From Acidobacteriota bacterium (lineage in GTDB: Bacteria; Acidobacteriota; CAIWXX01): a stretch of 51,962 bases of DNA. The translations under genes were made by a program, and so were the position numbers. Positions within the stretch are counted from its first letter, which is position 1. The number at the start of each line of letters is the position of its first letter. The DNA is taken from positions 1 to 51,962 of the forward strand of contig JACPPM010000170.1 of the NCBI GenBank assembly GCA_016191015.1, in the 5' to 3' direction. A model generated the notes under the pieces. It saw only the letters and a list, made by a program, of their open reading frames with translations. It was not told the DNA's origin and searched no databases. Below are positions 1 to 51,962 of the stretch, in pieces.

Positions 1-35
1 AACTTGCTCCTCACTCTCGGGTCGGCGCGAAGCAA

Positions 36-100
36 TCGGCGACATCTGCGAGTCAATCTGTGAAATCTGCGGTTTCCGGGACTTTGCCGTAGCCTTGTCG
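36..100. repeat. Interspersed AATCTGCGG repeat, copy A (right arm only)
   Basis: This stretch contains ATCTGCGAG, then AAATCTGCGGTTT, then GGGACTTTG. The same arrangement ends two longer palindromic copies near 26.4 kb and 32.97 kb. The partner arm would lie left of the window. No gene is visible in the first 137 bases. Confidence 0.6.
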
Positions 101-137
101 CGCGGCGATCGCGCGGCGATCGCGCCGGGTCGAGTTC

Positions 138-908
138 ATGTCGCTGTGGTATGATGCAACTCTGGTTTCAACGATGAACCATCAGCACGGACCGCTGACG
201 ATCCAGTACCGGTTCCGATTTCCGAATGGGCGTGGACTGGACTTCGAGCTCCATCTCGATCCTGTGACTCTCGCTCGGAGACCGGACATGGCACGGCCTC
301 TTCCGTCCTGGACAGCGCTCGAATTTCACCAATGCCCGAACTGCCCACTCGACCCTGCCGTTCATCCCGACTGCCCGGCCGCCGCGAACCTTCGGAGTCT
401 GGTCGAGTGGTCGGGTCAGCTCTGGTCCTATGACAGCGTCCGTGTCGAAGTCGTGACCCCGCAACGCGTCGTCTCCAAGGATACCTCCGTCCAGGCCGGG
501 GTCAGCTCACTCGTCGGTCTCACGATGGCTACCAGCGGCTGCCCTCACACGGCCTTCTTCCGGCCCATGGCACGTTTCCACCTCCCGTTCCCGAGCACGA
601 TCGACACGATCTACCGCGCAACATCGATGTACCTTCTTGCACAATACTTTCGCCGTAAGGACGGAGGCGAGCCTGACCTGGATCTCGACGGTCTTACCGA
701 TATCTACCGCAATCTGCAGATCATCAACACTGCGATGGCCGCACGGCTGAGAGCGGCCACGGAACGGGACGCGGCCGTGAACGCCGTGATCATCCTCGAT
801 GTCTTCGCCCAGACTCTGCCGCTGTCAATCTCCGATTCCCTGGAGGAGATCCGGCATCTATTCACGGCATTCCTCGCTGCCGGCGGACGTCCCGGTCCAG
901 CGAACTAA
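138..908 (+). CDS. Hypothetical protein, possibly DUF6901-like
   Basis: A 256-residue protein with no signal peptide or membrane segment. The N-terminal part (YRFRFPNGRGLDFELHLD) looks like a small beta domain. It is followed by a conserved-looking Cys cluster (HQCPNCPLDPAVHPDCP, near residues 64-80). The C-terminal half is helical. The layout reminds me of the DUF6901 family, but that is from memory and unverified. The next in-frame ATG, 12 codons downstream, is also a possible start; no clear ribosome binding site separates them. The stop codon overlaps the stop of the convergent transporter gene by 4 bases. Function unknown. Confidence 0.6.
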   Translation: MSLWYDATLVSTMNHQHGPLTIQYRFRFPNGRGLDFELHLDPVTLARRPDMARPLPSWTALEFHQCPNCPLDPAVHPDCPAAANLRSLVEWSGQLWSYDSVRVEVVTPQRVVSKDTSVQAGVSSLVGLTMATSGCPHTAFFRPMARFHLPFPSTIDTIYRATSMYLLAQYFRRKDGGEPDLDLDGLTDIYRNLQIINTAMAARLRAATERDAAVNAVIILDVFAQTLPLSISDSLEEIRHLFTAFLAAGGRPGPAN

Positions 909-2251
909 GCCCTCTTCGTCTCCCGGCGACGCACTACTGCCTGGTAGACCAGTAGCGAAGCGAAAGCCGCCACCCCGACGGCGCAGAATACGTACCAGAT
1001 GTAGTGAGCCTTGGCATAAGCGGAGGGCATCAGGCCTTGTCCGGCAAGCGAAGCGAGGCGCTGAGCGCGATCGGCATCGGACAGGGTCCGCGGATCCGGA
1101 CAGAAGGCATCCAACAGGTAGCCCGACATGACGAAACCGATAAGCCAGGCGAAGAATACGTTCAAGTGCGCATAGCCCATGTAGAGCCCCTCCTGTCCCG
1201 CCGGCGCCTGCCTCGATGCGTATTCCAGATACCGGGGGCTCAGAAAACATTCCGCAAACCCCTGGACCGCGATACCGCAAACCATCATCACTGTGATCGG
1301 ATGCACCGGGTAGCCAAACAGCGTCGTGCCTGCTCCCACCGCCGGCGACAGGGCCATGATGAGGGCGGAGAAAGGAATAAGTGCCAAAGCTATCGCGATC
1401 GAGCTGATCGGCTGCATCTTCCTCACCAGATGTGTGATCGGCACGACCAACAGAACGACGACGAACGGATTCACATTCGCGTACCACTCCGGGCTCGCAC
1501 CCTCCCCCACCATGCGGACCACGTACTTGGGCATTGATGCGTAGAGCTGCCCCTGAATCACCCAGAAGCCGGCAGTGATGAGGATCAGCGCCAGAAACCG
1601 ACCATTCCGTAGAACGACGGCGAGATCGTGCACCACTTCGCTGGCGCCCCGCGGCCGGGCGGTGGAGGCTTGCAGTGGACGATAGAACAGGAAAACCAGA
1701 GCCAGAGCGACAAAAGCGGCGACGGCCGAACAGAGCGGCACCGACCCGACCCCGAGAGCCGTACGCACGGGCTTCGCGATCGTCTTCCCGGTGAAGGAAC
1801 CGATGTTCACGATCATATAGAAAATGCTGTAAGCGCGGGCCCGAAGCGAATCACCTGAGGTCAGTGCGACCGTGCCGGTGATCACCGGCTTGACGAAGGA
1901 GCCACCGAGAGCAATGAGTGCCAGCGAGGCCAGCACCGGCAACTTGCCTGGATGAAGTCCGAGTGCCGCATATCCGACCGAAAGCAGCACAAACGCGAGG
2001 AGCAGAGCGTGACGGAAGCCGATCCGATCTGAGATCGCTCCGGTGAGGAACGGAAGGAAGTAGATCGCGGACGAGAAGATGGCGCCTATCCACCCCGACT
2101 CCACGTCACTGAAGCCGGCGGCGTCGGTGAGGAACATGGAGAGGGCAATAAACGTTCCGTAATAGGCCGCCCGCTCACACAGCTCCACTCCGTTGGAAAG
2201 CCAGAATATCGGAGGGAACCGGCCGGATGTCTGCGCTCGCTTCTCAGTCAA
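905..2251 (-). CDS. MFS transporter, POT/peptide-transporter-like
   Basis: A 448-residue integral membrane protein with about 12 hydrophobic segments. The first segment holds NGVELCERAAYYGTF, which resembles the E-x-x-E-R-x-x-Y-Y-G signature of proton-coupled oligopeptide (POT/PTR) carriers. The loop GAISDRIGFRHALL fits the MFS loop 2-3 motif. The start must be TTG at 2251, because no ATG or GTG precedes the first membrane segment. It lies 97 bp downstream of the GH9 gene on the same strand, separated by a GC-rich palindrome, so it may be read through from that operon. The substrate (peptide, sugar or drug) cannot be told from sequence. Confidence 0.8.
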   Translation of the reverse strand: MTEKRAQTSGRFPPIFWLSNGVELCERAAYYGTFIALSMFLTDAAGFSDVESGWIGAIFSSAIYFLPFLTGAISDRIGFRHALLLAFVLLSVGYAALGLHPGKLPVLASLALIALGGSFVKPVITGTVALTSGDSLRARAYSIFYMIVNIGSFTGKTIAKPVRTALGVGSVPLCSAVAAFVALALVFLFYRPLQASTARPRGASEVVHDLAVVLRNGRFLALILITAGFWVIQGQLYASMPKYVVRMVGEGASPEWYANVNPFVVVLLVVPITHLVRKMQPISSIAIALALIPFSALIMALSPAVGAGTTLFGYPVHPITVMMVCGIAVQGFAECFLSPRYLEYASRQAPAGQEGLYMGYAHLNVFFAWLIGFVMSGYLLDAFCPDPRTLSDADRAQRLASLAGQGLMPSAYAKAHYIWYVFCAVGVAAFASLLVYQAVVRRRETKRA

Positions 2252-2289
2252 TCTGCTCTACTCTGTGAGTAGGCATTACTCTACCACGA

Positions 2290-2347
2290 CAGTTGCTTCC
2301 CGCGCAGCCCTCGCGCGGCCGCAGCCGGCCGGCCGGCGGGCAGGTCG
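2290..2347 (-). terminator. GC-rich palindromic stretch after the GH9 gene
   Basis: Directly after the GH9 stop codon the DNA is a nested GC palindrome (GCCGGCCGGCCGGC core). It could fold into a strong hairpin but has no T-tract. It may attenuate reading from the GH9 gene into the transporter gene. Confidence 0.3.
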
Positions 2348-2348
2348 A

Positions 2349-4049
2349 CTACGGCCTCATGCGAGCGATCAGCGCGATCCCTTCCGCGTTTGCGTTGATC
2401 GTCGGTTCGTTGGTTGCGTAGTCCGCCACATCGTCATGGTAGAGAGCCTCGCCGGACTGGAAGTCCGCGTACTCATCAGGATCGTTCAATGAGATTCCCA
2501 AGTCGTTCCAGTCCTTCCTCTCCATCGGACCTTCGTCCCAGAAACCCGTCAAGACGCTGTGGGTCAGATCTGCCACCTGATGGTGCGGAGCGCGCGGATA
2601 GGTCGTGCCGAGAGCGGCGACGAGGCAGACGCCCCAGGGATTCGCACCCAGGATGTAGTCACGCTGATCGAGTGCCATCGCGTGGTACTTCGTGTCGCCC
2701 GAAATCTCTTCATACCAGAGCGCCTCCAGAGCCGCTCCCGTCATCTCCGTTGCCGAGCCCCACCGGTAGGCGTCCACCGCGGACCGGAAGGGATTCTGAT
2801 CCGCCCATTCATGGAAAGCCGCCAGATCCTCGCCGAGAAGTGCCTTCGCCTTCGCGACGTAGCTCGGATCGAGCTGCGCGATTTCATAATGAGCGAGCCC
2901 GTGGACATCGCCGTAGCCGAAATAGTAAGCGTTGCGAGCGGCCGTCGCGTAAGCCCGCGCCTCGTTCAGGTATGAGGCTCTGCCGGTTGCCCTGTAGAGC
3001 GCGGCTCCCGCCAGCGCCATGTCATCCCGCCAGGTCGACTCGGTATAGAATCCGGATGTGCTGGATTGCGCGCCAGGTCGCGACTTGCCGAAGGCGTAGA
3101 TTTCCTTCGCCGCCTTCGCGTATCTCGTTGCGAGATCCGCATCGTAGAACGCGTTCGCGGAATCGCCCCAGATCGATGCGGCCATTGCTAGGGCCGCAGC
3201 GGCCTTGCCCGCAACATTCGCGCCCTTGCCCGGTTTGCAGGCCCACACCGGTCGCGGCGGCAGATCATTGTCCTCCTCCGGCATCCGCCAGCTGTCATGG
3301 TCGCTCTCGTCCCCCACCTGGTAGTAGAGAATTTTCCTGCGTGGATCCCAAAGCCTGAAGATCCACTCGACCCCAATCCGAGCCTCGTCCAGCACGTCGG
3401 GGACATCGTTTTCGTTTTCGTCGTCGAACGCGAGGGGATCGTGCTGGTATGCAGCGAGGAGCATCACTGTGGAGAAGCCTGAGTTGATCAGGAACTTGAG
3501 GTAGTCCCCCGCATCGTGCCATCCCCCGGAGGCGTCCACCGCCATCCCTGCCGCTGGCCCGTCCTTCGCTTTTCCGTCTTTGAGGTGACAGATGCCGTGG
3601 AGCGATGGTCTGGTGTCGCCGCAACGCTGTACATGGAAGAACTCGAGGGAGATCCCCACGAGACCGCCATAGGGACTCGCCGCGATCGTGAACACTGGAG
3701 ATGTGCTGCCCCCGAATCGCACACGATAGGTGCCGTTCCGGTCGAGGCTGCTGAAATTCAACTCGTACACGTGAGCGAATGTGCCGTAGGGGCCGCGGTC
3801 AGGACCCACTCGGGCGCTGAAAGCAGTCGCCCCACCTGAATCCGCAACCACACGGAATGTCTGATTCCCCGCGTTGGCATTTGTGAGCAGCAGCGCGACT
3901 TTGCGATCCGCAGGCAGATAGCCCGCCTGATTGACCCGGATGTATGAGGCCGTCTCAGGTCGCGATGGATCGAAGCTGCCAGGGATCGGTAACCCGAGGA
4001 ACAGCACCAAAACTGCTGCCGGCGCGCTCGGGGCAACTCGTGTGCTCAT
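2349..4049 (-). CDS. Glycoside hydrolase family 9 (cellulase-like) with N-terminal Ig-like domain
   Basis: An exported enzyme of about 566 residues expected to cut beta-1,4-glucans or related polymers. After a signal peptide (hydrophobic AAVLVLFLGLPIPG) comes a CelD_N-type Ig-like domain that begins IRVNQAGYLPADRKVALL. The GH9 (alpha/alpha)6 barrel follows. The nucleophile/base motif is GGWHDAGDYLKF. The region GANPWG...APHHQ corresponds to family signature 1. The acid Glu lies in DYATNEPTINANAEG. I chose ATG 4049 because GAAGG precedes it by 4 bases; the ATG six codons upstream has no such site. It lies 60 bp after the anti-sigma gene on the same strand, so the sigma pair may control it. Confidence 0.9.
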   Translation of the reverse strand: MSTRVAPSAPAAVLVLFLGLPIPGSFDPSRPETASYIRVNQAGYLPADRKVALLLTNANAGNQTFRVVADSGGATAFSARVGPDRGPYGTFAHVYELNFSSLDRNGTYRVRFGGSTSPVFTIAASPYGGLVGISLEFFHVQRCGDTRPSLHGICHLKDGKAKDGPAAGMAVDASGGWHDAGDYLKFLINSGFSTVMLLAAYQHDPLAFDDENENDVPDVLDEARIGVEWIFRLWDPRRKILYYQVGDESDHDSWRMPEEDNDLPPRPVWACKPGKGANVAGKAAAALAMAASIWGDSANAFYDADLATRYAKAAKEIYAFGKSRPGAQSSTSGFYTESTWRDDMALAGAALYRATGRASYLNEARAYATAARNAYYFGYGDVHGLAHYEIAQLDPSYVAKAKALLGEDLAAFHEWADQNPFRSAVDAYRWGSATEMTGAALEALWYEEISGDTKYHAMALDQRDYILGANPWGVCLVAALGTTYPRAPHHQVADLTHSVLTGFWDEGPMERKDWNDLGISLNDPDEYADFQSGEALYHDDVADYATNEPTINANAEGIALIARMRP

Positions 4050-4109
4050 ACAACCTTCAGCGCGCACATGTCGAATCGCGTCATCCGTTCCACCGACAGG
4101 TCGTGCACC

Positions 4110-4799
4110 TCACTCCACCCGCACGAAGAAGGTGTTCGAGCTCACGTGCGTTCCGTCCGCGAACACTGCCTCCACCTGCCATACGATACGCGACGCAGGT
4201 GACAACCCGGCGAATGAGCTCTCGGGTACCACATACTCGGGGGTGGTCAGCCCTCGGGCGGTCGCCAACACCACGAGCTCCTCGGATGCCACACGCAAAT
4301 CGTATCGGGTGCCTTCAGGTCCCGCTGACCATCGCAGATGGAATCTCGAGCGCGGGAGAACGGTTTCCTCCGGTATTGTCGACGTGATCTCCTGAGGCCC
4401 GGTCGCTCCGCGATAGACGGGCGTCTCCGGACCGCCGATCGGTGCACGCAGGAGATGGACGAGTGAGATGGCCAGGAGGAGAGTCGCCGCCGTGGCCGCC
4501 AGCATCGCCCATCGCCCAGTGAGCCATGGTCCTCCCAAAACCTTGCGAACAGGCTCGTTCGCCCTCTTCATCCCGCTGTCCGCGACCAAGACCATCGCCA
4601 ACCTCCAAGCCTCGGCGCAGGAGCCGCAGGTGACTGTGTGATCGACAATCTCTGCCACGCGCGCTCCGGCGAGCCGCCCCGCCACCGCCTCCCAGATCAA
4701 ACCGGATTCCGGACAGTGAACAGAGGGCGAGCTCGGCGCGCTAACCCCGGCGGCGAAGCCCCGCCGAAGCCGCTCGAGATCTCCGTCCTCCAGCTTCAT
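4110..4799 (-). CDS. Anti-sigma factor with zinc-finger N-terminus
   Basis: A protein of 229 residues partnered with the sigma factor encoded just upstream. The N-terminal part carries an H-x3-C-x2-C zinc-anti-sigma motif (DHTVTCGSC). One membrane segment follows (AMLAATAATLLLAISLVHLL). The outer part resembles a small fibronectin-like sensor domain that ends in WQVEAVFADGTHV. ATG 4799 is preferred because it overlaps the sigma stop as ATGA, indicating translational coupling; a longer reading adds nine residues. By family knowledge it would hold the sigma factor inactive at the membrane until a signal releases it. The 60-bp distance to the GH9 gene suggests polysaccharide sensing, which is an inference. 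Confidence 0.75.
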   Translation of the reverse strand: MKLEDGDLERLRRGFAAGVSAPSSPSVHCPESGLIWEAVAGRLAGARVAEIVDHTVTCGSCAEAWRLAMVLVADSGMKRANEPVRKVLGGPWLTGRWAMLAATAATLLLAISLVHLLRAPIGGPETPVYRGATGPQEITSTIPEETVLPRSRFHLRWSAGPEGTRYDLRVASEELVVLATARGLTTPEYVVPESSFAGLSPASRIVWQVEAVFADGTHVSSNTFFVRVE

Positions 4800-5317
4800 G
4801 GATTCAACCCCTTTGATCGAAGACACTTTCTCAGGTCGGCCAGACCACGGTAAATCAAATTATCGGTGCGTTTCTCATTCCAGCCGAGCAGCCTCGCTGA
4901 CTCCGGCACGGTATGCCCCTGCAAGTAGAGCGCCACGGCGAGCCTGCGGCTCTGCACCAGCCGCGCCAGGCAGTTGGAAATGCCCTCCGCGATCTCGAGA
5001 CTCTCACATCGACGCTCCGGGTCCTCCGATCCCGATGTGGAGGGCAACTCCTGCGGCCCATCTTCGATCGCCACCTCCTGCCTTCGCTGCGTGCTCCGGA
5101 TCTCGTCAACAACCACACAGTACGCCACCTTCCATAGATAAGACGATGCCAGCTCGCCGTTTCCCTCACAGCTTCTCTCGTGCCGCATCACCCGGATCAT
5201 GGCTGCCTGAACGAGATCCTCCCGCCTGTTTCCCAGCCAGCGCGGGCACACCGACCCAACTGCATGCATCAGCTTCTCGCGCAGCAGCTCATAATCGGTG
5301 TCTGACACGGCCACCAT
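4796..5317 (-). CDS. RNA polymerase sigma-70 family factor (ECF-like)
   Basis: A 173-residue sigma factor with only regions 2 and 4. Region 2 shows DLVQAAMIRVMRHERS and SYLWKVAYCVVVDEIRS. Region 4 is a helix-turn-helix around LYLQGHTVPESARLLGWNEK. The linker is short and acidic (DGPQELPSTSGSEDPE). It leads the minus-strand series sigma - anti-sigma - GH9 - MFS, with ATGA overlap to the anti-sigma gene. A possible promoter lies about 60-85 bp upstream. The divergent neighbour is a membrane Ser/Thr kinase. Confidence 0.85.
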   Translation of the reverse strand: MVAVSDTDYELLREKLMHAVGSVCPRWLGNRREDLVQAAMIRVMRHERSCEGNGELASSYLWKVAYCVVVDEIRSTQRRQEVAIEDGPQELPSTSGSEDPERRCESLEIAEGISNCLARLVQSRRLAVALYLQGHTVPESARLLGWNEKRTDNLIYRGLADLRKCLRSKGLNP

Positions 5318-5374
5318 TTCGCGCGTCCCTCCTCGGGGCTGGCGAGAACCTGGAGCACGACCGTCCTTGAACAG

Positions 5375-5403
5375 AAGTTATGCGGGAGCCGCCGTGCTGT
5401 CAA
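5375..5403 (-). promoter_or_regulatory. Possible sigma-70-like promoter for the sigma/anti-sigma/GH9 operon
   Basis: On the minus strand TTGACA is followed 17 bases later by TAACTT (3 of 6 matches). The -35 element is perfect and the -10 is weak, so an alternative sigma factor or autoregulation is also possible. Confidence 0.3.
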
Positions 5404-5460
5404 GAAGAAACGTAATTCCTGAGTAATGCATCAGAGGAGCGGGGCGAGTTTCCTGATTCG

Positions 5461-5490
5461 TTGACGACAATCAACCCTGGAGGATATGAT
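5461..5490 (+). promoter_or_regulatory. Sigma-70-like promoter upstream of the kinase transcript
   Basis: TTGACG and TATGAT are separated by 18 bases, giving a predicted start near 5497. The transcript would carry the 35-codon leader ORF before the kinase gene. Confidence 0.5.
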
Positions 5491-5529
5491 GCCACCATAC
5501 CCCGCACACGGCTACGGGAGGAGGACCTG

Positions 5530-5637
5530 ATGAGAGGGAGACTCGTTGAGACGCTCCTGATCATCTCGGCAATGCCCCAGCTCTCGCACGTCTCGCCGAA
5601 GCGATGTGAGCGGATGCGAGGACTGCCCCGGACCTGA
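5530..5637 (+). CDS. Putative 35-residue leader peptide
   Basis: This short ORF starts with ATG five bases after a strong GGGAGGAGG site and ends 16 bases before the GTG of the Ser/Thr kinase gene. It starts MRGRLVETLLIISAMPQ and ends with a basic tail rich in Arg. It is in a different frame from the kinase. Its ribosome site is much stronger than that of the kinase, so it could feed ribosomes to the downstream gene or act as a regulatory leader. Conservation is unknown and chance is not excluded. Confidence 0.35.
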   Translation: MRGRLVETLLIISAMPQLSHVSPKRCERMRGLPRT

Positions 5638-5653
5638 AAGAGCGAGAACATAA

Positions 5654-7738
5654 GTGAAGCGCAGCACCGCTGGTTCACTACGCACCTGGGTGCCCATCGG
5701 CGCGCTCCTTCTTCTCTGGGCGAGGCCAGCAGTCTCGGAAGAATGGTACGACGCGTACTTCAAGGGCATGGGTGCATTGCAGCGGCGGCAGGCTGATACC
5801 GCGATCGATTACTTCCAACGAGCGATCAAATCGAATCCCGTGCCCGGTGAAAACGTGCTCACCTACGGCACCAACAGCATCGACCACTACTACCCGTACC
5901 TGCGCCTGGCCGAGGCGCACCTGATGGCCGGAGAATTCGACGCCGCCCGCGACGCCCTCAGGCAATCCGAATCGGTGGGAAAGGAACCCGCCCCGGCACG
6001 ATTCCGCATCGGCTTGGCAGTCGAAGCCGCTAGCCGGAGGGCAGGCGTCGCCACTCCACCGCGCCCACCCCTCACCCAGCCGCCGGTGTCCCCGGCAGAG
6101 GAGCTCCCCGCGCCGGCACAGACCTCATCGCCGCAGGCGACCACGGAGACGCCCGAGTCACCCCGAGGATCCGATGTCGAACCACCGACCCCCCACGAGG
6201 AAGCCCACACTGCGGCACCACGCGGCTACCTGGAAATCCGTACGGAGCCCGTGGGCGTGTCGGTGCTCGAGGGCGATCGTGTCCTGGGCGTGACCCCGAC
6301 AACGATCGAGTTGGACCCGGGAGTGTACCGGATTGCATTGCGCATGACTGGGTTCGACGATCATAGCTTCACGGCGAGCATCGTCGCTGGCAAGCACCGT
6401 AGGCAGTCGTTCGTGATGGTTGCCAGAGATGCCACGACTGAGATCGCAGCCTCCGAGAAGCCGCAGCCCGAGCCGGCGCCTCGGTCGCTCCTGATCCAAT
6501 CACAGCCCCCCGGAGCCACGGCCTATCTAGACGACGAACCGATCGGTGAGACGGATCCGACATCCGGGAGGCTGGTAAAGAAAAACCTTACGGCCGGGAG
6601 CCATCGCCTGCGGATGAGCAAGCAGGGTTACCAGGACGCTGTGGAGATCGTCGAGATTGCGGCCGAGGGGCAGACAACCGTCACGGTCGGTTTGCAGGAC
6701 CTGGCCCGATCGTGGAGCACCTCGGTCTCACTCGCGCTGGCAGTCGCACTCGGACTCGTTCTCATCGGAGGAGCAGCGGCAGTCGTGTTCATCCAGCGCC
6801 GGCGGCGTGTGTCGGAGCGCGCCACCGCGGGTGCACCAGCACCCATCGCGACGCTCCCATTGCAAGCTGCGCCGGACATGAGCGAACCGGCTGACACCGT
6901 CTCGGAAACGATCCGGAGCGCCCCGTCCGAAACCGTTTTCGGCGATTTCCGGATCCTGTCGGTGATCGGGAAGGGAGGCATGGCACGAGTTCTCAAGGCC
7001 GAGAAGAATGGCGAGATCGTCGCCCTCAAGCGCCCCCATGCGTCCCTTCTGGAGGAACCGGAGTTCCTCAAACGGTTCTTACGGGAGACTGACATCGGCA
7101 GAACCCTCCACCATCCGAACATCATCCGGATCTTCGAGCGAGGCGAGGTGGACGGCCTCCCCTACTTCACGATGGAGCTCATCGAAGGCGAGACCCTCAA
7201 GGCCCACCTCACGCGACTCGGTCCGCTCGGCGGACGTGCGGCGACGAAGTTGATTGTACAGACAGCCGAGGCTCTGGATTACGCACATCTCAAGGGCGTC
7301 ATCCACCGCGACCTCAAGCCTTCCAACATCATGGTCCTCCGTGACGGCACGGTCAAGGTGATGGACTACGGGATTGCCCGAGCAAGCCGATTCGACGGCC
7401 TCACTGTCACGGGCTCTTTCCTCGGCACCCCCGACTACGTCGCACCGGAAACGGCCGAGGGGAAGCCGACAGACGGCCGCAGTGACCTCTATTCCCTCGG
7501 AGTCGTATTCTACGAAATGCTCACGGGAAAGAAACCGTTTGAAGCGGACACACCGATCGCCACCATCCGTAAGCACTGCTCCGAACCGCCGACCCCCCCG
7601 ACGCTCCTCAAGCCAGGTTGTCCTCCCCAGGTCGAAAAGATCATCCTCCGGCTTCTCGAGAAATCGCCTGACCAGCGATACCAGACCGCCGAGGAGCTCA
7701 TCCTCGATCTCCGCGACTACCTGAACCGCGCCGGGTGA
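5654..7738 (+). CDS. Membrane Ser/Thr protein kinase with outer TPR and PEGA domains
   Basis: A 694-residue Hanks-type kinase with its kinase domain at the C-terminus. Order: signal peptide (IGALLLLWARPAVS), a TPR-like region (about 30-115), a Pro-rich linker, PEGA domain 1 (about 191-255), PEGA domain 2 (about 277-345), a membrane helix (about 357-381) and a cytoplasmic kinase (about 432-694). The glycine loop is GKGGMA, the ATP lysine is in VALKRPH, the catalytic loop is HRDLKPSN, and the metal motif is DYG in place of DFG. The signal peptide implies that TPR and PEGA domains face the periplasm and may bind a cell-envelope ligand. The start is GTG with only a weak ribosome site. Substrates are unknown. 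Confidence 0.88.
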   Translation: MKRSTAGSLRTWVPIGALLLLWARPAVSEEWYDAYFKGMGALQRRQADTAIDYFQRAIKSNPVPGENVLTYGTNSIDHYYPYLRLAEAHLMAGEFDAARDALRQSESVGKEPAPARFRIGLAVEAASRRAGVATPPRPPLTQPPVSPAEELPAPAQTSSPQATTETPESPRGSDVEPPTPHEEAHTAAPRGYLEIRTEPVGVSVLEGDRVLGVTPTTIELDPGVYRIALRMTGFDDHSFTASIVAGKHRRQSFVMVARDATTEIAASEKPQPEPAPRSLLIQSQPPGATAYLDDEPIGETDPTSGRLVKKNLTAGSHRLRMSKQGYQDAVEIVEIAAEGQTTVTVGLQDLARSWSTSVSLALAVALGLVLIGGAAAVVFIQRRRRVSERATAGAPAPIATLPLQAAPDMSEPADTVSETIRSAPSETVFGDFRILSVIGKGGMARVLKAEKNGEIVALKRPHASLLEEPEFLKRFLRETDIGRTLHHPNIIRIFERGEVDGLPYFTMELIEGETLKAHLTRLGPLGGRAATKLIVQTAEALDYAHLKGVIHRDLKPSNIMVLRDGTVKVMDYGIARASRFDGLTVTGSFLGTPDYVAPETAEGKPTDGRSDLYSLGVVFYEMLTGKKPFEADTPIATIRKHCSEPPTPPTLLKPGCPPQVEKIILRLLEKSPDQRYQTAEELILDLRDYLNRAG

Positions 7739-7751
7739 GGATTCGTCACAG

Positions 7752-7780
7752 TTGCTCAAGGCGGACCCAACCCGTAAAAT
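7752..7780 (+). promoter_or_regulatory. Possible promoter upstream of clpB
   Basis: TTGCTC and TAAAAT are separated by 17 bases in the gap between the kinase and clpB. I see no CIRCE inverted repeat and no clear sigma-32-type element. Confidence 0.35.
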
Positions 7781-7843
7781 CCGTAACGCGGCTCGGCCGC
7801 CTCTGACTGTGTGTGAGTGTAGATTCTCGGAGGTGTAGAACCG

Positions 7844-10441
7844 ATGATTCGGATGGACAAGTTCACGATCAAGGCGCAAGAAGCTCTGCAGGCTGCACAG
7901 GAATTGGCCGGCAGCCGCGGCAATCCCGAAATCCTGCCGGAACACCTTCTTTCGGCACTGCTCGAGAGCCAGGATACGATCATCCCGCCTCTGCTTCAGA
8001 AGGTCGGGGTTTCGCCCGCCCGGATTGCGGAATCGCTGAATCGATATCTCGAGAGCCTTCCGCGGGTCTCCGGCCTCCAGGCAGGCGGACAGGCGTCGAA
8101 TCGCCTCGCGGCCGTCCTGGAAAAGGCCCTGAAGGAGGCCGACTCCTTCAAGGATGATTACGTTTCCGTCGAGCATCTCTTTCTGGCGATCGCCGGCGAG
8201 CTTGGCGGGACGGCTGCACGGGAGCTGGCCGAGCAGGGTGCGACGCACGAACGCCTCCTGCAGGCACTGGTCTCGGTTCGAGGCACGCAGAGGGTCACAG
8301 ACCAGACACCCGAGGAGAAGTTTCAGGCAATCGAGAAATACTGTCGCGATCTGACCGATCTCGCACGCCGCGGAAAGCTCGATCCCGTCATCGGCCGGGA
8401 CGATCAGATCCGCCGGTTGGTCCAGGTCCTCTCGCGTCGAACGAAGAACAACCCGGTTCTCATCGGAGATCCCGGTGTCGGGAAGACGGCAATAGTCGAA
8501 GGGTTGGCTCAGCGCATCGTCAAAAACGATGTCCCCGAAGGGCTGAAGAACAAGCGGCTCGTCACCCTGGACATTGCCTCTCTCATCGCCGGATCGAAGT
8601 TCCGTGGCGAGTTCGAGGATCGGCTCAAGGCCCTCCTTAAAGAGATCGAGGCCACCAACGGTGGGGTTGTGCTCTTCATTGACGAGCTGCACACGCTGGT
8701 GGGTGCGGGCGCGGCCGAGGGCGCGATGGACGCCAGCAATATGCTCAAGCCGGCCCTGGCCCGGGGCGATCTCCGTTGCGTGGGTGCCACGACGCTCAAC
8801 GAGTACCAGAAGTACATCGAGAAAGACGCGGCGCTCGAACGCCGCTTCCAACCTGTGTATGTCGGCGAACCCAACCTCGAGGACACGATCGCCATTCTGC
8901 GCGGGCTGAAGGAGAGGTATGAGGTTCACCACGGCGTGAAGATCAGGGACTCGGCGCTCGTCGCTGCCGCGACGCTCAGCCATCGTTACATCGCCGATCG
9001 ATTCCTGCCGGACAAAGCCGTGGACCTCATGGACGAAGCCTCCTCGCACCTGCGCATGGAGATCGACTCGCTCCCGACCGAGATTGATCAGCTCGAGCGG
9101 CGCCGTGTCCAGCTCGAGATCGAGAAGCAGGCGGTCGGCAAAGACCTCGAGACCCGGCCGCGATTGGAAGCGATCGAGCGGGAGCTGGCCGAGCTCCGTG
9201 AGAAGACAAACCGCCTCAAGGCACAGTGGAGCAATGAGAAGGAGATCATCCAGAAGATTCGCGAGCTGAAGGCCGAGGTCGAGCAGGTGAAGATCGAGGA
9301 GGAACGAGAGCTGGCCAAGGAGAATCCCGATTTCAATCATGCCGCCGAGCTGCGGCACGGCCGGATGCCGGCGCTGACGCGTGATTTGCAGAAGCTGGGT
9401 GAGCGTCTCGCCACGGTCCAGAAGGACGGCAAGATGCTGAAGGAGGAGGTTGACGAGGAAGACATCGCCGAGGTAGTCGCGAGATGGACCGGCATACCTG
9501 TCACGAAGATGCTAGAAGGCGAGCTCTCACGTCTCGTGAGGATGGAGGAGGAGCTCCGCAAGCGAGTGGTCGGACAGGACGAGGCGCTGAGGAGAATCTC
9601 GGATACGGTGAGGCGCGCGCGCGCTGGCCTTCAGGACCCGCGACGCCCACTCGGTGTCTTTCTCTTCCTCGGACCTACGGGCGTGGGCAAGACCGAGCTA
9701 GGCCGAGCCCTCGCCGATTTCCTCTTCGACGACGAGCGCGCCATGGTGCGGCTCGACATGTCCGAATACATGGAAAAGCACTCGGTGAGCCGCATGATCG
9801 GTGCCCCACCCGGCTACGTCGGCTATGATGAAGGCGGCCAGCTCACCGAGGCCATTCGGCGCCGCCCCTATGCCGTGGTGCTGCTCGACGAGATCGAAAA
9901 AGCCCACCCGGACGTTTTCAACTTACTTCTGCAGGCGTTTGACGACGGCAGGCTCACCGACGGCAAGGGTCGACTCGTCGATTTCAAGAACACCATCCTC
10001 ATCATGACCAGCAACATCGGCAGCCAGGAGCTGTCCAGTGGAGCCGACCCCGCGATCGTCCAGACAGCGATCACGGAGATGCTCAAGGAGCGCTTTCGCC
10101 CGGAGTTTCTGAACCGGATCGACGAGACGATCATCTTCTCGAGTTTGGGACGGAAGGAGATCGAACAGATCGTCGACATCCAGCTCGCTGCAGTCGAGAC
10201 ACTTCTGTCCGATCGCAAGATCGAAATCGACCTCACCCCCAACGCGCGCGCTCTCCTCCTGCAGAAGGGCTACGATCCCCAGTACGGCGCCAGACCTCTG
10301 AAGCGAGCGATCCAGAAATTCATCGTGAACCCCCTCTCCGTCCGCCTCCTCAAGGGAGAATTCAAGGATGGAGATCACATCGAGGTGGACGCCGACATGC
10401 ACGGCGGTGAGATGCATTTCAAGAAGAGCCTGCTGCACTAG
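7844..10441 (+). CDS. clpB: ATP-dependent disaggregase ClpB
   Basis: An 865-residue cytosolic Hsp100 chaperone that, with DnaK, pulls proteins out of aggregates. The N-terminal Clp_N repeats run to about residue 145. The first AAA+ module has Walker A GDPGVGKT and Walker [14 protein letters not shown]. The coiled-coil middle domain (about 400-530) separates ClpB from ClpA and ClpC. The second AAA+ module has Walker [12 protein letters not shown] and Walker [14 protein letters not shown]. No ClpP-binding loop is obvious. GGAGGTG sits 8 bases before the chosen ATG. The gene ends just before a large heptamer hairpin that may act as its terminator. Confidence 0.97.
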
Positions 10442-10442
10442 G

Positions 10443-10520
10443 AGTTCAAAGTTCAAAGTTCAAAGTTCAACGCGAGAGGCGGGATCGGGCTTTTGAACTT
10501 TGAACTTTGAACTTGGAACT
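10443..10520. repeat. Hairpin of heptamer repeats (AGTTCAA x4 in each arm)
   Basis: The left arm (10443-10470) is four tandem copies of AGTTCAA. The right arm (10493-10520) is its reverse complement with one mismatch in 28. The loop is 22 bases. It starts directly after the clpB stop codon and ends 11 bases before the -35 of the next promoter. It could act as a transcription terminator or RNA stabiliser, but the tandem structure suggests a mobile or amplifying repeat. A degraded single-arm relative lies near 30,050. Confidence 0.85.
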
Positions 10521-10531
10521 ATGAAAAACCG

Positions 10532-10560
10532 TTGACCACGCGCGTCGCATTCTCTATAGT
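10532..10560 (+). promoter_or_regulatory. Sigma-70-like promoter of the arginine decarboxylase-agmatinase operon
   Basis: TTGACC and TATAGT are separated by exactly 17 bases. The predicted start is near 10567, giving a leader of about 25 bases with GAGAGGAG before the GTG. Confidence 0.6.
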
Positions 10561-10592
10561 CAGCGCCGAATGCGAGAGAGGAGTATAGAGAA

Positions 10593-11144
10593 GTGCAGCT
10601 GGTAGCCAGGCGAATTTTCATGACCAAGGGAGTGGGCAAGCACAAGGAGAAGCTCACGAGCTTCGAGATGGCCCTGAGAGATGCACAGATCGCTGCATGC
10701 AACCTGGTGCGCGTGAGCAGCATTTTTCCGCCAGGATGCGAGATCATCCCGCTGCGCGAGGGGGTCCGTTACCTCAAGCCGGGACAGGTGACGTTCTGCG
10801 TGATGAGCGAGAACTCGACGAACGAACCACACAGGCTCATCGCGGCCTCCATCGGCGTCGCCATCCCGGCCGATCGCTCGGCCTACGGCTATCTCTCGGA
10901 ACACCATTCCTTCGGACAGAAGGAGGACTTCGCGGGAGACTACGCCGAGGACCTGGCTGCCAGCATGCTCGCGACGAGTCTCGGTGTCGAGTTCGATGCC
11001 GACAAGAACTGGAACGAGAAGAAGGAGATATACAAGATCTCCGGCAAGATCGTGACCAGCCGAAACATCACCCAGACCGCCGTCGGTGACAAGAACGGGC
11101 TGTGGACGACGGTTCTGGCGGGAGCGGTGTTCCTCTTCGATTGA
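10593..11144 (+). CDS. pdaD: Pyruvoyl-dependent arginine decarboxylase
   Basis: A 183-residue proenzyme that converts arginine to agmatine and CO2 without PLP. The motif [11 protein letters not shown] holds the self-cleavage site: by family knowledge the chain breaks between Ser42 and Ser43, and Ser43 becomes the pyruvoyl group of the larger (alpha) subunit. The N-terminal part ([20 protein letters not shown]) and the stretch LATSLGV...WNEKKE fit the family well. The start is GTG 10593, with GAGAGGAG upstream; a later ATG would cut into the conserved first strand. Agmatinase follows after 9 bases, so the pair makes putrescine. The family is best known from archaea, with scattered bacterial members. 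Confidence 0.92.
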
Positions 11145-11153
11145 CACCGTCCT

Positions 11154-12131
11154 GTGGGAAAGAAACGAGATCCGGGAACCGTGCCGAAGATCCCCTCCCA
11201 GCCCCCATTCGTATTCCTCGGACTCGAAGGACCTCAGGCGGAGATCGCATCAAGTCACTACCTACTCCTGCCCGTCCCGTACGACGCAACAACCAGCTAC
11301 CGCGCAGGCGCTCGATACGGCCCTGAGGCCATTATCGCGGCGAGCCGGTTCGTGGAGCTCTACGATGAGGAGCTCGGGTTCGAACCATGCCGATCCGGAA
11401 TACACACCCTGCGACCGGTCGAACCGGACAGCAAGGGTATCGATCCGACCCTTCGGCGCATCTATCGCGCGGCTCGATCTGCGTTGAGCACCGGGAAGGT
11501 CCTGATCTCGATCGGAGGCGACCATTCCATCTCCCCCCCTCTCGTGAAGGCGCATGCCGAGAGGCATGGCCGGATCCATGTCCTCCAATTCGACGCTCAT
11601 TCGGATCTCCGCGACTCCTACGGTGGATCCCGCCACAGCCACGCCTGCGCCGCGCGGCGAATGGCCGAATACGCGCCGGTCACCGGCGTCGGAATTCGGT
11701 CCATGACCGCAAGCTGCGCACGACTCGTGAAACGCGATCCTCGATTCACACTCGTCACGGCACGTGAGATCCGCCAGGACCCGGACTGGATAGGTCGCGT
11801 GATTTCGAGCCTCGGCGAGAAAGTGTATGTGTCGTTCGACCTCGACGCGCTCGATCCTTCGATCATGCCCGCCACCGGCACGCCAGAGCCGGGAGGCCTC
11901 CTGTGGCACGAAACCATCGCGCTCCTGCGTGAGGTGGCGCGGCAAAGAACGATCGTCGGAGCCGACGTGGTGGAGCTCTCTCCGATGCCGCCACTCCATG
12001 CCCCCGACTTCCTCGCCGCCAGGCTCGTTTACAAGATCATCGGCTACATCCAGGAGTCCCGACGCAAGCATACGTATCCACGCATCGCCGAAATGGCCCC
12101 GACGTATCGCTTTCCGAAAACGTCATCCTGA
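11154..12131 (+). CDS. speB: Agmatinase
   Basis: A 325-residue ureohydrolase that turns agmatine into putrescine and urea. Mn2+ ligands are visible in GGDHS (near residue 121), in DAHSDLRD (near 146) and in SFDLDALDP (near 227). The assignment to agmatinase rather than arginase rests on operon pairing with arginine decarboxylase. The GTG start has little ribosome site of its own and is probably coupled to pdaD; a second GTG nine codons later is possible. The last codons, including the TGA stop, lie inside the left arm of an interspersed palindrome, so the C-terminal end may have been rewritten by that insertion. Confidence 0.9.
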   Translation: MGKKRDPGTVPKIPSQPPFVFLGLEGPQAEIASSHYLLLPVPYDATTSYRAGARYGPEAIIAASRFVELYDEELGFEPCRSGIHTLRPVEPDSKGIDPTLRRIYRAARSALSTGKVLISIGGDHSISPPLVKAHAERHGRIHVLQFDAHSDLRDSYGGSRHSHACAARRMAEYAPVTGVGIRSMTASCARLVKRDPRFTLVTAREIRQDPDWIGRVISSLGEKVYVSFDLDALDPSIMPATGTPEPGGLLWHETIALLREVARQRTIVGADVVELSPMPPLHAPDFLAARLVYKIIGYIQESRRKHTYPRIAEMAPTYRFPKTSS

Positions 12132-12221
12132 GGGCGAAGCCCGAAGGATCTCCTCCATACACGCAGCCGATGCGTGCGCGAGATCCTTCATCGCCGGCTC
12201 TCGCCGGCTCCTCAGGATGAC
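12122..12221. repeat. Palindromic GTCATCCTGAG repeat (core-only copy)
   Basis: A 100-bp inverted repeat running from GTCATCCTGAG to CTCAGGATGAC, with GAAGGATCTCC and GAGATCCTTC inside. It lacks the outer CTGAGATTCGG ends found in the two longer copies at 19.0 and 43.5 kb. It lies between the convergent agmatinase and aldehyde dehydrogenase genes and could terminate both. Its first ten bases are also the end of the agmatinase gene. Confidence 0.8.
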
Positions 12222-12228
12222 CAGCTCC

Positions 12229-13695
12229 TCAGTACCAGGCGATCGGCGCTTCATCCAGATTGATGTTGATCTGCTTGATCTCCAGGTATTCCTCGAGACC
12301 GTAGGTGCCGAGCTCACGGCCGAAGCCGCTCTGCTTGTACCCGCCCCACGGCGCCTCGTTGTATGTCGGATGATACGTGTTGATCCAGGTGATTCCCGCT
12401 CGAAGCTGCTTGATCACCCGCAGGGCGCGTGTCACATTCGTCGACCAGACCGCGCCCGCGAGCCCATACGGCGAATCATTTGCGATAGCAATCGCCTCGT
12501 CCTCGGATTTGAATGGGATCACGCAAAGAACGGGCCCGAAGATCTCCTTCTGAGCGATCTCGGATTTGTTATCCACATTGTCAAAGATCGTCGGCTCGAC
12601 GAAGAAACCTTTTTCGAATTTCTTATCACCCGGCCGACCGCCGCCGATGAGAAGCTTGGCGGCGGATTTCTTCCCGATTTCGACATAGCCTTCCACACGC
12701 GCCCGCTGCGTCTCGCTCACCAATGGTCCCATCTTCGTTTCCGGGTCGATCCCCGGCCCCAGCTTGATTCTCTTAGTCTTCTCCACAACAGCCTGGATGA
12801 ACCGGTCATGGATCGATTCATCGATGATCAGGCGGGAGCCCGCTGAGCAGACCTGGCCGGAGTTCACGAAGATCGCGAAGAGCGCTCCATCGACTGCTGC
12901 CTCGAAGTCCGCATCGACAAAGACAATATTGGGGCTCTTGCCGCCTAGCTCGAGTGACACCCTCTTCAGGTCCACGCAAGCGGCGGTCATGACCTTGCGC
13001 CCCGTCACGGTGCCGCCGGTGAAAACGAGCTTGTCGACTCCGGGATGCTCAGTCAACGCTTGTCCGGCAGGACTGCCGCCACCCGTCACAATGTTGACCA
13101 CGCCATCCGGGAAGCCGGCCTCTTTGATCATCGCCGCGAGCTCGAGAGCCGAGAGCGGCGTCAGCTCAGAAGGCTTCAGCACGCAACAGTTGCCGGCTGC
13201 GAGAGCCGGTGCCAGCTTCCAGGCGGCCATCAACAACGGATAGTTCCATGGAATGATCTGGCCCACGACGCCGATCGGTTCTTTCACGACGAAGCTGAAC
13301 GAGTTGGCCGGCACCGTGAGGCTTTCGCCGTGGATCTTGGTGGCCAGCCCGCCGTAGTACTCGAAGCAGTTTGCCGCGTCGGTGACGTCGAACTTGCTTT
13401 CGACCAGCGGCTTGCCGTTGTTCAGGGTGTCGAGCTCGGCCAGATAGTCAGACTTCTGCCGGATCAGGTCTGCCAGTTTGAAGAGCAGTTTGCCACGATC
13501 AAGAGCGGTGATGGACCTCCATGGACCTGAGTCGAACGCTCTGCGGGCGGCTGCCACCGCATCGTCGATGTCCGCGGGTCCGGCTTCCGGCACGCGCGCG
13601 AGAAGCTCGGAGTTGGCCGGGTTGATGATGTCGCGAGTTGTGCCAGCCCGGGCCGTGGTCCATTCGCCGTTGATGAACATGCGATAGTCTTTCAC
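12229..13695 (-). CDS. Aldehyde dehydrogenase, likely 4-aminobutanal/betaine-aldehyde type
   Basis: A 488-residue NAD(P)+-dependent aldehyde dehydrogenase. The general-base Glu is in SLELGGKSPNIVF and the catalytic Cys in SGQVCSAGSR (near residue 282). The C-terminal end (NEAPWGGYKQSGFGRELG) is that of the betaine aldehyde/aminoaldehyde group. I chose GTG 13695 because GGAGGA lies 5 bases before it and the protein then starts KDYRMFING, normal for the family; a GTG four codons upstream overlaps that site. It follows putrescine aminotransferase by 18 bases, so the likely substrate is 4-aminobutanal, giving GABA. Other aldehydes are not excluded. Confidence 0.88.
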   Translation of the reverse strand: MKDYRMFINGEWTTARAGTTRDIINPANSELLARVPEAGPADIDDAVAAARRAFDSGPWRSITALDRGKLLFKLADLIRQKSDYLAELDTLNNGKPLVESKFDVTDAANCFEYYGGLATKIHGESLTVPANSFSFVVKEPIGVVGQIIPWNYPLLMAAWKLAPALAAGNCCVLKPSELTPLSALELAAMIKEAGFPDGVVNIVTGGGSPAGQALTEHPGVDKLVFTGGTVTGRKVMTAACVDLKRVSLELGGKSPNIVFVDADFEAAVDGALFAIFVNSGQVCSAGSRLIIDESIHDRFIQAVVEKTKRIKLGPGIDPETKMGPLVSETQRARVEGYVEIGKKSAAKLLIGGGRPGDKKFEKGFFVEPTIFDNVDNKSEIAQKEIFGPVLCVIPFKSEDEAIAIANDSPYGLAGAVWSTNVTRALRVIKQLRAGITWINTYHPTYNEAPWGGYKQSGFGRELGTYGLEEYLEIKQININLDEAPIAWY

Positions 13696-13713
13696 GGATT
13701 CCTCCACAATTAA

Positions 13714-15072
13714 CTACGTAGGTAGTAATTTCTCCGCTCTCACGTAGTCCAGCGAGACCTGGAGAACGCGCAGCACCTCGGAGAGCTCTTCCTTGCTGAT
13801 CGTGAGAGGGGGCTCGATGCGAATCGTCTTCGAATTGATGAGCGTGCCTGTGAACAGGACGCCCCGGTCGAACGCAGCCTTCACGACCTCCCACCCGATC
13901 TCGTTTGTCTGGAACTCGAGGCCGATCAGGAGGCCCATGCCGCGGGCTTCCAGGCACAGATCTGCGTTCTTTCCCACGATGTTCTGGAGCTGGGGCATGA
14001 ACCATGCACCGAGCTCGGCAGCCCGCTCCGGCAGCTTCTCCTCCAGGAGCACGTTAATCGTCGCGATCGCCGCTGCGCAGCTCAGGGGGTTGCCCCCAAA
14101 CGTCGTCGTGTGGATGAACGGATTCGGGGTCATGCCTTCCCAGATCTTTGCTGTGGACATGAAGGCGCCGATCGGCATCACACCGCCGCCGAGTGCCTTG
14201 GCAAGACAGAGGATGTCGGGAACCACACCGTACTGCTCGCAACAGAACATCTTTCCGGTGCGTCCCATCCCGGTCTGGACCTCATCGAGAATCAGCAGCG
14301 CTCCGTATTTCGTGCAGAGCTGGCGCGCTGCCGTCATGTACGCCGGCGAGGCCACGTAGACGCCCCCCTCGCCCTGAATCGGCTCCAGAATCACACCGGC
14401 AACATCATCACCAACGGCGGCGGCGCAGTCGAGAGCCTTGGCGAGGGCGTCGATGTCGTCGAAAGGCACGTGAATGACCTGCTGGATGAGCGGCATGAAG
14501 GGATGGCGGAACGCGGCCTTGGCGGTGGCCGAGAGAGAGCCGAGACTCTTCCCATGGAAGCCGCGCACAGCGGCGATGAAGGACTTGCGTCCCGTGTGCA
14601 GGCGCGCCAGCTTCATCGCCCCTTCAACCGATTCCGTGCCGCTGTTCGTGAAGAACGTGAACTGCAGATCTCCGGGCGTGATATCGGCGAGGAGACTCGC
14701 GAGCAGAGCACGGAGCGGATCGAGCAGATCCTGGCTGTGAATAGCCTGCTTCTCGAGCTGGTCGCGCACGGCCTTCATCACTCTGGGGTGCCGGTGCCCG
14801 ACATTGTAGATCCCGAAACCTCCCAGGCAGTCGATCCTGGTGACGCCGGTAGCGTCGGTAAACGTGGCTCCCCCGTCGCACCACTCCACCGCGGCAAAGT
14901 CGTTCGAGACGCTTTTGCGATAGCTCAAGAAGCCCGGGTTCACATGCTCGCGGAAGCCCCGGACGGTTTCGGAGATAAGCCAGGCCGAGTCGTCCTCGGA
15001 GAGATGTTTTTTCTCGATGATCCCGAGGAGATGTTGGGTCTCCGCAATCACTTGTTCTCTTGTTTTTTTCAT
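13714..15072 (-). CDS. patA: Putrescine aminotransferase
   Basis: A 452-residue class III PLP aminotransferase. It resembles E. coli PatA (YgjG) throughout: EHVNPGFLSYRKSV, IDCLGGFGIYNVGHRHP, FHGKSLGSLSATAK, EPIQGEGGVYV, DEVQTGMGRTGKMF and NSKTIRIEPPLT. The PLP lysine is in CLAKALGGGVMPIG (near residue 291). It moves an amino group from putrescine to 2-oxoglutarate, giving 4-aminobutanal. The frame is open for 55 more codons upstream, but that part has no family match and reaches into the potC-potD gene, so ATG 15072 is used. The ribosome site is weak. It sits between the transporter genes and the aldehyde dehydrogenase. Confidence 0.93.
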   Translation of the reverse strand: MKKTREQVIAETQHLLGIIEKKHLSEDDSAWLISETVRGFREHVNPGFLSYRKSVSNDFAAVEWCDGGATFTDATGVTRIDCLGGFGIYNVGHRHPRVMKAVRDQLEKQAIHSQDLLDPLRALLASLLADITPGDLQFTFFTNSGTESVEGAMKLARLHTGRKSFIAAVRGFHGKSLGSLSATAKAAFRHPFMPLIQQVIHVPFDDIDALAKALDCAAAVGDDVAGVILEPIQGEGGVYVASPAYMTAARQLCTKYGALLILDEVQTGMGRTGKMFCCEQYGVVPDILCLAKALGGGVMPIGAFMSTAKIWEGMTPNPFIHTTTFGGNPLSCAAAIATINVLLEEKLPERAAELGAWFMPQLQNIVGKNADLCLEARGMGLLIGLEFQTNEIGWEVVKAAFDRGVLFTGTLINSKTIRIEPPLTISKEELSEVLRVLQVSLDYVRAEKLLPT

Positions 15073-15172
15073 GATTCTGAAATCACTGTCCTCTCGCCAT
15101 GTAGGGTCATGCAGCGCTCCGGAGGTCGGGCGGCGCTCCCTCCTCACGCAGCGGAATTGCGCGCTCCAGCCC

Positions 15173-17011
15173 TCATTGACCCTTAACTTCGGTCCAGATT
15201 CTATCATAGAGCGCGGTGGCCTCACCGACATCCACAAGCCATTCCCCGCGCCTCAGATCCTCGGGCGGCGGGTACGTAGCTCCCTCGTTCAGGAGCTGCG
15301 GATCCATGATCGCTTTGGCCTCCCGATTGGGATTCCCGTACGGGTACGCCCTCGATAGTTGGAGACTGACCTCGGGCTCGAGAATGTAGTCGATGAAGGT
15401 GAGAGCGTTGGCCATGTGCGGGGCGCCGCGGGGAATGGCCATGTTGTCGAGGTACAGCTCACCACCGTCGGCCGGCATGACGAAATCGATCGCGGGATTC
15501 TCACGGTGTGCCAGGGTCGCCTCGGCGCCCCACACAATCCCGGCGTCAGCCTCGCCGTTCAACAGCAGGGTCTTGGGGCTGTCGCTGTCGAAGGTCTTGA
15601 CGAGGGGCATGAACCTCCTGAGCTTCTCACCTGCTTCTCGCACGCGAGCGGGATCGGTCTCGTTCATGGAATACCCCATCGATCTGAGCGCCATCCCGAT
15701 GACGGCCCGGACGTCGTTGACGACCACCAGCCGATTGCGAAAGCGTTCGTGCATGAGGTCGTCGAAGCTGCGCGGAATCGGGCTCACCTTGTCCCGGTTG
15801 AAAGCGATCCCGGCCGTGCCCCAGAGGTAAGGCACCGAGTACTTGTTGCCCGGATCGAAGGCGAGGTTCACGAAATCGCTCTCGAGGTTGCCGAAGTTGT
15901 GGAGCTTCCTCGTGTCAAGCTGCTCGATCAGATTCCGCTTCACGAGGATCTGCACGTAATAGTCGGAAGCGACGATCAGATCGTAGCCGGAGGCGCCTGC
16001 CTGGAGCTTGGCGAGCATCTCCTCGTTGCTCGAGTACGTGTCGTAGTTGACCTTGATTCCCGTGCGTCGCGAGAACTCTTCGACCACCGTGCGGGGCATA
16101 TACTCGGTCCAGTTGAAGATATTGAGCTGCTCCCGATTGGATGCCTGTTGTTGCCGTCTGAAGAAGAGAAAACCGGTCAGACCGACGGCCACGAGGAGCA
16201 TCACGATTCCCCCCGAGAGTCCACCCGACATGAACTCCTTGCGCTGCAGGCGATCGAAGAAGGTGATGAGTGCGAGGGTGGCAATGAGGAGGATGGCCGT
16301 GAGGGCGTTGATCTCGGGCGTGATCATGAACTTCACCATGGAGTAGATGCGGATCGGCAGGGTGGTGGCGTCGGGACCCACGGTGAAGTAGGTGATCACG
16401 AAATCGTCGAGGCTGAGGGTGAAAGCGAGGAGCGCGCCGGAGATGATCCCGGGCATGATGATGGGCAGCGTGACCATCGTGAAGGTCTGCCAGGGGGTTG
16501 CACCGAGGTCCATCGCGGCTTCTTCGTAGGCCATGTTGAATCCGTGCAGACGAGCTCGCACCGTCACCACAACGAACGACACGGAGAAGGTGATATGGGA
16601 GATGATGACGGTCCCGAGCCCCAGGCCCATACCCGCGATCACGAAGAAGGAGAGCAGCGAGACTCCCATCACGATCTCGGGGATCACGATAGGCACATAG
16701 AGTGCCGCCTCCATCACGCGTTTGAAACGGAAATGGAAACGGTGCATCCCGAGGGCAGTGGCCGTTCCGAGAATCGTCGATGCGACGGTGGAGATGATGG
16801 CCACGATAAAGGTGTTCTGTGCCGCCTCGAGGATCGGACGGTCGTGTGCCAGCTTCGCATACCAGTCCAGCGTGAAGCCGTGCCAGACCGCGTTCAGCCT
16901 GGATGTGTTGAATGAGAAGACGACGAGGACCAGGATCGGGGCGTAGAGGAAGAGGTAGATGAGCCATGCGTAGCTACTGAGCAGAATCCCGCTCCTCCCC
17001 CCCTCCTTCAC
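15173..17011 (-). CDS. potCD: PotC-PotD fusion: polyamine ABC permease joined to its substrate-binding protein
   Basis: One 612-residue chain. Residues 1-260 are a PotC-type permease with six membrane spans and the EAA loop (YEEAAMDLGATPW, near 162-174). An extra membrane helix (about 267-285) then places a PotD-like binding domain (about 294-612) outside. PotD features include NIFNWTEYMP, SGYDLIVASDYYV and GIVWGAEA. The E. coli pocket motif FWMDS corresponds to LYLDN, so Trp is replaced by Tyr and Asp is kept. The start is GTG 17011, overlapping the potB stop as GTGA, with GAGGAG upstream. The frame is open much further upstream but there it is antisense-free shadow of potB. Such fusions exist elsewhere but are uncommon. 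Confidence 0.93.
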   Translation of the reverse strand: MKEGGRSGILLSSYAWLIYLFLYAPILVLVVFSFNTSRLNAVWHGFTLDWYAKLAHDRPILEAAQNTFIVAIISTVASTILGTATALGMHRFHFRFKRVMEAALYVPIVIPEIVMGVSLLSFFVIAGMGLGLGTVIISHITFSVSFVVVTVRARLHGFNMAYEEAAMDLGATPWQTFTMVTLPIIMPGIISGALLAFTLSLDDFVITYFTVGPDATTLPIRIYSMVKFMITPEINALTAILLIATLALITFFDRLQRKEFMSGGLSGGIVMLLVAVGLTGFLFFRRQQQASNREQLNIFNWTEYMPRTVVEEFSRRTGIKVNYDTYSSNEEMLAKLQAGASGYDLIVASDYYVQILVKRNLIEQLDTRKLHNFGNLESDFVNLAFDPGNKYSVPYLWGTAGIAFNRDKVSPIPRSFDDLMHERFRNRLVVVNDVRAVIGMALRSMGYSMNETDPARVREAGEKLRRFMPLVKTFDSDSPKTLLLNGEADAGIVWGAEATLAHRENPAIDFVMPADGGELYLDNMAIPRGAPHMANALTFIDYILEPEVSLQLSRAYPYGNPNREAKAIMDPQLLNEGATYPPPEDLRRGEWLVDVGEATALYDRIWTEVKGQ

Positions 17012-17868
17012 CGCTTCTTCTCCTCTTCGAATCCGGCGATCTTGCCGTAGACGAGCAGCCCGCCGATGACGAGGGCCATCAGGATGACGGAAGCGGCCGA
17101 ACCGAACTGCCAGTTCCGCGCGGTCAGGAACTGATTCTGGATGAGGTTTCCGACGAGCACGGTCTTGGCTCCTCCCATCAGGTCCGGGATGACGAACATC
17201 CCGAGGGCCGGGATGAACGTGAGAATGCTGCCTGCGACGATGCCCGGGAGGGTCAAGGGAAGCGTCACCCTGAGAAACGCCTGCCAGGGGCGAGCACCGA
17301 GGTCGAATGCCGCCTCGATCAGACTCCAGTCGAGCTTCTCGATGCTCGTGTAGAGAGGCAGGACCATGAACGGGAGGAATCCGTAGACCGAGCCCAGGAT
17401 GACACTGGGAGTGTTGTAGAGCATCGCCAGGGGCTTGTCGATCAGCCCGACGCCCGTGAGGATCGAGTTGATGACACCTTCCGCTCGCAGGATCACAACC
17501 CAGGCGTAGGTGCGGAGCAAGAAGTTCGTCCAGAACGGGATCACGATGAGGAGCAGCAGGAAGTTGCGCTTCTCTGCCGGCGCGCGCGCCACGTAGTAGG
17601 CGAAGGGGTATCCGATCATGAGCGTCACAAGCGTTGTCACGCCCGCCACGTAGAAGGAGCGTGCCAAGATAAGCAGATATAGCCTGTCCACGAACTGTAC
17701 GTAGTGGTGGAAGTCGATCGCGTAAATCGTCTGCCCGTACTCGCCCCGGGTGGTGACGCTGAAGACCAGAATGATGACAAGCGGGGCGAACATGAAGACG
17801 CCCAGCCAGCACGCTGCCGGACCGACCAGCGTGGCGATGGTGGCGCGCTGGGAGCGCATGCGCTGCAC
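17008..17868 (-). CDS. potB: Spermidine/putrescine ABC transporter permease PotB
   Basis: A 286-residue inner-membrane permease with six predicted spans. The family hallmark IPFWTNFLLRTYAWVVILR is present. The EAA loop that docks on PotA reads IEAAFDLGARPWQAFLRVTLP. It forms the channel with the PotC half of the downstream fusion. Its stop overlaps the fusion start by 4 bases, and potA ends 6 bases upstream. The start may be GTG 17868 or ATG 17859; both share the TAGGAG at the end of potA. Confidence 0.94.
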   Translation of the reverse strand: MQRMRSQRATIATLVGPAACWLGVFMFAPLVIILVFSVTTRGEYGQTIYAIDFHHYVQFVDRLYLLILARSFYVAGVTTLVTLMIGYPFAYYVARAPAEKRNFLLLLIVIPFWTNFLLRTYAWVVILRAEGVINSILTGVGLIDKPLAMLYNTPSVILGSVYGFLPFMVLPLYTSIEKLDWSLIEAAFDLGARPWQAFLRVTLPLTLPGIVAGSILTFIPALGMFVIPDLMGGAKTVLVGNLIQNQFLTARNWQFGSAASVILMALVIGGLLVYGKIAGFEEEKKR

Positions 17869-17874
17869 GCGCTC

Positions 17875-18936
17875 CTACCGCAGCATCAAATGGGAATCCT
17901 CAGGTTCCCATCCGAAATTCAACGCATCGCCCGGATTTACCAGGTTGGCTGACTCACGATCCTGGGTTGCGATGACCAGCTTTTCGAGCGGGGGTGCGTC
18001 CACCATGAGCTTCACAGCGGAGCCGACGTAGATCTTCTCCCTGAGTGTCCCCCTGTAGGCCTTCATCGCAACTCCCGTCGAGAACCAGATCCGCTCGGGC
18101 CGAATTGAAAGAAAAGCATCTTTGCCTTCGTTTGTCCTGGCATCCACCGATCTGATCGGCAGCGCCAGCGCGCCGTTTCTCAGAACGTACTCATTGCCGC
18201 CAGGCGATTCGATGACGCCCTTGATGAGGTTGGTCTCGCCGATGAAATCCGCGACGAAGCTCGTGGCCGGCTTGTCGTAAATCTCCACGGCCGTCGCCGT
18301 CTGCTCGATCCGGCCCTTGTTCATCACCACGATCCGGTCGGACATCGTCAGAGCCTCTTCCTGGTCGTGCGTGACGTAGATGAACGTGATTCCCAGCTTG
18401 CGCTGCAGGTGCTTCAGCTCGACCTGCATCTGCTTGCGGAGCTTGAGATCGAGGGCGCCGAGCGGCTCATCGAGCAGCAGCACCGCCGGGTCCAGCACGA
18501 GTGCCCGCGCCACGGCTGCTCGCTGCTGTTGCCCGCCCGACACCTGCTTCGGGCGCCGCCCCCCCAACGCGTCCAACTGGACCAGGCCCAGGGCCTTCCG
18601 CACGCGTGTCTCGACATCCGCGCCCGGCAGCTTCTTCAGTCGGAGGCCAAACGCCACGTTCTCCTCGATCGTCATGTGCGGAAATAGCGCATAGCTCTGG
18701 AATACCGTATTCACATTGCGTCGATACGGCGGATCGTGGGCGCAATCCTTCCCGTCCAGCAGGATCTGCCCCGACGTCGGGTACTCGAACCCGGCGATCA
18801 TCCGAAGAGTCGTCGTCTTGCCGCACCCACTCGGACCCAGAAGCGTCAGGAATTCGCCCCTCCCAACCCTGAGGCTAACCCCGTCAACCGCGCGCACACC
18901 GTCGAACTCCTTCACAACTTCCTTGAGCTCGACCAT
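17875..18936 (-). CDS. potA: Spermidine/putrescine ABC transporter ATP-binding protein PotA
   Basis: A 353-residue ATPase that powers polyamine import. Walker A is GPSGCGKTT, the Q-loop is VFQSYALFPHM, the signature is VSGGQQQR, Walker B is VLLLDEPLGALD, and the switch His is in YVTHDQEEAL. A C-terminal TOBE domain covers about the last 100 residues. ATG 18936 (MVELKEVVKEFDG) is chosen over a TTG 17 codons upstream, which lies at the likely transcription start. It is the first gene of the five-gene minus-strand operon. A near-consensus promoter lies 42 bp upstream, with a MITE-like element just behind it. Confidence 0.95.
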   Translation of the reverse strand: MVELKEVVKEFDGVRAVDGVSLRVGRGEFLTLLGPSGCGKTTTLRMIAGFEYPTSGQILLDGKDCAHDPPYRRNVNTVFQSYALFPHMTIEENVAFGLRLKKLPGADVETRVRKALGLVQLDALGGRRPKQVSGGQQQRAAVARALVLDPAVLLLDEPLGALDLKLRKQMQVELKHLQRKLGITFIYVTHDQEEALTMSDRIVVMNKGRIEQTATAVEIYDKPATSFVADFIGETNLIKGVIESPGGNEYVLRNGALALPIRSVDARTNEGKDAFLSIRPERIWFSTGVAMKAYRGTLREKIYVGSAVKLMVDAPPLEKLVIATQDRESANLVNPGDALNFGWEPEDSHLMLR

Positions 18937-18977
18937 GTCTTGTGTCGCGATATCCTGCCCGTCTAATAAGCAGCGGC

Positions 18978-19006
18978 AAGATAGCAAAGGGCACTAGCAG
19001 TGTCAA
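18978..19006 (-). promoter_or_regulatory. Near-consensus sigma-70 promoter of the potA operon
   Basis: On the minus strand a perfect TTGACA is followed 17 bases later by TATCTT. The -35 box is only 8 bases from the target duplication of the MITE-like element, so the insertion removed or replaced whatever lay upstream of this promoter. Confidence 0.65.
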
Positions 19007-19023
19007 ACGATTGGTGATTGAAT

Positions 19024-19208
19024 CTGAGATTCGGAGTACACTTGGCCGCAATACAGCCTGCATGTCATCCTGAGGCTCGGCGCAGCCGGGCCGAAGGATC
19101 TCCTGCAAGACCCGTGGCCTACGGAGGAGATCCTTAGTCACCGGGCTTCGCCCGGCTCCTCAGGATCACGTTTCGCTCATTCCCGTGTGCGTCTACTCCG
19201 AATCTCAG
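19024..19208. mobile_element. MITE-like palindromic element, copy 1, with 9-bp target duplication
   Basis: A 185-bp element with terminal inverted repeats CTGAGATTCGGAGTA / TACTCCGAATCTCAG. The 9-mer TGATTGAAT is duplicated directly outside both ends (19015-19023 and 19209-19217). The inside holds the GTCATCCTGAGG...CTCAGGATCAC core palindrome, also seen alone at 12.1 kb. No coding capacity. The direct repeat is what a transposase would leave, so this is probably a non-autonomous transposable element. The following 135 bases before the anti-sigma stop hold no gene. Confidence 0.85.
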
Positions 19209-19343
19209 TGATTGAATTGGAGCTCTGAGTAGATTCCACGCCGCTATAGGAGCGGAGTGATCTTTCGGGCAGACTCCGCCGGGCCTCACGATGACACGAT
19301 TTCCGTGACCTGCGGATCGGTCAGCGTGAGCTGGACCCCGCGC

Positions 19344-20465
19344 CTACTTCTTTTCGATCTCCGCGGCGATTGCCTTGTCGGTCACGGTGCTGAGGATCTC
19401 GCTCTTACGTTGCGGGTACTGCTTCAGGAGCTTTCGGTAGACATCGACGGCCTTCTTCCTGTCGCCGCGGGTTGCCGCGTCGCGTGCTTCGGCCAAGGTT
19501 GTGTCGAAGTTTTTGTCGACGGCCCCCGAGGGCGGCGGCGACGGTGCGGATGGGGATGCCACTTGCGGAGCCGCGACACCCCCGGCTGCCTGCTTGCTCT
19601 CGCCGCCGTACGTCTGCGACGCCTCGGTGTTGGTCGTCTCGCGCCACAGCGCTTGTTCTTGCTTTCCCGTGTCTGCCGGGCGTGGCTCGTCCTTATCTTG
19701 CCTCTGCGGCGTCGGTGCGAATCCGACGCTTGGGGCCTGCTTCGCGACCAGCGGTTCGTCGCCGAGCACGCCTTCCTTGAGCTCTATTGTCGAGGCGTCA
19801 TCGCTGCCGACCACTTCGGCCTCTGATTTGGCCCCTGTCGTTTTCCGAGATTGAGTCGCCAGCTCCTCTGGCACAGTGCCCGGAGCCGAGTCCGCCTTGG
19901 GCTTGGCCATTGCCGACTCCAGTCGATCCCTCTCTCCCGACGTGCGCGATTCGCTCTTCTTGAGATCTTCGGACCGATCCGCCCGCATCCGGCCCCCTTC
20001 CTGCACAGGAGGGGGGACAGCCACCGGCATCGGTTGCGAGCTTGGAGTCGCCGCCGGCGGGGCTCCCGCCGTGATGTCCGTCTCGGGCGAGACTTCGGCG
20101 ACCTGAGTGGTGGTTGGTGCGATGCTCTCGCGCCGGACCACGACCGTCGCCAGAATGGCGACGAACACCGCTGTTGCAGCGGCCGCCAGCATTGTCACCG
20201 GCGTGAATGGGCCAAGCCATCGTGACATGCGCCGGATCCTGATCTCGCGCGACGCTGTTTTCACGATCTTCGCCCGAACGTCCGGATTCAGGCGCATCGG
20301 AACCCGCTCCTCCTCGAGCACCCCGCGGATCCGCTCCAGGTCCGCCAGCTCGGCCGCGCACTCCGAACACTCACACATGTGATCGCGCACCCCTTGGGCC
20401 TCCCTCTCGGTGAGCTCTCCGTAGAGGTACAGCGGGATCAGATCCGCCTGCAGATGCTCGCTCAT
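19344..20465 (-). CDS. Anti-sigma factor with zinc finger and C-terminal TPR-like tail
   Basis: A 373-residue membrane protein. The N-terminal zinc-finger anti-sigma domain shows H-x3-C-x2-C (DHMCECSEC, near residues 28-36) and typical spacing after DLIPLYLYGELTERE. One membrane helix follows (VTMLAAAATAVFVAILATVVV, near 91-111). A long Pro/Ala/Ser/Gln-rich outer region then leads to a C-terminal TPR-like unit (TLAEARDAATRGDRKKAVD). The ATG overlaps the sigma stop as ATGA, so the two are coupled. It should bind the upstream-encoded sigma factor; the outer part probably senses an envelope signal. Confidence 0.85.
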   Translation of the reverse strand: MSEHLQADLIPLYLYGELTEREAQGVRDHMCECSECAAELADLERIRGVLEEERVPMRLNPDVRAKIVKTASREIRIRRMSRWLGPFTPVTMLAAAATAVFVAILATVVVRRESIAPTTTQVAEVSPETDITAGAPPAATPSSQPMPVAVPPPVQEGGRMRADRSEDLKKSESRTSGERDRLESAMAKPKADSAPGTVPEELATQSRKTTGAKSEAEVVGSDDASTIELKEGVLGDEPLVAKQAPSVGFAPTPQRQDKDEPRPADTGKQEQALWRETTNTEASQTYGGESKQAAGGVAAPQVASPSAPSPPPSGAVDKNFDTTLAEARDAATRGDRKKAVDVYRKLLKQYPQRKSEILSTVTDKAIAAEIEKK

Positions 20466-21091
20466 GATGCCTCAAACGCCTCGTCGACCGAACGAAAGCC
20501 CACGCATCGCCCGGCGAGCGATCTGCGGAGGTGCTTCAGCGCGTACAGCATGCGGCTCTTCACAGTCGGCAGCGGTGCCCCCGTCACGCGAGCAATCTCC
20601 TCGAAGGTGAGACTCAGCTCCTCACGCATCAGAAACACCTCCTTTTGATCCTCCCTGAGCTCGCCGATGGCGCGCTTCAAGATGCTCCCCAGCTCATTTC
20701 TCATCGTCGTGCTCTCGGGATCCGGATCGAGCGACACAGGATCGATCGGCCTCGAATCTTCTTCATTGGACTCATCGATCGACAGGGCGGCCCGCACCTT
20801 CTGTCTGCGCGCGGCGTCGATTGCGATGTTCCGCGCAACTTTGAAGAGGTAGTATTTGAACGGGGCCTCAGGCGTGTAGTATTCCTTCCGTTCCACGAGC
20901 CGGGTAAACGTCTCCTGGAAGAGATCCTCAGCCTGCTGCCGGTTCCGCGTGAAAGCCACAAGGTATCGCAGTAATGGACCCTCATACCGCTCCAGCAACT
21001 CCTCAAATGCTTCGACACTCCCTTCCCTGTACTTGAGAAAGAGCACCTCATCACTATCTTCTCCCACGCCTCTCAATACTCCGCTCCTCAT
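20462..21091 (-). CDS. ECF-type RNA polymerase sigma factor
   Basis: A protein of about 209 residues. Region 2 has LVAFTRNRQQAEDLFQETF and YLFKVARNIAIDAARR. The linker is acidic (DESNEEDSRPIDPVSLDPDPE). Region 4 has FLMREELSLTFEEIA and LPTVKSRMLYALKHLRR. The start could be ATG 21091 or GTG 21106; neither has a clear ribosome site. It is divergent from the beta-hydroxyacid dehydrogenase gene with about 90 bp between them. The C-terminal extension after region 4 (RCVGFRSVDEAFEAS) is unusual but short. Confidence 0.9.
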   Translation of the reverse strand: MRSGVLRGVGEDSDEVLFLKYREGSVEAFEELLERYEGPLLRYLVAFTRNRQQAEDLFQETFTRLVERKEYYTPEAPFKYYLFKVARNIAIDAARRQKVRAALSIDESNEEDSRPIDPVSLDPDPESTTMRNELGSILKRAIGELREDQKEVFLMREELSLTFEEIARVTGAPLPTVKSRMLYALKHLRRSLAGRCVGFRSVDEAFEAS

Positions 21092-21142
21092 TATAGACAA
21101 ACGCACGCCGTGCCCCTATGGATTTCGCGACGAACGGGCGCC

Positions 21143-21172
21143 TTGACCATCGCCCCCGGACCCTAGTCTAAT
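21143..21172 (+). promoter_or_regulatory. Possible promoter of the beta-hydroxyacid dehydrogenase gene
   Basis: TTGACC and TCTAAT are separated by 18 bases. The predicted start is near 21179, just before the AAGGAGA ribosome site at 21184-21190. Confidence 0.45.
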
Positions 21173-21196
21173 AGGCGCCCCGAAAGGAGACTCGCA

Positions 21197-22081
21197 GTGA
21201 AGCTTGGGTTTGTCGGTCTGGGGAAGATGGGGTTACCGATGGCGCTGCGGCTCGAAGAAGCCGGCCACTCGGTGAGGGCCATGGTTCGTACACGCCGCCC
21301 GGAGATGGACCGGCTTCGAGGGACTATCGTCCAGGCACCCGGAGATGTCGCTGAGGCGACCGATTTGATCGTACTCATGCTCCCGGGACCAGCAGAGATC
21401 TCGCTTGTTCTCAGGGGTGAGAATGGTCTGTTCCGGCATCTGCGGGATGGCGCGACGGTTCTGGACTGCTCGACGAGCCTTCCGACCTTGACGCGCGATC
21501 TTCAGCGCGAGGCCACCTCGCGAGGGCTGCACTATGTCGACGCCCCGGTGATCGGAGGCCCAACGGTGGCGGCCGAGGGCGGGCTGCAGTTTTTGGTCGG
21601 GGCGACCGATGAGGATTTTGCAACGGTCCGGCCTATCCTGGAGCTTCTCGGGAAGGAGATCATCCACATGGGCGGCCCGGGAGCCGGACATGCGGCGAAG
21701 ATCGTCAACAACATGGTCGCGCTCACCAACATGGCCGTCCTCGGCGAAGGCATGGCCCTGGCCGCATCGCTCGGTCTCGATGCCGACAAGATGACTCAGA
21801 TGCTCTCGAAGGGCTTTGGTTCGAGCTACGTCGCGCAGCGACACATGCCCAAGATCATCAGAGGTGATTTCACGCCCACATTCACGCTCGCGATGGGATT
21901 GAAGGATCTGTCTCTCGCATCCGACGTCGCCCGCGAGAGCGGCTACCCTCTGTTTCTGGCAGGCACGGCAATGGAGCTGTTTCAGGTCGGCCGCGCCATG
22001 GATTTCGCTGGCCAGAACTACACCGCCGTGTCGCGCGTGTTCGAGCGGTTCGGGAAATCGCTCAGAAGTCAGAAAGCTTAG
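21197..22081 (+). CDS. NAD(P)-dependent beta-hydroxyacid dehydrogenase (3-hydroxyisobutyrate dehydrogenase family)
   Basis: A 294-residue soluble oxidoreductase. The Rossmann fold starts with GFVGLGKMGLPMA. The family substrate motif reads DAPVIGGPTVAAEGGLQFLVG. The catalytic Lys lies in GHAAKIVNNMV (near residue 172). The start is GTG with AAGGAGA 6 bases upstream. Members act on tartronate semialdehyde, 3-hydroxyisobutyrate, succinic semialdehyde or imines, and the sequence does not decide between them. A succinic-semialdehyde reductase role would fit the nearby putrescine-to-GABA path but is speculation. The maf gene follows after 21 bases. Confidence 0.88.
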   Translation: MKLGFVGLGKMGLPMALRLEEAGHSVRAMVRTRRPEMDRLRGTIVQAPGDVAEATDLIVLMLPGPAEISLVLRGENGLFRHLRDGATVLDCSTSLPTLTRDLQREATSRGLHYVDAPVIGGPTVAAEGGLQFLVGATDEDFATVRPILELLGKEIIHMGGPGAGHAAKIVNNMVALTNMAVLGEGMALAASLGLDADKMTQMLSKGFGSSYVAQRHMPKIIRGDFTPTFTLAMGLKDLSLASDVARESGYPLFLAGTAMELFQVGRAMDFAGQNYTAVSRVFERFGKSLRSQKA

Positions 22082-22102
22082 AGTGCGACCAGGGGGGTGT
22101 CG

Positions 22103-22690
22103 ATGTCCGGATGGCCGGTGAGGCGAACGTTCGTTCTCGCGTCCGCGTCACCCAGGAGGTCCGAGATCGTTCGCGCGATGGGGTTGCGGTTCCGTGTTGT
22201 GAGCACTGAGCTCGATGAGGCCCCTCGCCCGCACGAGAAGCCGGCCCCGCACGTGCGGCGGCTTGCGCGCGAGAAGGCGGTCGCCGCGCGCTCCCTCCGT
22301 CCCTCACGCACAGCTCTCTTCGTCGGCGCGGATACGATCGTCGCAATCGGATCGCGGATCCTCGGTAAGCCGGCGTCTGCGGAGGACGCGGTCTCGATGC
22401 TCCGCCGTCTCTCCGGCAGGACGCACCAGGTGTTGACGGGGGTTGCGATACTCGACGGCCGGAACGGCAGGGTTCATTCGGCAGTCGAGGTGACCGAGGT
22501 GCGGTTTCGGTCGCTGAGTCAGCGCGAGATCGTCGGGTACGTCCGCACGGGCGAGCCGATGGACAAGGCCGGAGCCTACGCGATCCAGGGCGGCGCCGCG
22601 ACCTTCGTCGATTGGATCAGGGGAAACTATCTGAATGTCGTCGGCTTCCCGGCGACGTCGTTCCTACGCCTGCTGCGCAGGACTCACTGA
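22103..22690 (+). CDS. maf: Maf family nucleoside triphosphate pyrophosphatase
   Basis: A 195-residue house-cleaning enzyme that hydrolyses non-canonical or excess pyrimidine NTPs (dTTP/UTP in one Maf branch). Motifs: LASASPRRSEI at the N-terminus, FVGADTIV in the middle, and PMDKAGAYAIQGGAATFV plus GNYLNVVGFP near the end. ATG 22103 follows AGGGGGG closely; a GTG two codons earlier is less well placed. It probably shares a transcript with the dehydrogenase gene. Its end overlaps the convergent GNAT gene by 27 bases. Confidence 0.93.
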   Translation: MSGWPVRRTFVLASASPRRSEIVRAMGLRFRVVSTELDEAPRPHEKPAPHVRRLAREKAVAARSLRPSRTALFVGADTIVAIGSRILGKPASAEDAVSMLRRLSGRTHQVLTGVAILDGRNGRVHSAVEVTEVRFRSLSQREIVGYVRTGEPMDKAGAYAIQGGAATFVDWIRGNYLNVVGFPATSFLRLLRRTH

Positions 22691-23221
22691 CGGCGGCACG
22701 CGATCGAGGCAGAAGCGGACGCTGCCCGGCTCCGTCCCCGCTCCGACGGATCTGAATCTCGTTCTGGACAGCACTCCGCAGGACCCGGTGTTATCCAGTC
22801 TGGTTTCCGCCTCCACTCGGGTGACCTCGCCGTGGCTCAAGGCCCACTGGGTGAGAGCGATCACCATTTCTGTGGCGATTCCCTGGCGTTGAAACTCCGG
22901 CAGAACCGAATAGCCGATCTCGACCATCCCGCTCGCATCCGGGCCGCCCTTGAATCCGCCGCTGCCGACGAGAACGCGCGCGGGCCGATCGACGCGGATC
23001 GCGTACCACGAAAGCCACCCGAGCCACCCTGGATTGCCCCGTAGCATCTCCAAAAACCAGGGCAGCGCATCCGCGGCAGTCTCCGGAGGCCAGTTCGGGG
23101 GCACAGTGGCGTTCAGGAGCCGATCGAATAGCGGCCGATCACCGAGCTCCGCCTCCGACAGCTCCACCGACGCCGCGGTCATCTCCAATCGAGCGGTGTG
23201 AATCTGCATCATGCCAGGCAT
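22664..23221 (-). CDS. GNAT family N-acetyltransferase
   Basis: A protein of about 185 residues. It resembles RimJ/RimL-type acetyltransferases: TARLEMTAASVE at the start, GSGGFKGGPDASGMVEIGYSV in the middle, and the acetyl-CoA loop PEFQRQGIATEMV. The ATG at 23221 starts 2 bases after the stop of the VWA gene; ATGs at 23212 and 23209 are also possible. The frame is open further upstream, but that part only shadows the VWA gene. Substrate unknown. The C-terminal end runs 27 bases into the convergent maf gene. Confidence 0.82.
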   Translation of the reverse strand: MPGMMQIHTARLEMTAASVELSEAELGDRPLFDRLLNATVPPNWPPETAADALPWFLEMLRGNPGWLGWLSWYAIRVDRPARVLVGSGGFKGGPDASGMVEIGYSVLPEFQRQGIATEMVIALTQWALSHGEVTRVEAETRLDNTGSCGVLSRTRFRSVGAGTEPGSVRFCLDRVPPSVSPAQQA

Positions 23222-23223
23222 TG

Positions 23224-24165
23224 CTATCGAGAAGCGAAGTAGCCCTGCCTGTGAAGAATATCGCGAACCGGCCGATTGAGCACCACCGTGATCTCGCGCC
23301 ACTTGCCATCCATATTCGAATTGCGGGGCGTGTAGTAGAGGTTGTATTGCGTCCGCAGCTCTTCGAGCACGGCCATGAAGCCGTGCACTAGCCCTGACCC
23401 CGCCTGCGTGTAGGTGCAACGACCTCCGCTGACCTTCGCCATGCTCTCGAAAATGTCCTTCAGCAGGTGCTTACGCTCGACGTCGAATTCCATGGACGCG
23501 TTTCCCCGCCAGAAGCAGACTGGAAAGAGCGAGATCTGAGTGTGTGCGATTTCGTTCGAAACATCTTCGTAGGTCCTTTTGCTGCCCGGTCGTCCGCCCA
23601 GGTACGCCTCATCTTTCCCGTCGGAAAGAAGAACGATCGCCGATTTCCCTTGCTGGCCCCGCAGGGCGAGAATGGCCATGTGGAGCGCATCGTAGACGGC
23701 CGTTCCCCCATGAGCGTACATCGAGCTTACCGTCCTCTCGAGAGCCGCCCTGTCGGTCGTGAGCTCGGTCGCAGTGTCCACCTTGTCGCTGAAACCGATG
23801 ACCAGTGCCTGATCCTCGGGGGCAAGCTTCCGCAGTAGCTGGATGGCCGCGCGCCGCGCATCCTCCATGCTGCCTTCCATCGACAGCGAACAGTCGATGA
23901 CAATCCCGATCTTGAGCGGCAGACTTTCCTGACTGAAATACACGACCTCCTGCGGCCGCCCGTCCTCCAATACCGTGAAGTCTCCCAGCTTCAGACCCCC
24001 GAGAGGCCTCCCGGAATCACTCCTCACGCTCGCATAGACCTTCACAATCGGCACAGACACCTCTTCGGCCACCTGCGCAATCAGCGATCGGGTCGAAGCG
24101 AGAGTCACACCGAGAAGCACCAGCGATGCACGCCGGAGCCGTGAGCAACCCGTCGAGGCGGGCAT
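23224..24165 (-). CDS. Exported VWA-domain protein (VWFA-related Acidobacterial type)
   Basis: A 313-residue protein with an N-terminal signal sequence. A short beta domain (SDSGRPLGGLKLGDFTVLED) precedes a von Willebrand A domain with the metal site DCSLSM (near residue 91), the Thr of GGTAVYDALH and the Asp of VLLSDGKDEA. The C-terminal end reads LRTQYNLYYTPRN then ILHRQGYFA. This layout is that of the family named for Acidobacteria, which is the main lineage clue in this window. GGGAGGTG precedes the ATG by 7 bases. Function in the family is unknown; an adhesion or assembly role is a guess. Confidence 0.85.
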   Translation of the reverse strand: MPASTGCSRLRRASLVLLGVTLASTRSLIAQVAEEVSVPIVKVYASVRSDSGRPLGGLKLGDFTVLEDGRPQEVVYFSQESLPLKIGIVIDCSLSMEGSMEDARRAAIQLLRKLAPEDQALVIGFSDKVDTATELTTDRAALERTVSSMYAHGGTAVYDALHMAILALRGQQGKSAIVLLSDGKDEAYLGGRPGSKRTYEDVSNEIAHTQISLFPVCFWRGNASMEFDVERKHLLKDIFESMAKVSGGRCTYTQAGSGLVHGFMAVLEELRTQYNLYYTPRNSNMDGKWREITVVLNRPVRDILHRQGYFASR

Positions 24166-24216
24166 GATCTCACACCTCCCGAGCCGAGGCGCCGAATCTC
24201 CGGTTGGCGATCCCCG

Positions 24217-25272
24217 TCATCTCTCTTCTCGCGCTCGCTCGAGGGTCTCGAGTCGCGACACCAGCAGATCGACCGCCTGCCGCAACGACCTGATCGAAAG
24301 TATGTCCTTGTACTGCTCTCGGAATTCCGACATCGGCCTCGCCGGCGTGCCCCAGACCATCGTCCCGGCGCGAATGCGCTTGCCCGTCGGCACCCCCGCT
24401 TGCGCCCCCAGAATCGCATTGTCTTCGATGGTGCAATGATCCGCAATGCCCACCTGCCCGCCGATGCGGACGCCGTTGCCGATCACCGTGCTCCCCGCAA
24501 TCCCGGTCTGGGCCGCTACGACGCAGTCGGTGCCGATCACGCAATTGTGAGCGACGTGGATCAGATTGTCCAGCTTCGTGCCCTTCCCGATCATCGTGTC
24601 CTCGATCGAACCGCGATCGATCGTCGTATTCGCCCCGATTTCGACCCGGTCCCCGATCGTGACCCCGCCCCGCTGCGGATACTTCTCGTAGCCGGACTCG
24701 GTGAGCACGAAGCCCAGCCCGTCGCTGCCGATCACGGCACCGGCGTGGATCACGCACTCGTTTCCGATCGTCACGCCCGGATATAGCCGCGCACCGGGAT
24801 AGATGAGGCACCTCTCGCCGATGAGCACGTCACGAGAGATCGTCGCGTGCTCCCCGATCTGAGTCCCGTCACCGATCATCGTGTCCGGCCCGATCACGGC
24901 GTAGGCCCCGATCGCGACATCGCCCCGCAGGCGTGCTCCCGGCGAGACGACTGCCGTCGGATGGATGCCGCGCGCAAGAGGTTCGTCGGGGTAGAGGATC
25001 ATCAGGGCGCGAGCGAATGCCAGGCGCGGAGCGCCCACATAAACCACTGCCTTGTCAGGATCTGCATACCCTTCCGGCGCGATCAGCACGGAGCAGCGCG
25101 ATTTCCGCCCCTTCGCGAAATTCCGGGGGCCGTCGACGTAGCTGAGCTCGCCTGGTTCGGCCGCCTCGAGTGATCCTGCCCCACCCACCTGGATCGCACC
25201 GTCGCCCGAGTAGCGCGCCTGCAGAGCGCCGGCGAGAGCTGCGACAGTGACGGAATTGGCGGTCAGCGGCAC
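24217..25272 (-). CDS. lpxD: UDP-3-O-acylglucosamine N-acyltransferase
   Basis: A 351-residue enzyme of the third step of lipid A synthesis, adding the N-linked 3-hydroxyacyl chain from acyl-ACP. The N-terminal uridine-binding domain ends near residue 100 ([14 protein letters not shown]). The left-handed beta-helix of hexapeptide repeats follows, with the catalytic His in [10 protein letters not shown]. The C-terminal end is a helix ([18 protein letters not shown]). The GTG start lies 3 bases after the apt stop. It is not beside other lpx genes. It shows that the organism makes an outer membrane with lipid A. Confidence 0.95.
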
Positions 25273-25275
25273 TGC

Positions 25276-25788
25276 TCAGTACTGAATCAATGCGTAGACG
25301 TCGTGGCCGTTCAACTTCGAGCGGCCATTGAGAAACCCAAGCTCGACCAGGAATCCGATCCCCGTCACGTTGCCGCCCTGACGCTCGATCAATTTCACCA
25401 CCGCGGACGCCGTGCCGCCCGTGGCCAGAAGATCATCGATGAGGAGCACGTTCTCGCCCGGCTCGATCGCATCCCGGTGCATCTCGAGCGTATCCGTTCC
25501 ATACTCGAGCTCGTAGGTGACCTGCTCCGTCTGCCACGGGAGTTTTTTTGGCTTTCGCACCGGGACGAACCCGGCTCCCAGCATGTAGGCCAGCGTAGGG
25601 GCGAAGATGAATCCGCGCGCCTCAATCCCGACCACCTTGTCCACAGGCGCCTCACGGTATCGGTCGTGCAGGCTATCGAGTGCGAAGCGGAACGCCTCCG
25701 GGTCCTTGAAAAGCGGGGTCAGATCTTTGAAAACGATTCCTTTCTTGGGCCAATCCGGAACGTCCCGAACGTATTCTTTCAGCTCCAT
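25276..25788 (-). CDS. apt: Adenine phosphoribosyltransferase
   Basis: A 170-residue purine-salvage enzyme that makes AMP from adenine and PRPP. The PRPP-binding motif is [14 protein letters not shown]. The N-terminal part [20 protein letters not shown]-like segment ([20 protein letters not shown]) and [15 protein letters not shown] are typical. A strong GGAGAGGTGA site precedes the ATG. It forms a tight pair with lpxD (3-base gap) and follows acylphosphatase by 32 bases. Confidence 0.96.
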
Positions 25789-25820
25789 TCACCTCTCCTC
25801 TCTGACCTCATTCGATTTCT

Positions 25821-26093
25821 CTAGCTGAATTCTATCCCGAAACCATCGAACGGCGGCGTTTCGATATCGTCGCGCGCGACATCGAGGACGTGAGCCGCGC
25901 GAGGGCCGCGGCGCAGATCGGTTTCGAGGGCATCGAGCGCTTCCGAGTCACCCTGTGCCACCACTTCGACATCGCCGTCCCACAGGTTCTTGGCATAGCC
26001 GGTCAAACCTCGCTCGCGCGCGCATCGAAGAACGAAGTAACGGTATCCCACCCCTTGCACACGGCCCTTGACGATGTACCTGCGAGTCAACAT
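25821..26093 (-). CDS. acyP: Acylphosphatase
   Basis: A 90-residue enzyme that hydrolyses acyl phosphates. The phosphate loop with catalytic Arg is [11 protein letters not shown] and the catalytic Asn is in [17 protein letters not shown]. The frame is open further upstream, but that part lies within tRNA-Pro, so ATG 26093 ([10 protein letters not shown]) is used. No clear ribosome site. It begins 15 bases after the 3' end of the tRNA on the same strand and may be co-transcribed with it. Confidence 0.93.
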
Positions 26094-26107
26094 GCCGAAA
26101 AAAATGA

Positions 26108-26184
<77 letters not shown>

Positions 26185-26284
26185 ACGCGCGGCAGATTAA
26201 AGCACAAACGGATCAAGAAGACAATTCGGCTCCGGATCTCGCGCAGGGCTGCGGCAAAGTCGAGGCGCCGATTCGGGCGAGGCC

Positions 26285-26439
26285 TTTCCGTGCGAAACCG
26301 CAGATGGCGCAGATTACGCAGATGCCCGAGGGCATCAACAGCAGCTCACCACTCACCCCCGAGCGCACGGGCCGTCTGGGTCCATCTGCGAAATCTGCGG
26401 AATCTGTGGTTTGCACGGGACATTGGCGAGGTCCTGGGA
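26285..26439. repeat. Interspersed AATCTGCGG palindromic repeat, copy B
   Basis: The left arm has AACCGCAGATGGCGCAGAT and the right arm has ATCTGCGAAATCTGCGG, separated by a variable centre. It ends with GGGACATTGGCGAGGTCCTGG. The end matches copies A and C. It fills most of the 360-base space between tRNA-Pro(CGG) and pcm; nothing else is visible there. Confidence 0.75.
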
Positions 26440-26543
26440 TGTCGCGGCGGCTGCGGCAAAGTCAGAGCCGTCGTGCGTTTTCGCTCATTCGTACCCGTAC
26501 CCGAAATGCTTGGTCCGGGGTCGCGGCACGATCCGGCCGGCCT

Positions 26544-27260
26544 CTACGAGCGCTTGCCGGATCTTGCGCCGCCCGCTTCGCTGTCTCCCTCGGCGTAGGC
26601 GTAGCGCCCGAGAAGCGGCACGAAGCTGCACAGCGCAAGAGCAACCGTTTCGAGGCTGCCACGCGTCTTCGTGACGACACAGATCTGTTCGAGGCCGTTT
26701 CGCGACATCGGGATGACGATGCGCCCGCCGGTCGCCAGCTGCTCGAGCAGCGGCGCGGGCACGGATGGCGCCGTCGCCGACACGACGATCCCGTCGTAGG
26801 GCGCGAACTCGCTCCACCCGTACGTTCCGTCGAAGTGCTTGATGCTCGCGTTGCGGATCGACAACTCGCGGATCCGACCCTGGGCCTCACGCGCCAACTC
26901 AGCTATCCGCTCAACCGAGAAGACGGCAGCGCACAACGATGCAAGCAGCGCCGTCTGGTATCCGCTCCCGGTCCCGATCTCGAGCACCTTCTCGTTCTCC
27001 CGGAGCGCGAGTGCCTCCAGCATCAGTGCTGTCGTAAGGGGTTGGGTCATGGTCTGCTTGAATCCGATCGGCAGAGTCACGTCGTGGTGGGCTTTGGGCC
27101 ACAACGGCTCGGCCAGAAACACATGCCGCGGAAGCGCTCGCATCGCGGCCAGAACGCGGCGATCTTTGATCCCAGCGTCGGCCAGTCCCTGCACCATCTT
27201 CTCGCGGCGCACCTGATAGTCCCCGTGCTCGGAACGGCGTGCCGTCCGATGGTGGCTCAT
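26544..27260 (-). CDS. pcm: Protein-L-isoaspartate O-methyltransferase
   Basis: A 238-residue SAM-dependent repair enzyme for isoaspartyl damage. The SAM motif is VLEIGTGSGYQTALLA. The family motif before it, FKQTMTQPLTTALM, shows TMTQP in place of the more usual TISQP. Post-motif IVVSATAPSVPAPLLEQL is typical. ATG 27260 shares one base with the surE stop (TGATG), the classical surE-pcm coupling; the open frame upstream shadows surE. Confidence 0.93.
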   Translation of the reverse strand: MSHHRTARRSEHGDYQVRREKMVQGLADAGIKDRRVLAAMRALPRHVFLAEPLWPKAHHDVTLPIGFKQTMTQPLTTALMLEALALRENEKVLEIGTGSGYQTALLASLCAAVFSVERIAELAREAQGRIRELSIRNASIKHFDGTYGWSEFAPYDGIVVSATAPSVPAPLLEQLATGGRIVIPMSRNGLEQICVVTKTRGSLETVALALCSFVPLLGRYAYAEGDSEAGGARSGKRS

Positions 27261-28006
27261 CAGACACCATCCAGCGTGATCGGCTTCATTCGCTTCAGGA
27301 AAGTCCTGTCGGTCCAATCCAGCATCAGCGGAGTCACGGAAACATACCCGTTCTTGACCGCCCAGACGTCGGTGCCTCTCTCGGGTCTGTCCGCGGGTTT
27401 CCCATCTCCGATCCAGTAGTACTTGCGACCGCGAGGGTCGGTCTTTTCGAGAATTTCAGGCTGGTAGCGACGCACCCCGAGGCGGGTCGCCAGAACTCCG
27501 CGAGGCTCGCCCAGCGGGAAATTGATTGAGAGAGTCGTTTCTGTGAGCCGCCGCTTGCCGGCGAGCACCTCCGCGGCGATTTTGCGCGCGAGGCGGGCGG
27601 CACGCCTGAACGCCTCTTCGCTCATGTCGATCGTCGACAGCGCGAATGATGGGATGTTCAGAAGTGTTCCCTGGATCGCCGCCGACACGGTCCCGGAATA
27701 CGCATTATCTTCCCCCAGATTCCAGCCCCGGTTGATACCGGAGACGACGAGAGCCGGGGGACGCTTCATGATGAACTGAGCTCCGACCAGAACGCAATCC
27801 GTGGGCGTGCCATCGAGGATGTGCACATCCTTGCCGAGCCTGGTGATTCGCAGCGGCAGGTGCAAGGTGAGGGCGCGGCTGATTGCACTTCGTTCCCGGT
27901 CGGGCGCGACGACGACCACCTGCCCGAGATCGCTGAGCGCCTCAGCCAGGAACTTGATGCCGTCGCTATGGATTCCGTCGTCGTTGGTGACCAGGATACG
28001 CGGCAT
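27260..28006 (-). CDS. surE: 5'/3'-nucleotidase SurE
   Basis: A 248-residue phosphatase of nucleoside monophosphates linked to stationary-phase survival. The metal-binding start MPRILVTNDDGIHSDGI is at the true N-terminus. Other motifs are VVVAPDRERSAIS and VVSGINRGWNLGEDNAYSGTV. The frame is open 42 codons further upstream without family match, so ATG 28006 is used. It is coupled to pcm by a one-base overlap. Confidence 0.95.
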   Translation of the reverse strand: MPRILVTNDDGIHSDGIKFLAEALSDLGQVVVVAPDRERSAISRALTLHLPLRITRLGKDVHILDGTPTDCVLVGAQFIMKRPPALVVSGINRGWNLGEDNAYSGTVSAAIQGTLLNIPSFALSTIDMSEEAFRRAARLARKIAAEVLAGKRRLTETTLSINFPLGEPRGVLATRLGVRRYQPEILEKTDPRGRKYYWIGDGKPADRPERGTDVWAVKNGYVSVTPLMLDWTDRTFLKRMKPITLDGV

Positions 28007-28085
28007 CAATCTGTTATTGAAACGTCTCGGAAACTCCACAACCAATTGAAAATCAATGGCTCGCGGCGAGTCTGTGGAGGGAGCG

Positions 28086-28206
28086 AGTGGAATAATGGAA
28101 TATTGGAATGTTGGGTGCCGCCGCCGCGCCATAGCTGCCTCGTGCCTAGAAAGCCCCCATCACCGCCGGTGCTCCCTTCCGGAACCCATTTTTCCATCAT
28201 TCCACC
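28086..28206. repeat. Inverted repeat around GGAATAATGGAA
   Basis: A 15-base arm (28086-28100) matches the reverse complement of 28192-28206 at 13 positions. The left arm is followed by a further TATTGGAATG. It lies between surE and tRNA-Pro(GGG), with no gene visible. It may be another member of the genome's dispersed repeats. Confidence 0.5.
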
Positions 28207-28248
28207 GTTCCAATTGCGCGCGAAGCGCGCTATGTCCTTGCGGGGTAA

Positions 28249-28325
28249 TGGTCGGGACGAGAGGATTTGAACCTCCGACCACACGCACCCCAAGCGTGTG
28301 CGCTACCAGGCTGCGCTACGTCCCG
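28249..28325 (-). tRNA. tRNA-Pro (anticodon GGG)
   Basis: Minus-strand cloverleaf with acceptor CGGGACG/CGTCCCG, anticodon stem CACGC/GCGTG and loop TTGGGGT, giving anticodon GGG. The D and T arms are nearly identical to tRNA-Pro(CGG) 2.1 kb away, suggesting duplication or shared constraint. The CCA end is encoded. Its first 10 bases overlap the end of the MerR-like gene. Confidence 0.95.
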
Positions 28326-28681
28326 TCGTTCGAATTTCTACCATCTCCCGCCAGGAGTGTCAACAAATCCCGAAGGTCGGTCCGGATTTCGTGAAGCAAT
28401 TCCGTCGTCGGGTCTCTCAACGGGATCTGAGCCGCCTTCGGCGGGAGCTCGGCGTCAAGCCGCTTCCGTGCGCCCGAAATCGTCAACCCCTGCTCGTAAA
28501 TCAGAGCCTTCACCTTGAGCACCGTGTCGATGTCGGCCTGGCGGTACAGCTTCTGCCCGGAAGCGCTCTTTACGGCTGGGATCGAGAACTCACCCTCCCA
28601 GGCACGGAGCACATGCGCTGGAACACCCGCGCGCTCGCAGACCTCACTGCGCTTGAAGAATAGCTTGCTCGGGGAGTCCAT
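28316..28681 (-). CDS. MerR-family transcriptional regulator
   Basis: A 121-residue DNA-binding protein. The winged helix-turn-helix reads [20 protein letters not shown] followed by the wing [16 protein letters not shown] and the dimer helix start [18 protein letters not shown]. The C-terminal part (about residues 80-121) is short and lacks Cys residues, so metal sensing is unlikely. Its stop codon lies inside the 5' end of tRNA-Pro(GGG), so the mRNA and tRNA are probably on one transcript. It follows the patatin gene by 72 bases on the same strand. Confidence 0.88.
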
Positions 28682-28753
28682 CTGCTCTTACCTGATGCCC
28701 TCGATACGGTTCCGGCCTCGACTGCCGCAAGCGGGGCACCCTCAGTTCCTATC

Positions 28754-29986
28754 CTACCCCAAATGCCGCAACCGCATGTCGAGTTTCTCCAGATTGCGCC
28801 TCAGCGAGAGCCCCGTCTCGCTGTGGTGGTCCGGCTCCCCCCCGAGCATCCTGCGGTACTCGTATTCAGCCAGATCCTGCGCCAGCCGGATTCCATGCCG
28901 CCCGAAAACGCCCGCATACTCGTCAAAATGCTCCAGGAACATTCGCCGGGCAGTCTTGAACCCATGCTCGGCTATTCCCACCCGCACCGAGTAGCGGAGG
29001 ATATTGTAGAGAAACATTTTCAAGTCGTCGCGAGGAGGTTCGATGAGGATGATTTCGACTTCGGGGAACTCATGCTCGTAGCGCTCGATCCCGTACTTCA
29101 TCCTCGAGTGAAGCACGATCCGGAACGCCTGATCGAGAACATACGGGAGTCCCTTCTGGCTGATGTATCCTCCATGACCGTTCAGGGCTTTCAGGACCGA
29201 ATGCCTCGGGTCGTTGAAAATCGGAACGATTGGATTCACGCACACAACCAGGTCCGCCCCGTGCTTGATCGCCTGGGAAATATGAGCCGTCTTGTTGATC
29301 GCGCCGTCGATATAATCTCTGTCGCCGATTCTAACCGGCTTCCAGACGCCCGGCAGCGCCCCCGACGCTCTCACTGCAGTCGATATCGGGACATCGCGAA
29401 AGCCATCTTCCCCGAACACGGTCGCATCGCCCTTGTCGAGATTCGTCGCCACGATGTAGAGCTCCTTGCCGAGCTCATCGAAGCTGTTCGTCCTGCCCTC
29501 CTCGGTGAACAGCCCTTTCAGGTACTCACCGGTGCCTGTGTTGTCCATGATCCCGGACGGAATCAGCTCACCAAGGCTGAAGAAGATGTCGGCCAGCGTC
29601 CAGCTCTGTCTGTTCGTCCAGATCGTCTTGACGGCGTCATAGCAGATCCTGGGGGTCTGGGTGACCTTCGATGCGAATTCTGAGGTGTTGAGCTGGAAGA
29701 TCGGGGCGCGTGAGAAGGAACGAGGCTTGTTGCTTCGTTCGACGATGTCCCTGTACATCTGGTCCGGCTTGATGCGATTGGCCATGCAGGCCGCCAAATA
29801 AGCACCCGCCGAGACACCGACGTAGATGTCGAAATCGAGAACCGAGTAGTTCGCGAGGAAGTCGTCGATCGCCTTCAGGCACCCGACTTCATAGACCATG
29901 CCCGTGAGGCCACCGCCAGCACAAACAAGGGCAGTTTTGCTCTTCTTTCCCTTCTTCCGCCGAGCAGGCCCAACCTGTCGTGGCAT
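28754..29986 (-). CDS. Patatin-like phospholipase
   Basis: A 410-residue serine lipid hydrolase. The oxyanion motif is CAGGGLTGMVYEVG, the nucleophile elbow is GVSAGAYLA (Ser near residue 60), and the catalytic Asp is in YIDGAINKTA (DGA). No signal peptide: the N-terminal part is basic (RRKKGKKSK). The C-terminal 130 residues are helical and lack a known domain. A promoter is placed so that transcription would start at or next to the ATG, which suggests a leaderless mRNA. Expected activity is phospholipase A-like on membrane lipids; the natural substrate is unknown. Confidence 0.9.
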   Translation of the reverse strand: MPRQVGPARRKKGKKSKTALVCAGGGLTGMVYEVGCLKAIDDFLANYSVLDFDIYVGVSAGAYLAACMANRIKPDQMYRDIVERSNKPRSFSRAPIFQLNTSEFASKVTQTPRICYDAVKTIWTNRQSWTLADIFFSLGELIPSGIMDNTGTGEYLKGLFTEEGRTNSFDELGKELYIVATNLDKGDATVFGEDGFRDVPISTAVRASGALPGVWKPVRIGDRDYIDGAINKTAHISQAIKHGADLVVCVNPIVPIFNDPRHSVLKALNGHGGYISQKGLPYVLDQAFRIVLHSRMKYGIERYEHEFPEVEIILIEPPRDDLKMFLYNILRYSVRVGIAEHGFKTARRMFLEHFDEYAGVFGRHGIRLAQDLAEYEYRRMLGGEPDHHSETGLSLRRNLEKLDMRLRHLG

Positions 29987-29994
29987 GTGCGACG

Positions 29995-30022
29995 ATTATG
30001 GCACGATCAGAATTGGAGTCAA
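29995..30022 (-). promoter_or_regulatory. Sigma-70-like promoter of the patatin gene, probably leaderless
   Basis: On the minus strand TTGACT and CATAAT are separated by 16 bases. The ATG begins 8 bases after the -10 box, so the transcript would have almost no leader. Confidence 0.5.
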
Positions 30023-30044
30023 GTGCGGAGCGAAGGCTGAATCC

Positions 30045-30066
30045 AAAGTTTCAAGTTCAAAGTTGA
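30045..30066. repeat. Degraded single-arm relative of the AGTTCAA heptamer repeat
   Basis: CAAAGTTTCAAGTTCAAAGTT resembles the arms of the hairpin after clpB. No second arm is visible. The surrounding 29,987-30,348 region contains no other recognisable gene and is more AT-rich than its surroundings near 30,240-30,340. Confidence 0.5.
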
Positions 30067-30366
30067 GAGAGCGGAGCTGAGGAGGCGCAGTGAGAACTGC
30101 CGTTCCAGAGCGCCGATTCGCGAGGCACTGGCAGATCACCAAGGAAAATGAAAAACCTCCGGAGACAAGCGGTGGCTGAGGCGCGATGTGTGCGCAAAAT
30201 GACCACTCTCCGTGACAGTTTTGGACACCTGCCAGCGCAGCGACGATCAGAAGACAATAGTATCTCTTGTGTTTCTTACACTTGCAAATACTGTGACGAG
30301 CATCATATTCGAAAGAGGGTTGGCAGCCGTCTTGTATAGTGACGGACAATGAAGGTGGTGATGGAA

Positions 30367-30513
30367 ATGGGAGCGAAAAGAGAGGCAAGCCAGATGGGGT
30401 TGCAATCGGGCAAGTCCGAGTGGGTGGTCTTGATCGGTATCCTGGTTCTATCAATTGTGACGTTCGGGACGGCCTTGCTTCTCGCCTTCTGCGCTCCATC
30501 TCTGCTTGGTTAG
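30367..30513 (+). CDS. Putative small single-span membrane protein (48 aa)
   Basis: A short ORF with a basic/polar N-terminus (MGAKREASQMGLQSGKSEW) and one hydrophobic segment (VVLIGILVLSIVTFGTALLL) ending FCAPSLLG. AAGGTGG lies 8 bases before this ATG; an ATG six codons upstream (30349) is also in frame. It is preceded by an AT-rich stretch and followed by the FrhB-like gene. Composition and charge pattern look like a real membrane peptide, but no homologue is known to me. Confidence 0.4.
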   Translation: MGAKREASQMGLQSGKSEWVVLIGILVLSIVTFGTALLLAFCAPSLLG

Positions 30514-30548
30514 AGCTTGGGAGAGGCTCCCGGCACGCACAGGCGGGG

Positions 30549-30578
30549 TTGACACTCGGAACCACGGAGCGCCATACT
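30549..30578 (+). promoter_or_regulatory. Possible promoter of the FrhB-like gene, leaderless
   Basis: TTGACA and CATACT are separated by 18 bases. The GTG start is 7 bases after the -10 box and no ribosome site is present, so translation would begin at the very 5' end. Confidence 0.35.
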
Positions 30579-30585
30579 TCGCGTC

Positions 30586-32028
30586 GTGAGCGAGGCAGGC
30601 GGGTTCGAGAAGCTGCGGCGGGAGGTCATTGACACCGGCTTGTGCACGCGGTGCGGCTCATGTGTCGGTGTCTGCCCCCCTGGCGCGATCGAGTTCAGAG
30701 AACCTTTAGGGGTGTCTCTTCCGGCGATCCGGGATTCGGCCGCATGTGAAGGATGTCCGGGCCATTGCTACACTGGGTGCTCGGGCGGCGCGGTCCATTT
30801 CCCCACGCTTGCTGCATTCACGCACGGCCGGCAACCCGCAAACCCGTATCTCGGCGTTTTCCAAAGTTTGTATGTCGGCCACGCCAACGATGAGCACGTG
30901 CGGAGGGCCGGCGCATCCGGCGGCATCATCTCAGCGACGGCCATCTACATGCTCGAGCACGACATGGTTGACGGTGTCGTGGCGCTTGGAGCGAATCGGG
31001 AGGAGCCGTGGCGATTCGAACCTCGGATCGCGCGGAGCCGGGCGGAGGTGCTCGAGTGCGCGCAGAGCAAGTACTCGATCTCTCCCGCCAACGTCATCTT
31101 GCGCGAGCTCGATAAGGAAGCGCCCGGTTTCCGGGCGGCTTTCATCGGCATCCCTTGCCAGGTCCACGCAATCCGAAAGCTGCAGGCCGATGGCCATCCG
31201 GCAGCACGCAAGATTCGATATGTCATCGGATCCTATTGCGGCAACATCCTCCATTTCGATGCCGTCCGCGGCTTCTTGGCAAAACACGGGGTCGCGGACT
31301 ATACGGCGATCTCCCGGCTCGAATACCGGGCTGGCGAATGGCCGGGCAAGATGCGGGTCACGCTTGTCGACGGCCGCGTGCTCGAGATGCCGAAGTTCTA
31401 CGCCAACTACCTCATCCCCTTCTACATGATGCGCCGCTGCCTCACCTGCACCGATCTTGCCAATGAGTTCTCGGATATCTCGGGCGGCGACGCATGGGCC
31501 CCGGTATACGAGGAGCGCGGCAAGGGGTTTTCGCTGATCATGGGCCGCACCGACCGGGGCCAGCGCGTCATCGAGGAGATGATCCGCAAAGGCCGGCTGA
31601 CAGTCGAACCCGTCGAAGAAGGGTTCACGGTCAATATGCATTCGCACATGCTGGACTTCAAGAAGCGCGGAGCATTCCTCCGCATCGACGCGATGCGGGC
31701 ACGCGGCAAGGCGGTTCCCAGCTACGGATTCCGGCCAGTCACCCCGGCACCTTTCGGGCGCCGCGCCTTCGAGGTCCTCCTCCGCTTGATTTACGGGGTC
31801 TGTTCGCTACGCTTGAGTCAGTGGACCGTCGCACAGCTCCCCACAGGCCTGACCGGACGCCTTTTCGAGCAGGCTCGCAGGCGTTGGAAAGGCGTAACGA
31901 AATCCACCAAGCGGAAGGGGTTCTCGGAAATCGAGTTCACCTTCGAGCCGCCCAGGCAGACAGTATATCAGCTGCCGGCCGAGGAGCTCGGAGAGCAATC
32001 CGCGGCGCTGGCGGAGAGAGCAGAATAG
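30586..32028 (+). CDS. Coenzyme F420 hydrogenase/dehydrogenase beta-subunit-like Fe-S flavoprotein
   Basis: A 480-residue cytosolic FrhB-family protein. The N-terminal ferredoxin motif is CTRCGSCVGVCPPG (near residue 20). A further Cys group lies in CEGCPGHCYTGCSGG. The FAD/Fe-S core shows GASGGIISATAIYML, then QSKYSISPAN, IGIPCQVHAIRKL and GSYCGN. A later motif, RRCLTCTDLANEFSDISGGD, is typical of the C-terminal domain. Relatives include F420 oxidoreductase subunits and chlorophyll-related reductases; the name does not prove F420 use. The C-terminal 90 residues are basic and unusual. GTG start without ribosome site. Confidence 0.85.
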   Translation: MSEAGGFEKLRREVIDTGLCTRCGSCVGVCPPGAIEFREPLGVSLPAIRDSAACEGCPGHCYTGCSGGAVHFPTLAAFTHGRQPANPYLGVFQSLYVGHANDEHVRRAGASGGIISATAIYMLEHDMVDGVVALGANREEPWRFEPRIARSRAEVLECAQSKYSISPANVILRELDKEAPGFRAAFIGIPCQVHAIRKLQADGHPAARKIRYVIGSYCGNILHFDAVRGFLAKHGVADYTAISRLEYRAGEWPGKMRVTLVDGRVLEMPKFYANYLIPFYMMRRCLTCTDLANEFSDISGGDAWAPVYEERGKGFSLIMGRTDRGQRVIEEMIRKGRLTVEPVEEGFTVNMHSHMLDFKKRGAFLRIDAMRARGKAVPSYGFRPVTPAPFGRRAFEVLLRLIYGVCSLRLSQWTVAQLPTGLTGRLFEQARRRWKGVTKSTKRKGFSEIEFTFEPPRQTVYQLPAEELGEQSAALAERAE

Positions 32029-32036
32029 TAGAGGAT

Positions 32037-32071
32037 CGGGCACGGGGGGGAGTGAAACCTCCTCGTGCCCG
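32037..32071. terminator. Bidirectional terminator hairpin
   Basis: CGGGCACG and CGTGCCCG pair perfectly around an inner G-rich/CCTCC stem. It lies exactly between the convergent FrhB-like and DUF1579 genes. No long T-tract is visible. Confidence 0.5.
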
Positions 32072-32079
32072 GGTCCGCG

Positions 32080-32691
32080 CTACTTCTTCCGCGTGTAGGT
32101 GATCTCCATCATCTTGTACTCTTTGCCCGCGGGATCGGGTCCGAACATCTCGAAGACGTGCTTGTTGGCGTCGACGACACGAGCAACCTCGCGAATCTTA
32201 CAGGGCTTCCCGGTCATCGGGTCGTCCATCTCGCACTCGAAGGTGAGGACCTTGCCGGTGACATCGCCCGTTCCGATGCTCACCATCATCATCGTCCCCA
32301 TCGAATCCATCCATGAACCGATGAATTTCTTCTTCACGTTGTCGTAGCCGGTGAATCCCACGCCCTCGAACGGCATTCCCATGTACGTGCCGTTGAACTT
32401 CTGCTGGACGAAACGGCCACCGAGAATCCAGCTGTTTTCCGAAACACCGGCCGATTCGGCTGGCGCCGCCCCTGGTTCCCACATCATGACCTTCGCGTCG
32501 AAGGTCCCGACCATCGGCTCGAGGAGCTTGTGATTATCGCCCGGAGTGGATGCCTTCATCCAGGCCTCCATCATGGCCTGCTTCTGAGGATCCGCAGGGG
32601 CGGGATGTTCGGGCTTCTGTTGTTCTCCTGCCCCGGCCAAGCCCAGGGAGAGAGCGAATGCTATCGTTGCAACCACGAATCTTGTTCTCAT
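32080..32691 (-). CDS. Exported DUF1579 family protein
   Basis: A 203-residue protein with a clear signal peptide (FVVATIAFALSLGLAGAG). The mature part contains the DUF1579 pattern: LLEPMVGTFDAKVMMWE, ENSWILGGRFVQQKF, and GFTGYDNVKKKFIGSWMDSM. It is predicted to be a beta-rich calycin-like fold in the periplasm. GGAG lies 8 bases before the ATG. Function unknown. Monocistronic, with a repeat array upstream. Confidence 0.85.
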   Translation of the reverse strand: MRTRFVVATIAFALSLGLAGAGEQQKPEHPAPADPQKQAMMEAWMKASTPGDNHKLLEPMVGTFDAKVMMWEPGAAPAESAGVSENSWILGGRFVQQKFNGTYMGMPFEGVGFTGYDNVKKKFIGSWMDSMGTMMMVSIGTGDVTGKVLTFECEMDDPMTGKPCKIREVARVVDANKHVFEMFGPDPAGKEYKMMEITYTRKK

Positions 32692-32829
32692 CTCATCATC
32701 TCCATACGGTTAGGTGAATCGGGCGAACAGCATTCTCTCTCCGCGCGCGATCCGAGGTCAAGTGAGGCTGGGCTACCCGCAGGGGAACGTCAAAGTCGCA
32801 CCGTGAAGTCCGTGCGAAATCGATCGGAG

Positions 32830-32998
32830 GAAACCGCAGATGACGCAGATTTCCGGAGGGATTACACAGATGGGATCATCACTCATCGCAGAGCCATCCT
32901 CAAAGCGAATCCCACCGGCCTCGCGAAGCCATCGGCGGAATCTGCGCGAAGAATCTGCGAAATCTGCGGTTAGCTCGGGACTTTGACGAGGCCCTGGG
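32830..32998. repeat. Interspersed AATCTGCGG palindromic repeat, copy C
   Basis: The left arm is AAACCGCAGATGACGCAGAT and the right arm AATCTGCGAAATCTGCGG. It ends GGGACTTTGACGAGGCCCTGG, directly before the stop codon of the glycosyltransferase gene. It occupies most of the 308-base space between the DUF1579 and glycosyltransferase genes; nothing else is visible there. Confidence 0.75.
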
Positions 32999-32999
32999 G

Positions 33000-33872
33000 C
33001 TACCCGTTTTTTCGAACGATCAGGTCCGCGAGCAATCCCGTGGCCCCCACCTGAATCCCGGAGATAATGGCCATGAGAGCGAAGTCCGTGAGGTTCTCGT
33101 GGACGATCACCTCATAGGCGCCAACGCCTATGCCGAGGAGGAATAGGAACAGGCTGAGAGGGAGGAAAACTCGCAGGGGATTGAAGTAGATGATCGTGCG
33201 CAGGATGATCTGGACGAAGAGAAGTGTGTCGCGAATCGGACGGATCTTGGAGTGGCCTGTGCGGGCGTGGTAGTCGATCGGGATGAACGCGACATCCTTG
33301 CCGTCGGCCAGGTACGAGAGTGTTGATGTCATCGTAAACGAGAAGCCGTCGGAGATGATGTGGAAGTACTCTTTTATTCCCGTTCTGGTAAAGAAGCGGA
33401 GGCCTGAGTTGAGGTCGGGAATGTCGACGCCGGAGAGGTAGCTGGCGAGCTTGAGCAGCACCCACTTCGGGGGACGGCGGAGCGTCGGGATCTTGACCGT
33501 GCGTCCCGTGCGAGCGCCGATCACCATGTCACAGCCTTCGCGCGCATCGAGGACCTTGATGGCCTGCTCGACCCGGTAGGTGTCGTCCGCATCGGTGATC
33601 AGAATGTCTTCATGCCGCGCGTGGTGGATGCCCACCTTCAGAGTGGCTCCATAGCCGCGGTTCGTGCGGTTCTGGACGACGATCGCCCCGTGCGACCGCG
33701 CCTCGTCGGCCGTGCGGTCTTTCGAGCCGTCGTCAACCACCAGGATCTCGAAGGAATCCACCGAACCGAAGTAAGCCATGAGCCCTTCGCGGTATGACTC
33801 GATCACCGCGCCCACCGATCTCTCTTCGTTATACGCCGGGATCAAAACCGTGACCGGCTTCTTCTCTGCCAT
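33000..33872 (-). CDS. Family 2 glycosyltransferase, dolichyl/polyprenyl-phosphate mannose synthase-like
   Basis: A 290-residue membrane-attached enzyme. The GT-A domain shows VLIPAYNEERSVGAVIE, then EILVVDDGSKDRT and the metal motif ITDADDTYR (near residue 93). GLRFFTRT and SDGFSFTMT fit the acceptor region. Two C-terminal membrane helices (about 231-253 and 262-285) anchor it. It probably loads a sugar on a polyprenyl phosphate carrier for envelope glycans. Divergent from the exported NTF2-like gene with 85 bp between; no clear ribosome site. Confidence 0.9.
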   Translation of the reverse strand: MAEKKPVTVLIPAYNEERSVGAVIESYREGLMAYFGSVDSFEILVVDDGSKDRTADEARSHGAIVVQNRTNRGYGATLKVGIHHARHEDILITDADDTYRVEQAIKVLDAREGCDMVIGARTGRTVKIPTLRRPPKWVLLKLASYLSGVDIPDLNSGLRFFTRTGIKEYFHIISDGFSFTMTSTLSYLADGKDVAFIPIDYHARTGHSKIRPIRDTLLFVQIILRTIIYFNPLRVFLPLSLFLFLLGIGVGAYEVIVHENLTDFALMAIISGIQVGATGLLADLIVRKNG

Positions 33873-33957
33873 GGGGGACGTAGCCTATTTTCTCGACGAC
33901 AAAATAGCAACTCCCGGCTTGCCGGAGGGTATATCATTCGAGAAAGGTGGTCAGAGC

Positions 33958-34413
33958 ATGAATCCTCGAATCCGGCTTGCCGCCCTGCTCAGCGCCCTGG
34001 CGCTCGGCGGCATCGTCGCCTACCAGTACCTCTTCGATCCCGCGGCTGCTGTCAAACGGGCGGTGCAAGCGGCGGCAGGTGCGTTCGAGAACCGCAATCT
34101 CGACGGCTTCATGGCGGCCGTCTCGCGAAACTATGCCGATGACCAGAGCATGACGTATGACGGAGTCCGGGAGGCAGCGTCCGAAGCGTTCCAGGCGTTT
34201 GAGGCCTTCAACGTGACGCTCGAAAAGGTCGAGATCACAGTCGATGGATCAACGGCCCGCTTCACCGCTCTCGCGACCGTCGTCGCAACCACCCGCGACC
34301 GGGAGAAGTACATGGCCATCGGTACGCCCGAATCGGGTCAGCGCCTGGAGCTCGAGCTGCACAAGGAGGATGGCACCTGGCGGGTGACCTCAGCACACGG
34401 CTACGCCCGCTGA
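33958..34413 (+). CDS. Membrane-anchored NTF2/SnoaL-like protein
   Basis: A 151-residue protein with an N-terminal membrane helix or signal (LAALLSALALGGIVAYQYLF). The rest looks like a cone-shaped NTF2-like fold: helix FENRNLDGFMAAVSRNYAD, then strands around VEITVDGSTARFTALATVVA and ELHKEDGTWRVTSAHGYA. AAAGGTGG lies about 8 bases before ATG 33958; the longer open frame upstream shadows the glycosyltransferase. Function unknown. Confidence 0.75.
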   Translation: MNPRIRLAALLSALALGGIVAYQYLFDPAAAVKRAVQAAAGAFENRNLDGFMAAVSRNYADDQSMTYDGVREAASEAFQAFEAFNVTLEKVEITVDGSTARFTALATVVATTRDREKYMAIGTPESGQRLELELHKEDGTWRVTSAHGYAR

Positions 34414-34416
34414 GAA

Positions 34417-36846
34417 TCAGGAGAATTCGGGGAAGCGAGCCGGATCCCGTTCCCTCATCAGAGCGTACACCGCCTCGAACACATCGTCCGCGTTCGGCTT
34501 GCAGAAATAGTCGCCGTCGGTCCCGTAGGCCGCGCGGTGAGGCCGTGCGGTGAGAGTCCGCGGCGGAGCGTCGAGGTGCTCGTAGCCCCGCTGCTCCTCA
34601 AGCACCTGTTGCATCATGAAAGCGCTGGCCCCGCCAGGGACGTCCTCATCGAGAAATAGAACCGCGTTGGTCCTCGCAAGCGACCGAACAATGGTCTGCC
34701 CGACGTCGAACGGGAGCAGCGTCCGGACGTCGATAATCTCCGTGCCAATCCCCGCACGCTGTAGCGCTTCGGCCCCCTCAACCGCGATGCGACAGCAGGC
34801 GCCGTAAGTCACGACCGTCACATCGGTCCCCTCTCGAATGGTCTCGGGAATCCCCAAGGGTACCGTGAACACTCCAAGATTCGACGGTACCCTCTCCTTC
34901 AGTCGGTATCCGTTCAAAACCTCGACGACCAATGCCGGATCGTCTGCCTGCAGCAAGGTCGCGTAGAACCCGGCTGCCTGCGTCATGTTCCTCGGCACAC
35001 ATACGTGCAGACCGCGCAACGCACTCAGGATCATCCCCATCGGCGAGCCCGTGTGCCAGATACCCTCCAGGCGGTGCCCCTTCGTCCTGATGATCACCGG
35101 CGCCTTCTGCCCACCGCGCGTCCGATAGTGCAGCGTCGCGAGGTCGTCGGAGATGACCTGCAGGGCGTACAGCAGATAGTCGATGTACTGTATGTCCACA
35201 ATCGGGCGCAGCCCGCGCAGAGCCATCCCGATCCCCTGCCCCACGATCGTCGCCTCTCGGATGCCCGTGTCCGTCACGCGCAAATCACCGTATCGTTCGT
35301 TCAGACCCTCGTAGACAAGGTTCACGTCGCCCAGCTTGCCGACATCTTCGCCGAGAGCCACGACGAGCGGGTTCGTGCGGAAGTGGTAGTCGAAACACCG
35401 CTGGAGCACGACGCGTCCGTCGACGACCTCCGGGTTTTCTCCGTACACCGGCCGGATCTCTCGCACGCGCATGGGCGACTCCGCGGACTCGCTGTAGAGG
35501 TGCGATCCGTAGCGGCGAATGTTCTCCTCCCGATACCGCCGAAGAAACGCCGCCAGCTCAGATTTGATCGGAATCTCCACGCCGCGTATCGCTGCCAGGG
35601 CCTTCACGATCGAGGATTGTACGATCTTTCGCGTGAGCGTCAGGGCGTTGCTGAGCTCCGTCGCGATCGTCCCCACAGCCGTCTGGGCCTCACCGCTCTC
35701 GCCTGCCATCCGATGCAGCATGCTCAGAACATGCGCCCGTTCCTGACGAATGGGGGCCGTGTACGCCTCGTAGGCCTCGGACCGTGCCCGCTCCACAAGC
35801 TGCCTGTCCTCGGCCTCCCAATGGTCGATCTGCTCGGCCGTCGCGATCTTCTCGGAAACCATCCAGGCACGCATGCGGCCCAGGCAGTCGTGCTCCTCCT
35901 CCCACGCCAGCCGCTCGCTCGGCTTGTACCGCTCATGACTCCCACTCGTCGAATGGCCCTGTGGCTGAGTCAGCTCGGTAATGTGGAAAAGAGCCGGAAT
36001 GTGGTCGCGCCGCACCTTCTCGACTCCCTGCATGTAGGCGTCGCAGAGAGCCAGGTAGTCCCAGCCCTTCACAACGTATATGTCGTACCCGTCAGGCCCG
36101 CCGTTGCGGTTGAAGCCGGCGAGCACGTCGGAGATCGATCCTTTCGTCGTCTGACAGGCAGTCGGCACCGATATCCCGTAGCCGTCGTCCCAGACCGAGA
36201 CTACCATCGGCACATGCAGGACTCCCGCTGCGTTGACTGCCTCCCAGAAAACCCCTTCGCTCGTGCTCGCATCCCCGATCGTACCGAAGGCAACTTCGTT
36301 TCCACCGAAACTGAACCCGGACACGTGATCGCCCTGGAGACTGGGTTCGTGACGGTAGAGTTTCGATGCATAGGCCAGACCGAGAAGACGTGCCATCTGC
36401 CCGGCGGTCGGGGAGATGTCGGCCGAGGAGTTCCGGCTCCTCACCTGCGGCTTCCACCGGCCCTGCTCGTCGATCAGCCGCGAGCCGAAATGACAGCTCA
36501 TCCCGCGCCCCGCCGAGGCCGGCTCCAGGACCGGATCCGGGTTCGCATAGAGCTGCGCGAAAAACTCGGAAATATCCGACATGCCGGTGGCAAACATGAA
36601 CGTCTGATCGCGATAGTATCCGGCGCGGAAGTCCCCCTCCCGGAAGGCCTTCGCCATCGCGAGCTGTGGCACCTCCTTGCCGTCGCCGAAGATGCCGAAC
36701 TTGGCCTTGCCCGTGAGAACTTCCTTGCGCCCGATCAGGCTGGCGATGCGGCTCCGATACCCGAGCCTGTAGTCTTCAACGATTTCTTCGAACGAGATCG
36801 CCACCTTCCCCGCGGCAGAGCTCACCATGCGCTGTTCACTGATCAT
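34417..36846 (-). CDS. Fused 2-oxoacid dehydrogenase E1 alpha/beta (branched-chain type)
   Basis: An 809-residue TPP enzyme. The alpha half (about 1-400) has the TPP site GDASTSEGVFWEAVNAAG followed by WDDGYGIS. The beta half (about 470-809) shows VVALGEDVGKLGDVN, then TGIREATIVGQGIGMALRGL and LDEDVPGGASAF. By family it decarboxylates 2-oxoacids and passes the acyl group to an E2 lipoyl protein. Single-chain E1 fusions are common in Bacteroidota-like and related genomes. No E2 or E3 gene is nearby; ilvE, which supplies branched-chain 2-oxoacids, lies 7 kb away. It converges on the NTF2-like gene with a 3-base gap. Confidence 0.9.
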   Translation of the reverse strand: MISEQRMVSSAAGKVAISFEEIVEDYRLGYRSRIASLIGRKEVLTGKAKFGIFGDGKEVPQLAMAKAFREGDFRAGYYRDQTFMFATGMSDISEFFAQLYANPDPVLEPASAGRGMSCHFGSRLIDEQGRWKPQVRSRNSSADISPTAGQMARLLGLAYASKLYRHEPSLQGDHVSGFSFGGNEVAFGTIGDASTSEGVFWEAVNAAGVLHVPMVVSVWDDGYGISVPTACQTTKGSISDVLAGFNRNGGPDGYDIYVVKGWDYLALCDAYMQGVEKVRRDHIPALFHITELTQPQGHSTSGSHERYKPSERLAWEEEHDCLGRMRAWMVSEKIATAEQIDHWEAEDRQLVERARSEAYEAYTAPIRQERAHVLSMLHRMAGESGEAQTAVGTIATELSNALTLTRKIVQSSIVKALAAIRGVEIPIKSELAAFLRRYREENIRRYGSHLYSESAESPMRVREIRPVYGENPEVVDGRVVLQRCFDYHFRTNPLVVALGEDVGKLGDVNLVYEGLNERYGDLRVTDTGIREATIVGQGIGMALRGLRPIVDIQYIDYLLYALQVISDDLATLHYRTRGGQKAPVIIRTKGHRLEGIWHTGSPMGMILSALRGLHVCVPRNMTQAAGFYATLLQADDPALVVEVLNGYRLKERVPSNLGVFTVPLGIPETIREGTDVTVVTYGACCRIAVEGAEALQRAGIGTEIIDVRTLLPFDVGQTIVRSLARTNAVLFLDEDVPGGASAFMMQQVLEEQRGYEHLDAPPRTLTARPHRAAYGTDGDYFCKPNADDVFEAVYALMRERDPARFPEFS

Positions 36847-36970
36847 CTACCCATTCCCCTGCGTAGGCCGAATCATCCCTGTTTGCGCAGAGGATACCAG
36901 TTTGTGCTGGAAGTTCAATCCCCGCCGCGGTGCGGGGGGCAGATCGCAGGGGTCGCGTGCGATACGCGGT

Positions 36971-38317
36971 CTACGAGCCGAGGGCGTCGACGACGGTCAC
37001 GACGTCGACCAAGCCGGCGCAGCCATAGAGAACAGGCAGCACCTTCTCAGCCGGGTGGTTCTTGCGCAGGCTCGCGACCAACTCGGTTCCGGCGCGGTAG
37101 GCGGGCAGGTACATGCGCCCGAGCAGCGGATGGCGGCCCCAGGCACCACTGAGCTTGTCGGCGCGCTCGGCCGAGACCAGATAATCCTGCCTCAGCACCG
37201 CCGCCACCTCAGCCGTCGGCTTCCCCTCACCCCAGGTCAGCCACGATGACTGGTTCTTGGCCTGGTCCTGCAGGAGGGCGAGCAGAACGCCGAGCTGCAG
37301 ATCGGGATCACCCAGGTCTTCGATGGAGGTCACTCCGTGTGCGATCAGGATCGCGTTGTTGGCAATGCCTTCGGCCAGCGCCGCGAATCGCGTGTTCATC
37401 GTGAGCACAGTGCCTTCAAATCCGATCTTCCCCATCCTGTAAAGCTTCTGAAGGAACGCGAAGGTCGTCACGTGGCCCGGTACGACCTCGTGGCTCACGA
37501 GCTGCTGGAACTCGGGCATCGAGATCTGGAGCGACGCATTGATCTCGTATGTCGCCTCATACTGGGGAGTCCCGTCCATGTTCCTGGCCCGGCCGATGTA
37601 GTTCATCGAGCCGGAGAACCAGGCGTTCTCGATCGAGAGAAACGAGATGTTGGCCATCGGGACGTCGCGGAGCTCAGGCGGCAGGTGCGGATGCAGGTTC
37701 TTGCGCGTCAGCGCCTCGTAATCCGCAATGACGCCCGTCGATTTCGCTGCCACCTCGCGACCCGCTACGGCGCGTTCGCCTCGCCACGCATCCACGGCTG
37801 CAATGAGATCTCCACCGCTCTTCGCCATCTGACCGTTCGCCGTCAGAATCTTGCGGACCATGTCGCGATCGTGAGACGGATCTGAGGGAGACGGATCCTT
37901 GCCCGTCGACGCGCGGACAGCGCGCGTATACGGAACCTTGGGTCCGTCGCCGACAAGCTCGAGCACCAGGTCATACATCACGCGGCACGAATCCGCGACA
38001 CTCAGCAGATACGCACCTCGACCTCCACCCGCTCTCATGGCGGCCGCCGCTACACCCGCGATCGCTCCCTCGACATCGACCGCCTTCAGATACGCGTGGA
38101 TCGCTGCGTGATCGATCTCCTTCGCGCAAACACCACCGGTCTCCCTGAGCTTCGCGGCCGATGCGTGAGTGTAAGCATCCGGGAGAGGGGCGTCGGAAAA
38201 CCACGAATCTGCGATGAAACGCCCGGTGCCGGACGGGTTCATGACATCACCGCCCCACAGAGTGTCGACGCCGAGAACAGCCTGAGCTACGTCACGATCG
38301 AGATCGGTCAACTTCAT
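36971..38317 (-). CDS. Putative zinc metallopeptidase, DUF885-like
   Basis: A 448-residue protein without signal peptide. It contains HEVVPGHVTTF (near residue 280), matching the H-E-x-x-P-G-H motif of DUF885 proteins, and a downstream EGIANNAILIAHG (near 318) that would give the third metal ligand. The N-terminal half (helical, Ala-rich) does not match any family I know. AGGGAGTG lies 6 bases before the ATG. The hairpin CCCCGC/GCGGGG at 36920-36937 may terminate it. Shorter than the usual DUF885 protein, which is about 550-600 residues. Substrate unknown. Confidence 0.65.
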   Translation of the reverse strand: MKLTDLDRDVAQAVLGVDTLWGGDVMNPSGTGRFIADSWFSDAPLPDAYTHASAAKLRETGGVCAKEIDHAAIHAYLKAVDVEGAIAGVAAAAMRAGGGRGAYLLSVADSCRVMYDLVLELVGDGPKVPYTRAVRASTGKDPSPSDPSHDRDMVRKILTANGQMAKSGGDLIAAVDAWRGERAVAGREVAAKSTGVIADYEALTRKNLHPHLPPELRDVPMANISFLSIENAWFSGSMNYIGRARNMDGTPQYEATYEINASLQISMPEFQQLVSHEVVPGHVTTFAFLQKLYRMGKIGFEGTVLTMNTRFAALAEGIANNAILIAHGVTSIEDLGDPDLQLGVLLALLQDQAKNQSSWLTWGEGKPTAEVAAVLRQDYLVSAERADKLSGAWGRHPLLGRMYLPAYRAGTELVASLRKNHPAEKVLPVLYGCAGLVDVVTVVDALGS

Positions 38318-38445
38318 GATGCACTCCCTTCAGATGATTCCTGGCGGCCGATTCTATCCGTCGGGAGGGAATTCGTCCAGGTACCCGTCAGCCGAAATTC
38401 GCGGGTGCCGCCCTCCCCCCTTCGTGTAGTATAGTGGCGCCCGCA

Positions 38446-39636
38446 ATGAAGAAGGAAAGTCGAAATCACACCGGGACCACCCGCGCGAAGCCCACAGCCC
38501 GAACACCGCGCGGCGGGGGCGGAGCGGTGGCTTCGGAATCGATCCACGGAGTCGCGGACCTGTCGGAACGACACGGCGCCTTTCTGAGACGCGTCGAGAA
38601 CAACTACCTCCCCTCACGCGAGGATCCCAACCTGCCGCTCCCCTTGGTCCAGGAATGGGGCTTGCGCGACGGCACGGAGGTGCACGGAACAATACAGCCG
38701 GCACATAGCGGTCGCCGGTCGGTCGCGAGCATCGTGTCGGCCAATGGCCGCTCGAAGCCAGGCGATCATCGCGCGTTGCCCGATTTTCAGAGTCTCATTT
38801 CTGTGAATCCCACGACACACATCGAGCTGGGGATCGAGAGATCGCAGACGAGCCTGAGGGTGATCGATCTCATCGCTCCGATCGGGCGCGGCCAGCGAGG
38901 GCTGATCGTGTCACCGCCGCGCGCCGGGAAAACGACCCTGATTGAAGAGATCGGTGTGGCCATCTCGAAGCACCACCCTGACATTCACTTGATGCTCCTT
39001 CTGATCGACGAGCGGCCCGAGGAGGTGACGCACTTCAGGAGATCCGTGAAGGCAGAGGTCCTGGCGTCCTCGTCGGACTCCGCCGGCGAGTCTCATTTGA
39101 GAATCGCGTGGATCGCGGTCGAGCGAGCGAAGCGGCTGGCCGAGGCGGGTCGGGACGTCGTCATCCTGCTCGACAGCATCACGCGCCTCGGCCGTGCGAG
39201 CAATCGTGAGATGGGGGCCGGCGGTCGTGCCATGTCGGGCGGCGTGGACCACCGGGCACTCCAGTTTCCTCGGCAGTTCTTTGGCGCGGCGCGATCGTGC
39301 GAAGGGAGCGGAAGTCTGACGATCCTCGCAACTGTCCTCATCGACACCGCCAGCCGCATGGACGAGGTGATCTTTCAGGAGTTCAAGGGGACTGGGAACA
39401 TGGAGTTGATCTTGGACCGTGACTTGGCCGAACATCGCATCTTTCCCGCCGTGGATGTTCTGCGTTCGGGGACGCGCAGGGAGGAGCTGCTCTGTTCGGC
39501 CGACGAGCTGAGGCAGCGACATTTGCTGCGCCGCGCGCTCGCGGGCATGTCGCTCGAGGATGCGGCCCGCAGACTGATCGACCGTGTGGAGAAAACGGAG
39601 TCGAACTCTGAGCTCTTGAAGGCGATCACGCGCTGA
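38446..39636 (+). CDS. Rho-like transcription termination factor, divergent
   Basis: A 396-residue hexameric-helicase family protein. The core is clearly Rho: LIAPIGRGQRGLIVSPPRAGKTT (Walker A), LLLIDERPEEVTH, VVILLDSITRLGRASN, GGVDHRALQFPRQFFGAAR and FKGTGNMELILDRDLAEHR. Differences from canonical Rho are marked: the STFDEPA loop is SSSDSAG, the Arg after it is Ser, and PPKAGKT is PPRAGKT. The N-terminal RNA-binding domain is weak (HGAFLRRVENNYL). ATG 38446 is preferred; a GTG four codons earlier overlaps a TATAGT. It may be the only Rho or a second paralogue; this window cannot tell. Confidence 0.85.
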   Translation: MKKESRNHTGTTRAKPTARTPRGGGGAVASESIHGVADLSERHGAFLRRVENNYLPSREDPNLPLPLVQEWGLRDGTEVHGTIQPAHSGRRSVASIVSANGRSKPGDHRALPDFQSLISVNPTTHIELGIERSQTSLRVIDLIAPIGRGQRGLIVSPPRAGKTTLIEEIGVAISKHHPDIHLMLLLIDERPEEVTHFRRSVKAEVLASSSDSAGESHLRIAWIAVERAKRLAEAGRDVVILLDSITRLGRASNREMGAGGRAMSGGVDHRALQFPRQFFGAARSCEGSGSLTILATVLIDTASRMDEVIFQEFKGTGNMELILDRDLAEHRIFPAVDVLRSGTRREELLCSADELRQRHLLRRALAGMSLEDAARRLIDRVEKTESNSELLKAITR

Positions 39637-39652
39637 GGGCTGAGGCTGCCGA

Positions 39653-42250
39653 CTACTCGGCCGGCCAGATCTTGTCGTAGATATCAGGGTAGAGTTTCTT
39701 GCCGCAGTCGGGGCAGCACCCGTGGGAGAAGTCAGCCTGCGAGTGGTCTCGAATATACTCTTCGAGCTGAGTCCAGCGTCCGGAATCGTCCCGGATTCGC
39801 CGGCAGGAGGCGCAGATCGGAAGCAATCCGCTGAGGATCTTGATCTTGGCCATGGCCTCGTTGACTCGCGCGGTGAGCTGTTGTTCTCGCGCTTTCAGCT
39901 GGCGAACGCGGTAGAGGTGGAGCGACTGAGCGGCGAGCAGGCACGCGAGGATGCAGAGACCGTAGAACCAATATGTCTGGTAAAATCGTGGATCGATCTC
40001 GAAATCGACGAACGCACCCGCTTCGTTCCAGATTCCGTCGTTGTTGCAGGCCGCCACGCGGAACCTGTAGCTGCCGGGTGGGAGATACGTATAGTACGCA
40101 ACCCGGCGAGTACCCGCATCGGTCCAGTCAGGATCGGTTCCGTCGAGCTTGTATCTGAAGCGGACCTTCTCGGGGGCGATCAGACTCAACGCCGTGTAAT
40201 GAAATTCCAGGTTCGTCGTACCAGCGGAGAATCGGTGTGACGCTGGGGCGTTGATCTCCCGACCCTGAGCCAGGATTGTCTCGATCCTGACCGGCGGCAC
40301 GAGAGCGTTGGTTTTCAGGTTCAGCGGGTCGATGACGACTGCCCCCCTGGTCGTGGGAAACCAGAGTCGGCCGTCGCGGGCCCGCCATCCGGCCGGTTGG
40401 GACCCGCCCCGGCATTCCGCGCTGGGCATCCCATCGGATGTGTCGTATGAAACGCACGAGACCCCCCGTGTCTTGCCGTCGGCGAGATCATCGAGCTGGT
40501 GTTTCGCGACTCTGAAGACACCACGGTTGCCACTCATCCACAAGTTCCCCTGATCGTCTTCAAGGATCTGATGGATGAAATCCGCGGGAAGGCCTTCCTT
40601 CATCGTGTAGGCGGTACACTTCTCGCCCTTCAGCCTGGCCAAGCCGCCTCTCGTCGCGATCCACAACGTGTCATCACGATCGCAGTGCACCGCGTTGACG
40701 ATTTGATCGGGCAGGCCGTCGGCCTTTCCGATGGTCGTGAAACGGCCCTCACTGAACCGGCTCAACCCAGCCCCATACGTGCCAATCCAGAGCGCTCCGA
40801 TCGAATCCTCACTGATGCAGAGCACGTAGTCCTCGCCCAGCCCATCCTTCCGTGTGTGACGAGTGGCGGCGCCATCTTTGAGCCGATAGAGACCCACGCG
40901 AGTTCCGATCCAGATCGCACCATCGCGGGACTCGTGAATCGCGAATACGCCGTATTGAGACAGACCTTCGCTGAGCTCGTACCTCGTGAATCGGCCGTCT
41001 TTGAAGCACGCCAGGCCGCCGCCGTCAGTGCCGACCCACAAAGCGCGCCGGCGGTCTTCGCAGATCGACATCACCATCTGGTGAGGGAGCCCGCTGGACT
41101 CGCGAAACGTTGTGAAGACCCCGTTCATGAACCTGTTCAGCCCACCTCCGTTGGCTCCCAGCCACACCGCACCGCTGGAATCCTCGTAGATGCATTGGAC
41201 AACGTCTCCGGAAAGTCCTTCGCGCGTCGTGTACGTGAGAAACTTTCCGTCCTTCACCCGACTCAGTCCACCTCCATCGGTGCCCACCCAAAGAGATCCT
41301 TCGCGGTCTTCACAGACCGAAAAGACGACATCGCTCGCCAGCTCCGTCGTGTCACTCGTCAATCCCGCGACCCGCCCGTCTCTCATCCGACAGAGACCCC
41401 CGCCGAAGGTCCCCAGCCACAGGTTGCCGTCCTTGTCTTCGACCATATCCGTGATGAAGTCATTGCAAAGGTCCGTCCTTGTTGTATGTGCCGTGAAGCT
41501 GCCGTCACGGTAGCAGTTCACGCCGCCACCGTACGTACCGATCCACAGATCACCTCTGCGGTCGAACAGCAGCGACAGGATGACGTTGCTCGTGAGTCCG
41601 TCGCGCTTCGTATAGGTCGCGATCTTCCCATCGTGCCACCTGTTCAATCCGGTCCGTGTTCCGATCCACACGCCACCAGCGGGGTCCTCCATCACCGCGT
41701 AAACGACATCGTGGCAAAGGCCGTCCTTGGTCGTGAAATTCGTGAATGTGCCGTCCCTGAGCCTGCTCACTCCACCTCCGTCGGTCCCAATCCACAGCGC
41801 CCCTTCCGAGTCGTCGTGCAACGATAGAATGTAATCGGACGCCAGGCCCTCCTGCACGGTGTAGGTCTTGAATCGCCCGTCTCGATAGCACGTGAGCCCA
41901 CCGCCGTCGGTGCCGATCCAAAGTGACTTGTCGGATGTTTCGTACAGAGTGACGATGAAGTTGCTCTTCAGCCCAGGCGCATTGCTCCGCTCAAAAGTTG
42001 TGAACCGCACGCCATCGAATCGAACCAGCCCGTCATGGGTCGCGAGCCAGAGGTATCCATCCGACGTCTGCACGACGGATTCGATGCTGTTGCTGGGCAG
42101 TCCAGCCTCTCTCTGCCAAGTGTCCACGCGGTACTGCGTCGGCAAGCGGTCAGGATCGAGCGCCCCTAGCGGTGCATCGCACCCGAGCACCCCAGCCATC
42201 GCGATCAGTCCGGCGAGGATGCTGCGATCGAGAGGTGCCTGTGCCAGCAA
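39653..42250 (-). CDS. Two-propeller Reg_prop/Y_Y_Y membrane sensor with Cys-rich C-terminal module
   Basis: A protein of 865 residues. I count 14 Reg_prop blades (WIGTDGGGL-like), fitting two seven-bladed propellers, then a Y_Y_Y domain (PDWTDAGTRRVAYYTYLPPG), one membrane helix (YWFYGLCILACLLAAQSLHLY), a short coiled coil and a C-terminal module, LLPICASCRRIRD ... SHGCCPDCGKKLYPD. No histidine kinase, GGDEF or AraC output follows, unlike the usual hybrid sensors. The four-Cys pattern CxxC/CxxC suggests zinc. TTG 42250, after AGAGGG, is chosen because a promoter -10 box covers the upstream ATG at 42319. A lipobox-like VLGC follows the hydrophobic segment. Confidence 0.82.
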   Translation of the reverse strand: MLAQAPLDRSILAGLIAMAGVLGCDAPLGALDPDRLPTQYRVDTWQREAGLPSNSIESVVQTSDGYLWLATHDGLVRFDGVRFTTFERSNAPGLKSNFIVTLYETSDKSLWIGTDGGGLTCYRDGRFKTYTVQEGLASDYILSLHDDSEGALWIGTDGGGVSRLRDGTFTNFTTKDGLCHDVVYAVMEDPAGGVWIGTRTGLNRWHDGKIATYTKRDGLTSNVILSLLFDRRGDLWIGTYGGGVNCYRDGSFTAHTTRTDLCNDFITDMVEDKDGNLWLGTFGGGLCRMRDGRVAGLTSDTTELASDVVFSVCEDREGSLWVGTDGGGLSRVKDGKFLTYTTREGLSGDVVQCIYEDSSGAVWLGANGGGLNRFMNGVFTTFRESSGLPHQMVMSICEDRRRALWVGTDGGGLACFKDGRFTRYELSEGLSQYGVFAIHESRDGAIWIGTRVGLYRLKDGAATRHTRKDGLGEDYVLCISEDSIGALWIGTYGAGLSRFSEGRFTTIGKADGLPDQIVNAVHCDRDDTLWIATRGGLARLKGEKCTAYTMKEGLPADFIHQILEDDQGNLWMSGNRGVFRVAKHQLDDLADGKTRGVSCVSYDTSDGMPSAECRGGSQPAGWRARDGRLWFPTTRGAVVIDPLNLKTNALVPPVRIETILAQGREINAPASHRFSAGTTNLEFHYTALSLIAPEKVRFRYKLDGTDPDWTDAGTRRVAYYTYLPPGSYRFRVAACNNDGIWNEAGAFVDFEIDPRFYQTYWFYGLCILACLLAAQSLHLYRVRQLKAREQQLTARVNEAMAKIKILSGLLPICASCRRIRDDSGRWTQLEEYIRDHSQADFSHGCCPDCGKKLYPDIYDKIWPAE

Positions 42251-42314
42251 ATGAACCCTCTTTCTCCGCCGCCTACCGGAGGTCGGCGCGAGCCGATCGG
42301 ACCCGTGTGACCAG

Positions 42315-42344
42315 AACATAGGACGCCCCGATGCCCTCCGTCAA
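42315..42344 (-). promoter_or_regulatory. Possible promoter of the Reg_prop gene
   Basis: On the minus strand TTGACG and TATGTT are separated by 18 bases. The -10 box includes the first in-frame ATG, which argues for a downstream start. Confidence 0.4.
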
Positions 42345-42418
42345 GTCCCGAGTCCGCGGCGCGCGACGGGTGCAATCTGCTTCAATGCGAGTTAGATTGT
42401 CTGTGAAGGATGAGGATC

Positions 42419-43429
42419 ATGTCCAGGATTGTCGCAGTCGTTCTGAGTTCCTGGTGCGTAGCGTATCCAACGGGATTGGGGATGGCGAAAGGGGCCGAGA
42501 CGAGGTCGATTCCAGAGGGTGGAGTCGCGACGCCGGTCGATCAGGCGACCTGGTATGAGCCCGCGGGCCCGGCACTGCCCGGCACGCCACTGACGCTCTA
42601 CAAAAGCTTCACGATGAAGGGATCGTATGCCTATGACGCCGTCGGAATGCGGAACCGCGGCTATGGAACCGCTGTGATCACGCTGCCTGCCGGATCGACG
42701 ATCAAGAAGGCATACCTGTTCTGGACAATTATCAGCAAAACGACGGCCGAAGACACGACCTTCAGGAAGTGCAAGATCAACGGCCATGCCCTCAACGGTG
42801 CACGCCTCGGCAGCGATTATTCTCCGTGCTGGCCGCGAGACGGAAATAACCAGTGCTTTTCCTATCGCGCCGATGTGACGAACCAGGTGACGAATGCCAC
42901 GATCAGCGCCTACAGTCTCACCGGGTTCGCATCCGCTCTGACCAACGGCAAGGACCCGTTTTCGTCAAAAACGCCGCTGAGCTTCCCGATGGCCGAGGGG
43001 GCGACGCTGCTGATCTTCTACCAAAACAACTCGTCAAAGCAGACGACGATGCAGCTGTACAACGGGCATGTCACCGTGAAGAAAAACGGCGAGAAGTCGA
43101 TCCTGGAGCTCACGGGATTCACCGCGCCCAGCACTCTCAGCGCAGCCTCATTGCTCTTCATCGGTGCCGATGGTCAGCAGAACGCCGACGAGCCGCTCAG
43201 CGAGTTCAACGGGAAAGCTTTGAAAGGATCCCCTGTTTGGGATGGCATCTCGGCGGACAACGACGGTGAAGATTTCGACGAGGGCAATCTCTGGGATTCC
43301 GAGAAGGCCAACGTGAAGCCGTATCTCTCTCCGGGGGCGACCACCGCCGAGGTTGAGGTCGAGACGGGCAGTGACGACCGGTGGGACTGCCTGGTATGGG
43401 TGGGGCTTGTGTTTTCCATGACGAGGTGA
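42419..43429 (+). CDS. Secreted protein of unknown function
   Basis: A protein of 336 residues with a signal peptide (SRIVAVVLSSWCVAYPTGLGMAKG). The mature part is rich in Thr, Ser, Gly and Asn and predicted as beta-sandwich: YGTAVITLPAGSTIKKAYLFW, then GATLLIFYQNNSSKQTTMQL. A Cys pair (FRKCKING and YSPCWPRDGNNQCF) may form disulfides. The distribution reminds me of DUF3344/DUF11-like surface proteins, but I do not claim membership. Start at 42419 has AAGG 9 bases upstream; 42410 directly abuts that site. It stands alone, divergent from the sensor gene with about 170 bp between. Confidence 0.7.
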   Translation: MSRIVAVVLSSWCVAYPTGLGMAKGAETRSIPEGGVATPVDQATWYEPAGPALPGTPLTLYKSFTMKGSYAYDAVGMRNRGYGTAVITLPAGSTIKKAYLFWTIISKTTAEDTTFRKCKINGHALNGARLGSDYSPCWPRDGNNQCFSYRADVTNQVTNATISAYSLTGFASALTNGKDPFSSKTPLSFPMAEGATLLIFYQNNSSKQTTMQLYNGHVTVKKNGEKSILELTGFTAPSTLSAASLLFIGADGQQNADEPLSEFNGKALKGSPVWDGISADNDGEDFDEGNLWDSEKANVKPYLSPGATTAEVEVETGSDDRWDCLVWVGLVFSMTR

Positions 43430-43529
43430 GCTGCTACCGCGTGGGATGAGGTCGCCGCCGGAGCTGACTTCTGCCGGCGTAACCGGCAGACTGACGGTTC
43501 ACGCTCGAGCTTTTCCGAGGCCCGCGCTC

Positions 43530-43708
43530 CTGAGATTCGGAGTACACTTGGCCGCAGTACAGCCAGCATGTCATCCTGAGGCCCGGCGCAGCCGGGCCGA
43601 AGGATCTCCTTCCGTAGCCCATGGAGGAGATCCTTCGTCACCGGGCTTCGCCCGGCTCCTCAGGATGACGTTGCGCTCATGCCCGTGAGCGTCTACTCCG
43701 AATCTCAG
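43530..43708. mobile_element. MITE-like palindromic element, copy 2, with 7-bp direct repeat
   Basis: A 179-bp relative of the element at 19.0 kb with the same ends (CTGAGATTCGGAGTACACT ... TACTCCGAATCTCAG) and the same core palindrome. CGCGCTC is repeated directly outside both ends (43523-43529, 43709-43715), although the right flank is itself a CGCGCT-rich tract, so this duplication is weaker evidence. The promoter of ilvE starts 24 bases after it. No gene is visible in the rest of the 43,430-43,816 space. Confidence 0.82.
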
Positions 43709-43731
43709 CGCGCTCGCGCGCTCGCGCGCGG

Positions 43732-43761
43732 TTGACACTCTCTCCAGCTTGCCACTACAAT
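43732..43761 (+). promoter_or_regulatory. Near-consensus sigma-70 promoter of ilvE
   Basis: TTGACA and TACAAT are separated by 18 bases. The predicted start is near 43768, about 50 bases before the ATG. No leader peptide or riboswitch is recognisable. Confidence 0.65.
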
Positions 43762-43816
43762 CAAAGAGGGCGAACGAGCACTGGCGCCCCCACACCATCT
43801 TGCGCAAGGAGAAAGA

Positions 43817-44806
43817 ATGTCAACGAAAACTCTGGCCGAGGGGGCGAGTGTGAAAATCAAGCCCGCGCACGAGCCCGTTTCGAAGTCGTTTCTCGAACAT
43901 AGCAAGATCTGGATGAACGGGAAGATGGTGCCGTGGAGCGAGGCCACGGTTCACATCGCCACGCACGCACTTCATTACGCCACCGCAATCTTCGAAGGAA
44001 TACGCTGCTACGCGACCCCTCGCGGACCCGCCGTGTACCGGCTCGACAGGCATATCGAGAGGCTCTATAACTCATCCAAGATATACCGCATGGAGCCACC
44101 CTACCCGGTCGAGGAGCTGAATGAGGCGATCCTGGAGCTGATCCGGATCAACGATCTCCCGAGCTGCTATATCCGGCCGATCGTGTATCGTGGTTACGCT
44201 TCGCTCGGTGTCAATCCCTTTCCGTGCCCCGTCGACGTCGCGATTCTGCTGATGGACTGGGGCAAATACCTTGGTGACGACGCACTGGACAATGGCGTCG
44301 ACGTGTGCGTGTCGTCCTGGAGCCGCATGGCCCCGAACACCTTGCCGGCCCTTGCCAAATCCGCGGCCAACTATATGAACTCCGGACTTATCAAGATGGA
44401 GGCGATCCTGGGTGGGTTCCACGAAGGGATTGCGCTCAATCACGACGGATACGTGAGCGAGGGGAGCGGCGAGAACATCTTCATCGTTCGCGGCCGCGAT
44501 CTGATCACGCCTCCGCTGGAGGCGGCCATCCTGCCGGGCATCACGCGCGACTCGGTCATGACGATCGCCCGCGACCTTGGGTACACCGTCGTGGAGACCA
44601 ACATACCGCGGGAGATGCTGTACTGTGCCGACGAGGTATTCTTGACCGGAACGGCGGCCGAAATCACTCCGATCCGTTCGATCGATCGCATCAAGATCGG
44701 GTGTGGAAAAGCCGGGCCGGTGGCGCGCGAGATCCAGCGCGAGTTTTTCGCGCTGATTGAGGGCGATCGCGAGGACCGGAGGGGCTGGCTGACACACGTG
44801 CGCTAG
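43817..44806 (+). CDS. ilvE: Branched-chain amino acid aminotransferase
   Basis: A 329-residue class IV PLP enzyme that interconverts Leu, Ile and Val with their 2-oxoacids. Motifs include HALHYATAIFEGIRCY, IRPIVYRGYASLGVNP and ALAKSAANYMNSGLIKMEA. The PLP Lys lies in the LPALAKSAANY segment. The C-terminal site reads DGYVSEGSGENIFIVR and EVFLTGTAAEITPI. A strong CAAGGAGAAAGA precedes the ATG. The N-terminal 25 residues extend beyond the usual start. It is followed by pilT after 30 bases. Confidence 0.94.
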   Translation: MSTKTLAEGASVKIKPAHEPVSKSFLEHSKIWMNGKMVPWSEATVHIATHALHYATAIFEGIRCYATPRGPAVYRLDRHIERLYNSSKIYRMEPPYPVEELNEAILELIRINDLPSCYIRPIVYRGYASLGVNPFPCPVDVAILLMDWGKYLGDDALDNGVDVCVSSWSRMAPNTLPALAKSAANYMNSGLIKMEAILGGFHEGIALNHDGYVSEGSGENIFIVRGRDLITPPLEAAILPGITRDSVMTIARDLGYTVVETNIPREMLYCADEVFLTGTAAEITPIRSIDRIKIGCGKAGPVAREIQREFFALIEGDREDRRGWLTHVR

Positions 44807-44836
44807 GACCCGCCCTTCCCTCCAGGGAGGACAACG

Positions 44837-46012
44837 ATGCATATCAACGATCTGCTGAAGATGGCGACCGAGCGGAAGGCCTCGGACCTTCACCTGAAGG
44901 TCGGGTCACATCCGATCATTCGCGTCAACGGCGAGCTGATCCCGATGGTCGAAGTGAAGCGGCTGATGCAGGAGGACACGATCGCCATGGCGTTCTCCAT
45001 CATGAACAACCGCCAGAAGCAGAAGTTCAAAGACAACCTCGAGATCGATATCGCCTACTCGGTTCCGGGACTCGGCCGGTTCCGCTGCAACGTGTTCCAG
45101 CAGCGAGGCACCGTCGGCCTCGTGCTGCGCGTCATTCCCACGAAGATCCTCACGGTGCGCGAGCTCATGCTCCCGATCGTGCTCGAGAAGATATGTGCGG
45201 AAACACGCGGGCTGATTCTCTGCACCGGCACCACGGGCTCCGGAAAGTCCACGACCCTCGCGGCGATGATCGACTACGTCAACGCCCAGCGGGTCGAGCA
45301 CATCATCACGATCGAAGATCCGATCGAGTTCCTCCACCGAGACAAGAAGAGCCTGATCAACCAGCGCGAGGTCGAGGTCGACACGAAGACTTTCGCAGGC
45401 GCGCTTCGAAGCGCGCTGCGCGAGGATCCCGACGTCATACTCGTCGGCGAAATGCGAGACTACGAGACGATCGAAACCGCGATCACCGCCGCAGAAACCG
45501 GTCACCTCGTGCTCTCGACACTGCACACCCTCGACGCCAACGAAACAATCAACCGCATCATCTCCGTCTTCCCGCCGCACCAGCAGAAGCAGATCCGGTT
45601 GCAGCTTGCCGCCATCCTCAAGGCCATCATCTCCATGCGCCTGATGCCGCGGGCCGATGGGCTGGGACGAGTCCCCGCCGTCGAGGTCATGGTCTCGACA
45701 GCCTACATCCGTGATTGCATCATCAACAAGGACAAGACCCGCCTGATCCACGATGCGATCGCATCGGGCACATCGCAATACGGGATGCAAACCTTCGATC
45801 AATCGATCTTCACGCTCTACAAGAACAACCTCGTCACCTACGAAGAGGCGCTGAAGTGGGCCTCCAACGCCGATGAGTTCAAGCTCCGTGTTCAGGGCGT
45901 GCAGACGACATCCGATGTGTCGCGGGAGGAGATGGAGAAGGCGATCACGGGGATCGGCCCGGACCAGCCGGAAGAGGACGTGCTGAACTCGCCGTACGAG
46001 TTCAACCCCTAG
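44837..46012 (+). CDS. pilT: Type IV pilus retraction ATPase PilT
   Basis: A 391-residue hexameric ATPase that disassembles pili and drives twitching. The N-terminal domain starts LLKMATERKASDLHL. Walker A is GTTGSGKST, the Asp box IITIEDPIEF, Walker B VILVGEMRD and the His box GHLVLSTLHT. The retraction-linked C-terminal segment, usually AIRNLIRE, is replaced here by CIINKDKTRLIHDAIASG-type sequence, so PilT versus a PilU-like or related retraction ATPase is not settled. GGGAGG lies before the ATG. No other pil gene is in the window. Confidence 0.9.
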   Translation: MHINDLLKMATERKASDLHLKVGSHPIIRVNGELIPMVEVKRLMQEDTIAMAFSIMNNRQKQKFKDNLEIDIAYSVPGLGRFRCNVFQQRGTVGLVLRVIPTKILTVRELMLPIVLEKICAETRGLILCTGTTGSGKSTTLAAMIDYVNAQRVEHIITIEDPIEFLHRDKKSLINQREVEVDTKTFAGALRSALREDPDVILVGEMRDYETIETAITAAETGHLVLSTLHTLDANETINRIISVFPPHQQKQIRLQLAAILKAIISMRLMPRADGLGRVPAVEVMVSTAYIRDCIINKDKTRLIHDAIASGTSQYGMQTFDQSIFTLYKNNLVTYEEALKWASNADEFKLRVQGVQTTSDVSREEMEKAITGIGPDQPEEDVLNSPYEFNP

Positions 46013-46031
46013 CGCGCGGCTCCGCCGCGCG
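46013..46031 (+). terminator. Possible terminator after pilT
   Basis: CGCGCGGC and GCCGCGCG form a perfect 8-bp stem with a 3-base loop directly after the stop codon. There is no T-tract. Confidence 0.4.
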
Positions 46032-46113
46032 TGAGAGCGTCCGGCCTGCTTCGCGTGCGTCGGGCGTGGACCATGGGTTGAGCCAGACACGCGGGTAATG
46101 GTATGAATCTCGT

Positions 46114-47523
46114 GTGAGATCCAAGATCGGAGCCCTTCTCGGGCCTCTCGCCTTCGTCGTGATCTGGTTCATGGAGATGCCTCTGCCGCCCGAGGCTCAC
46201 CGGCTCGCAGCGGTCGCCGCTCTCGTCATCATCTATTGGATCACGGAACCCGTCCCCATCCCGGTCACGGCGCTTCTCGGAAGCGCGCTCTGCATCCTCG
46301 TGGGTGTCGCCCCGGCGCAGATCGTGCTGGCCCCGTATGCGGACCCGATCATCTTCCTCTTCCTCGGGGCTTTTCTTGTGGGCGAGGCGATGGTGTCGGC
46401 CGGGCTCGACGCTCGCGTCGCGCATTCCGTCCTGGCGATCCCGGCACTCTCCTCGACGCCGCTGCGGCTGACAGTCACCCTGAGCTTTCTGACGATGGCC
46501 CTGTCGATGTGGATGAGCAACACCGCGGCAGCGGCCATCATGATGCCCCTGGCCCTCTCGATGATACGGACCCGCCAGACCGGAGGCCACTCGTCGGTTG
46601 GTGGAGACACCGTCGTCCTCTCAGTCGCCTATGCGGCCAGCATCGGTGGAATCGCTACGCCCATCGGAACGCCGCCCAACTTGATCGCCATCGGATTCCT
46701 CGAACGCAATAGCGGATTCCATCTGGGGTTTTTGCCATGGATGAAGCTGGGCCTGCCGCTCGCGCTGTTCTTGATGCTCGCCTTGTTCCTCCTCTCGGCC
46801 GTGACTCTGCGTCGTGCCCGCGGCGGGGCACACGGGGCTCCTGGGCGCCTGCCGGCATGGACACGGGCGGAGAAGAGCGTCGCCGCCGTTTTTGCCTGCA
46901 TGGTTCTCACGTGGCTTCTCCCGAGCATTCTCGGCTTCTTGGCTCCAGCGCACATTGCCGAGGTGGCCAACAAACGTCTCCCGGAGAGCGCGGTTGCGCT
47001 GTTCGGGGCTCTCGCGCTCTTCATGCTGCCCGAGCAGACCCGGCCGTATCGTCCGGTGTTGAAATGGGAACAGACGGCGCGGATCGACTGGGGCACGATC
47101 TTGCTTTTCGGAGGCGGGCTTTCGCTGGGCGGCCTCGTTCTCAGCACCGGCCTCGGGAAGTGGGCGGGCGAGCTCGTCCTGCGCGCAACCGGGGTTCAGT
47201 CTCATTTCGGCCTCATCGCACTCGCCGCAGGAACCGCTGTCGTGCTCACCGAGTTCATGTCCAATACCGCCGCGACCAATGTCGTCATCCCCGTCGTGTA
47301 CGCGATGGCGACCGGCATGAACCTCGATCCCACAACCGCAGTGCTCGCGGCGGCATTCGGCGCCAGCATGGGCTTCATGTTCCCGATTGGCACACCGCCG
47401 AACGCCATCGCTTACGGCACGGGGCTTGTGACTATCCCCCAGATGATTCGCCGCGGGGTCCTATTCGACGCCATGGCTTTTGTCGTCATCGCCACCTGGG
47501 TGACGTTGGTTCGGGCTCGATAG
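46114..47523 (+). CDS. DASS family (SLC13) sodium/dicarboxylate-type carrier
   Basis: A 469-residue membrane protein with about 11-12 spans. Both halves carry the substrate/sodium motif Ser-Asn-Thr: MSNTAAAAIMMP (near residue 131) and MSNTAATNVVIP (near 384). Each half also has a G-x-P-P-N loop: PIGTPPNLIAI and PIGTPPNAIAYG. The family imports C4-dicarboxylates, citrate or sulfate with sodium; the exact substrate is unknown. The start is GTG at 46114 with no clear ribosome site. It is convergent with the Ser/Thr kinase gene. Confidence 0.9.
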   Translation: MRSKIGALLGPLAFVVIWFMEMPLPPEAHRLAAVAALVIIYWITEPVPIPVTALLGSALCILVGVAPAQIVLAPYADPIIFLFLGAFLVGEAMVSAGLDARVAHSVLAIPALSSTPLRLTVTLSFLTMALSMWMSNTAAAAIMMPLALSMIRTRQTGGHSSVGGDTVVLSVAYAASIGGIATPIGTPPNLIAIGFLERNSGFHLGFLPWMKLGLPLALFLMLALFLLSAVTLRRARGGAHGAPGRLPAWTRAEKSVAAVFACMVLTWLLPSILGFLAPAHIAEVANKRLPESAVALFGALALFMLPEQTRPYRPVLKWEQTARIDWGTILLFGGGLSLGGLVLSTGLGKWAGELVLRATGVQSHFGLIALAAGTAVVLTEFMSNTAATNVVIPVVYAMATGMNLDPTTAVLAAAFGASMGFMFPIGTPPNAIAYGTGLVTIPQMIRRGVLFDAMAFVVIATWVTLVRAR

Positions 47524-47585
47524 GAGGGCCAACTCCGCATCCGTCCGGGTCGCAGCGCTGGAGAGGCGGGAAGGAACTGACAGGC

Positions 47586-47600
47586 CCGGCGCCGCGCCGG
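47586..47600. terminator. Possible terminator between convergent genes
   Basis: CCGGCG and CGCCGG form a 6-bp stem with a 3-base loop between the stop codons of the DASS carrier and the kinase gene. No T-tract on either side. Confidence 0.3.
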
Positions 47601-47605
47601 TCGGC

Positions 47606-49867
47606 TCAGCGGGCGATCCTCCCAGATTCCAGATTCTCCGCCTCGCCGAGAAAAGTCCCGTACTCGAGGCGGAGCAGCGGGTTGAGCTCCAGGGCCTTCT
47701 CGATCGTCGATTTTGCAGCGCCAGCCCTCTTCACGTCGCCGGTCGCGGCGGCCTCTGCGAGCAACAGCGCTCCTTTCGTGGCCAGGGCCTCGGGATCGGC
47801 GGGGTTGAGAGCGAGGGCCTTGTCGATCGCTGAGAAGCCCATCGCGACGGCTTCATCTGAAGACCGCTGCCGGCTGAGCTCCCACCGGGCCTTCCAGTGC
47901 CATGCATTGGCCATTCCCGTGAAGGGTCGAGGATCACGCGGATTCAACTCAACGGCCTTCTGAAATGCCTCGTGCGCCCTTCGGAGATCATCGTCCGGCG
48001 AGCGCCCCCTGATCATCGCCCACCGGGCCGCCAGCACTGTCACGGTGCCCTGCTGGTGATAGCACAGGTACGAAGTGGGATTGATGAGGAGGGCTTTCGT
48101 GACGCTTTCCCGGGCAAGTTGGATCGCTTTCACTGGTTCCCGTTGACTCAGGAACGCGTGGTCAGCCTCGGCCTCATACGCTTGACCCATGACCAGAAAC
48201 GCATCCTCAGACTCGGGATTGAGTCGGAGGGCTCTCTGGCACCGCGCGATGCACATCCGGAGTGCGTCGCCGGGGTCCCGGCCGGTCCGCAGGGCATACT
48301 GGGCTCGTATGAGATGGACTCTTGACATGTTGCCCTGCACGAGCGCGTCATTCTGGTTGATCTGCTCGGCCGCCTCGTAGCAAGACTGCGCTCGGGAGAG
48401 GGTTGCGCTCGGATCCCGGCCACAGGATAGCTCATAGGTCCCCTGCTCCTCGTACGCCAGCCCCATGTTGAGGTGGCCGTACTCGTACCGAGGGTCAATC
48501 TGGATGGCGCGCTGGCAGCATGCGATGGCTTCACGGAGCGAGGGGCCCGGATCTTGCCCCTTCATGGCGACAGAATAGCCGATCCGCCAGTGCGCAAGGC
48601 CGGTGTTGCTCCACGCCATCGCCACATTGGGGTTCACGTCGAGGCACTTTCTATAGAATGTGACCGCCTGAGAGAACGTCTGCTCCGCTTCCTTGCCATG
48701 CAAGAGCGCATGTTCGCCGAGAATCAGCGAGACATTGCCGGCTCCGACGTATGATGCGACGAAACGCGGATTCGCTTCAATCGCTCGCTTGTAGCTCTCG
48801 ATGGCGAGGCCGAAGGGCGTTACCGGATCCCTCCCGTGATCAGCCTCCCACCTGCCTATCAGCCAATATGCATAACCTGTTCCATGATGCGCGGCCACGT
48901 GCGATCGGTCGGCACGCAATGCCGTCTGGTAGCTCTGAATCGCCTCGTTCAGACTGGCCGTTGGGTCCTCGGCAAGCGCGCGCGCCGATTCATAGCGGCG
49001 TTGCGGCTCCTTCTCCAGGCACTTGGCTATGATCGTCTCGAGGTCCACCGGGGTTCGCGGGTTGAGCGAGCGGAGCAGAGGCGGATCCTCTTCGATGACC
49101 AGCCTCATCATGACGATGATCGAGCTCTCCTTGAAGGGTGGACGCCCCGCCAGCATCTCGAACAGCGTGGCGCCGAGACTGTAAACGTCGCTCCGTCGAT
49201 CGAGCTGCTCGGTCTCTCCGCGAGCTTGCTCGGGAGACATGTACTCGAGCGTGCCGACGACGATCCCGGTGGCCGTGATGCCTCGAGTGAACTGTTCGCG
49301 CGCCAGGCCGAAGTCCGTGACATAGGGCTTCCACTCACCATCGTCCGTCCGCTCTACCAGGATGTTCCCGGGTTTGAGGTCCCGATGGATCAGGCCCACT
49401 TTGTGGGCGGCGTGGACCCCCTCCGCCACTTTCCGCATGACGTTCAAACGTTCCTCAACTCGCATGGTGGAGGAGCACGCGCCCAGGGTCCCGCCCCCGA
49501 TAAACTGCATCGCAATGAAGGGTCTCCCTTTCTCCTCCCCGACTTCATAGACCTTGAGGACGAACTCGTGCTCGACCCTCGCCTGCGACCGGGCCTCCAG
49601 AGCAAACCGCTCGCAGAGCTCCGGATCCAGTTCGCGCAGGACCTTGATGGCAACGTGTCGATTCAAGCTCGGATCGAACGCCTTGTACACTCGACCCATT
49701 CCCCCGGAGCCTAACATTGACTCGATCTGATATCGCCCTACGGTCTTCGGCAGGTCGGCATCATCCCCGTCACCACCACCGCCTCGCGACACGATGTCCT
49801 CGAATCCCCTGGTCTCTCCAATTTCCGAAACATTCCAGACAGGATCGAGGGGGGGATTCTGCGACAT
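47606..49867 (-). CDS. Ser/Thr protein kinase with 46-residue TPR-like repeats
   Basis: A 753-residue protein without a membrane segment. The kinase domain (about 44-310) has GSGGMGRVYKA, the Lys of VAIKVLRE, HRDLKPGN, DFGLAREQF and the APE-equivalent MSPEQARG. A repeat region (about 318-740) follows, in which units are 46 residues long rather than 34: three consecutive units beginning IEANPRF, LDVNPNV and IQIDPRY are exactly 46. Each has an NP turn, a G-x-D-P insert and a helix ending in AI. At residues 300-315 the text SARALAEDPTASLNEAIQ joins a kinase tail directly to a half repeat, suggesting an internal deletion or fusion point. Likely a cytosolic signalling scaffold; targets unknown. 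Confidence 0.9.
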   Translation of the reverse strand: MSQNPPLDPVWNVSEIGETRGFEDIVSRGGGGDGDDADLPKTVGRYQIESMLGSGGMGRVYKAFDPSLNRHVAIKVLRELDPELCERFALEARSQARVEHEFVLKVYEVGEEKGRPFIAMQFIGGGTLGACSSTMRVEERLNVMRKVAEGVHAAHKVGLIHRDLKPGNILVERTDDGEWKPYVTDFGLAREQFTRGITATGIVVGTLEYMSPEQARGETEQLDRRSDVYSLGATLFEMLAGRPPFKESSIIVMMRLVIEEDPPLLRSLNPRTPVDLETIIAKCLEKEPQRRYESARALAEDPTASLNEAIQSYQTALRADRSHVAAHHGTGYAYWLIGRWEADHGRDPVTPFGLAIESYKRAIEANPRFVASYVGAGNVSLILGEHALLHGKEAEQTFSQAVTFYRKCLDVNPNVAMAWSNTGLAHWRIGYSVAMKGQDPGPSLREAIACCQRAIQIDPRYEYGHLNMGLAYEEQGTYELSCGRDPSATLSRAQSCYEAAEQINQNDALVQGNMSRVHLIRAQYALRTGRDPGDALRMCIARCQRALRLNPESEDAFLVMGQAYEAEADHAFLSQREPVKAIQLARESVTKALLINPTSYLCYHQQGTVTVLAARWAMIRGRSPDDDLRRAHEAFQKAVELNPRDPRPFTGMANAWHWKARWELSRQRSSDEAVAMGFSAIDKALALNPADPEALATKGALLLAEAAATGDVKRAGAAKSTIEKALELNPLLRLEYGTFLGEAENLESGRIAR

Positions 49868-50658
49868 AGGCGTTCCTCTTCAGCTCGCGTCTTGCAAACA
49901 CTATAGCTCCGGCAACAGCGGGTCAACCTTCGCGCGGGCTCTCGCCTCGCGACGCAAGTTCGCCCTGCGCCCACGCTGCCGCCTCCGCGTTGAGCGACGG
50001 CCAGCGCTCCCGGCATCACCGGTCGCCTGAGCGTATGGACGCGCGCGTCGTCGAGGGGTCGCTGGCTCCCGCCGGTAGGCCGCGGAGCGGTGCGAATCAG
50101 CTCCGAGCCCCTGAGGGAATGGGCCGACGGCATGGCGACGCCGGGCGATGCGACCAGCACTTCTTCCGATCGCCATTCTGGTGGAATTCTCGAGTCCCAT
50201 AGCAATTCGCGATCTCCGAGGGCTGCTCGCACACTATCAACCGATCGGGGTGCGGTCCCTTCATCCGGATCGGAAGGGAGTGCATTGCCACCGTCTCGGG
50301 GCCTTTGACCGTCCCGCGGGATTGTTTCTTCCGGGACGACCAATGGCTGGGTTGCGATCACGTGACTATTCGCCTTGTCCACAACGAATATGAACGAATG
50401 AGCCGGGCTTTCCGGTGCGGACAAGGCGACGTTCGACCTCGAGCGTCGAAAGTTGAAAGCGGTCAAGAGCCAGTAAGTCGAAGCGTCCGCCGGCGGTCAT
50501 CGGTCGGCACTGGGCACCGTTTCCCACGGCGGCAGGTTGAGGGGTTTCCGCATCGCGGCGCGTTATTGCGAATGGAGCGAGCCCAATGCGTTCTCATCGC
50601 GTGTGCTCCGAGGATCGTTGTCTGTATTTCGACCGGTCGCGAGGAGGATTCATACATC
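49868..50658. other. Gene-poor region (about 790 bp)
   Basis: Between the start of the kinase gene and the repeat-protein gene, which are divergent, I find no frame with convincing composition, ribosome site or family resemblance. Short open frames on both strands look like GC-driven chance. A decayed gene or a long regulatory region is possible. Confidence 0.4.
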
Positions 50659-51962
50659 ATGAGTAGCAACTATCGAAGCGTGCGCGTTTTCGCGTGTCTG
50701 ATCTGGTACGCGTTTCTCGCGAGCCCGGGTGAGGCGGCCGACCGTTGGGCTCGGACGTACAGTCGATCAGGAGAGGACAAGTTCCAGGCCGTTCAGCAGA
50801 CGGCTGACGGAGGTTACATCCTCGCGGGGTCGACTTACTCAGCGGGAGGTACGGGTTATGACGGATGGTGCGTGAGACTCGACGCATCCGGCGATGTCGC
50901 ATGGCAGAAGACCTTTGGCGGCTTCCAGGTGGACTTCCTCCAGGATATGCAAGTGACGGCCGACGGTGGGTACATACTCGCCGGGTGCACCAACTCCTTC
51001 GGCGATGGCGGGTATGACGCATGGTGCCTGAGACTCGACTCATCCGGCAACACCGTCTGGGAGAAGACCTACGGAGCTTCCTTGGACGAATCGGCGTTTG
51101 CCGTGGATGTGACTCCTGACGGCGGCTTCTTCCTCGCGGGAGTTGCGAGTTCCTTCGGCTCCGGGTCAAACGATGCCTGGTGCCTGAGACTGAATGCCGT
51201 TGGCACCCCGCTGTGGCAGAGGACTTACGGCGGTCCTTCCAGCGACTTCTTTAGCACAGTGAGGGCGACGGCGGACGGTGGCTGCGTTCTCGCAGGGTCC
51301 ACCCAAGCCTTCGGTGCCGGCGGGTCCGATGCCTGGTGCACGAGGCTCGACGCGTCGGGCAATCTCATCTGGCAGAACACTTACGGCGGCGCCCTTGTTG
51401 ACAGTTTCGGTGAGGTGGAGGTGGCGGCGGACGGCGACTACATCCTCGCGGGGACTTCCATGTCTTTTGGCGGTGGCCTCTACGTGGCCTGGTGTCTGAG
51501 GCTCGATGCTACCGGCTTCATTGTGTGGCAGAGGACTTATGGCGCGGGTCCCATCGACTATTTGGCCGATGTAGAAGTGACGGCCGATGACGGTTGCCTG
51601 GTCGTGGGGAGTACCTACTCAGGCGGCGCTGGGAACCAGGACGCGTGGTGCTTGAAGCTCGACGGCTCCGGTAACATCACCTGGCTAAAAACTTATGGCG
51701 GCACGCTGAACGATGTCTGGTACGCCGTGCAAGCGACCGCCGATGGCGGATACGTCCTCGCGGGAGTGGCAGCCTCCTTTGGAGCCGGGGACCCGGATGC
51801 ATTCTGTGCAAAGGTGGACTCCTTAGTGTCTAAGAAGTTGAGTGTTGACACGAAATGGCAAAACGTTCGAGTGGGTGAGATCCTCCGAACCCCTCTCAGG
51901 AAAGCAGGAAGGGAGGAATGCAGGAACGGAGCAGTCATCTCCGGAGCTCAGGGTGGCATCGA
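50659..51962 (+). CDS. Exported repeat protein, seven 52-residue units, open at the window edge
   Basis: The frame is open from ATG 50659 to the end of the window (at least 434 codons). After a signal peptide (RVFACLIWYAFLASPGEA) come seven tandem units of exactly or nearly 52 residues, each with the pattern W-x-x-T-Y-G-G, T-A-D-G-G-Y-I-L-A-G, S-F-G, D-A-W-C-x-R-L-D. Seven units suggest a seven-bladed propeller. A Cys follows the Trp in nearly all units (Phe-Cys in the last). The last 41 codons (after VDSLVSKK) are Arg/Lys-rich and unlike the rest, so the gene may be broken or fused there. GAGGAGGA precedes the ATG by about 10 bases. Confidence 0.75.
   Translation, partial: MSSNYRSVRVFACLIWYAFLASPGEAADRWARTYSRSGEDKFQAVQQTADGGYILAGSTYSAGGTGYDGWCVRLDASGDVAWQKTFGGFQVDFLQDMQVTADGGYILAGCTNSFGDGGYDAWCLRLDSSGNTVWEKTYGASLDESAFAVDVTPDGGFFLAGVASSFGSGSNDAWCLRLNAVGTPLWQRTYGGPSSDFFSTVRATADGGCVLAGSTQAFGAGGSDAWCTRLDASGNLIWQNTYGGALVDSFGEVEVAADGDYILAGTSMSFGGGLYVAWCLRLDATGFIVWQRTYGAGPIDYLADVEVTADDGCLVVGSTYSGGAGNQDAWCLKLDGSGNITWLKTYGGTLNDVWYAVQATADGGYVLAGVAASFGAGDPDAFCAKVDSLVSKKLSVDTKWQNVRVGEILRTPLRKAGREECRNGAVISGAQGGI

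Follow-up and report, generated by a model that had tools for sequence, protein, structure and literature searches.

Introduction

In Pseudomonas aeruginosa, the spuABCDEFGH genes combine a putrescine transaminase gene with a spermidine/putrescine ABC importer (Lu et al. 2002, as cited in PMC9397018 and PMC10606097). In E. coli, ydcSTUV-patD joins a polyamine-type ABC transporter to an aminobutanal-type dehydrogenase, and PatA and PatD form a route to GABA (PMC4244111). On the side of synthesis, PdaD is known from M. jannaschii (Graham et al. 2002, as cited in PMC8503589), and SpeY proteins convert putrescine to homospermidine (PMC9992855). A fused potCD is annotated in Mycoplasma (MCAP_0200; PMC3177781).

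Here, we describe a locus from an uncultured Acidobacteriota lineage in which genes of these kinds lie tail to tail. It is part of a stretch of 51,962 nt (the window) in an assembly of 6.4 Mb that is rated 100% complete. We read the locus, with a probability of about 0.8, as two separate, ordinary polyamine modules, one for the cell's own putrescine/homospermidine supply and one for polyamine import and breakdown. It documents a near-complete polyamine economy, in which a pyruvoyl arginine decarboxylase would feed homospermidine and in which import and transaminase breakdown would lead to succinate, and it corrects the idea of the pyruvoyl enzyme as a catabolic oddity.

Arrangement of the locus

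All seven genes named in a preliminary description of this DNA were found in the region 10532–19006 at the coordinates and in the orientations claimed; the proposed gene identities and the division into two operons are right. The genes pdaD and speB run rightwards on the plus strand (10593 to 12131), and potA-potB-potCD-patA-ALDH run leftwards on the minus strand (18936 to 12229). The two sets are convergent, with 97 bp between their stop codons. On the minus strand, potA and potB are 6 bp apart, potB and potCD overlap by 4 bp, potCD and patA are separated by approximately 100 bp, and patA and the aldehyde dehydrogenase (ALDH) gene by 6 bp. Because of these short gaps and the overlap, the five genes look like one operon.

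A consensus scan gave one sigma70-like promoter for each set: TTGACC-17-TATAGT on the plus strand (10532–10560), approximately 30 bp 5′ of the pdaD start, and TTGACA-17-TATCTT with an extended TG on the minus strand (19006–18978) for the pot-patA-ALDH operon. The claim of readable promoters holds in the sense of pattern matches, both of which lie no more than approximately 70 bp 5′ of the first gene of the set. Across the full 8.9 kb, the scan gave 2 matches of this kind compared with 2.3 in shuffled sequence, i.e., no excess. Use of the two promoters is predicted, and the operons would be regulated separately. Between the convergent ends lies a palindromic REP-like sequence (12125–12222), which folds with −51 kcal mol−1 (z −4.1) and is possibly a two-way terminator. 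Its arms are shared with the 185-bp repeat of the genome.

The 185-bp MITE-like element occurs in the window at 19024–19208 and 43530–43708, has 15-bp terminal inverted repeats (CTGAGATTCGGAGTA) and target duplications of 7–9 bp, and is present in approximately 25 near full-length genomic copies. One of the copies stops 18 bp 5′ of the −35 box in the potA promoter. At 50776–51765, six copies with a period of 156 bp (52 residues) are 61–70% alike; they are probably part of a repeat protein running past the window end.

Synthesis genes and polyamine supply

PdaD (183 aa; 10593–11144, plus strand) matches the family of pyruvoyl-dependent arginine decarboxylases (PvlArgDC; PF01862, 205 bits, above the Pfam cut-off). 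It scores above the TIGR00286 cut-off (129 vs. 107 bits) and narrowly under that of the stricter NF009064 (195 vs. 207), and it aligns with the solved Methanocaldococcus enzyme (PDB 1n2m). In an alignment of 13 homologues, Ser42-Ser43, Asn37, and Glu103 are invariant. We take S42-S43 to be the self-cleavage site and N37 and E103 to be catalytic. PdaD is a PvlArgDC family member by sequence, and its arginine decarboxylase activity is predicted from this membership. Searching the literature for pyruvoyl arginine decarboxylase in Acidobacteria yielded no paper. SpeB (325 aa; 11154–12131, plus strand) is assigned as an agmatinase by TIGR01230 (211 bits, cut-off 174), and all six metal ligands are conserved in the residue check.

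The own genome gave no match to Orn_Arg_deC_N/PF02784 (the alanine-racemase-fold decarboxylase domain), to OKR_DC-type decarboxylases, or to AdoMet decarboxylase; the E. coli positive control gave matches for all three. The pdaD-speB pair is the only putrescine route found in searches that covered PLP arginine/ornithine decarboxylases of both folds and AdoMet decarboxylase. Another contig encodes a homospermidine synthase of the SpeY type (G000:C9; NF001980, 551 bits, cut-off 450). As this genome offers no alternative decarboxylase and contains a SpeY-type gene, and as relatives carry pdaD beside genes of the DHS family (see below), PdaD-SpeB most likely supplies putrescine for homospermidine, and the pyruvoyl enzyme is most likely biosynthetic. 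A second, weak DHS-family match in this genome (L051) is a GSU2086 family protein. Since any PF02784 domain is absent, the genome is also without a recognizable lysA (diaminopimelate decarboxylase).

The pyruvoyl enzyme had been called unusual for a bacterial catabolic route. PvlArgDC is present in 92 of 396 Acidobacteriota genomes (23%), so its presence here is not odd, and its role is most simply biosynthetic. Neither could the locus be upheld as self-contained: the homospermidine synthase, GabT, and succinic-semialdehyde dehydrogenase (SSADH) are on other contigs, and the facing layout was seen in the own genome alone. Among 94 pdaD neighborhoods, 53 had at least 8 kb downstream, and in none of these 53 did a pot permease gene or patA adjoin pdaD. 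Each half is recognizable on its own, and in relatives it is accompanied by genes of its own sort. A DHS-family gene lies within 2.5 kb of pdaD in 18 of the 94 loci, and in seven Acidobacteriota the distance is 44–195 bp; speB lies within 4 kb of pdaD in 8 of the 94, directly downstream in L022, L129, and L158. The closest relative among the genomes compared, an uncultured lake-sediment member of the Acidobacteria (contig CAIWXX010000038.1), keeps clpB-pdaD (L016; PdaD 82% identical) with different genes further downstream; its pot, patA, and gabT genes are grouped on a contig other than that of pdaD. The clpB-pdaD order (7844–11144 in the window) is common to the own genome and the only same-family relative compared.

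Across the 396 genomes, above-cut-off SpeY is found together with pdaD no more often than by chance (odds ratio 1.03), perhaps as putrescine is made otherwise in many of these bacteria. Thus, the link between pdaD and SpeY rests on the neighborhoods and on the gene content of the own genome. The gene patA is rare (18 of 396 genomes), and pdaD accompanies it above expectation (10 of 18 vs. 92 of 396, p 0.002), a figure inflated by related genomes, half of the genomes sharing both genes belonging to one family. In a hand count by family, five of the nine patA families include a genome with both genes, and pdaD occurs in approximately 32 of 87 families, a weak excess.

Such co-occurrence would suit a linked pathway, in which both operons convert arginine via agmatine, putrescine, and 4-aminobutanal to GABA and the transporter recaptures leaked putrescine. 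Every enzyme for it lies side by side, GabT and SSADH are also in the genome, and Pseudomonas has routes both from arginine to putrescine and from putrescine to GABA (PMC9397018, PMC10606097). However, no relative examined has the pdaD/pot-patA juxtaposition, the operons have separate promoters, and pdaD, as the only putrescine source found, is required for biosynthesis anyway. Moreover, an ornithine aminotransferase gene above cut-off (L055) provides a more usual step of arginine catabolism. We hence regard a single catabolic pathway as quite unlikely. Still more improbable is a nitrogen route from arginine to GABA with the pyruvoyl decarboxylase, in which the convergent ends serve mutual transcriptional control and putrescine is either made or consumed, not both. 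A flow from arginine to GABA via agmatine is possible on paper, and nothing favors it over ordinary biosynthesis.

Uptake genes

The importer set is complete at the locus, with an ATPase, two permeases, and a PotD-type binding protein encoded together. PotA (17875–18936, minus strand) is a polyamine ABC ATPase with a TOBE domain (TIGR01187, 376 bits, cut-off 356) and is 62% identical to E. coli PotA over 242 aa. PotB (17008–17868, minus strand) is a polyamine ABC permease (NF007044, 292 bits) with 43% identity to E. coli PotB. In PotCD (612 aa; 15173–17011, minus strand), the permease PotC and the binding protein PotD are fused in a single reading frame. By hydropathy, an added hydrophobic segment (residues 265–283, the seventh membrane segment) separates the permease from the binding domain, and it would put the binding domain in tethered form on the outer side of the membrane. 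Fused PotCD homologues with 40–45% identity occur in four further genomes (G001, G009, G220, and G340; loci L071, L072, L173, and L181). In G001 (L075), a giant open frame next to potC turned out to be N-filled sequence.

The binding domain aligns better with PotD than with PotF. Using residue numbers and roles that we assume for the ligand site of E. coli PotD, most ligand residues are kept, among them Thr35, Glu36, Asp168, and Asp257. Both would suit an importer whose main task is to salvage spermidine or homospermidine for use rather than putrescine for breakdown. Against such a role, Glu171, Trp255, and Gln327 of PotD are replaced by Ala, Tyr, and Leu, respectively, and the pot genes stand in one tightly spaced run with patA and the ALDH gene. 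Salvage as the main function deserves some weight, but it is the less probable role.

Breakdown genes

PatA (452 aa; 13714–15072, minus strand) is a putrescine aminotransferase according to NF008570 (660 bits, cut-off 612); under the second model for this function, TIGR03372, it stays below the cut-off (578 vs. 659 bits). It shares 56% identity with E. coli PatA and has the equivalents of Lys300, Lys183, Glu243, Gln274, and Arg426, the residues named in the YgjG structure paper. The PLP lysine is thus present, and Lys183 is of the YgjG type, whereas GabT proteins have Arg at this position.

The last gene of the operon (12229–13707, minus strand) encodes an NAD(P)-aldehyde dehydrogenase of the BADH/aminoaldehyde type, which scores under every curated cut-off: 645 vs. 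669 bits for betaine aldehyde dehydrogenase (TIGR01804) and 529 vs. 615 and 396 vs. 909 bits for the 4-aminobutanal dehydrogenases PatD/YdcW (NF010000 and TIGR03374, respectively). The protein carries the aromatic-residue motifs WNYP, AAW, and PWGG, which we take to be typical of the betaine-aldehyde/aminoaldehyde group; the residue comparison did not separate aminobutanal from betaine-aldehyde specificity. In NCBIfam and PDB, the best-matching entries are betaine aldehyde dehydrogenases, and E. coli BetB is closer (44% identity) than PatD (40%). Both would fit an enzyme whose main substrate is a different aldehyde, for example betaine aldehyde, in which case the operon would stop at 4-aminobutanal. 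However, the BADH cut-off is not reached, no choline dehydrogenase gene adjoins, patA lies only 6 bp upstream, and in four genomes of family f17, ALDH genes are situated between gabT and patA, their products being 42% identical and not clear orthologues. We therefore consider another main substrate unlikely, and the gene context indicates that the ALDH is probably a 4-aminobutanal dehydrogenase.

In most genomes having patA, the gene adjoins gabT, an ALDH gene, or pot genes. The order is patA-potA-potB-potCD in G340 and gabT-ALDH-patA-patA in f17, and G001 has pot genes together with patA and gabT. G025 has gabT-ALDH-pot genes. In one Acidobacteriota family (L167, L170, L171, L176, and L180), patA is a tandem duplicate beside gabT and usually also an ALDH gene, the second copy being 43–45% identical to E. 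coli PatA. Several patA matches in relatives contain an in-frame TGA; in L167, the match just reaches the gene's own end.

The claim that the minus-strand operon serves putrescine uptake and transaminase breakdown is well supported. Elsewhere in the own genome, on other contigs, GabT (TIGR00700, above cut-off) and SSADH (788 bits, cut-off 521) are encoded, so that PatA, ALDH, GabT, and SSADH complete, on paper, the route from putrescine to succinate.

Proposed function of the two modules

Our reading as two separate modules builds on gene identity, gene order, residues, and which partner genes the genome has or lacks, and it implies the following substrates and flux directions. In the synthesis module, PdaD would convert arginine to agmatine, and SpeB would convert agmatine to putrescine and urea. 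The SpeY-type enzyme encoded elsewhere would then form homospermidine from putrescine, giving the cell's own polyamine supply. In the second module, PotA-PotB-PotCD would import putrescine or related polyamines from outside, a tether holding the binding protein at the permease. PatA would turn putrescine into 4-aminobutanal, which the ALDH would oxidize to GABA, and GabT and SSADH would take GABA to succinate.

Comparison with known systems

The minus-strand operon resembles spuABCDEFGH of P. aeruginosa in that a putrescine transaminase gene shares an operon with a spermidine/putrescine ABC importer. It differs in that PatA is of the YgjG type, the ALDH gene is inside the operon, permease and binding protein form a fusion, and glutamylation genes are absent. 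With E. coli ydcSTUV-patD and patA, it has in common the polyamine-type transporter beside an aminobutanal-type dehydrogenase and the PatA-PatD route to GABA. In contrast to E. coli, patA is inside the operon, the permeases and the binding protein are nearer to PotBCD than to YdcUVS, and the ALDH is only 40% identical to PatD.

The synthesis module corresponds to PdaD-SpeB synthesis with SpeY (PMC9992855), as pyruvoyl arginine decarboxylase, agmatinase, and a SpeY-type homospermidine synthase are all present. Here, SpeY is encoded on another contig, whereas several relatives have a DHS-family gene beside pdaD. The Mycoplasma PotCD (NF043073) likewise unites a permease and a binding protein in a single polypeptide, but it is far longer (a 1021-position model), and the match of our protein (243 of 1250 bits) is far below the cut-off. 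The importer with its tethered PotCD next to patA represents a modest variation in structure, which is seen again in a distant family of this phylum. Both gene sets are of known kinds, and the locus is most suitably classed as a routine pair of polyamine operons that can be read well.

Follow-up and report, generated by a model that had tools for sequence, protein, structure and literature searches.

Several described signalling systems provide a frame for the receptor examined in this study. In REC-GGDEF proteins, the linkers between the two domains follow a seven-residue rule counted from the K-P motif of REC, which has been explained by a switch of coiled-coil register (PMC8041772). In Pseudomonas aeruginosa, the dimer of SiaD forms a parallel coiled coil whose two stalk motifs are bound by four SiaC molecules (PMC8457831), while binding of DNA or RNA has been proposed for the archaeal output domain HalOD2 (PMC5847659). 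The solved structures nearest to the protein described here are double-propeller sensors of hybrid kinases. This protein is encoded in a stretch of 51,962 nucleotides from an Acidobacteriota bacterium, the whole of which is referred to below as the window. As far as the searched libraries and the open literature show, its kind of receptor is known and its output module is undescribed. We consider it fairly probable that the window protein is a one-component transmembrane receptor with a coiled-coil-driven Cys4 output belonging to an uncatalogued family. Receptors that stop before any known output domain tend to be dismissed as incomplete; in the genomes examined, many such receptors carry one and the same uncatalogued module at their end.

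Receptor gene and domain architecture

The features of the receptor gene are listed in Table 1. With two Reg_prop propellers and a Y_Y_Y domain, the window protein belongs among the Reg_prop/Y_Y_Y receptors, and its top PDB match was the two-propeller sensor 4a2l (E 4.5e-62), with 3v9f also matched. The Reg_prop profile (E 3.5e-72) matched 13 separate stretches, and a degenerate fourteenth blade, RDGRLWFPTTRG, was counted by eye. The blades, Y_Y_Y domain and membrane helix claimed in an earlier note on this DNA were therefore recovered, as was the missing kinase: Pfam gave no HisKA or HATPase match in the window protein, which is thus not a hybrid two-component kinase, and no kinase gene lies downstream. 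Nor did Pfam find a GGDEF domain that would make the protein a diguanylate cyclase. Translation could begin at the ATG used in Table 1 or at an in-frame TTG at 42250, the start chosen by the earlier reader, which gives a shorter and neater signal peptide; either is possible. The receptor gene stands alone, with a divergent neighbour upstream and a convergent rho gene on its other side (16 bp between the stop codons). No carbohydrate locus was noticed adjoining it, and it is only the class of the sensor that would suggest the polysaccharide signal proposed earlier.

Table 1. Features of the receptor gene and its convergent neighbour, in window coordinates
Feature	Position	Strand	Details and basis
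rho transcription termination factor gene	38434-39636	+	convergent with receptor gene
Receptor gene, whole	39653-42319	-	888 aa from ATG; ORF listing
N-terminal hydrophobic stretch, probable signal peptide	42164-42223	-	residues 33-52; hydropathy
Fourteen Reg_prop blades, two seven-bladed propellers	40250-42130	-	limits approximate; Pfam PF07494, PDB, eye
Y_Y_Y domain	39995-40174	-	residues 716-775; Pfam PF07495, E 1.1e-16
Membrane helix	39914-39970	-	residues 784-802; hydropathy, basic residues after helix (cytoplasmic side)
Coiled-coil linker	39833-39898	-	period 3.5 hydrophobicity; heptad a/d positions at fixed distance from first Cys
Four-Cys output module	39668-39820	-	P834, C836-x2-C839, R843, W849, H866-x2-C869-x2-C872, within last 55 residues

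A widespread and conserved C-terminal module

The tail has the general form C-x2-C...W...H-x2-C-x2-C. A search with the tail alone gave 19 matches in its own genome, down to 4.4e-12, one of them a fragment. With these same-genome matches and cysteines that are invariant across phyla, the motif lies far beyond chance. In this genome, 12 of the 40 Y_Y_Y proteins end in the module and one more carries a broken copy, while others of the 40 end in kinases, one of them a Ser/Thr kinase. That receptor (L145, contig C67) is a Reg_prop/Y_Y_Y protein fused to a Ser/Thr protein kinase domain (PF00069, E 2.5e-39). Two further Reg_prop/Y_Y_Y receptors of the same genome, L163 1-2088 (+) and L167 1120-3189 (-) on contigs C51 and C78, end in an H-box-like helix (LLHE[LA]RQPLQ) without an ATPase domain, and HisKA matches L163 only.

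Module carriers made up 134 of 396 genomes in the phylum of the window, 54 of 118 in the phylum to which Desulfospira belongs, 114 of 247 in that of a Geobacteraceae genome and 27 of 100 in that of a Spirochaetia genome, or 27-46% across three phyla, the Desulfospira and Geobacteraceae samples (delta-type) overlapping in genomes. Named loci include members from Spirochaetia, Nitrospinota, Neomarinimicrobiota, Planctomycetota and Rhodocyclaceae, and in several phyla a single genome carries up to about twenty module-ended receptors; the cultured Desulfospira joergensenii, for one, has 17 matches. Spread by phage or plasmid was rejected as an account of this distribution, the module having no phage match and one plasmid match.

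All of the signature residues (P, C, C, W, H, C, C) were invariant in 81 distinct tails. Among 203 distinct copies, drawn from profile hits that copies without any remaining module would escape, the four cysteines were kept as two CxxC pairs in every case and the histidine in 202, so the loss of cysteines in homologues that the earlier note had named as a reason for doubt was not seen. The exception for histidine is L142 2145-3239 (-), a degenerate copy that has lost W and H but kept the four Cys, and whose immediate downstream neighbour is a gene with an intact module. Beyond the putative metal ligands, conservation in the 203-copy set extends to W, H, R, E and Y, and the modal spacing between the CXXC pairs is 29 residues. 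The closest Reg_prop paralogues show higher conservation in the module (45-67%) than in the sensor (38-48%).

Neither Pfam, NCBIfam (curated cut-off) nor PHROGs (E 0.01) gave a match above threshold for the module, and known Cys4 families were rejected as candidates, matches to assorted zinc domains all being sub-threshold. The PDB contained no match by sequence or by fold, and the moderate-confidence predicted model returned no Foldseek hit at E <= 0.001 and no VIA hit at Z >= 2. In the AlphaFold monomer model (pLDDT 83, core about 91), the module is laid out as a knuckle and a hairpin followed by two helices, the second of which begins at the second CxxC. The predicted order of elements in this moderate-confidence model is the one usual for a treble clef, a fold to which the searches gave no match, and zinc binding by the four cysteines is plausible on the same model. 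A search of the open-access literature by motif and by description did not find the module.

Partner domains and placement

The inputs joined to the module include Reg_prop/Y_Y_Y, REC, REC-GAF, PAS, GAF, dCache, HAMP, MASE1, MASE3/6/11, solute-binding and other sensory domains. The earlier note's statement that tails of this kind also follow PAS and receiver domains was therefore correct and can be extended to GAF, dCache, HAMP and MASE inputs. In nearly all copies the module is C-terminal, where a kinase or GGDEF domain normally sits; the exceptions are L034, L035 and L038, which are arranged PAS-module-REC, and the SiaD-like L070, while in L030 the frame continues past the module without a recognised domain. 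The tabulation of partner domains leaves out seven single-member families and cannot alone exclude a kinase domain; a regular expression for the kinase ATPase motif found none in the 203 module proteins, and a GGDEF domain occurs in the same protein in one of the 203 copies. This C-terminal placement behind varied inputs without a kinase agrees with the stand-alone output suggested earlier.

Module proteins range widely in build. A membrane segment is present in 84 of 191 long copies, REC-module proteins are only about 210 aa long, and L208 (188 aa) is a minimal protein of membrane helix, coil and module. A 108-aa frame of coil and module alone, L075 4394-4717 (+), adjoins a second module gene and may be a stand-alone form. 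In the window's own genome, a REC-module gene (L061) is overlapped by a gene for a Reg_prop hybrid kinase, a pair that is the two-component version of the single-chain design of the window protein. When conserved gene neighbours were considered as a clue to a partner, only kinases, receivers, other module proteins and small unrelated clusters were found, the first three being joined by shared sensory domains.

The single copy with a GGDEF domain belongs to a complete siaA-siaB-siaC-siaD-like operon (L070 1419-5717) in a genome from the same family as the window, encoding a HAMP-SpoIIE protein, a DUF6272 protein, SiaC and a SiaD-like cyclase (best PDB match 7e6g). In this cyclase the module sits between two copies of the SiaC-binding stalk motif, with GGDEF downstream. 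The fusion was found once in 396 genomes, and no Sia stalk with the module but without GGDEF was found in 247 and 396 genomes.

Linker lengths and coiled-coil register

The earlier note had placed a short coiled coil before the four-Cys tail; the residues are as it described, and its case for a coil is strengthened by linker lengths that come in heptad steps. Among 74 non-redundant relatives, the helix preceding the module has a hydrophobic period of 3.5 (permutation p 0.0019), with hydrophobic positions at -7, -10, -14, -17, -21, -24 and -28 relative to the first Cys. For REC-module proteins, the linker was measured from the REC Lys (K-P motif) to the first Cys of the module. In the first ten such proteins it was 41, 48 or 55 residues long, which leaves a remainder of 6 modulo 7 in all ten. 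The addition of 60 more loci gave 24 non-redundant direct REC-module proteins, of which 19 have linkers of 34, 41, 48, 55, 62 or 69 residues, all again 6 modulo 7. The other five, set apart post hoc, are three of a K-G-D-type loop class (42, 42 and 49; remainder 0) and two of a K-D-P-D loop class (51 and 58; remainder 2), and within each loop class lengths step by seven. The chance of finding 19 of 24 in one class is near 1e-11 under uniform and independent remainders, a figure that kinship among the proteins makes too small. In addition, 51 non-redundant regular-expression hits, not all of them PAS, include 30 with a PAS-to-first-Cys distance of exactly 35, and a motif at the end of Y_Y_Y lies 59 residues before the Cys in eight of eight cases. 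Since linker lengths change in steps of seven, as in REC-GGDEF proteins, the module is read as a coiled-coil-driven dimeric output, and by this analogy it is probably driven in the same way, through coiled-coil register.

Proposed mechanism and alternative explanations

If the window protein is a one-component receptor, its double propeller and Y_Y_Y domain in the periplasm would act, by way of the single membrane helix and then a parallel coiled coil, on the cytoplasmic Cys4 module, which would be the output. In many bacteria, the module family would stand where a histidine kinase or GGDEF output is otherwise used. If the coiled coil shifted in register or packed differently, the two modules of a dimer would most likely be re-oriented. 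We infer that the protein is a zinc-bearing dimer and that, when active, its two modules engage a common protein partner instead of generating a product or contacting DNA; this protein partner is our best guess. The many copies per genome, with no fixed neighbour, suggest that the modules work in trans towards one target that they share. More tentatively, and with slightly less than an even chance of being right, the module may be an undescribed output domain with GGDEF-like versatility, through which many sensors of one cell converge on a common partner or product.

Other explanations can be weighed against this reading. The module could be a DNA- or RNA-binding zinc finger, making the protein a membrane-tethered regulator: many nucleic-acid binders contain Cys4 motifs, and archaeal HalOD2, with its two CXXC motifs, is a proposed DNA/RNA binder (PMC5847659). 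However, nucleic-acid binding is disfavoured because the module is negatively charged (median net charge -2 over 53 non-redundant copies); moreover, no HTH or known DNA-binding family matched it above cut-off, and the frequency of membrane segments in the long copies (84/191) also argues against this explanation, which we regard as unlikely. A cytoplasmic redox or metal sensor that modulates the receptor, making the module an input, would suit Cys4 sites, which can sense redox state or metals, and an invariant His that lies beside them. Such a role is slightly more doubtful still, given that the module follows complete sensors or REC domains that already supply an input and that almost every copy lacks any part after the module that could take up a signal from it.

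The small size of the module (about 55 aa), together with the REC that follows it in L034, L035 and L038 and the GGDEF that follows it in L070, would fit a structural cap or dimer clamp closing the coiled coil, with the true output elsewhere. This also seems improbable, as the REC-module proteins and the 188-aa L208 have no other part able to act, and conservation extends to W, H, R, E and Y, beyond the putative metal ligands. Kinases are the usual targets of Reg_prop/Y_Y_Y sensors, and the protein might accordingly be a histidine kinase truncated by mutation or assembly error, but we give this almost no weight: 18 further matches occur in the same genome, where 12 of 40 Y_Y_Y proteins end in the module, and the module is found in many phyla. 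The next gene downstream is the convergent rho, with no frame-split kinase. A split, frame-shifted or truncated kinase is refuted by this gene and the 18 further matches.

The one-component receptor with a Cys4 output thus remains our preferred reading. With it, many "orphan" PAS, GAF, REC and Reg_prop proteins could be recognised in annotation as signalling proteins that have one output in common, and the REC-module proteins of about 210 aa would offer a concrete handle on what these receptors control.

Comparison with known systems

The window protein shares a periplasmic double propeller, a Y_Y_Y domain and a membrane helix with the Reg_prop/Y_Y_Y hybrid systems (4a2l, 3v9f), but in it the module replaces their HisKA, HATPase, REC and AraC parts. 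In the SiaABCD c-di-GMP system, SiaD itself has no module, whereas the relative in L070 carries one inserted in its SiaD-like stalk; the window protein, unlike SiaD, has no Sia stalk. Of the described domains, archaeal HalOD2 is the nearest analogue as described (PMC5847659). HalOD2, from halobacterial response regulators, resembles the module in its linkage to REC, its helical N-terminal part, its two CXXC motifs and its predicted zinc site. However, the CXXC motifs of HalOD2 are 20-25 residues apart, compared to 29 in the module, and HalOD2 has been reported only from a few halobacteria, the two being set apart here by published description (PMC5847659). The REC-GGDEF and PAS-GGDEF cyclases of the DgcR, WspR and PadC type have the same inputs and C-terminal place as the module proteins, and also have in common with them a parallel coiled-coil linker, steps of seven from K-P (PMC8041772) and many copies per genome. 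The module differs from these cyclases in lacking the GGDEF fold and a catalytic motif, and in being a domain of about 55 aa built on Cys4, W and H.
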